Positions 1 through 33,338 of a stretch of 33,338 bases of DNA are shown here, piece by piece. The first letter of the stretch is position 1. Every line of letters begins with the position of its first letter. Location: contig MNDT01000031.1 in NCBI GenBank assembly GCA_001915065.1, forward strand, positions 1 through 33,338, read 5' to 3'. The DNA is from an archaeon 13_2_20CM_2_53_6. Its GTDB lineage: Archaea; Thermoproteota; Bathyarchaeia; 40CM-2-53-6. The notes beneath the pieces are model-generated. The model was not told the DNA's origin. It saw only the letters and a list, made by a program, of their open reading frames with translations, and did not search any database. A program made the position numbers and the translations under genes.

Positions 1-217
1 CGCCGAAGGCAAGCAGATCCGGCTAGGGTAGACCCTGCCCTCCTACGTGTCCAATCTCTTACCAAGAAATATTTGAACGGTCAAATGGCAATCTTCTTGG
101 TCTGAGGAGAATCAGCTCCCTAGGGGCTTTGCCCGCCACGATCCTTTTCAGAGATGTCAGCCCGTTCGCTGAACCATGAACTTCGGAAGTCTTCTGGACT
201 GGACTGGCTGCTGAGAA

Positions 218-446
218 CGACAGAATTCGCCCAGAATAGGCGCGGATCAGCAATCAGGGAGGGGGGTCCCACGCGGAGGGTTTCGCACGCTTGGACGGAC
301 CCCACACGGCAACTATAGAAAACGGCCAATCAGCCCGTTCTGCCCGATAAACCGGAGTTCTCGCCCAGAACGGTTTTAGATGGCGAGAGGACCCCTTCCA
401 GGATTTAGAAATAAAAAATTTCCCACGACACAAAAGCACTCTTTGG
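218..446 (-). repeat. Dispersed ~230-bp repeat, copy 1 (inverted relative to copy 2)
   Basis: Read on the minus strand, this segment matches 8563-8793 on the plus strand over nearly its whole length, with scattered, mostly transition-type substitutions. Shared blocks include a CCAAAGAG...TTGTGTCG left end, an AT-rich TATA-like stretch, a TTCTGGGCGAG-type motif present once near each end, and a core. In the core GGGGTCC (263-269) and GGACCCC (297-303) are complementary and could form a stem. A short reading frame ending WDPPP-stop is shared by both copies, but copy 2 has stops upstream of it, so coding is doubtful. The rest of 1-581 (1-217 and 447-581) holds no gene I can support. Confidence 0.8.
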
Positions 447-581
447 AAGAAGTTCATGTTTGAAAATCGTTCAGAAAGCCGAGAGAACCTGAAGGACCAT
501 CCCCTCTGCCCAAGAGACTCGAGACCACCGGGTCCCAGCGACACAACACTCGTCTGCCTGAAAGGCCCCCCGGAAACGTCG

Positions 582-1958
582 CTATCGCATGCTTGCGTAG
601 CAGTCGATTATCGAAGCGATATATCTTATTCCGTTGATGAAATCCTCGGTCGTCGTATACTCGTTCGGCGCGTGAGCGTGAGAGTAGGCCGAGGGTGGCC
701 CGCTGCCCGTCCAGATAGACTCCATGCCCAGCCGCTTGGTAAAGAGATAGTCGGGACCCGACGCCGGGTTCCGCGGAATAACCACCGCACTGCTCCCATA
801 CGCGATCTTCGCCGCCTTCTCCGCTGCCAATGCTATCGGCGCCGATGGTCTCGTAAATGATGGTTCTATGAAGCCGAGCCCCCGGACCTGGATATCGTCG
901 AACCCGTGACCGTGCAAGTGCTCCTTCAACAGCCGCAGCTGCTTCCTCGGATTCTGGTTATAGACGAGCCGGAAGTCTATCTTCAACATCGCACTCCCCG
1001 GCAGCACAGTCTTCGAGCCCTCGCCGATGTACCCGGCCTTGAAGCCGCAGATCGTACACGTAGGCTCAGTCATGTAACGCCTCAACGCCTCCCGGTTACT
1101 CTTCGCCTTCAAAAAACTCTTGAGACCCCACTCCTTCAACAGGTTCTGGCCCCTAAACGGAACCTTCTCCAACAGACGCGACTGGGCCGGCGAGAAACGT
1201 TCCACGTCATCGTACCAGCCCTTGACGAGAATCTTGTCATCAGGGCCTTTGATCGTGGACATTGCCCAGACAAGCCGCCAGGCCGGATTCTCAGCTAGTG
1301 GAGCATAAGATGAGTGCAGATCCTCGCGAGCCTTTTTGCAGCGAAGCTCGACGTACAAGAGACCCTTGACCCCGAGGCTGATCTTGGCCCGGCCAGTCTC
1401 GTCAAAATCACCATCATAACAGACGACAGAATCCGCCTTCAACCGCTCAGCATTCTCCTCGACAAAGCCGGGAAGATGCGGACTACCAATCTCCTCCTCG
1501 CCCTCGACAATGAACTTGAGATTGAGAGGAACATCACCCGTCGCTTTCAGAAAGCTCTCCGTGGCCTTGATGAAAGACGTCACGTTGTTCTTACTATCCG
1601 CCGCACCCCGCGAGACGATCTTCCTACCCTGCATCTTCGCATCGAAAGGTCCAGAGACCCATTTCTCCAGAGGCTCCGGAGGCTGAACATCATAATGGCC
1701 ATAGATCAGGAGAGTCTTCGAGCTGGACTTCGACTTGGCCTCGCCGTAGACCACGGGATTACCGTTCTTGACGGGCAGAATCTTCGTCTTTACTCCAGCC
1801 ATCTCCATCTGCTTCTTTACTATCCTCGCGCAGTCCTCAATCCCAATCTTCTGGGCGGAAACGCTCGGCTGCTTGAGGAGGGTTCGAAAGTCCTGAAGAA
1901 ACCGGTCCTTGTTCTTCGATATGTACTCGAGAGATCTGTTCAGACTAGCGCTTGCCAC
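582..1958 (-). CDS. M20-family metallopeptidase (dipeptidase/carboxypeptidase-like)
   Basis: This is a 458-residue zinc-dependent exopeptidase of the M20 (ArgE/DapE/CNDP-like) family, probably cytosolic and acting on dipeptides or N-acyl amino acids. The metal-site motifs are in the expected order: YGHYDVQPP with H88, RGAADSKN with D121, EGEEEIGS (residues 152-159), CYDGDF around D182, and SAYSHAHAPNEY with H427/H429 near the C terminus. The dimerisation (lid) domain lies between about 195 and 370. Its length is typical of the CNDP-type subgroup. The start is GTG; an in-frame TAG lies shortly upstream and no ATG is available between them. A TATA-like TGTATAG near 1995-2001 would give a short leader. 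The exact substrate cannot be told from sequence; succinyl-diaminopimelate desuccinylase is less likely because no lysine-pathway genes are adjacent. Confidence 0.92.
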   Translation of the reverse strand: MASASLNRSLEYISKNKDRFLQDFRTLLKQPSVSAQKIGIEDCARIVKKQMEMAGVKTKILPVKNGNPVVYGEAKSKSSSKTLLIYGHYDVQPPEPLEKWVSGPFDAKMQGRKIVSRGAADSKNNVTSFIKATESFLKATGDVPLNLKFIVEGEEEIGSPHLPGFVEENAERLKADSVVCYDGDFDETGRAKISLGVKGLLYVELRCKKAREDLHSSYAPLAENPAWRLVWAMSTIKGPDDKILVKGWYDDVERFSPAQSRLLEKVPFRGQNLLKEWGLKSFLKAKSNREALRRYMTEPTCTICGFKAGYIGEGSKTVLPGSAMLKIDFRLVYNQNPRKQLRLLKEHLHGHGFDDIQVRGLGFIEPSFTRPSAPIALAAEKAAKIAYGSSAVVIPRNPASGPDYLFTKRLGMESIWTGSGPPSAYSHAHAPNEYTTTEDFINGIRYIASIIDCYASMR

Positions 1959-2055
1959 GGTAGCGATGGAGCTCTATTGAGTAGATAGCTTCTTCTATAC
2001 AGGCCAACACCGCGTCAAGCTTGCGTCATTCTCTCGAGACTAGGAATCTTTAGAG

Positions 2056-2430
2056 CTAGCTCGGGGAAGAATCGTCTTCTGACGCCTTCTCTAGACCCTT
2101 TCTCGTACGCCTTGAAACCAGTGTCGAAGTCAGCAACGAGAGGGTTAGGGCAGGAACAATTATGAGAGACACGAGGAAGGGGAGGGCTCCCGGCGTTATT
2201 GTGGTCTCTGTTGGCGTCTGAGTCTTCGTACTGTTCGCGAGTTGCACAGTTGCATTTGGATTGAATGCGGTGGTCGTTGTTCCGGAGGTCGAATTTGTGC
2301 CCGTCGTTCTTGTTGACGGGGAAGATTGGGAAGGGACTGCTAGGATACCTGGAAGTGCGATGAACCCTAATCCAGTTATGACTCCGAGCATAACGACCAA
2401 TGTCAGCCTTGTTCTCGCGCCTAGCTTCAA
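2056..2430 (-). CDS. Small two-TM protein with Thr/Ser-rich linker
   Basis: This 124-residue protein is not recognised. A hydrophobic segment at about 8-32 looks like a signal peptide or N-terminal anchor. It is followed by a low-complexity Thr/Ser/Asn linker (about 34-80, with several N-x-S/T sequons), a second membrane helix at about 81-104, and a short charged tail beginning SRRTRKG that is likely cytoplasmic. The composition fits an archaeal surface-exposed, possibly glycosylated protein. An in-frame TAG lies 21 nt upstream of the TTG start, and no ATG or GTG is available in that short interval. It is in the same orientation as the flanking peptidase and winged-helix genes, but gaps of about 95 bp make an operon uncertain. 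Confidence 0.6.
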   Translation of the reverse strand: MKLGARTRLTLVVMLGVITGLGFIALPGILAVPSQSSPSTRTTGTNSTSGTTTTAFNPNATVQLANSTKTQTPTETTITPGALPFLVSLIIVPALTLSLLTSTLVSRRTRKGLEKASEDDSSPS

Positions 2431-2524
2431 GCTTCGACTCGCCTTCTTCTACTGCGGCCTTCTATGGTATTGATTGGTCGTCCCCTCGGCATAATCCCAC
2501 ACGTTAGAACGGTCCGTACCATCA

Positions 2525-2971
2525 TCAGAACGGTCTCAGCCTCCACGCCCTGTAAGTCTCAGTCCATGAAACGAGTGCCGCGGATCCTCCAAAGACGAAC
2601 GCCATGATATTATGGGCTGAAAAATTGGGCGGATAGAAGATGGGGTAGAGGACCAGCATTACAGTAAACATGGTCGAATAGAACAGGTAGCGTGGCAGAA
2701 GGAACCCGAGAACGCCGACAAAGTCTCGCAGCACACCCACCTTTACATGCTCAATGAGATGATATTCCCCCGTCAAGTCCTTCTCCAGCAATCCCAGCGT
2801 CCGAAGTTTCTCTAAATGATGCATTGCAACGCTAGGGCTGCTCAATCCGAGGGCCCGCTGCACAGGCCTCACTCCGACAGACCGGTTCTTCGAACCAAGT
2901 ATGTGCCAGTAGACCCTCAGCGTGACCCCTCGCAGTTCTGATTCTACAATCTTGTCACGGTCCTTCTCCAA
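2525..2971 (-). CDS. Membrane-anchored winged-helix transcriptional regulator
   Basis: The 148-residue product has an N-terminal winged-helix DNA-binding domain (about 5-73). The recognition-helix region contains LGLSSPSVAMHHLEKLRTLG, and the wing reads GLLEKDLTGEYHL. Two hydrophobic helices follow at about 84-110 and 118-137. wHTH domains followed by one or two membrane helices recur in archaea and are thought to be membrane-tethered one-component regulators; the ligand is unknown. The start is TTG with no good ATG in frame. The gene is divergent from the beta-propeller gene at 3097, sharing a 125-bp intergenic region, so regulation of that neighbour or of itself is a reasonable inference. 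Confidence 0.8.
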   Translation of the reverse strand: MEKDRDKIVESELRGVTLRVYWHILGSKNRSVGVRPVQRALGLSSPSVAMHHLEKLRTLGLLEKDLTGEYHLIEHVKVGVLRDFVGVLGFLLPRYLFYSTMFTVMLVLYPIFYPPNFSAHNIMAFVFGGSAALVSWTETYRAWRLRPF

Positions 2972-3064
2972 CGCCGACCCTCCGAAGAGACAACATTGCC
3001 GGAGGATAGAATCTTACGCTTTAGGGAGGCGTTCTGTTCTCTGAACGCCCCGTTCGAAACACTG

Positions 3065-3072
3065 GAATTAAG
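3065..3072 (+). promoter_or_regulatory. TATA-like box for the beta-propeller gene
   Basis: GAATTAAG sits 25-32 nt upstream of the ATG at 3097. This is the archaeal TATA spacing expected when transcription begins at or next to the start codon (a leaderless mRNA). Confidence 0.4.
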
Positions 3073-3096
3073 CCCCAGCACAGAGAGTATGTTACC

Positions 3097-5010
3097 ATGC
3101 GACCCCTAAGCCTTGGTACAGCCGTTTCTGTTCTGTCGCTGATAGCGCTAACCATGGTCCCGGTTACGATGTACCTGACTCATAGCCCAGCCACTCCAAC
3201 AGTTCACTCGTTAACTCCCTTCTCATCCTACGAGGAGCTACAACAGTTCATATTCACAAAAAGCTGTAATGGCCTTGAAGTCCGTGGTCTATACAATCCC
3301 AACCCGGCTCCCCAACCCTTGTCCGGGAATGAACTGAGCGCAACTGCCGCATCCAGTTCCTCCTACTCGGGCTCGATTCCAACCCACTCAGAGACCAACG
3401 CACAAGTCGCGGGGGTCGACGAACTGGACACGGTGAAGAATGATGGGACATACCTTTACACCGTCACAAACAACACGGTCGCCATAGTCCTCGCTTATCC
3501 GGTTGTAGACGCAAAACAAGTGGCGAGGATCTCCGTAAACGGCTCTATCCAAGGAATCTTCATCGACGGCAGCCGGCTGGTGGTCATCACCCAACATTTC
3601 CAGTATTATCCAGTGCCTTACTACACCACGGGGGGTCCAGCAGTCGCCGGAGGAGTAAGCACGATAGCCGTGCCCGCCCACTCTTACGACCAGACCAGCT
3701 CAGTGTGGATCTTCGACGTCTCCAACCACTCCAATCCAGTCCTAACCACCACGGTCATATCTAATGGAACACTGTCTGGGGCTCGTCTGATTGGAGACTA
3801 CGTGTACATGGTTTCGACCCAGCCCATCGGGTGCTCAGAGCCAGTCCCACTTCCAGAAAACATTCTCGATGGCCATGCATTGACAATAATGCCCGGCCAG
3901 ATCTACCACTCTGACATTGCGGACTACGCTCAGAGCTTTACGACAGTCATCGCCGTTGACGTCAGCCAGATCAACCCGGCTCCGGCTGCGAAGACATTCC
4001 TGATCGGAACAAGTAGCAACATCTACGTCTCACTCAACCAGATCTACCTCACACAGCCGATCTGGAGCCAGACAGAACAGACTACCATTCACAGGATCAG
4101 CATCAATGGGTCTTCCATAAATTACGAAGCCACCGGGACAGTTCCAGGACATGTACTCAACCAGTTCTCGATGGACGAATACAACGGCTACTTCCGGATA
4201 GCAACCAGCGAATACGGTTACGCCAGGGTCCTCGCCTTTCAGACCGCAGTCTCCACGGTGTCGCCGCAGCAGCAGACCGACTTGTACGTGCTGGACAGCG
4301 GCCTTCGAACTATTGGAAGTCTCGAAAGATTATCACCGGGAGAAGCGTTCTACACTTCCAGGTTCATGGGGGATAGAGCCTACCTGGTCACGTATCAGAG
4401 GATGGACCCATTGTTTGTAATAAGTCTCCAGGACCCGTCCCAACCAAAGGTGCTCGGCCAGCTCAACATAACCGGAGTGTCGGACTATCTACAACCCTAT
4501 GATGAGACCCACTTGATAGGCCTAGGAAAATCCTCGACGAACGTGACGTGGGAGAACGCTGCTCTCTTCCAAGGCCTCAAGCTCAGCTTCTTCGACGTCT
4601 CCGACCCCAATCATCCCGTAGACACCAGCAATTTCCTGGTTGGAGATCGTGGCAGTGACTCGCCGGCATTGACCGACCACAGAGCAGTACTCTTCGACGA
4701 GTCGCTGAATCTGCTTGTCATCCCGGTCGAGATCGCGCAGGCGCAACAGAGTTCGACCTATCCGTGGGCTTACAATCCTCCTGTCTGGCAAGGCGCCTAC
4801 GTGTTCAACGTAACAGGCCAGAACGGACTCGTCTTCAGAGGAGGAGTAACTCACCTACCCACCGGTGAACTGCCCAGCTACTACAATACCAACCTCTTCG
4901 TCGATAGAGCACTCTACATCGGCGGCGTACTGTATACTGTGAGCAACAGCATGGTGAAGATGAACAGTCTGGCGGATCTGACGGAGATCGGCTCCGTTAG
5001 CTTGGCGTAG
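3097..5010 (+). CDS. Secreted beta-propeller domain protein (PF09826-like)
   Basis: This 637-residue extracytoplasmic protein begins with a signal peptide or N-terminal anchor (hydrophobic 8-28). The diagnostic block of the archaeal/bacterial 'beta propeller domain' family is at 101-117: NAQVAGVDELDTVKNDG. It is followed by many blade-like strands with motifs such as YLYTVTNNTVAIVLAYP and SSVWIFDVSNHSNPV. There are no C-terminal membrane helix and no evident catalytic motif. Members are usually predicted secreted proteins with Ig-like or propeller architecture; biochemical function is unknown, and binding of a surface polymer or partner is only a guess. The ATG start is favoured by the TATA-like box at 3065-3072 and by the signal sequence starting there. 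The gene is convergent with the downstream PfkB-family kinase, with only 4 bp between stop codons. Confidence 0.88.
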   Translation: MRPLSLGTAVSVLSLIALTMVPVTMYLTHSPATPTVHSLTPFSSYEELQQFIFTKSCNGLEVRGLYNPNPAPQPLSGNELSATAASSSSYSGSIPTHSETNAQVAGVDELDTVKNDGTYLYTVTNNTVAIVLAYPVVDAKQVARISVNGSIQGIFIDGSRLVVITQHFQYYPVPYYTTGGPAVAGGVSTIAVPAHSYDQTSSVWIFDVSNHSNPVLTTTVISNGTLSGARLIGDYVYMVSTQPIGCSEPVPLPENILDGHALTIMPGQIYHSDIADYAQSFTTVIAVDVSQINPAPAAKTFLIGTSSNIYVSLNQIYLTQPIWSQTEQTTIHRISINGSSINYEATGTVPGHVLNQFSMDEYNGYFRIATSEYGYARVLAFQTAVSTVSPQQQTDLYVLDSGLRTIGSLERLSPGEAFYTSRFMGDRAYLVTYQRMDPLFVISLQDPSQPKVLGQLNITGVSDYLQPYDETHLIGLGKSSTNVTWENAALFQGLKLSFFDVSDPNHPVDTSNFLVGDRGSDSPALTDHRAVLFDESLNLLVIPVEIAQAQQSSTYPWAYNPPVWQGAYVFNVTGQNGLVFRGGVTHLPTGELPSYYNTNLFVDRALYIGGVLYTVSNSMVKMNSLADLTEIGSVSLA

Positions 5011-5014
5011 TCAG

Positions 5015-5962
5015 CTAGTCAAAATATTTCCGATAAGACTCTTCTAGGTCTTTCCTCGTCGGGCTTCCACGCGTCTCCGGATGACATGCTTTCAACGCTC
5101 CAGCCATGTTGGCGAACCGAAACGCGTCAATGTCGTTGACGCCCAGAACCTTGTAGGCTGCAAAGGCTCCGACGAACGCGTCGCCACTCCCGGTCGTGTT
5201 GACCACTTTCCGTCCAAGCTTCTCAAGCGAGATTCTTGGAATCCTTGATAGCTTGCCTGCCGAGTAGAAGGCGGCGCCTCTATTTCCCAGCGTGACGAGA
5301 ATTTTTGCTTTGGGCGCGGCCTTGTTCAACGAGGATAATGCTTGATCAAGCCGCTTGACACCTGCGAAGAGAGGCGCTTCATGTTCGTTAAGGACCAAGT
5401 AGTCTATCTCCTCCATGTCGTCCTCGAACTCGCTCAGCCCGTATCTTGTCAGAACGCCCGGGTGCCAGATTACGGACTTGCGGAGTCTTCGGCCCTCGGC
5501 CAGCAACCTTCCGGCAACTTGTCGTGGTGGGTCGATTACGACGAGCGTCTGGATGTTTGCGAGGACGGATTGGACTGTGGGTAGCATTAGATGGTCCTGG
5601 TTGAGTCCCGCGTTTGCGCCGAAGTGGGTCTCGATGACGTTGCTGCCTTTCTGGTCGACTGTTATGTAGGCTTGTCCGGACTCGAAGCGGTCGAGCATCT
5701 GGACGGTTGATGCGTCAACGCCTTCCTGTTTTAGGATGGAGATCTGTTTCTCCGCTACATCATCTCTTCCTAGACATGCGATGAGTGCGACGTGTCCTTG
5801 GCCGAGTATTCTGGTGGCGGCGACCGCCACGTTGCCTCCTTTACCCCCCGGCACCCGGTCGATCTTCTCTACGACTACCTCCTGTCCGGAGCGGGGGATC
5901 TGTTTGACGAAGAGGTTGATGTCCCAGTTGAGGGCGCCGGTGATGGCTAGTTCTGGCGGCAA
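5015..5962 (-). CDS. PfkB-family carbohydrate kinase (ribokinase-like)
   Basis: The 315-residue cytosolic kinase transfers the ATP gamma-phosphate to a sugar or nucleoside hydroxyl. Family signatures are clear: substrate-binding GGKGGN (39-44) after an N-terminal ITGALNWDINLF segment, and the C-terminal signature NTTGSGDAF (255-263) with catalytic-base D261 and the GSGD anion hole. The length is typical of ribokinases and archaeal nucleoside kinases. The neighbouring PRPP synthase on the same strand (75 bp upstream) makes a role in ribose or nucleoside phosphorylation feeding PRPP attractive, but the substrate is not determined by sequence. The start is TTG; the only nearby ATG upstream is out of frame and an in-frame TAG precedes it. 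Confidence 0.9.
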   Translation of the reverse strand: MPPELAITGALNWDINLFVKQIPRSGQEVVVEKIDRVPGGKGGNVAVAATRILGQGHVALIACLGRDDVAEKQISILKQEGVDASTVQMLDRFESGQAYITVDQKGSNVIETHFGANAGLNQDHLMLPTVQSVLANIQTLVVIDPPRQVAGRLLAEGRRLRKSVIWHPGVLTRYGLSEFEDDMEEIDYLVLNEHEAPLFAGVKRLDQALSSLNKAAPKAKILVTLGNRGAAFYSAGKLSRIPRISLEKLGRKVVNTTGSGDAFVGAFAAYKVLGVNDIDAFRFANMAGALKACHPETRGSPTRKDLEESYRKYFD

Positions 5963-6036
5963 TGATCTCCCGCGCGATCGCGAGCCATTGTCCTAATGAA
6001 TGTTCAAGCTGTACACTGGTCTGCGTTCAGCATCGT

Positions 6037-6939
6037 CTATGGTCTTGTTTTGAGAGCTGCGGCTATGACGGGGGCGACGGAGACGGTGCTGATGGGGCTT
6101 GGAATTGTGTCTGTTCCGACTATTCTTGTGGCTCCTGCGGCTCTGATCCGTTTCAGTGCTCCGTCCGCTAGCACGGGGTGGGTGCAGAGTACGAAGATTC
6201 GTCTGGCGCCTTTTTTCTTGCAGGCCTTTGCGGCTTCTGCGATGGTTCCTCCGGTGCTGATGATGTCGTCTGCGAAGACAATGTCTCGACCCTTGACGTC
6301 TACACTTCCTGTGTCCATTTCGAGTCTGGATTTTGTCTCTCCTTCTTTGCGGACCCGTCTCTTGGTGAACGCTGTGTGTTCAGCGTCTAGCTCCTTTGCC
6401 ACTGTTCCGGCCCACTGTTCGGCCTCCTCGTCAGGTCCGACGACGATTGGTTTCTTCGGTCTCAGGTTCTCGCGTGCGTACTTGCCGAGGAGGTTCATTG
6501 CTGAAACGTTCTGGGCGGGGATCTTGAAGACTTTGGAGACGTCTCCGAGCCGGTGGAGGTGGCAGTCGATCGTGATGATGGATGTTGTGCCGGCGGCTTC
6601 GAAGAATTTTGCGAGGGAGGCCGAGCTTAGAGCTTCGCCCGGGTAGAAGCGGGAGTCTTGGCGGGCATAGGCTAGGTATGGGGTGACTCCGGTTATGGAG
6701 GTGGCACCCATGTCTCGTAGTGTGTCTGCGATGAGGAGGTATTCGAAGACGTACTCGTCTGGTGTCCGGTAGAGTGACTGGATCAGCGCGACGTCTTGGC
6801 CTTTGACCTCCTCGTGGATCCGGATGTATTTTTCGCCGTCGGGGAATCTCTTGATCTCGATCCGCCCAGGTTCTTGGCCGAGCTGCTTTGCCACCTTCTC
6901 GGCGAGGCTGGTGGAGGCTGAGCCGCCGATTACTATCAT
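6037..6939 (-). CDS. prs: Ribose-phosphate pyrophosphokinase (PRPP synthase)
   Basis: This 300-residue enzyme makes PRPP from ribose 5-phosphate and ATP for purine, pyrimidine, histidine and tryptophan synthesis. Recognisable elements are FPDGEKYIRI near 32-41, the YARQDSRF ATP-site segment (91-98), DCHLHR (125-130), the flexible-loop KRR (193-195), and the PRPP-binding loop FADDIISTGGT (222-232) with acidic D224/D225. A longer reading frame extends upstream to 7062. I chose the ATG at 6939 because the protein then starts MIVIGGS as in archaeal homologues, and because a TATA-like box lies 30-39 nt upstream. The length is slightly above the usual ~285-290 for archaeal members. It is divergent from the KaiC-like gene. 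Confidence 0.95.
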   Translation of the reverse strand: MIVIGGSASTSLAEKVAKQLGQEPGRIEIKRFPDGEKYIRIHEEVKGQDVALIQSLYRTPDEYVFEYLLIADTLRDMGATSITGVTPYLAYARQDSRFYPGEALSSASLAKFFEAAGTTSIITIDCHLHRLGDVSKVFKIPAQNVSAMNLLGKYARENLRPKKPIVVGPDEEAEQWAGTVAKELDAEHTAFTKRRVRKEGETKSRLEMDTGSVDVKGRDIVFADDIISTGGTIAEAAKACKKKGARRIFVLCTHPVLADGALKRIRAAGATRIVGTDTIPSPISTVSVAPVIAAALKTRP

Positions 6940-6968
6940 AGAGAAAGGGTAGCGTGGCGGCCGGGGTC

Positions 6969-6978
6969 TAATAAAAGC
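6969..6978 (-). promoter_or_regulatory. TATA-like box between prs and the KaiC-like gene
   Basis: On the minus strand this reads GCTTTTATTA, 30-39 nt before the prs ATG, fitting a leaderless prs transcript. The same AT-rich stretch lies ~25-33 nt before the GTG at 7002 on the plus strand, so it may serve both divergent genes. Confidence 0.5.
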
Positions 6979-7001
6979 TGAGCCAGAAGCGAGCGAAGGC
7001 G

Positions 7002-7898
7002 GTGTGGGATGTGGCAGATTCATCACAGTTGGTAGATGTCGGTTCCGAGTGTCACTTCCCAACTCTCGTTCCGGTTACAAGCCACCTTTCGAACCACTGC
7101 ACAACCCGTTTGGTGCGGCGTGCATTCTTGAAGAGAGCGGCTGATGATCATAGGGTCGAGGCCCTCCAGCCGACCGGGATTCCAATTCTCGACAAGGTGA
7201 CCGGGGGCGGCTTTCCTCGGCCGTCAGCGATTGCTCTTCTGGGCCCTATTGGCAGTGGGAAGTCGATGCTTGTCCGGGAGCTGGTGACGAACTTCATCCG
7301 TCAAGGATGTAGCCTACTCTACTACTGTATCGATGATCCGGCGGACATTGTCAAGCTTGGACTGGAGGATCATCATATCGCCGTGGACAAGATCGAGTCG
7401 GAGGGCCGGTTGGAGTTTGTTGACATGTTCTCGCTCGGGGCGCAGAAGCTGGCGGAGTCGTTGCCGAAGATGGATCCGTCGGAGATACTGGATGAGACTT
7501 TGAAGTTTCAAGACCTATTGAGCTATGGTCGGGCCTTTGCGTTGAAACCGGGTCTGGGTCCGAAGATTATAGTGATGGACTCGATCACGCCATTCTTTCT
7601 CCTGACTGAAGCGCGAAAGGTATTCCAGTACGTCCAGGTGATGCGGTTTGCGACTAGGATAGCGCGGGCTGTGACGATCGCGATCCTCCACACGGAGGTT
7701 GTGGATGAGTCTTTGGAGAATGCCACGGCGAATTTGGCTGATGGTGTGATCGAGATGAGGAAGAGGAGTGGTGAGATCTTGTTGAAGGGTGGTACGATGA
7801 AGGTGTTGCGGATTGGGCGGAACCCGGTAGCGTCTCGGGGATACTTCTACCAGATCACCCAGCAAGGAATAGTCTTCTCGAACACGCCAGTGATCTAG
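7002..7898 (+). CDS. KaiC/RadA-like single RecA-domain ATPase
   Basis: This is a 298-residue RecA-superfamily ATPase of the archaeal KaiC-like group. Residues 57-72 (PTGIPILDKVTGGGFP) are the canonical KaiC lead-in. Walker A is GPIGSGKS (81-88) and Walker B is IIVMDS (189-194). A C-terminal section (LLKGGTMKVLRIGRNP...YFYQITQQGI) matches the family's closing strands. There is one RecA domain only. Where KaiC proteins usually have an EE catalytic pair after the 'YCxxE' strand, this one reads YYCIDDPADIV, i.e. Asp-Asp. The first ~50 residues do not look like the family. A GTG at 7113 or TTG at 7128 could be the true start, although the TATA-like stretch at 6969-6978 favours a leaderless start at 7002. 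Roles of archaeal KaiC-like proteins range over signalling and regulation; none can be assigned here. Confidence 0.82.
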   Translation: MWDVADSSQLVDVGSECHFPTLVPVTSHLSNHCTTRLVRRAFLKRAADDHRVEALQPTGIPILDKVTGGGFPRPSAIALLGPIGSGKSMLVRELVTNFIRQGCSLLYYCIDDPADIVKLGLEDHHIAVDKIESEGRLEFVDMFSLGAQKLAESLPKMDPSEILDETLKFQDLLSYGRAFALKPGLGPKIIVMDSITPFFLLTEARKVFQYVQVMRFATRIARAVTIAILHTEVVDESLENATANLADGVIEMRKRSGEILLKGGTMKVLRIGRNPVASRGYFYQITQQGIVFSNTPVI

Positions 7899-7915
7899 GA
7901 AGCTAGATTTTGGTT

Positions 7916-8512
7916 CTACCTTGTTGGCTGGCTGGTTGGGACGGAGACTTCTGCGCGACGGATCGCGGTGGTTCTGGCCAGGCTGTTGTTCAAGACGAGG
8001 GACAGGGCCAAGACGACTATTGCGACGATGAAGATGTAGAATCCAGTCTCGAATCCCCCAGTGTACGTGGTTCCGAAGACTGCTCCGGTACCGATGGGTC
8101 CTGATGCGCATAGAGGGAACAATAGGCAGTAGGTGGATGTCACGTAAGCTATTGTGATGGTGTAGGCGACTGGTGTTAGGATTGACACTACTAGTCCGGC
8201 TGCCAAGTATTTCCGGACGAGAGTGAGGCCACCAGTGAGGGCGAGTGATGCCGCGACCAGGGCTAGAATCAGCACTATGAGGCTTGAAAAGGTGAATGTC
8301 TGAGAGATGCTGGCAGTCGAGAGAGAATCGGGCCGGCCTAGTCTGCGGAGGGCCGCTGAACCTGGCGGGCTCCTGAGCGCCCAGCGGGCTAGTGATACCG
8401 TGTCGAAACCCAAGAGTTCGTAGATTCCCCACCAGGGGAGGAAGACGCTGGCGAGGGCTATTGCTGCGCCGATCATCGCGACAGAATTGATTCTCCAATA
8501 CACGGTGCTCAT
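7916..8512 (-). CDS. Four-helix membrane protein of unknown function
   Basis: The 198-residue protein is not recognised. Predicted membrane helices are at about 9-29, 74-98, 103-125 and 155-174, with a charged C-terminal tail. Between helices 1 and 2 lies a ~45-residue loop beginning FLPWWGIYELLGFDT. C129 and C135 lie in the loop after helix 3 and could pair. The ATG start is followed directly by an amphipathic N terminus. It is convergent with the KaiC-like gene (17-bp gap). A long overlapping antisense frame (7515-8498) exists, but its Arg/His/Pro-rich composition marks it as a shadow. Confidence 0.7.
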   Translation of the reverse strand: MSTVYWRINSVAMIGAAIALASVFLPWWGIYELLGFDTVSLARWALRSPPGSAALRRLGRPDSLSTASISQTFTFSSLIVLILALVAASLALTGGLTLVRKYLAAGLVVSILTPVAYTITIAYVTSTYCLLFPLCASGPIGTGAVFGTTYTGGFETGFYIFIVAIVVLALSLVLNNSLARTTAIRRAEVSVPTSQPTR

Positions 8513-8562
8513 GCTATTGACGGATTGTTGGTTCTGAGCTCTAACCTTGGCTGGGCAGAGCG

Positions 8563-8793
8563 TCCAAAGAGCACTCTTGTGTCGCTGGAATTTTCTATTT
8601 TCTAAACTTATGGAGGGGTCGATTTGCTGGCTGAAACGTTTCTGGGTGAGATTTTCCGGTTTATCGCGCAGAACAGGCTAATCGCCCGTTTTCTATAATT
8701 GCCGTGTGGGGTCCAGTCATGCTTGCGAAACCTACCGTGTGGGACCCCCCTCCCTGATTGCCGATCAGGGCTTGTTCTGGGCGAGTTTTCTCG
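8563..8793 (+). repeat. Dispersed ~230-bp repeat, copy 2
   Basis: This is the inverted partner of 218-446. It contains GGGGTCC (8708-8714) complementary to GGACCCC (8742-8748), and a perfect hairpin CCCTGAT (8752-8758) / ATCAGGG (8764-8770). An AACaGG...CCcGTT pairing lies just upstream. A TTCTGGGYGAG motif is found near both ends of the element, and a TATA-like TTTTCTATTTTCTAAA lies near its left side. The whole intergenic space 8513-8837 is essentially this repeat; no protein gene is supported within it. Confidence 0.8.
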
Positions 8794-8837
8794 CAGGAGT
8801 AATCTTCGATTGTAGCGGCTGGCAGGGTCGAGCTTTT

Positions 8838-10148
8838 CTATTCCATCGACTCTGGGATTTCTTTGAGCGAGCGTACGGGCGACAGTAGGACCCAGAGAAA
8901 GGTGAGAGATCCTCCGAGTACGGCTATGCCGATGGCATTCCGCAGACCGAAGAAGGTCCCGAGTAATCCTCCGGTGAGAGCACCGAGCGGTATCGTGCCC
9001 CAGACTAGGAATCGCATTGTCGCGTTCATTCGCCCCTGAAGGCGGATTGGGACGATGGCTTGTCTTAGGCTAACTTGGTTGATATTGTAGACAACTACTC
9101 CGATGAAACTCACGAACTGGCCTGCCATAATGGCGAGAAGATACCAGTTGACGTCCAGGCCGAACAGGGCGAATAGCGGGGATGCGGTGAGGGATCCTGA
9201 TAGGTAGTAGGGAATACCACCGAGTCCTCCTATGAGCGCGCTTCCGATTATGGACAGTCCCATCCCTATTCTCGCCGCTATTCTGGGTGCGAGAATGACT
9301 CCAACGAGAGAACCAATGCTGGCTATGCTGAAGATCAGTCCTTCGGCTAGTGCTACATTCGATGTCGAGATTCCGAGGGATAGTAGGAAGAATGGTAGTA
9401 TCGTGAAGAGGCCAGTGCCGAAGAAGTTGAATGTTCCTGTGGAGCCTGCTATCATCCGGAGTCTCTTGTCGCCGAGTACAACCCTCAAGCCTTCCCGCAT
9501 GTCCCCGAAAACAGAAGCTTTCGAGGTCCCCAGATCAATAGATTCGTTATGCTCGATGCGAGCGAGCGTGAATGCTGATGCGAAGAATGAGCAGGCGTCG
9601 ATGGCTATTGCAATCGGCGCAGTGACTATTCCAATAACAATCCCCGCCATGGTGGGTCCGGCCGCTTGGGCCACGGAGGCACTTGCCTGGAGCTTGCTAT
9701 TTCCTTCGACCAGTTGTTCCTTTCTCACGAGGGCTGGGAGGAAAGACTGGTATGTGATATCGAAGAAGACTTGGAGGAATCCGACAGAGAAGCTGATTGC
9801 GTAGAGGAAGAGGATTCCCAGCTGAGTTATCATGCCGAAGATGGCTGCTATCGGGATGAGCGCCAAGAGTGAGCCTCTGAGAATGTTCGACGTGACCATG
9901 ATCCGCTGCTTTCTGTGGCGATCGACCCAAACGCCGACGAATAATCCGAAGAGGAGCCAGGGAACCGATCCCATGAAAATAAGAATTCCCTGCTCGGTAG
10001 GATTCGAGTGCAGTATGATGACCGCGGTCAATGGTAGAGCGAGCGTTGTAAACTGGCTGCCGAACTGCGAGATGGTGTCGGAGGTCCAGAGCTTCAGGAA
10101 GCTGTGATTCCGCCAGAGCGTCTCCTTCTGGACGGTCGCCGTCTCCAT
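8838..10148 (-). CDS. MFS transporter (MFS_3 / EntS-like exporter group)
   Basis: This 436-residue major-facilitator transporter has about 12 membrane helices. The start region WRNHSFLKLWTSDTISQFGSQFT is typical of the MFS_3 (enterobactin exporter/macrolide efflux-like) branch. The conserved loop between helices 2 and 3 appears as GVWVDRHRKQRIMV. Probable role: proton-driven export of a small hydrophobic compound; the substrate is unknown. The frame is open upstream to 10214, but those extra 22 residues (MTVLCDYLECATLIC...) are not family-like, so the ATG at 10148 is preferred. It has no operon partner; the next upstream gene on the same strand starts 129 bp away. Confidence 0.88.
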   Translation of the reverse strand: METATVQKETLWRNHSFLKLWTSDTISQFGSQFTTLALPLTAVIILHSNPTEQGILIFMGSVPWLLFGLFVGVWVDRHRKQRIMVTSNILRGSLLALIPIAAIFGMITQLGILFLYAISFSVGFLQVFFDITYQSFLPALVRKEQLVEGNSKLQASASVAQAAGPTMAGIVIGIVTAPIAIAIDACSFFASAFTLARIEHNESIDLGTSKASVFGDMREGLRVVLGDKRLRMIAGSTGTFNFFGTGLFTILPFFLLSLGISTSNVALAEGLIFSIASIGSLVGVILAPRIAARIGMGLSIIGSALIGGLGGIPYYLSGSLTASPLFALFGLDVNWYLLAIMAGQFVSFIGVVVYNINQVSLRQAIVPIRLQGRMNATMRFLVWGTIPLGALTGGLLGTFFGLRNAIGIAVLGGSLTFLWVLLSPVRSLKEIPESME

Positions 10149-10276
10149 GCAATGCTGGACTCTGCCGTCACAAATAAGGGTCGCGCACTCGAGGTAGTCA
10201 CATAGGACAGTCACATGTAGTGTTGAGATGAATTAGCATTGTGAAATCCTAGAAGAAGAAAGGCGCTAAGAAATCA

Positions 10277-10651
10277 TTAGTTGGATTGCGACGCGTTGTA
10301 GACCAGGATTACTGGTTTTCCCTCGAACTTGTAGCTGCTATCGATCCACGCCTTATGCCGCCCATATCTTTTCAGTGTAGATGCAGTATGGGTCTTGTCT
10401 CCATCAAGCCTGTATCCCGTCCATGTCCCATCCTGGCTTGAGAACTCCGGCGGTAAATCTGCGCACCAGTATGTGTAGCCTTTGTCCTTGTATTTTTCGT
10501 AGATGTCTTTGAAGCTGCCGTAGTCTTTTGTTGCGATCCAGCGGTAGTAGTGGTACTTGTAGCGGACGCGGATCTTGTATCGGCTACTCTGAAGTCTCTT
10601 TGAGTGTTTTCTTCTTCTCTTTCTTTGCTCCATTTGGGCTTGTTGACTCAT
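10277..10651 (-). CDS. Unknown basic/aromatic small protein
   Basis: This 124-residue protein is not recognised. It has a very basic N terminus (KRRRKHSKRL), a Tyr-rich stretch around 25-37 (RYKIRVRYKYHYYRW), a middle region GYTYWCADLPPEFSSQDGTWTGYRLDGD, and a C-terminal VILVYNASQSN. It has no membrane helix and a single Cys. It overlaps the upstream gene (10584-10805) by 68 nt in another frame, suggesting translational coupling or a misassigned start (an alternative ATG is 18 nt downstream). Its Lys/Tyr-rich composition differs from its neighbours, hinting at acquired (plasmid- or virus-like) DNA. Confidence 0.5.
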   Translation of the reverse strand: MSQQAQMEQRKRRRKHSKRLQSSRYKIRVRYKYHYYRWIATKDYGSFKDIYEKYKDKGYTYWCADLPPEFSSQDGTWTGYRLDGDKTHTASTLKRYGRHKAWIDSSYKFEGKPVILVYNASQSN

Positions 10652-10805
10652 GGGTGCTCACCAGCTGTTTCTCCCACTCGTGAGCGAGACGAATGAATAC
10701 GTCCTTGTTCGTACACTTCAGCCGCTTGCTATGATACGCGACGAATCTCAGAAAGCTGTCAATATCGATGTCGTCTTCGAAGTCGACGGTCAGTATGTAT
10801 CTCAT
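10584..10805 (-). CDS. Unknown small acidic-to-basic protein
   Basis: This 73-residue protein is not recognised. It opens MRYILTVDFEDDIDIDSFLRF, probably a beta strand plus an acidic helix. A helical stretch (NKDVFIRLAHEWEKQL) follows, then a Lys-rich tail (AKKEKKKTLKETSE). The tail is encoded in the 68-nt region shared with the next gene in another frame, so part of its Lys richness may reflect the double-coding constraint. It has an ATG start and no recognised partner. Confidence 0.45.
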   Translation of the reverse strand: MRYILTVDFEDDIDIDSFLRFVAYHSKRLKCTNKDVFIRLAHEWEKQLVSTHESTSPNGAKKEKKKTLKETSE

Positions 10806-11087
10806 GTTGGACCCTGGCCGACTCTCCGTCTCGCCAGAATGGCCAGAGGCTAGATTGGAGATTAAGCGAATCGAAACCTGTCCAGCGTCTCCACAGTACT
10901 ATCACGTTACCAGTCTATGGCCTAGAAAAGGCGTCATATACTCACGAGCTGAACCATGTCCTCGACAGGCTATAATCCCACCAGCTATTGTAGCAAGCCG
11001 TTGAATCATGAAATCGTAAAATAGCAGTGCCAAGGAAACAATTGGCGTTAGTGAGCGGGGTTCCCAAGAAAATCCAAGGCTCGCTTG

Positions 11088-11681
11088 ATGGTCCGACTCG
11101 ACGATGATGTGAGAGAACGCCTTGAAAGTTTATCGAGAAAGGAAGATCTCTCTCTTAACCATGTAATGAACAGTGGTCTACGCGAATATGCAGAGTGGGG
11201 CGCTGTCTACCAAAACGCCGGACTAGCGGTTACAGGAAAGAGACTTCTGCGAGAACTCTTTGACAACTTGGCTGAAGAAAAGGCGAGAGAGCTCGGAAGA
11301 AGGAACGGGAGAGAAGAGGCGCCACATATGGTCATCTCCTGGTTTGGAAATTTCAACCTCGAAAATGTCCTTCGAGTCTTCGGAAGCATCCTTGCCAGAT
11401 ACAGCGGCACATTCGTCTTCGAACATTCACAGGAGGGCCGGGTCCACACAGTTGTCGTGAGACACGAAATGGGTAGCCACGCATCAGCCTACTATGCAGA
11501 ATACGCTAGAGCGATATGTGAACTTCTCAACATGCCATCCTCGGTGACCGAGACGGAAGATCAGGTTCTCATCAAAGCCGAAGAGCCGGTCGCCGGCCCA
11601 GTCGAAACCGCCCAAGGCCTTCCAAGCGCCTTTATAGAAGAACGGCGCAAACAAACCAGTCTTAGACCCACACGCCCATAG
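11088..11681 (+). CDS. Ribbon-helix-helix protein with a larger C-terminal domain
   Basis: The 197-residue product starts with a CopG/Arc-type ribbon-helix-helix: strand MVRLDDDV, then helix RERLESLSRKEDL and helix SLNHVMNSGLREYAEWG. The remaining ~150 residues are not recognised. They contain a soluble alpha/beta segment (VISWFGNFNLENVLRVFGSIL...TFVFEHSQEGRVHTVVVRHEMGSHASAYYAEYARAICELL), which resembles a sensing or dimerisation domain, and a disordered tail. Probable function is a transcription factor; target and ligand are unknown. A TTG directly precedes the chosen ATG. No antitoxin-like partner toxin is adjacent. Confidence 0.68.
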   Translation: MVRLDDDVRERLESLSRKEDLSLNHVMNSGLREYAEWGAVYQNAGLAVTGKRLLRELFDNLAEEKARELGRRNGREEAPHMVISWFGNFNLENVLRVFGSILARYSGTFVFEHSQEGRVHTVVVRHEMGSHASAYYAEYARAICELLNMPSSVTETEDQVLIKAEEPVAGPVETAQGLPSAFIEERRKQTSLRPTRP

Positions 11682-11819
11682 CCGTTTAGAACTCGGCACG
11701 TCCAGCAATTCTTCGGTAGATTGTAATTGGATATGTGTCCAGTTGCGAGAAGATACACCTTAAATTCGGTGGTTCCCATGCCCTCAAACTGAGAGTTCGT
11801 ACAGGCGAGGAATAGAGGG

Positions 11820-13208
11820 GTGCAAGCGCAAGAGACAGGGTACCGACGTTTCAAGATCGAATCAAGGCCTGCTCCTCACGTCTACGCGATCCCCAACAGG
11901 TTCGATGTTAGAGCTCGCAAGATCCGCCTTGCTGCCATGCTGGTACATGAGGCATTCGAGTACAGGTTCGAGAAAGACGTCGTTCTGAGTCGCCCCTGCA
12001 TCTACGGTGTCTTCAGCGGACACTTCGGCGGGTTCAAACCGCTGAAACACAAGTGCGTAGGTTGCATGAGATGTGTTCAGGAGTATCCGCACATCATGAC
12101 AGTCAAACCTTCCGAGGCGTACAAGAAACTGGGCGACTCGTTCTGGACTCCCGAGATGGTCTACACTGTCTGGAACGAAGCGTCTACGGGAAAAATTCCG
12201 GTCAAAGGAATGGGCTACAAAGGCGCATTTGGCGGAGAGGGATTTGATGGCATCTGGACTGACATGTCAGAAATTGTTCGTCCAACCAGGGACGGTGTCT
12301 ACGGACGCGAGTATATTTCGACACGCGTCGATGTTGGACGGAAGCCGACAAGTATCGACCTCGACAAAGTCACTGAGACGCCTAGGACGATCGAGATTCC
12401 GGTCCCAATAATCTTCGATGAACTACCGAATGGTACTGACAACGATGATGTTCAAACAGCTGTAGCACTGGCAGCAGGGAACATCGGTACACTAGACGTT
12501 GCTAGGGAAACAAGGCTAGGTAGACCGGGACCTGACAATCTGTTGCCGCTAATTGACGAGGAGGGAATCGAAGACTATGGGGAGAAGCAACCCTCAATTC
12601 TCGAGTTTGACGCCGAGAACCCCGGTATGCTGAGGAAGCTGCTGACACGTTTCGACCGGTCAATTATCATAGGCAGGCTACCGCTCAAAGAGGATTCTGG
12701 ACGGGTTGCGTCCGAACTAGCCCGTCAAGGCGTGCACGGGATGCACTTGTACGCTGACTATCACGGCCACGACTATTCTAGAGATCCTCGGCACATCTCG
12801 ACAGCCCTGCGGGATGTGCATCAGCAGCTGGTCCGGGATGGACTGCGAGACCAAGTTACGATCATCGCGAGCGGAGGGATCACTCTAGCGGAGCATGTGC
12901 CAAAAGCGATCATCAGCGGCGCGGACCTAGTCGGGATTGACACGACGATACTGGTTGCGTTGCAGGCAGAGTTCCTAGGCGAGACTCGGAACAGGGCGAA
13001 ATGCGGATTCAGACCGCGGAAAATCAATCCAGAGTGGGGAGCACAGCGTCTCGTCAACCTCATCGGTGTCTGGCATGATCAGCTGATCGAGATTCTCGGC
13101 GCTATGGGAATCCGCGACGTACGACGGCTGCGAGGAGACATTGGCCGATCAATGATGGACTCGGAACTGCGTGAACAATCGTTCGAGGGGATCGCATGGG
13201 CAACTTAG
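11820..13208 (+). CDS. Glutamate synthase FMN-domain paralogue with incomplete Fe-S motif
   Basis: The 462-residue protein is related to the FMN-binding (synthase) domain of glutamate synthase: IEIPVPIIFDELPNG, the barrel strands GMHLYADYHGHDYS and VTIIASGGITLAEHVPKAIISGADLVGID, and the closing WGAQRLVNLIGVWHDQLIEILGAMGIRDVRRLRG mirror the next gene. It lacks the KPGLGG, GGYGGTGAAP and CxxCxxC...C signatures of the active subunit. Instead it has an N-terminal ferredoxin-like motif CVGCMRCVQEYP (C79, C82, C85) whose fourth cysteine is Tyr89. It is likely a non-catalytic or electron-transfer partner of the downstream synthase. Start: GTG preceded by a GAGG-type motif. Its end overlaps the next gene by 13 nt, so the genes are co-transcribed. 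Confidence 0.82.
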   Translation: MQAQETGYRRFKIESRPAPHVYAIPNRFDVRARKIRLAAMLVHEAFEYRFEKDVVLSRPCIYGVFSGHFGGFKPLKHKCVGCMRCVQEYPHIMTVKPSEAYKKLGDSFWTPEMVYTVWNEASTGKIPVKGMGYKGAFGGEGFDGIWTDMSEIVRPTRDGVYGREYISTRVDVGRKPTSIDLDKVTETPRTIEIPVPIIFDELPNGTDNDDVQTAVALAAGNIGTLDVARETRLGRPGPDNLLPLIDEEGIEDYGEKQPSILEFDAENPGMLRKLLTRFDRSIIIGRLPLKEDSGRVASELARQGVHGMHLYADYHGHDYSRDPRHISTALRDVHQQLVRDGLRDQVTIIASGGITLAEHVPKAIISGADLVGIDTTILVALQAEFLGETRNRAKCGFRPRKINPEWGAQRLVNLIGVWHDQLIEILGAMGIRDVRRLRGDIGRSMMDSELREQSFEGIAWAT

Positions 13209-14479
13209 AACTCATCGTCGAGAAGCACACCGAAAGGATTCACCGTGGCCTAGAAGTGCTCCCTACGCTCAAGCATGGCGTGCCGGACGGATTGGGGAAC
13301 AAACGGTGGACAGGCGATCTAATTCTTGCCACCTATGAGCAGGCGTTGACCGGAGATATTCCGCAGAACGATCTAGAGTACAAGACTGGGAATTCTGGAG
13401 GAGGCTTCGACGTTCTGGGATGGAAGAGCCATGATAGAGTTGCAAAGGTCGACCAAGATCAGGTTGATCTATCAATTCCATTGAACAAGAGAGGTGATGG
13501 CGAGAAAATCGAGATTCCGGTACCGATCTATGGTGGAGGCATGTCTTTTGGCTCGATCAGTCTCAACTTCATGATCGCGCGGGCCCGAGCCGCAAGGAGA
13601 CTCGGGACCTACACTTCAACCGGTGAAGGAGGCTACCCTGACCAGATTGTACCCTATCGGAATCACGTGATTACACAAGTTGCTACGGGCATGTTCGGGG
13701 TCCGGGAGGAAACTATCCAGTACGCGCCAATTGTCGAGTTCAAGTATGCTCAGGGAGCAAAGCCGGGACTGGGCGGCCACCTCCTCGCCGACAAGGTAAC
13801 CTCAGAAGTTGCGAAGATGCGAGAGTCGTCTATGTTCACGAGTCTCTACTCGCCGTTTCCATTTCACAGCGTGTACTCTGTGGAGGATCACAAGAAGCAT
13901 GTCGACTGGATCAAGACCGTTAATCCCCGAGCACTCGTCTCTGTGAAGGTCTCGACGCCCACCGATGTTGACATGGTAGCGATTGGGAGCTACTATGCTG
14001 GCGCGAACATCATTCACATCGACGGCGGCTATGGTGGGACAGGGGCTGCGCCGGAGATTGCGAAGAAGAACATTGCCATGCCAATCGAGTACGCGATCCC
14101 GAAGGTCCACGATTATCTGGTGTCGGAGGGAGTCCGGGACGAGATCACGCTAATGGCAAGCGGGGGGATCAGAACTGCAGATGATATTGCGAAGGCCATT
14201 GCTCTGGGAGCTGACGGATGTGTTGTGGCGACAGCGGAAGCGGTAGCTGTCGGATGTACGCATTGTGGGAACTGTGAACGGGGACGCGGTTGTCAGGTAG
14301 GCATCACGACAACTGATCCAGAGCTTTCCCAGTTCATTGATCCCGAGTGGGGCGAGATGAGGATCGTCAACCTGTTCAACGCTTGGTCGAAACGTCTGCG
14401 GATACTCCTCGCCAGTTTCGGACTCGAGAGTATTCGTGAGCTTCGTGGCAGAAAGGACCTACTCGTACGATACAAGTGA
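13196..14479 (+). CDS. gltB: Glutamate synthase, FMN/Fe-S synthase domain protein
   Basis: This 427-residue stand-alone glutamate synthase domain converts 2-oxoglutarate and ammonia to glutamate on FMN. Signatures: IPVPIYGGGMSFGSIS (107-122), the STGEGGY loop, KPGLGGHL (189-196), HIDGGYGGTGAAP (274-286), MASGGIRTADDI (320-331), and a Cys cluster CTHCGNCERGRGC (C354, C357, C360, C366) for an Fe-S centre. ATG is preceded by a strong GAGGGG seven nt upstream. In archaea the domains of the bacterial large subunit are commonly split into separate ORFs; this is domain 2. The glutaminase domain is supplied by the next gene. No GltD-like NADPH subunit is in the window, so the electron donor (ferredoxin or a distant GltD) is open. 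Confidence 0.92.
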   Translation: MGNLELIVEKHTERIHRGLEVLPTLKHGVPDGLGNKRWTGDLILATYEQALTGDIPQNDLEYKTGNSGGGFDVLGWKSHDRVAKVDQDQVDLSIPLNKRGDGEKIEIPVPIYGGGMSFGSISLNFMIARARAARRLGTYTSTGEGGYPDQIVPYRNHVITQVATGMFGVREETIQYAPIVEFKYAQGAKPGLGGHLLADKVTSEVAKMRESSMFTSLYSPFPFHSVYSVEDHKKHVDWIKTVNPRALVSVKVSTPTDVDMVAIGSYYAGANIIHIDGGYGGTGAAPEIAKKNIAMPIEYAIPKVHDYLVSEGVRDEITLMASGGIRTADDIAKAIALGADGCVVATAEAVAVGCTHCGNCERGRGCQVGITTTDPELSQFIDPEWGEMRIVNLFNAWSKRLRILLASFGLESIRELRGRKDLLVRYK

Positions 14480-14486
14480 GAACGCG

Positions 14487-17054
14487 ATGATCGGCCAAGA
14501 GATTATCGACTCCCGAAAAACGTTGAAGGTCCCGGATCCGTCATCACTGAAAGAGGAGGCAGAGGGCGGCTGCGGGGTTGTTGGACTGGCTTCCAACATT
14601 CCGTTAGAGGGAAAGTATCTCCTGGAGTCGCTTGTACAGATGCGGAACAGAGGTAACGGCAAGGGTGGAGGCATTGCTGCCCTAGGCCTCGTCCCAGAAC
14701 AGCTGGGAGTTTCAGAGAAGATTCTGCGCGAAGACTACATTCTGCAAGTCGCTTACCTCGACAGGTCTTCTAGAAATCAGGTCGAAGATGAGCATATTCG
14801 ACCCTTCTTCCAGGTCGACCACGAATCGAGAGTTGAAGCGGTCGATGATTACCGGTCGATTCCGGGTCTCGAAGTGGAGCCGCCGGAGGTCTACAGGTAC
14901 TTTGTGCGCGTCAAGCCGGAGGTGTTGGCTGATTTCGCGTGCAAGAACAATCTTCACAGCCTGAAGAGTAGCGAGTTGGAAGACGAGTTTGTCTACCAGA
15001 ACAGCTACCGCCTGAATCTCCAACACTACTCGTCACTAGGCGAGAAGAAAGCGTTCGTTGTCTCTCACGGCAAGAACCTGATCGTTCTGAAACTGGTCGG
15101 CTACGGAGATGATGTTGTAAAGTTCTACCGACTGGAAGATTTCAAAGCTCACGTCTGGATCGGCCACCACCGCTATCCGACGAAGGGCAGGGTCTGGCAT
15201 CCCGGCGGCGCGCACCCGTTTGTCGGGCTGCATGAGGCGCTCGTTCACAACGGTGATTTTGCGAATTACCACTCGATAATGGAATACTTGGCACAGCGGA
15301 ACATCCATCCCATGTTCTTGACGGATACTGAAGTGTCTGTTCTATTGTTCGATCTGATCAGCCGGGTCTACAAGTATCCTCTGGAGTACTTGATCGAGGC
15401 GCTTGCGCCGACGACCGAGCGGGACTTTGAGATGCTGCCGGAGGAGAAGAGGAAGATCTATCGCCTGATTCAGACTTCTCACATTCACGGGTCTCCGGAC
15501 GGTCCTTGGTTCTTCATCGTCGCTAGGAATGACGTCGAGAAAAATGCCTGGCAGTTGCTGGGGATTACTGACACGTCGATGCTGCGACCCCAGGTCTTCG
15601 CCTTGCAAGAGGGTCCGGTCAAGATCGGCATCATCGCATCTGAGAGACAGGCGATCAACGCTGTGCTCGGACGGCTACAGGAGGATGGTAGGGTTCCGAG
15701 CAGGTTTGCTGACTCTTACTGGAATGCTCGTGGCGGGAGTCACACTGATGGAGGAGCATTCCTCTTCACCGTAAAGGATGGAGAGGTTGGGAAGGAACTG
15801 GAATGTGCTGACAAATTTGGACGGGCGATTAGTCTTCCAGAACAGGATTGGCTGCCTGGACCCCGAACGGCCATTGCTCTAAACGTCAGCGTTGCACTGC
15901 AACTGCCTAGGAAGGGTCCACATGCTCAAGACCCGTTGGGATTCTACGAGTACGTTCGTCCCGCATTGAGGGACGCCGGCTTCCAATATGCCGGAGAGAT
16001 TCTTGAGGAGTTGAAGAGCCTCGCGTTGAGGGGGCAGGAGTCGAGACGCTTCGCGATACAATCGCTCTCACTGTTATTCGACCGAGTCTACGATACTGGA
16101 TACAAGAAGCGCAGCTCACTGCTGCACTTGTATCATGAGGCTTTGAATGAGATCTTCTCTTCCTTACCATTGTCGAACTATGACCTCTACACTCGGCTGG
16201 ACTGGAAGAATAGGTCCAGACTTGTCCATCCGGGATTAGACTCGCAGGTGCTTGTGGTTGATGCTCTGGAGTTTCCAGTTGATGGAGGCGAGAGTGCGGC
16301 TAGGTTCGTAGTCGGCGCGTACGACCAGGGCTGGAAGAATATCCTGCTCTACAATCTACGAGGCCACAGGTTCATCGGGAGCGGGTTGGGTCCAGGGACG
16401 AATGGTTTGAGGATTGACTGTTACGGGGATGTAGGCGATTATGTCGCGTCAGGCATTGATGGTTGCGAGTTGACTGTTCATGGCGCGGCTCAGGATCAGG
16501 TTGCCCAGATTCTGAAGTATGGGAAGCTAGTGGTTCATGGTGATGTGGGTCAGGCGTTCATGTACGCGGCGAAGGGAGGTGAGGTGTACGTGCTGGGTAA
16601 CGCGGCAGGGCGTCCATTAATCAACGCAGTGGGCAGGCCGAGGGTCGTGATCAACGGGACATGTCTGGACTATCTTGCCGAATCCTTCATGGCAGGCGAC
16701 CCGTACAGCGGGGGCGGGTTTGTGGTCGTCAACGGCTTGAAGCCGTACTTTGACGGGACCTTCACAGAACAGGAACACCCTTACCCTGGAGGCAATCTAT
16801 TCTCACTGGCTTCCGGTGGAGCCATATTCATCCGAGATCCACACAGAAAGGTGTCGGGGGACCAGCTCAACGGTGGGCGATTGGCAGATGTCACCCTGAA
16901 AGACTGGGAGCTGATTCTGCCATATCTGGAAGAGAACGAGAAGCTGTTCGGAGTATCAGTCAGAGAGGACCTGTTGATTGTTGACGACAAACTCTTGGAC
17001 CCCTCCCAAGTCTATCGTAAGATAGAACCCATATCGTTGCAAGAATTAACCTAG
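14487..17054 (+). CDS. Glutamate synthase glutaminase + GXGXG domain fusion
   Basis: The 855-residue protein joins glutamate synthase domains 1 and 3. The class II glutamine amidotransferase part has the nucleophile in GGCGVVGL (Cys29 from this start; a short propeptide would be cleaved), MRNRGNGKGGG, HHRYPTKGRVWHPGGAHPF and ALVHNGDFANY. The C-terminal part (about 600-745) carries the Gly-rich right-handed helix typical of GXGXG: YGDVGDYVASGIDGCELTVHG, then GDVGQAFMYAAKGGEVYVLGNA. It supplies ammonia to the FMN subunit upstream. I chose the ATG 7 nt after the gltB stop; a GTG at 14436 would add 17 residues and overlap gltB. The middle third (about 290-560) is less conserved. Third gene of the operon. 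Confidence 0.9.
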   Translation: MIGQEIIDSRKTLKVPDPSSLKEEAEGGCGVVGLASNIPLEGKYLLESLVQMRNRGNGKGGGIAALGLVPEQLGVSEKILREDYILQVAYLDRSSRNQVEDEHIRPFFQVDHESRVEAVDDYRSIPGLEVEPPEVYRYFVRVKPEVLADFACKNNLHSLKSSELEDEFVYQNSYRLNLQHYSSLGEKKAFVVSHGKNLIVLKLVGYGDDVVKFYRLEDFKAHVWIGHHRYPTKGRVWHPGGAHPFVGLHEALVHNGDFANYHSIMEYLAQRNIHPMFLTDTEVSVLLFDLISRVYKYPLEYLIEALAPTTERDFEMLPEEKRKIYRLIQTSHIHGSPDGPWFFIVARNDVEKNAWQLLGITDTSMLRPQVFALQEGPVKIGIIASERQAINAVLGRLQEDGRVPSRFADSYWNARGGSHTDGGAFLFTVKDGEVGKELECADKFGRAISLPEQDWLPGPRTAIALNVSVALQLPRKGPHAQDPLGFYEYVRPALRDAGFQYAGEILEELKSLALRGQESRRFAIQSLSLLFDRVYDTGYKKRSSLLHLYHEALNEIFSSLPLSNYDLYTRLDWKNRSRLVHPGLDSQVLVVDALEFPVDGGESAARFVVGAYDQGWKNILLYNLRGHRFIGSGLGPGTNGLRIDCYGDVGDYVASGIDGCELTVHGAAQDQVAQILKYGKLVVHGDVGQAFMYAAKGGEVYVLGNAAGRPLINAVGRPRVVINGTCLDYLAESFMAGDPYSGGGFVVVNGLKPYFDGTFTEQEHPYPGGNLFSLASGGAIFIRDPHRKVSGDQLNGGRLADVTLKDWELILPYLEENEKLFGVSVREDLLIVDDKLLDPSQVYRKIEPISLQELT

Positions 17055-17185
17055 CCAGTGCGAGCTACATGAGTGAGAACTACGGCAGCCGCACCAATCC
17101 GTTCTTCTTCTCGAATATGCTTACAACTAAGGCCAACTGATGCCTGCTCTGCCAGAAAAATGGTTGCTTAGATCTTGCATCATGA

Positions 17186-17785
17186 TTGATATTCTATCCA
17201 CCATTCTTGGATAGAGTTACTTCTCGGCGAGCACCTTATCCTAGGAGACCCCGTTTGGATTGGCGTTATCTGCTCGCAGCCCTTCTTGCAAACACGCTTG
17301 GAATCACAGTTTTCTCAGTCGTGTATCAGACCGCTCGCAACCAGACCTCGGTCAGCGCTATCGGCGCCGTGGCGGACGATGCCATCCTTCTATTAACACT
17401 ATTCGCCGGCTCTGGCTTCGTCTTCTTGCTCGCAGGACTAGCTCGAAGAAGGTCCTTGAGCTACACCCACTCGGGCATTCTCGCATTCGGAAACTTCACA
17501 ATAGGTGTATTCTCATTGTTCCTGTCTTTCGCTGAGTCAATTGGATACCAAGATGACCTTGCAACCTGCGGAGGTTTTCCACCGGGGTACTGGACGACCG
17601 GCAATGTAACAGTGAACCGCTGCAGCATATTCGTCAGTCTTCATCAAGACTGGGTATCGGACATATATCTCCTCATACTTCTTACATCCGCAATCGCATT
17701 CTGTGCCGTCATCCTGACCAGACTGCGCCAAGCTCACCGGGAAGCTCAAGCGCAAGAGTCCGGGCTAGAGTCTATCGTTGCGTAA
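17186..17785 (+). CDS. Four-helix membrane protein, unknown
   Basis: This 199-residue protein is not recognised. It has a basic N-terminal tail and predicted helices at about 28-48, 62-85, 96-118 and 158-180. The loop between helices 3 and 4 holds C128 and C146, likely extracytoplasmic and possibly a disulfide, plus an N-x-T sequon. The start is TTG; the nearby ATG at 17182 is out of frame. It follows the glutamate synthase operon by 131 bp and is convergent with the PNPOx-like gene. Confidence 0.62.
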   Translation: MIFYPPFLDRVTSRRAPYPRRPRLDWRYLLAALLANTLGITVFSVVYQTARNQTSVSAIGAVADDAILLLTLFAGSGFVFLLAGLARRRSLSYTHSGILAFGNFTIGVFSLFLSFAESIGYQDDLATCGGFPPGYWTTGNVTVNRCSIFVSLHQDWVSDIYLLILLTSAIAFCAVILTRLRQAHREAQAQESGLESIVA

Positions 17786-17813
17786 CGTTCGCCATCGGCG
17801 ATTCCTGAAGAAA

Positions 17814-18284
17814 CTAGCATTTCATCTTGGTATAGTCCCAGGCTGAAAAGTAGAGAGGGGTAATTTCGACTAGAACCGTTGAGCCCTTCCTTACTCCGTC
17901 TACCATTCTCTTCGCCATGGGCGTGCCGACATCTCCCAGATACTTGGCAACTATTTTCTCCGTCAATGACACTGACTTTTCAACGTCCGTCAGAATGACC
18001 GCAGTAGCTTTTCCCTTGACGCCTTTGTGTGGTTCGGCGTCCGTGTCGACGGAGAAGTAGACTGTCTTCTCCCCTCTAATGTTTCTAACCTTTTTGTTTT
18101 CCTTCAGGGTCATGAGGTAGAGCTTGCCGTTCGAGTAGTGAAACCAGACTGGGTGTATCATCGGATCGCCCTTCGAGTCGACGGTCCCAAGCCTCAGCGG
18201 CGTCTTAGAGCTGGTGAGAAAAACCTCAATCTCAGCCTGTTCCATGCCGGGAGTATTGGGCATGGCCCTATGCACCTTTACCAT
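17814..18284 (-). CDS. PNPOx-fold flavin/F420-binding protein
   Basis: The 156-residue protein has the split-barrel fold of pyridoxamine-phosphate-oxidase-like proteins. It opens MEQAEIEVFLTSSKTPLRLGTVDSKGDPMIHPVWFHYSNGKLYLMTLKENKKVRNIRGEKTVYFSVD-type strands, followed by GVKGKATAVI. This pattern suits the F420- or FMN-dependent oxidoreductase subfamily common in archaea and actinobacteria. Substrate is unknown. The ATG start is supported by a TATA-like element (ATTTAA, 18306-18315) 22-31 nt upstream, implying a leaderless transcript. It is monocistronic and convergent with the preceding gene. Confidence 0.82.
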   Translation of the reverse strand: MVKVHRAMPNTPGMEQAEIEVFLTSSKTPLRLGTVDSKGDPMIHPVWFHYSNGKLYLMTLKENKKVRNIRGEKTVYFSVDTDAEPHKGVKGKATAVILTDVEKSVSLTEKIVAKYLGDVGTPMAKRMVDGVRKGSTVLVEITPLYFSAWDYTKMKC

Positions 18285-18305
18285 TGTCGATGACAGATTC
18301 GATGA

Positions 18306-18315
18306 GGGTTAAATC
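18306..18315 (-). promoter_or_regulatory. TATA-like box of the PNPOx-like gene
   Basis: On the minus strand this is GATTTAACCC, 22-31 nt before the ATG at 18284, the spacing expected for a leaderless archaeal mRNA. Confidence 0.45.
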
Positions 18316-18460
18316 AGCATTTCTCTCTTACCTACGCTCTCCTCTTCACATATGCGCAGTCCGTTTTGATAGGATCTGCAGCTTCATGACCCGCTGCAAG
18401 TTTGTGCTGGCGAGCAATGAATAAATCCCGGCCACATGTTTGAACTGACGATCTTCATCC

Positions 18461-20734
18461 TTGCTGAGGCTGAGCCTCTGGGCCTTGTTCCTTGTCTTAG
18501 GCATGAGCCTTCTTGCCTCAGGAGCTATGCCGCTAACTTTCGCGGCGACTCATTACGCGACTGCAGTATCCCCGGGAAACATATGGAACCTAACAGCAAT
18601 CGTAGAGTGTTCGATCTACTGTCCCTTTCGATCGATAGAAAATGTAAGCGGGATTCTCCTTTCCGTCAAGGATGCATCCTCAGGCCTCGCTACTCTGAAC
18701 GAAACATACACCTTCAGAAATGAAACTCAGCCCCGAGTAGCCGTTCTCCAGGGCGATCTTAACAGCGGGTCTGGAAATCTCAGCTCAGTCCTAATCGCCG
18801 GGGCGCTCGGAGCAGGGGATTCTATCTACAATATCGCCACTACGGATTCCCAGACATTCAATCCAAGCATAAACGCCACCGTGGCTCAGATGTATTACGG
18901 GGCCCTGCGCGAGGTGAACGTCGTAACTTTGCCACACGGTCCTGGCGACATCACGGAGACCCTGATCTGGGACCAGATCAGTGGCGCAGTTGTCGAAGTG
19001 GACCTCTCGGACCCCGCCTATGGAACGGGAGACTCTGTCTCGATCAAGCTGGCCAGCACTAATATGTGGTCACAGTCGACTGCGAAAGACCTGGCCGTAG
19101 ATTCGAATCCCTTGTCGCAAGAGCTCGTTCCTGGGCACCAGACAAGCTTCCTCCTAATCGTGACCGGCTTCGGGGGATTAGCAGGGAGCATCAGTCTGTC
19201 GTTGACTCATCCCTCAGAGATTGGTGCTTACCTCAACACTACCGCTATTACTCTCAACTCTGACGAAACGGCCTATACGACTCTCACCGTCGCCGCACCA
19301 TCCAATCTGGCTCCTGCCCTCTACGTGCTCAATGTAACCGCCCAATCGGGATTGACAGTACGCTACGCCGCGGTAACAGTTTTCATCGAACCACCCGACT
19401 TCCTTCTCTTCGCCTCTCCGACTTTCTTTCCAGCCGGGCAGGTGGGATCCGCCGTCATCTTGGTTGTTAGCCTCAACGATTTCAACGGGACCATAGGCCT
19501 GTCACTAGCTGATCCTATCGGTCTCACCGGGTCTTGCGACCCTACATTGGTGTCCGTGAACACAACAGACTCTCTCAGTGCTGCGGATTGCACCTTCTCC
19601 TCCTCAACACCCGGCTCTTACACGGCCAGCATAACCGGGAACAACGGTCAACTATCTCATTCCCAAACCCTCTATGTCACCGTCACACCAACACCGACAA
19701 CACCTGATTTCTACATGAACGTGAATCCTAACTTCCTCGATATCGCTCAAGGATCTTCGGCCAATACAACGGTCACCCTGACAGCTCTAAACGGGTTCAA
19801 AGGCTACATCACCCTTACCGGCGTAGGAGAGCTGGGGCTCTTCGAAACCTTCACTCCTCGGACGGTCAACCTACAGTCTGCATCAGCAACAGCGGTGATG
19901 AGCGTGCAGGTTCGTCCGGGACTGCAAACCAGTATACCCTACGACATAAAAATCATAGGAGCAAACGGCACCGGGTTCAGCGCTCTTGTCCACACAGCAA
20001 TCGTCGACGCAATCGTGAATCGGCCACCACAGCCCGACTTCGCGATCACAGGTGATCAACTGAGCATCTCCTTTGATTCCAGCCAGTCTGGCATGATTGG
20101 TTTCAACATTGCGGGTCAGAATGGGTTCGCGAGCGATGTCACACTCACAACTAATATCTCACCAAGCGAAGGTCTGTCTCTGGATTGCTCGGCCAGGATC
20201 AGCGTAACCAACAGTCCCACTCTAGGAACGTGCTCACTTCATTCTTCGACCCCCGGACTCTATCAAGTCACCCTAATTGCGACAGGCGGGGGTAGCAGTC
20301 ACTCTGCGACTATAACCGTCACCATTGGCGACTTCTCTTTGACCTCCAGCAGCAGCTTCTTCAGCGCCAACGCCGGATCCCGCGGGACATCGACCATCAC
20401 AATCGAACCCCTCTACGGCTTTACCGAGAAAGTAGATCTGACCGTGAGCACACCCTTAGGTGTATCTTGCTCCCTCAGCCAAACCACCATAATAGGCTCC
20501 GGAACCACAACCCTCACATGTAACTCGGACACTCCTGGGACTTACAAGGTCACAGTTTACGCTCCTGCCTACCGAAAAACCATAGAAGAAACGTTCACTG
20601 TCAACTCCCAGCGTCAGCCAGCATCGACACTGCTTGGCCTGCAACCTGAGCTATTCTACGCCATAGTTGGCAGCATGATCGGCTTCACCATCGCACTGAT
20701 TGCTATCGCAGTTGTCCTGAAACACCGACACTGA
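18461..20734 (+). CDS. Large surface protein with tandem Ig-like repeats and C-terminal anchor
   Basis: This 757-residue extracytoplasmic protein begins with a signal peptide (hydrophobic 4-28, cleavage near SGA/FAA). After a unique N-terminal region (30-210) come five ~100-residue beta-sandwich-like repeats at about 212-310, 312-409, 415-515, 525-622 and 623-715. Each has a pattern like PDFxL...G...ITVxxxxGFxGxVxLxxS and, in three of them, a STPG-x-Y motif before the last strand. Many N-x-S/T sequons suggest glycosylation. A C-terminal membrane helix (731-753) followed by KHRH anchors it. Such repeat proteins are typical of archaeal cell surfaces; the binding partner is unknown. The start is TTG (an ATG 42 nt downstream would cut the signal peptide). 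Confidence 0.82.
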   Translation: MLRLSLWALFLVLGMSLLASGAMPLTFAATHYATAVSPGNIWNLTAIVECSIYCPFRSIENVSGILLSVKDASSGLATLNETYTFRNETQPRVAVLQGDLNSGSGNLSSVLIAGALGAGDSIYNIATTDSQTFNPSINATVAQMYYGALREVNVVTLPHGPGDITETLIWDQISGAVVEVDLSDPAYGTGDSVSIKLASTNMWSQSTAKDLAVDSNPLSQELVPGHQTSFLLIVTGFGGLAGSISLSLTHPSEIGAYLNTTAITLNSDETAYTTLTVAAPSNLAPALYVLNVTAQSGLTVRYAAVTVFIEPPDFLLFASPTFFPAGQVGSAVILVVSLNDFNGTIGLSLADPIGLTGSCDPTLVSVNTTDSLSAADCTFSSSTPGSYTASITGNNGQLSHSQTLYVTVTPTPTTPDFYMNVNPNFLDIAQGSSANTTVTLTALNGFKGYITLTGVGELGLFETFTPRTVNLQSASATAVMSVQVRPGLQTSIPYDIKIIGANGTGFSALVHTAIVDAIVNRPPQPDFAITGDQLSISFDSSQSGMIGFNIAGQNGFASDVTLTTNISPSEGLSLDCSARISVTNSPTLGTCSLHSSTPGLYQVTLIATGGGSSHSATITVTIGDFSLTSSSSFFSANAGSRGTSTITIEPLYGFTEKVDLTVSTPLGVSCSLSQTTIIGSGTTTLTCNSDTPGTYKVTVYAPAYRKTIEETFTVNSQRQPASTLLGLQPELFYAIVGSMIGFTIALIAIAVVLKHRH

Positions 20735-20821
20735 AAACCAAGCAAGGCTCGGGGTCACTCGTAGTGCAAAGACGAACATCCCCCATTTCAGGGGACACCG
20801 CCAATGAGGGAGCCTGTCGGA

Positions 20822-20831
20822 GATTTTTAGG
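20822..20831 (+). promoter_or_regulatory. TATA-like box of the hydrolase operon
   Basis: GATTTTTAGG lies 25-34 nt upstream of the ATG at 20856, suggesting a leaderless first gene. Confidence 0.45.
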
Positions 20832-20855
20832 CCGTGTGAGTCGCAAGCATGGGCC

Positions 20856-21626
20856 ATGCATCCGTACACGACTGACATGTATGAAGGAATGCTTGCTGAG
20901 ACAGTTACGGTTGAGGGATACAAGGGTGATGTCATCAACGCGTATTTTGCACGCCCCCTCGGCCCAGGCCCGTTTCCCGGTGTCGTGGTGATCCATCACA
21001 TGCCGGGCTGGGATGAGCTCTATAGGGAGATGACCCGGAAGTTTGCCCACCACGGCTATCTTGCGCTGAGCCCGAACATCTACTACCGTTTCGGCCATGG
21101 GAGCCCCGAAGATGTGGCAGCGAAGGTCCGCGGCTCCGGGGGAGTGGCTGATGACAGCGTCATTGGGGATGCTGAAGGCTCTCTTCGTTTGCTAAAGTCG
21201 CTTCCCCTTTCCAACAAGAAGGTCGGCGTCTTCGGGACATGTTCGAGTGGTCGTCAAGCTTTTCTCGCGGCGTGCCGGTTGAAGGGTTTTGATGCGGCTG
21301 TGGACTGCTGGGGTGGGCGAATCGTTTTGTCAAAGGAAGAGCTCACGCCCAAGCAGCCTGTTTCGCCGATTGAATACACAAAGGATCTATCCTGTCCATT
21401 GTTAGGTCTCTTTGGTGAGGAAGACCAGAACCCCACGCCGCAACACGTCCAACTGCTGGAGCAGGAGTTGAAAAAGTACGGAAAGATGTACGAGTTTCAC
21501 ATGTACCCGAAGGCGGGCCACGGCTTCTTCTACTATGACAGGCCGGCATATCGTCAGGAGGCTGCGATTGACGGATGGAAGAAGCTCTTCCTTTTCTTTG
21601 AAAGATACCTTAGGGCCCCGAGCTAG
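20856..21626 (+). CDS. Dienelactone hydrolase family protein
   Basis: This is a 256-residue alpha/beta hydrolase of the dienelactone hydrolase (DLH) family. The Cys-His-Asp triad is visible: nucleophile C129 in VFGTCSSGR, D190 in LFGEEDQNPTP, and H222 in KAGHGFF. The family's early strand and oxyanion region PGVVVIHHMPGWDE is present. It is cytosolic with no signal peptide. True substrates of most DLH-like proteins (lactones, esters) are unknown; there are no chlorocatechol-pathway genes nearby. It heads a cluster with the DUF6295-like gene (12-nt gap) and the GNAT gene. The ATG fits the TATA-like box at 20822-20831; a second ATG lies 21 nt downstream. Confidence 0.9.
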   Translation: MHPYTTDMYEGMLAETVTVEGYKGDVINAYFARPLGPGPFPGVVVIHHMPGWDELYREMTRKFAHHGYLALSPNIYYRFGHGSPEDVAAKVRGSGGVADDSVIGDAEGSLRLLKSLPLSNKKVGVFGTCSSGRQAFLAACRLKGFDAAVDCWGGRIVLSKEELTPKQPVSPIEYTKDLSCPLLGLFGEEDQNPTPQHVQLLEQELKKYGKMYEFHMYPKAGHGFFYYDRPAYRQEAAIDGWKKLFLFFERYLRAPS

Positions 21627-21638
21627 GAGAGGAATGCT

Positions 21639-21923
21639 ATGTGCACAGGCATAGTTGAGACCGCGGAAATGTCAGGTAGCGGAAAAGGTCCGCAGGGATG
21701 GTTCAAGCTCGAACAGGTGAACGTGTCCTATGATCACCCCAGCGACGCTCAACTGGAGCATGCGCTGAACATCGACTTCGTCAATCCGAAGGAGGGTCCC
21801 GGAGCGAGAGTTGCGGTGGAACTGAATCCAGCCTCCGCAAGAAAGCTTGTCGACGCAATCCTCACTGCTCTGTCCCGCGGACAAGCCTCGACTAAGCAAC
21901 CTACACTGTCAACCGTTCGGTAG
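21639..21923 (+). CDS. DUF6295-like small protein
   Basis: This 94-residue protein begins MCTGIVETAEMSGSGKG and continues through a Trp-Phe motif, YDHP, EHALNIDFVNP and VAVELNPASARKLVDAIL. From memory this is the DUF6295 family, small soluble proteins with a conserved Cys2 and several conserved Gly, His and Asp residues; no function is known to me. The start follows an AGGAGAGG motif (Shine-Dalgarno-like, ~7 nt spacing) and is 12 nt after the hydrolase stop, so it is translated as the second gene of an operon. Linkage suggests it works with, or on the product of, the hydrolase; that is inference. Confidence 0.8.
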   Translation: MCTGIVETAEMSGSGKGPQGWFKLEQVNVSYDHPSDAQLEHALNIDFVNPKEGPGARVAVELNPASARKLVDAILTALSRGQASTKQPTLSTVR

Positions 21924-21945
21924 AAGAGTTATTCGTGGATGACCG

Positions 21946-22395
21946 ATGGTCAAGGTAAGGCCCTGTTCCTCTAACGATCTTCAGTCAGTGTTTGAGATCG
22001 CTGAGAAATACACCTCATTCGATGCGACCCCCACGTTTGTAGACATTGAAGGGATGTACTCTAGGAACCCCGACTATTTCTTTGTAGCCGAAGACAATTC
22101 GGGACGAGTTACTGGTTTCATAACTGGCTACGAGAGAAAAGGACTCCCAGAAAATGTCCTCAGAACTTGGAATGCCAAGAGGGTTGGCTACGTCGAACTG
22201 ATGGCGGTCGACTCGCGCTACAGAAGAAAAGGTATTGGCAGAGCGCTCATGAATACTCTCTTGGAGCATTTCCAGAGAAACGGCATTGATATTGTGAATC
22301 TAGACGTGCCTACTGAACAAGAAGCGGCTGTTGAACCCTACAAGAAGCTGGGGTTCTATGTTAGAGCCTACAATATGAGAAAGCGGCTCGCCTGA
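21946..22395 (+). CDS. GNAT-family N-acetyltransferase
   Basis: The 149-residue acetyl-CoA-dependent acetyltransferase resembles the RimI/ribosomal-protein and N-terminal acetyltransferase type. Acetyl-CoA-binding motif A is RYRRKGIGRALMNTLL (91-106), preceded by the central strand VGYVELMAVDS. Motif B includes the closing YKKLGFYVRAYNMRK. The acceptor (protein N terminus, ribosomal protein or small molecule) is not determined. ATG start 22 nt after the DUF6295-like stop; probably the last gene of that cluster. Confidence 0.88.
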   Translation: MVKVRPCSSNDLQSVFEIAEKYTSFDATPTFVDIEGMYSRNPDYFFVAEDNSGRVTGFITGYERKGLPENVLRTWNAKRVGYVELMAVDSRYRRKGIGRALMNTLLEHFQRNGIDIVNLDVPTEQEAAVEPYKKLGFYVRAYNMRKRLA

Positions 22396-22526
22396 TCATT
22401 CCCGTAGATCCTGCGAGCTGGCAAACATTCAGTTTGGGACCCGTTCAAGCCTCGATTTTCTCCTGATAATCCAGTTTCATCGATCTCTGCATCGTAAATC
22501 TCGCTCCTCCAGTTCCATGATTAGGC

Positions 22527-22802
22527 TTGGACTCATTTCGAGACAGGATCTGGAGAAACTTGCTGGACAAGGAAATCCAGCTGAAATACGAGTTGGCCTT
22601 ACCGGACGCTTTTCCGATGCCAAAGCGCGAATACCTCTATCCCGGGTTCGATCAGGAGACTTGGGACCAGCTGGTCAAGTCCTACGTTGAAGCCTTGGAG
22701 ATTCTCAAGGAACAAGCCGTCAAGGAAGCGGAGATTCCAAAGAAAGAGGAGTCTCCGTGGATGCGAAAGAGTTCAAGTTCAGGTCTCTTCGAAAGCTTCT
22801 AA
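22527..22802 (+). CDS. Small hypothetical soluble protein
   Basis: This 91-residue protein is not recognised. It is largely helical, with acidic and basic residues alternating: RDRIWRNLLDKEIQLKYELALPDAF, a Pro-rich turn PMPKREYLYPGFD, then a long helix QETWDQLVKSYVEALEILKEQAVKEAEI and a Ser-rich tail. The TTG start has no better alternative in frame. It is followed after 10 nt by another small gene, suggesting a two-gene unit. Confidence 0.5.
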   Translation: MDSFRDRIWRNLLDKEIQLKYELALPDAFPMPKREYLYPGFDQETWDQLVKSYVEALEILKEQAVKEAEIPKKEESPWMRKSSSSGLFESF

Positions 22803-22812
22803 CTAGGACAGC

Positions 22813-23076
22813 TTGGCCGGCGGGCGCTCACGACGATATTGGCGACGGAAGAGTATCGGGGAAGAGTGGACACCAGAGAGCGTCGTATCTGAAGCCGAAC
22901 TTCTTAACCGGGTGATTCTCGCGAAGGCTCTGATGGTCTACGCTTCGGACCGGACGATGCACTTCAAGACTGAGAAGGAGGACTTTGAGATAACGCCCCG
23001 AGTGGCCAAGGACGTAATGCGGGCGGCCGGACGACTTCCTATGAAGGCTCGGAAGAAGAGCCGCGCTACTCGGTAG
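22813..23076 (+). CDS. Small hypothetical basic protein
   Basis: The 87-residue product is not recognised. It has an Arg-rich N terminus (GRSRRYWRRK), a central helical segment (SEAELLNRVILAKALMVYASDRTMHF), and a basic C terminus (MKARKKSRATR). The charge suggests nucleic-acid or ribosome contact, but no known domain is visible. The TTG start sits 10 nt after the previous stop with AGGA just upstream. Confidence 0.45.
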   Translation: MAGGRSRRYWRRKSIGEEWTPESVVSEAELLNRVILAKALMVYASDRTMHFKTEKEDFEITPRVAKDVMRAAGRLPMKARKKSRATR

Positions 23077-23306
23077 GTCAGATGTGGATCGGTTCAATGC
23101 GCTTGGTCTTGGATAGTCGTCAGCCTAGAATAGGAATTAGGATTCAAGGGATCTGTCGCACGAGGATCGATCGATTTCAAAAATATTCTAGATTTTTCGG
23201 TCTCACAGGTTTTTGCAAGGAGGTGTTATGGTGGGTGGTTGGTTTGTCGCAGGCTATCGGAGAGGATTAACATGTTGATGGACATGTTTTCGATCCTATG
23301 GGGATT

Positions 23307-23364
23307 CTAGGGCGATTTGTAGGGGACAACAGGCCTCCTACGCCCTAGGCTGGGATTCCCCCAG
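23307..23364. other. Two tandem stem-loops
   Basis: CTAGGGC (23307-23313) pairs with GCCCTAG (23342-23348), and inside it GTAGG (23319-23323) pairs with CCTAC (23337-23341), leaving a GATTT bulge on one side. Two bases later CTGGG (23350-23354) pairs with CCCAG (23360-23364) around a five-base loop. On the minus strand the hairpins begin 25 nt after the stop codon of the interrupted frame at 23389-23673, so they could be its 3' UTR or terminator; on the plus strand they would be in a stand-alone transcript. The interval 23077-23306 holds no supported gene; it includes AACATGTT (23269) and ACATGTT (23282), a closely spaced direct repeat of unknown meaning. Confidence 0.45.
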
Positions 23365-23388
23365 TCTCATTCTTCTCACTTGGGTTCC

Positions 23389-23673
23389 CTATGCCCTGAT
23401 GCCGGAGAGTGCTCTAAGATTGGCTTCTGTATCCTTTTTCGGGCTTTTCCAGACCGGGTTCAACATTTTCCAGAGATACAGCAGGACCCAGACCGCTAGG
23501 CTGAACAACGCCGGGTCTCCTGAGAACGCTGGGATCACGATGTACACTGGATGGTAGTTGCTGCCTGGCGGGTGACTGATGGGATATTGGAACCGCGCAA
23601 GCGCGTCTACACCTCCTCAGAGACGCTCCGAGAGTATCTTTCGTGACCTGAGATCTTGGGCGCTCACGTGCAT
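23389..23673 (-). pseudogene. Small one-TM protein gene interrupted by an in-frame TGA
   Basis: On the minus strand an ATG at 23673 opens MHVSAQDLRSRKILSERL, meets TGA at 23617-23619, and continues in the same frame as GGVDALARFQYPISHPPGSN..., a membrane helix (DPALFSLAVWVLLYLWKML) and a basic tail to a TAG at 23389. The part after the TGA reads like a genuine protein (94 codons total). No ATG follows the TGA; GTG codons at 23547 and 23538 could start a ~50-residue product. The simplest reading is a CGA-to-TGA nonsense change or sequencing error. Recoding is possible but not shown. The competing uninterrupted frame (23414-23806) is Arg/Ser/Pro-rich and looks like a shadow. Confidence 0.4.
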
Positions 23674-23711
23674 GTACCTTCAGATCGCGCGAAGCTATCG
23701 TTTCCTCTTCA

Positions 23712-24989
23712 GTGGCATCTGGACAACAAGCCGACTCTCCGGTAAGGGATATTAGATTCGCGTTTCCGAGCGTCCCTGTGAAATTATTAGCCCCCGAGCG
23801 GCTCATCCCGATTTACGCTCTGGGGGTCGTGGGAGCGTTCCTCCAGATAACTGGAGCGCAGTGGGACGTTTCTGCCCATATTCTCGGAATAGTTGAGACC
23901 TTCTTCACTCCGGCCCACACTGTACTCTACACAGGCATAGGAATGGTCGCCATCGCCAGTCTCTCAGGACTCGTACTCCGGACGAATATGGCCGCCCTGG
24001 GAAAAATATCTCCCTCCTTTTTCAGAGGCGTCAGCATAGCCGCGTTCGGCACCGCTCTCCAAGTCATAGCCGCACCAATAGATTTCTGGTGGCACAGCAC
24101 ATACGGCTTCGACCCTTTCCTCTTCACGCCCGCACACTCACTCCTCATCGTTGGCATGATAATCGGAGGAGTCGGAATGCTGATCGGCAGCATGAGACTA
24201 CTCAGGGCCCGACGAGCCGGTGAAGAGCTCCCAGGCCCGCCAAGACTGGTCAATCTGGTGCCGGCGATTGTGATTCTCGGACTGGCCGCGGTCTGGGCCC
24301 AGTTGAACTTCCTCGGCTACTGGGCTACTGATATTACGGGGATGGCCTACACTTTCGGCTACTGCTCCATACCGCAATTCCGCGCCTTCCAGTGCTCTCC
24401 TGTAAACGGAGACAGCCTCGCCTCTCTCGTCTCCTTCCTCGTCGCGTCAGGAATCTTCGCCGCCGCCGGAACCATCATCTTCTGGACTTCCAAGAGCCTC
24501 TTCCGTCGAAGAGGAGTCATAACCGGAATTGCTCTGATCATCGCGGCAGTCTACTCCGCCGCCGTTCTCGGATTCTCGGCCTTTGAGCTGAGCTTCTCGA
24601 ATCCTCAAGGAAGCTGGTACATTACAAACATCTCCCCTGACCAAGGAGCAAGAATAGCACTCTTCATCCCCATCTACCTCCTGTCCCTGATTCCGGTCCT
24701 CGTCCTCGACCTTTCAACCAGAATCTCGTTGAGAAGAAGCAGAATGGTCCTACTATCCACGCTCATCGGTCCCTTCTCTGCCCTCGTCGACGGTAGGTTC
24801 AGTCTTGGACTATCAGAGTCAAGCCTAGACATGACAGGGTTTGCAATTCTTCTATTCCCGATGATTGTCGGAGGACTCGCCGGGTGGGCCATACTGAACG
24901 GGACGACCCACAAAATAATTCCGAGCCTTGGCGCTTCTGATGCGGTACCTTCAGATAGCCGAGACCTCCAGAAACGTCTCAGGTTCTGA
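23712..24989 (+). CDS. Polytopic membrane protein with duplicated D-x3-H...TPAH motif
   Basis: This 425-residue integral membrane protein has roughly ten helices. It is not assigned to a named family with confidence. Two similar segments occur in the N-terminal half: one with WDVSAH...ETFFTPAH (about 51-69) and one with IDFWWH...PFLFTPAH (about 122-141). Each pairs Asp and His with a second TPAH histidine, which could bind a metal or heme or lie along a proton path. An extracytoplasmic loop near 215-235 has C217 and C228. The C terminus is cytosolic and charged. The GTG start is the best in frame. Similar-looking proteins occur, as I recall, as hypothetical membrane proteins in Thermoproteota. 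Confidence 0.72.
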   Translation: MASGQQADSPVRDIRFAFPSVPVKLLAPERLIPIYALGVVGAFLQITGAQWDVSAHILGIVETFFTPAHTVLYTGIGMVAIASLSGLVLRTNMAALGKISPSFFRGVSIAAFGTALQVIAAPIDFWWHSTYGFDPFLFTPAHSLLIVGMIIGGVGMLIGSMRLLRARRAGEELPGPPRLVNLVPAIVILGLAAVWAQLNFLGYWATDITGMAYTFGYCSIPQFRAFQCSPVNGDSLASLVSFLVASGIFAAAGTIIFWTSKSLFRRRGVITGIALIIAAVYSAAVLGFSAFELSFSNPQGSWYITNISPDQGARIALFIPIYLLSLIPVLVLDLSTRISLRRSRMVLLSTLIGPFSALVDGRFSLGLSESSLDMTGFAILLFPMIVGGLAGWAILNGTTHKIIPSLGASDAVPSDSRDLQKRLRF

Positions 24990-25163
24990 CAGCCAAAGTT
25001 CTCATTCGGTGCCCGACCAGCAAGGCAACGCCGGAACCTCTTGGAGACCCTATCTTCGCGAAGACTAAGAAGCGTGATGTCTTATGAAAATCCCAAATGA
25101 CGCGGGACCCTCATTAGTAAAAGCTCCACCGAATTTACACTCTGGTAGAGGAATGCGCACATA

Positions 25164-26039
25164 TTAACTAAGATGCGCTATCTTGGAGACGCGCTCTACA
25201 AGCTGTGGGGCGTCCAGTCGGTCACATATCCTGACGAATGACTCGTGAGGCTCCTTCCAGAAAAGCTCAGCCGGTGATTTGATGGTGGGCTCTGTCTTCC
25301 GCAGGGTCGCGAGATCACGGAACAGAAAAACCAGTTTGAGATTCTCTCGCAGGGTTCTTGCGAGCCTGTCTGCTCCGCGGGGTTTCGCCTTCCAGTCCGA
25401 AGGGTCTGCCGGGATATTCTCGAGATGGCCGTGGCGGCTGAGAACCCAACTGGCTGACTTCTCTCCCCACCCGGGCAGACCCGGATACCCATCTGCACTA
25501 TCTCCTACCAGTGCAAGATAATCGGGAATAGACCCGGGTGAGACTCCAAATCGTTCAATCACCCCCTTCTCGTCAATGACCGTCTTTCTACGTCTATCGA
25601 GCATGACGATCCGATTCTTCTTAACGCACTGCGCCAGATCTTTGTCAGGAGAACAGATGTAGACCCGGTCGACGTCCGGGAATCCGGCAAGGCGCGATGC
25701 TGCCCCCGCCAAGGCGTCATCAGCCTCCAGCTTGACCATCGGCCAGACAACAACACCCAAGGACATCAGCGTCTCTTCCAGTAGCGGAAACTGCGCGAGC
25801 AGTCTCGGGTCCACACCGGCGCTCGTCTTGTAACCCGTCCAAAGATCGTTCCTGAAAGATTCGATGACATGGTCGGTAGCTACGCCGAGGTGAGTGACCC
25901 CGGACTCGAACATTGATACGACACTAGCTAGGACCCCCAGAGTTGCGGCAACCTCCTCTCCCACAGGGTTGGTGTGCGGTGGGATGGCGTAGAAGTGACG
26001 GAATAACTCATAGGTCCCATCGAGGAGATAGACATCCAA
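25164..26039 (-). CDS. Bacterial-type 5'-3' exonuclease / flap nuclease domain protein
   Basis: The 291-residue stand-alone nuclease resembles the 5'-3' exonuclease domain of bacterial DNA polymerase I. The metal-binding acids are present: D7 in YLLDGTYELFRHFYA, E105/D107/D108 in KLEADDA, D132/D134 in SPDKDLAQ, and D180/D183 in VGDSADGYPG. The last leads into the helix-hairpin-helix GLPGWGEKSASWVL. There is no polymerase domain. Likely role is flap or RNA-primer removal or repair, with divalent metals. Archaea normally use the eukaryote-like FEN1, so this bacterial-type form points to lateral origin or an accessory repair role. The start is TTG; the closest ATG (26035) is out of frame. Confidence 0.85.
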   Translation of the reverse strand: MDVYLLDGTYELFRHFYAIPPHTNPVGEEVAATLGVLASVVSMFESGVTHLGVATDHVIESFRNDLWTGYKTSAGVDPRLLAQFPLLEETLMSLGVVVWPMVKLEADDALAGAASRLAGFPDVDRVYICSPDKDLAQCVKKNRIVMLDRRRKTVIDEKGVIERFGVSPGSIPDYLALVGDSADGYPGLPGWGEKSASWVLSRHGHLENIPADPSDWKAKPRGADRLARTLRENLKLVFLFRDLATLRKTEPTIKSPAELFWKEPHESFVRICDRLDAPQLVERVSKIAHLS

Positions 26040-26121
26040 GATCGAAACGCTTCTCGATCGAGGACGAATCAGTCGACTAATCTATCTTATCAGAAGATCG
26101 AGGTGGCGACTTGGCAGATTC

Positions 26122-26679
26122 TCATATTGGCGTGTCGCCGCCTTCCTTGATGTCTCCGGGAGGGGACCATTTAGCAGCGTCCTTCGTAAGCGGTCCCTGC
26201 GGTTCCGATTCTTCTCCCAGCTCAAAATTGTCCAGTTCGTCAAAGTTGAACGGTACCTTGCCCTTGATGTACATGTTCATCTGTTCGACACACTTAGCGA
26301 CCTCCGCGTCCGGTGGGCGGGCATGTTCCTTCTTCAACAAAACAACCATCGCGTTCCAGTACACTCTCTCCTTTGCAGTCAACGCCGCATTCGTAAACGG
26401 GTTAACCTCACTTGAGATGTAGTTCTCGATCGGCTGGATCTTGAAGCGTTTTACCAGGATCTTTCCCAACACCCAGCCCCCGCCGACGAGCAGGATGCCG
26501 GACCCGGCGAGGAAAATGGGAAACGAGAAAAGGTCCCGCAAGCCCGGAATGAGATAGTAGATCGTCACTATCATCGAGAAGGTGCTTAGGAAGTATCCGA
26601 TGACCCAGCCCCAGGCGTAGTTGTAGTACCATCTAGCCAGTGTTAGACGGTAGACCCACTTGCCGAAGCCTTTGGACAA
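26122..26679 (-). CDS. Two-TM protein with acidic cytosolic domain
   Basis: The 185-residue protein is not recognised. It has an Arg/Tyr/Trp-rich N terminus (KWVYRLTLARWYYNYAWGW), membrane helices at about 22-45 and 52-74, and a soluble domain (75-185) with two Cys-free helical segments and an acidic, Pro/Gly-rich tail. The TTG start is the only one that keeps the full N terminus; no in-frame ATG was seen upstream. It is followed downstream by the exonuclease gene on the same strand (82-bp gap). Confidence 0.6.
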   Translation of the reverse strand: MSKGFGKWVYRLTLARWYYNYAWGWVIGYFLSTFSMIVTIYYLIPGLRDLFSFPIFLAGSGILLVGGGWVLGKILVKRFKIQPIENYISSEVNPFTNAALTAKERVYWNAMVVLLKKEHARPPDAEVAKCVEQMNMYIKGKVPFNFDELDNFELGEESEPQGPLTKDAAKWSPPGDIKEGGDTPI

Positions 26680-26808
26680 AACGCGGATGAACCCTGAGTC
26701 TCAGCAGACTCCCCTTTTCTGGTCTGCGCTACCTAAGCAAGCCAGAACCCGAATTTAGCTGGGATCTAGAACATGCTTTGCTCTGACGAATAGCCCAAGA
26801 GTGCTGCG

Positions 26809-27081
26809 TCATATCGGGCTCTGGCTTCTGTCGGGTGCCGTGCCGTGGCAAACCGTGCACGTCTTCCATCCGAGCGCGTCAACTCTGAAGGTCTGGTTTT
26901 TCCCACAGTTCATGCAGTACTGGAGGAATCCTGTAGGATGCCTTGGCTGGGCCTGGACCTCAGCCGTTGTTGCCTCTTTCATGCCCGGTTCTTTCTTAGG
27001 AATGGGCTTCGTCAAACGTTGAAGATACTCCTTGTTGAACTTGAGCTTCGGCACAGCCGTCCGTATTAGGTAGACCATCAT
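26809..27081 (-). CDS. Small zinc-ribbon protein
   Basis: The 90-residue protein has a C-terminal zinc ribbon: CMNCGK (C56, C59), then ~15 residues, then CTVCHG (C75, C78). The N-terminal half is basic (RTAVPKLKFNKEYLQRLTKPIPKKEPG) without a known fold. Small single-ribbon proteins of this kind are common in archaea and may bind nucleic acids or a protein partner; function is unknown. Two ATGs in tandem begin the frame. A TATA-like AGTTAAAG at about 27117-27125 would give a short leader. Confidence 0.68.
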   Translation of the reverse strand: MMVYLIRTAVPKLKFNKEYLQRLTKPIPKKEPGMKEATTAEVQAQPRHPTGFLQYCMNCGKNQTFRVDALGWKTCTVCHGTAPDRSQSPI

Positions 27082-27197
27082 CTAGGCTTTGAAGACTATG
27101 TCCAAGCTCTCCGGCCCACTTTAACTAGAGCTTAGTCGAAAATGGATCCTGTGGCCTGAAACAGAGCAGAGGTTCAGACCAGACTTGGTCCCACTAT

Positions 27198-27452
27198 CTA
27201 GCCTTTCGCTGACGGCGTTTGAGGGGCTAGAATCGAGAGGACAGCGACGAAGAAGCAGACTCCCATGCCTGAGAACACAAGGACCCATGCGTCCCAGAGG
27301 CCTCTGGCTCCTATGATGGGAAAATAGTAGACGGCACTGGGTCCGTATAGCTGGGCGATTCCGTAGAGTTCGTCCGCCGTGACCGACAATGCCCCGAAGC
27401 CGTAGCAAGCGATTCCGAACAAAAATAGCCAGAAAATCCTCTTTGTTATCAT
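27198..27452 (-). CDS. Small two-TM protein
   Basis: The 84-residue membrane protein is not recognised. Its helices are at about 5-24 and 52-75. The segment between them (TADELYGIAQLYGPSAVYYFPIIGARGLWDAW) is probably extracytoplasmic and rich in Tyr and Gly. The ATG start has a TATA-like TTATAGAG about 36 nt upstream. Small two-helix proteins cluster here (26.1-28.9 kb), but no shared role is evident. Confidence 0.6.
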   Translation of the reverse strand: MITKRIFWLFLFGIACYGFGALSVTADELYGIAQLYGPSAVYYFPIIGARGLWDAWVLVFSGMGVCFFVAVLSILAPQTPSAKG

Positions 27453-27590
27453 TGCATCGGGCTCTCCGAGGGCTGGCCCGTTCTCTCTATAACATAATTG
27501 TAACTCATCTATTCGAAGGGCTGAGCTTTACCTGCCACCTCGATCGGATTACTTGGTTGCAATCGTTACGTCAGCAGATAACACGTTTCT

Positions 27591-27743
27591 TTATCTCAGT
27601 TTGAGCAATTCTTGGATTATGGCCAGATCATCAGCCAGTCCTTTGAGCGTCAAGCCGTATCCAAGACCGATTATCAGAGCCATCAACAGCACAGAGTATA
27701 GAGAGAACCTGACACTATCCTGGCGTCCACCGTCGCGCCACAT
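27591..27743 (-). CDS. Very small one-TM protein (50 residues)
   Basis: A 50-codon frame starting with ATG at 27743 encodes a short polar N terminus (MWRDGGRQDSVRFS), one hydrophobic helix (LYSVLLMALIIGLGYGLTL), and an amphipathic tail (KGLADDLAIIQELLKLR). The composition and helix placement look like a real small membrane protein rather than noise, and both neighbours on this strand are small proteins. A weak TATA-like element lies about 60 nt upstream. There is no family assignment. Confidence 0.45.
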   Translation of the reverse strand: MWRDGGRQDSVRFSLYSVLLMALIIGLGYGLTLKGLADDLAIIQELLKLR

Positions 27744-27932
27744 CTTTCATCGCTAGTTAGCCTCGCTCAAATGGAGATGTCTGTTCTCCTAGGAATCTGC
27801 TTAAATTGAGGTCTGGGTTTGGACTGAGTCACTTCCGGTTTCTCCCTTCGGCCGCGAATTCGGCTGTTCTTCAAACGGGCGTTTCTTCTATTTGATTCGT
27901 GCTGAACGCTTGCTCCGTTGTTAATGGGTTGT

Positions 27933-28241
27933 TTAGGTGTAGAGGGATGGCCTTCCTAACTGGCCGATATCGAAGCCGAGCCTCCCAACCATGTGTTTGA
28001 AAACGTCCCGGCCGATCTCGGCCACTCGTGACTCGTCCATCGGGTCCTTCCGGAACTTGGCGAGTAGACCAACCGACACGTCGGTTAGAGTGGCTACGAG
28101 TGTTACGATCTCCTCGACGGACACGTTTTTCCGCTCTTGGAAGATCTCTTTCTTAATGAACTCTAGGAGCATGTTCCCGTACTTTGTCATTCCGTCTCCG
28201 CCTTCCTCCATGTCACGGAGCACCTTGTCTGACTCGCTCAT
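27933..28241 (-). CDS. Small helical hypothetical protein
   Basis: The 102-residue soluble protein is not recognised. It is mostly alpha-helical: an acidic start (SESDKVLRDMEEGGDG), a helix YGNMLLEFIKKEIFQERKN, then SVEEIVTLVATLTDVSVGLLAKFRKD and VAEIGRDVFKHMVGRLGFDIG. It has no Cys and no membrane helix. The ATG start has a weak TATA-like TTCTTATCAC about 27 nt upstream, compatible with a leaderless message. Confidence 0.55.
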   Translation of the reverse strand: MSESDKVLRDMEEGGDGMTKYGNMLLEFIKKEIFQERKNVSVEEIVTLVATLTDVSVGLLAKFRKDPMDESRVAEIGRDVFKHMVGRLGFDIGQLGRPSLYT

Positions 28242-28460
28242 GTTCCCTGTCCCTGGCGATGTAGTGATAAGAACCCGACGGTCCCACCGCTAGTCTTTAG
28301 TCGCCAGACATTGAGAAGTCGGGCGGATGAACAGTGTCTTGGAGGCTACTGGACAGCACAATCTCAGAGAACATGTGAGTCTCTATGTCCTCGAACGGCC
28401 TCCAACCTGTTCCTCTCGATCCCTGAATATATTGCGGTTCGCACAGCGGTCCTCTCCCAC

Positions 28461-28862
28461 TTGCCTGTTGAGGGCAGTACCGCGGGCTTCATCTCATCCT
28501 ACGGGATTGGACTCGGCCTAACGTTGGACTTTCTCTGGACGCTTCTAATCTTTCAAGCATTCCTGGCGGTTCTCGTCCTGACCGTAGCGGCTTCCGGCTT
28601 GATCGGGAAGGGTTGGAGGTGGGTCTACGTCTTTTCGGCCCTGGTCCTCTCAGGTTTCATTGGCTACTGGCTCGGGGAAAGATTCTTCCTGACCCTTAGC
28701 TGGGTCTCGTTGTTGCAGAACGCTGGGGTAGATAGTTCCGGGGTCTACTCTGAGCTTTTCTGGTATGGGCTGGGAGCTACGATCTGCTATGTTGCGATGA
28801 TTCTTGTGTTGAGAAGGTCCTACAACAGGCTTGTGACGATGAAGACTGGCTTTATCGGGTGA
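28461..28862 (+). CDS. Small polytopic membrane protein
   Basis: This protein has about four hydrophobic segments: GIGLGLTLDFLWTLLIFQAFLAVLVLTVAASGLI, WVYVFSALVLSGFIGYWLG, a third near SVSLLQ, and YGLGATICYVAMILVL. It ends in a basic tail and is not recognised. The frame is open upstream to a TTG at 28311, but those 50 residues (MRSRADEQCLGG...) are Cys/Ser/Arg-rich and not membrane-protein-like. I chose the TTG at 28461 because a strong TATA-like AATATATT (28425-28432) lies ~30 nt upstream, compatible with a leaderless start; the true start stays uncertain. Confidence 0.55.
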   Translation: MPVEGSTAGFISSYGIGLGLTLDFLWTLLIFQAFLAVLVLTVAASGLIGKGWRWVYVFSALVLSGFIGYWLGERFFLTLSWVSLLQNAGVDSSGVYSELFWYGLGATICYVAMILVLRRSYNRLVTMKTGFIG

Positions 28863-28895
28863 ACGGACCAGTCTAACGTTTGCAGGACTAGACGA

Positions 28896-29735
28896 TCATT
28901 CCGGGGCAAATGCAGTAGCTAGTTTCTTGGAATCCTCTAGGCTCAGTCTCCAGCTGACGACTTCAGCGTTCTCTGTAACATGAGCCTTGTCTATGGCCTT
29001 CGGGATTACTGCGACAGACTCGTGGTCCAGAAGCCAGTTCAATGCCACCTGACTACGGCTCTTTCCATATTTTGCCGCTATCTCGTCTAGGACCTTGAAC
29101 GGTCCTCCGCGACCCTTCGGAATCCTCCCCTTCCCGAGCGGACTATACGCGATCACGGTCAGACCCTCTCGTTGACAATACGGTAGCACGTCTGGTTCGA
29201 TCGAGCGGTCGACGAGACTATACTCGACCTGATTCGAGACGATCTGTTCACGTGATAGAGCCGCCTGCGCCTCCTCTACCTGGGTGACAGAGAAGTTGCT
29301 CACACCGATATGTCGGGTAACACCATCCCGGACGAGCTTCTCCATGGCCCGCATAGTCTCTTCGATCGGGACCCGGGGGTTGGGCCAGTGCAGCTGGTAG
29401 AGATCCATCTCTTTGATCTTGAGTCTCTCAAGACTTCGCTTCGCCGATCTAAAAACGTCTTCGTATGCGAAGTGGGACGGCGAGACCTTTGAAGCGACAA
29501 ACACTTTCTCGCGCCTTCCGTCCAGCGCTCTTGAAACAATCTCTTCGCTATGACCCGCCCCATACATTTCTGCAGTATCGACCAGTGTCATTCCAAGTTC
29601 GAGGCCCAGTCTAAGAGCCTCGACAGCCTCCTCGTCCCTCGAAGTATTGCTCATCATCCCACCCCCGATCTCCCATGTTCCCAGCCCCACGACAGGAATC
29701 TGCTCCCCGGTCTTTCCGAGATTACGAAATTCCAA
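28896..29735 (-). CDS. Aldo/keto reductase
   Basis: The 279-residue NAD(P)H-dependent oxidoreductase has a TIM-barrel fold. The catalytic tetrad is complete: D53 and Y58 in LVDTAEMYGAGHSEE, K83 in VASKVSP, and H116 in LYQLHWPNP. The SNF motif (IGVSNFSVTQVEEA) and the C-terminal cofactor segment VIPKAID are present. The substrate is unknown; the subgroup resembles archaeal and bacterial general aldehyde or ketone reductases. The start is TTG with a TATA-like CAATTAAACC on the minus strand (29766-29775) about 31-40 nt upstream, so the leader is very short or absent. Monocistronic. Confidence 0.92.
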   Translation of the reverse strand: MEFRNLGKTGEQIPVVGLGTWEIGGGMMSNTSRDEEAVEALRLGLELGMTLVDTAEMYGAGHSEEIVSRALDGRREKVFVASKVSPSHFAYEDVFRSAKRSLERLKIKEMDLYQLHWPNPRVPIEETMRAMEKLVRDGVTRHIGVSNFSVTQVEEAQAALSREQIVSNQVEYSLVDRSIEPDVLPYCQREGLTVIAYSPLGKGRIPKGRGGPFKVLDEIAAKYGKSRSQVALNWLLDHESVAVIPKAIDKAHVTENAEVVSWRLSLEDSKKLATAFAPE

Positions 29736-29812
29736 CGCCAGTCTTGGACGAAGGAGTTTCTCAGAGGTTTAATTGAATCTTGAGACGAAAAACGCACTTC
29801 GGGGCTGATGTG

Positions 29813-30100
29813 CTACCTAGGGGGTTTCGCAGACGATAAGAGGGTCTTCACCGCATCTTCGAACCTCGCGCCTCCTTGGTGGAGGCGAATCTCGCCCTCT
29901 TCGAAGCCGGACTCTGCCATTCCCTTGTCGCAGAGAAACTTGGCCGCCCACTCGACCGCGTTCTTCGGGAGATGCAGCTGTTTGGAGATGTCGTCTAGCC
30001 TATGCCAGGCTCCATCCACGAGGCGGATCCAGACGTACCAGAGAAGCATAGGCTTCGCTCCTGCCATTTGAGTGGCGCCTTCACGCTCCCTGTCCCGCAC
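29813..30100 (-). CDS. Small winged-helix protein
   Basis: The 95-residue protein has a winged-helix-like core: MLLWYVWIRLVDGAWHRLDDISKQLHLPKNAVEWAAKFLCDKGMAESGFEEGEIRLHQGGARFEDAVKTLL. The second helix-turn-helix (LDDISKQLHLPKNAVEWAAKFL) should be the DNA-reading element and GFEEGEIRLHQGG the wing. It is probably a small transcriptional regulator. The GTG at 30100 is supported by the AT-rich TTTTTTAAC element (30123-30134) ~28 nt upstream; an ATG at 30067 is the alternative. It shares that element with the divergent gene at 30175, which it may regulate. Confidence 0.65.
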   Translation of the reverse strand: MRDREREGATQMAGAKPMLLWYVWIRLVDGAWHRLDDISKQLHLPKNAVEWAAKFLCDKGMAESGFEEGEIRLHQGGARFEDAVKTLLSSAKPPR

Positions 30101-30122
30101 AGCTACTAATCCTAGTGTAACC

Positions 30123-30134
30123 CGTTAAAAAATC
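30123..30134. promoter_or_regulatory. AT-rich promoter element shared by divergent genes
   Basis: The plus strand reads GTTAAAAAATCG, and the minus strand an equivalent TTTTTTAAC. It is ~28 nt from the GTG of the winged-helix gene and ~47 nt from the GTG/ATG of the anchored secreted protein gene. Confidence 0.4.
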
Positions 30135-30174
30135 GGCAAGTAACACCTGCCCGAAAGACGACCATCATCCAATC

Positions 30175-30717
30175 GTGCTCATGGGCCCTAAGGCCAAGAT
30201 CGCAATCATAATACTCTTGATTATTATCGTCATATTCGCCGTCTGGCAATTCACGAGCCCACAGCAGCTGCCACCGATCGGCGACAAGTACACCTCACAG
30301 CCAGTCTACACGAACCGGGGGACATGGATAATCTTGGAGAACATGAGCTATGGAAGAGCCTACATAGCCTTCTCAATTGCAAACCAGAGCTATCCCGGAA
30401 CTGGTCTGCAAACATACTACACGTTGACAATAAGCAATCTAAACCAGAGCACCACAGAATCATTCGTTAAAGGCTTCGGGCTGCGAGTAACCTCGATCAC
30501 AATGCAAGACAACTATGATGGGTCGGCATCGAAGTGGGGTATCGGAAGCAACCTGACGGACGCGATACAGGCTACAGGCGTATTCAACTTCCAGACCTCC
30601 ACGCTCCACAAACTCCGAATCACAGTAACCTACCAGATCTACGATCTCCTCCCTCTCGGATCTATACCGGACAAGGCACGGAATGATTCCTTCAACATAA
30701 CCCAGACGGTGGTCTAG
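30175..30717 (+). CDS. Membrane-anchored extracytoplasmic protein
   Basis: The 180-residue protein has one N-terminal membrane anchor (about 8-26: IAIIILLIIIVIFAVWQF) and an extracytoplasmic beta-rich domain with numerous N-x-S/T sequons. These include ENMSYGRAYIAFSIANQSYPG, TISNLNQST and FNITQTV. No catalytic motif is visible and the family is unrecognised. The GTG start is followed two codons later by ATG, which could be the real start. It is divergent from the small winged-helix gene, with which it shares an AT-rich element. Confidence 0.65.
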   Translation: MLMGPKAKIAIIILLIIIVIFAVWQFTSPQQLPPIGDKYTSQPVYTNRGTWIILENMSYGRAYIAFSIANQSYPGTGLQTYYTLTISNLNQSTTESFVKGFGLRVTSITMQDNYDGSASKWGIGSNLTDAIQATGVFNFQTSTLHKLRITVTYQIYDLLPLGSIPDKARNDSFNITQTVV

Positions 30718-30768
30718 GTCCTGCTAAGGATTATGTAGCCCTCCAAAATTATCCGGCCAGATCACTTC

Positions 30769-31398
30769 TTGTCGATAACCTATGACTACATCGACGATTA
30801 CCTATACAGAGTCGCACCTCCAAGGGACAATCTTCTCGAGAGAATGGAAGAATACGCGGAGACAAACTCTGTCCCCATAATAGGGCCCTTGGTTGGTAGA
30901 CTGCTCTACAACCTCGCCAAGGCCAGCCAGAGCAGGAAGGTGCTAGAAATAGGAACAGCCATTGGATACTCGGGAATCTGGCTAGCCAGAGCAATAACCC
31001 CGCTGAAGGGGAGTCTTACCACCATCGACATGAACCCCGAACGGGTTAGGATCGCAAGGAAGAATCTTGCCGAAGCAGGACTTGACCGAACGGTGAAAGT
31101 AATCGAGGGGAGTGCCCTCGACATTCTCCCAACTCTAAAAGAATCATACGACATGATATTTCTCGACTCGGACAAGGATGTTTATCCAGACTCGTTCAAG
31201 ATGTCCCTTCCACTGCTCCGCAAAGGAGGGCTCTTCGTCGCCGACAATGCTCTCTGGGGCGGAGACGTGGCTAAGGGAGGCAAGTCGAAGGACACTCAGG
31301 CGATGATCAAATTCAACAGGCTAGTCACCGAGTCTCCCGGAATGTCGACCGTCATACTGCCTCTCCGTGACGGTGTACTGGTCAGTCTGAAAGAATAG
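30769..31398 (+). CDS. SAM-dependent O-methyltransferase (class I, COMT-like)
   Basis: The 209-residue methyltransferase of the catechol/caffeoyl-CoA O-methyltransferase family has the SAM-binding motif KVLEIGTAIGYSGIWLA (57-73), then TIDMNPERV (motif post-I). It also has the metal-site segments MIFLDSDKDVYP (D133/D135) and VADNALWGGDVAKG (D159, N160). It transfers a methyl group to a hydroxyl of an aromatic or other small acceptor, using a divalent metal; the acceptor is unknown. The TTG start keeps the N-terminal helix of the family, and no ATG occurs in frame before the SAM motif except M26. It is followed by the RNR gene on the same strand. Confidence 0.9.
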   Translation: MSITYDYIDDYLYRVAPPRDNLLERMEEYAETNSVPIIGPLVGRLLYNLAKASQSRKVLEIGTAIGYSGIWLARAITPLKGSLTTIDMNPERVRIARKNLAEAGLDRTVKVIEGSALDILPTLKESYDMIFLDSDKDVYPDSFKMSLPLLRKGGLFVADNALWGGDVAKGGKSKDTQAMIKFNRLVTESPGMSTVILPLRDGVLVSLKE

Positions 31399-31461
31399 CC
31401 CAACTTCGGCTGTCTTTGGAACCTTTGCATCTGATGAGTCAGAGCCCCCGAACAGGCGCGG

Positions 31462-31537
31462 GCATGCATACTTCAGATTTTTATACCAATCAGTACAGAT
31501 TTCTTTAATCCGAACACGCGTGGTGTATGCATACTTC
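31462..31537 (+). promoter_or_regulatory. RNR promoter with two ATGCATACTTC repeats
   Basis: A strong TATA-like TTTTTATA (31478-31485) is flanked by exact 11-bp direct repeats ATGCATACTTC at 31464-31474 and 31527-31537. Each is built on an ATGCAT palindrome; the second copy is a perfect 10-bp palindrome GTATGCATAC. Initiation would fall near 31507-31511, between the two repeats, so they are plausible operator sites of an unknown regulator. They do not match the NrdR box as I know it. Confidence 0.45.
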
Positions 31538-31581
31538 CTCGGTTTTCGGAACGAAAACAGAGCGAGAAGGTAGATCAAGTA

Positions 31582-33338
<1,757 letters not shown>

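Follow-up and report, generated by a model that had tools for sequence, protein, structure and literature searches.

Dispersed intergenic DNA repeats with mosaic interiors in one family of Bathyarchaeia: a probable case of ectopic gene conversion

Repeat copies in the window and the gene block between them

The window (the whole stretch of 33,338 nucleotides analyzed here) is contig C42 of the draft genome of a soil archaeon, 69 contigs with the total length of 1.79 Mb. It contains two copies of a non-coding repeat in inverted orientation, located at 218–447 on the minus strand and at 8563–8793 on the plus strand. A search of the same genome with positions 8500–8850 as a query aligned them with 79% identity (E=3e-48). 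A sequence-only reading of the contig had described an inverted pair of about 230 bp in gene-free DNA; the pair is real, and its coordinates agree with ours. The features of the locus are as follows.

218–447, minus strand: repeat copy 1, A-type, full length, 79% identity to copy 2
448–8562, no strand assigned: stretch separating the inverted copies; gene block inverted relative to the MFS gene in genome G016
582–1958: M20 gene
8563–8793, plus strand: repeat copy 2, A-type, full length (own-genome search, profile match)
8564–8606, plus strand: 5' leader of copy 2, CCAAAGAGCACTCTTGTGTCGCTGGAA, followed by A/T-rich TTTTCTATTTTCTAAAC (alignments)
8640–8650, plus strand: internal motif of copy 2, TTCTGGGTGAG, consensus TTCTGGGCGAG (alignments)
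8664–8673, minus strand: inverted motif of copy 2, TCGCGCAGAA when written as the plus strand (alignments)
8752–8789, plus strand: 3' tail of copy 2, the palindrome CCCTGATTGCCGATCAGGG plus CTTGTTCTGGGCGAGTTTT, conserved in all types
8838–10214: MFS gene

Copy 1 starts 218 bp from the contig end and matches the family profile at positions 227–436 (187 bits, HMM positions 3–212). The closest relative of copy 2 within the genome is located at C53:6485–6710 (87% identity). Judging by conservation across copies, the unit extends approximately from CTCCAAAGAGC to GGGCGATTT and is about 228–233 bp long. The complementary blocks listed in the sequence-only reading (GGGGTCC/GGACCCC, CCCTGAT/ATCAGGG and AACGG/CCGTT-type) were all found, as were the motif it had called duplicated, TTCTGGGCGAG, and an A/T-rich stretch at the left-hand side, where it had placed a TATA-like sequence.

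In genome G016, the M20 gene and the MFS gene are neighbors that converge across a repeat-free gap of about 64 bp, and the same adjacency is seen in G011. In the window, the block from the M20 gene to the gene of a KaiC-like ATPase is inverted relative to the MFS gene, as compared to G016 and G011, and this block of about 8.1 kb is bounded by the two inverted repeat copies. The corresponding regions are G016:C62:7697–10495 and positions 448–10214 of the window; in the latter, a repeat copy lies at each end of the inverted gene block (~8 kb). Given this location, the copies are plausible substrates of the inversion. We do not go beyond plausible, since the right-hand junction exists without an element in genome G007, where the site matching copy 2 (G007:C63:550–904) is unrelated intergenic DNA.

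Copy number, types and distribution

The repeat had been counted as present twice, an underestimate that reflects the use of a single contig. The recommended search of the own and related genomes yielded many further copies. A single-copy query retrieved 18 full-length copies from the genome (the pair in the window and about 16 others), and a sequence-only profile, 39 copies, of which about 19 belong to type A and about 20 to type D. Iterated profile searching of fetched loci produced 197 unique copies. They are mostly full length (about 225 bp), and their median pairwise identity is 53%. An overlap with predicted genes was seen for 4 of 201 copies. Three main types were distinguished: A, which includes both copies from the window, D, which is the largest, and E.

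All types share the leader CCAAAGAGCAnTTTTGTGTCGCGnGGA, which is the most conserved part, the internal anchors GTTGAAAC/TCTGAAAC, TTCTGGGCGAG and GCGCAGAAT, and the tail GATTnnnGATCnGGGCTTnTTCTGGGCGATTT; the GCGTGAA anchor is common to types A and D. The hallmark of type A is the A/T-rich GGGAATTTTTTTATTTCTAAAT after the leader. The conserved ends, a leader and a tail of about 40 bp each, enclose an interior that is constrained in length and exists in several alternative versions. In 99 D-type copies there are almost no indels, yet most interior columns are variable. A D-type copy followed by an A-type copy in tandem is a common arrangement, with a gap of about 27 nt between the profile matches. 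Tandem units may also be separated by spacers of about 75 bp, and nested copies occur as well.

The leader also precedes other, GGTAAC-rich bodies. A related repeat composed of a leader of about 38 bp and a GGTAACnnTnTTGGTAACCnnnGATGGTAAC body was observed at L023 (~699, minus strand), L044 (~2006, minus) and L014 (~1747, plus), and the same combination, at L150 (~1324, minus) and L173 (~1319, minus); the window contains none. The occurrence of the same leader on GGTAACnnTnTTGGTAACCnnnGATGGTAAC bodies indicates that leaders and bodies have recombined as modules. Genome G008 contains about eight copies of one more repeat, of about 75 bp (TACCCCCGGGGGGGTCGAGAAATAGTTAGTrGGAA), some of which adjoin the 225-bp elements. 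Examples are C8:457–531, C12:21595–21667, C4:253–328, C50:6598–6674 and the flanks of L130 and L143. This repeat has no copies in the window.

The distribution of the repeat was studied in a set of 41 genomes, all compared genomes being draft metagenome bins. Matches were found in 20 of the 21 sampled genomes of the family (18 of 18 members of the genus and two of three other family members), with 1–47 copies per matching genome, and in none of the 20 genomes outside it. In a class-wide set of 201 genomes, about 180 genomes outside the family contributed a single extra match, which is weak and partial (E=7e-4 per genome), as expected by chance. Hence, the suggestion of a lineage-specific repeat is borne out at the level of one Bathyarchaeia family. 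The named records carrying the 5' leader are mostly Candidatus Bathyarchaeota archaeon MAGs, which places the host in a Bathyarchaeia lineage; no viral contigs with the leader pattern were found, and a literature search for this repeat in Bathyarchaeota returned nothing relevant. A full-length D-type element is also present at positions 7097–7299 (plus strand) of L066 (JAJPJY010000138.1), a contig whose record title is just "bacterium isolate Centralia_MAG_577", which therefore is probably a mislabeled Bathyarchaeia bin.

Conserved sites and mosaic interiors

As judged by the neighboring genes, many copies occupy matching intergenic sites across species, with the orientation preserved. Genomes G008 and G016 share about 16 such loci, G000 and G007, about 14, and some sites are common to five or six species. 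Of the further G016 sites, two had both flanks located in G008, and in either case the gap there is large enough to hold an element or an array. E-type copies are located 53–182 bp upstream of an M20 peptidase gene, in the same orientation, in eight species (L207, L210, L223–L232); other E-type copies lie near an MFS gene. Divergent (promoter) gaps constitute 26 of 171 gaps with an element and 37 of 95 element-free gaps, that is, the elements avoid them. The orientation preference is not significant (p=0.15 and 0.13). A terminator role, that is, a sense-oriented element after stop codons, seemed promising on redundant counts and was rejected when the signal lost significance after de-duplication and splitting by type.

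At the sites shared by G008 and G016 and by G000 and G007, ortholog identity is 93% in the most conserved third of columns and 60% in the least conserved third, and fourfold sites in the same comparisons are 82–84% identical. The pooled element identity is 78% vs. 84% at fourfold sites in one comparison and 84% vs. 82% in the other. As the pooled element is thus about as divergent as fourfold sites, the excess divergence is limited to interior columns and particular loci. Four ortholog pairs illustrate the latter (identical positions in the two flanks and in the element, respectively): L152/L169 (82/84 and 228/236; 173/209), L149/L165 (181/195 and 147/150; 151/206), L148/L159 (84/88 and 52/60; 163/212) and L138/L157 (27/31 and 553/609; 154/213). 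In these pairs taken together, the flanks are 87–98% identical and the elements, 72–83%. The type itself may switch at one site between species: L118 is D-type and L061 is A-type, and L017 is A-type and L138 is D-type. A position-by-position identity profile averaged over all ortholog pairs was uninformative, since it mixes loci with alignable and with replaced flanks.

Among 15 D-type ortholog pairs, 14 have at least one interior window that is clearly closer to a non-orthologous copy than to the ortholog. The identity to the ortholog and to the paralog is, for example, 0.56 vs. 0.96–1.00, and often 0.5–0.7 vs. 0.9–1.00; choosing the best of many paralogs favors the paralog by construction, but values of 0.96–1.00 are still far above the family median. 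Moreover, the compatibility of neighboring sites exceeds that in permuted site order (p=0.001 for each of the genomes G016, G008 and G000), and linkage within these genomes decays over about 50 bp. Together these are a signature of short-tract recombination. Exact tracts shared by copies from the same genome have the median length of 11–14 nt, and 95% do not exceed 36 nt. The longest is 84 nt, and no donor–recipient pair with a fully identical long tract was caught.

We consider it probable that the family is a dispersed mosaic intergenic DNA repeat, confined to one family of Bathyarchaeia, in which ectopic gene conversion at mostly fixed sites exchanges the interiors. The copies mostly keep their positions between genes as species diverge; gene conversion among dispersed copies would replace interior stretches, with the conserved ends and anchors serving as homology for the exchange. 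The ends themselves may be kept for a DNA-binding protein or for recombination itself.

Alternative readings and known intergenic repeats

The main competitor is a host cis-acting DNA element (a terminator, an insulator or a nucleoid-protein site) under selection, with mosaicism as a side effect. It agrees with the conserved blocks held at fixed spacing with almost no indels despite the identity of about 53%, with the scarcity of copies in divergent gaps, and with the constant position of E-type copies upstream of the M20 gene in eight species. Protein binding at the leader and the tail would explain the spacing constraint. However, the lack of a significant orientation preference, of any single gene context and of a known motif makes this a possible rather than a likely account.

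A still-moving family of non-autonomous, MITE-like transposons, one of the options raised in the sequence-only reading, seems less likely still. Like MITEs, including archaeal ones (reviewed in PMC10969869), the repeat is short, non-coding and multi-copy and has sharp boundaries. The sharp ends with unrelated flanks, the tandem and nested arrangements, and the absence of copy 2 from the matching G007 site, along with its 87% match on C53, are all in accord with mobility. The family may have originated from a non-autonomous mobile element, but the MITE hallmarks that were tested are missing. Unlike MITEs (PMC10969869), the elements have no terminal inverted repeats, and their GC content resembles that of the flanks rather than being AT-rich. 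Target-site duplications are absent: the mean longest flank repeat is 4.45 vs. 4.43 in permutations for type A and 4.24 vs. 4.35 for type D. Most comparable copies occupy conserved sites, and both extra G016 sites traced to G008 leave room for the element. No clean empty site was seen among the sites compared, and no autonomous partner with the same ends was noticed among the fetched loci.

The interiors might instead be actively replaced in fixed genomic sockets by a dedicated recombination system, that is, by nuclease- or integrase-driven cassette exchange. This we regard as improbable, and gene conversion would account for the exchange rather than a dedicated cassette-exchange enzyme. If dedicated exchange did operate, it would create lineage-specific combinations of variants at the same sites, and archaea would possess a programmed system for non-coding diversification.

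A family of structured small RNA genes with their own promoter, the main idea of the sequence-only reading, is very improbable. The A-type copies do have a conserved A/T-rich, TATA-like stretch, but it is missing from D-type copies, which make up half of those in the own genome. In the recommended test for compensating substitutions in aligned copies, four stems (those named earlier and one further hairpin) were examined in 29 closely related A-type copies. Paired cells constitute 80.5% vs. 80.6% in shuffled data, two pairs are changed on both sides vs. 4.4 in shuffles, and the covariation score is 0.087 vs. 0.088. In the clearest hairpin, CCCnGAT/ATCnGGG, one position varies freely, and its partner pairs with it in just 12 of 29 copies. 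When all column pairs were searched in 99 D-type and 63 A-like copies, no helix was seen to covary; the highest-scoring pairs are mostly not Watson–Crick and reflect linked variants. Consensus folds of single subtypes on the plus strand yielded column-shuffled z-scores of about −3.4 to −4, but the minus strand scored about equally in two of three subtypes, and this control ignores dinucleotides. The RNAalifold consensus structures were weak overall and subtype-dependent, and for two of three subtypes the two strands gave similar results; they were superseded by pair counting and by dinucleotide-controlled folding of single copies. The latter gives z-scores near zero, on average −0.3 for type D, −0.6 for A and −0.3 for E, with means from −0.2 to −0.9 over both strands and the opposite strand no worse. 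Rfam has no match to the window at the gathering threshold and none to four loci up to E=1, in agreement with the statement that no known family matches. The 160 aligned copies made the pairing hypothesis testable, and pairing failed; reverse-complementary blocks within a repeat are poor indicators of RNA folding. The view that the repeat is not a protein gene stands: no reading frame is open across copies, and all six frames contain on average about 1.8–2.8 stops.

Finally, short-read misassembly exchanging repeats among loci is highly unlikely. The draft state of all these metagenome bins and the proximity of some copies to contig ends (218 bp for copy 1) speak for it, but the exact shared tracts are short, and at many sites both flanks keep their order and the interior alone is changed, which would require two misjoins within about 200 bp each time. 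Neither the existence of the family nor the conservation of its sites hinges on this question.

The repeat family, with many dispersed non-coding copies whose modular, mosaic make-up results from exchange between copies, fits the description of an intergenic mosaic repeat. The best reading, as far as the parts of the sources consulted describe such repeats, is that it works like the bacterial NIME, BIME and BOX repeats (PMC3898611, PMC3049150), and we assign it to none of them. NIMEs are described in these sources as 70–200 bp composites of dRS3 and RS repeats, occurring in arrays and thought to promote recombination and rearrangement (PMC3898611, PMC3049150); the dRS3 unit is given as ATTCCC(N8)GGGAAT, 20 bp with 6-bp inverted repeats (PMC3898611). 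The archaeal repeat resembles NIMEs so described in being a composite intergenic repeat of similar size found in arrays (PMC3898611, PMC3049150). It differs from them in being a single unit of about 225 bp with a leader and a tail, in the lack of any visible dRS3-like repeat in its consensus sequence, and in belonging to another domain of life. Interior exchange at fixed sites is a feature of the archaeal repeat absent from the NIME features described in the consulted parts of these sources (PMC3898611, PMC3049150). ERIC is a simple 127-bp repeat, BIMEs consist of palindromic units in arrays, and BOX is built of boxA–boxB–boxC modules (PMC3049150). Like these, the archaeal family is made up of non-coding copies between genes that number in the tens to hundreds, some of which are composite or mosaic; unlike ERIC, BIMEs and BOX, it lacks such architecture, and no stem covaries.

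The family provides an uncultured archaeal group with a counterpart of the bacterial intergenic mosaic repeats that drive recombination and genome rearrangement. Their copies at shared and different sites form natural sets of orthologs and paralogs for measuring ectopic gene conversion in Archaea.
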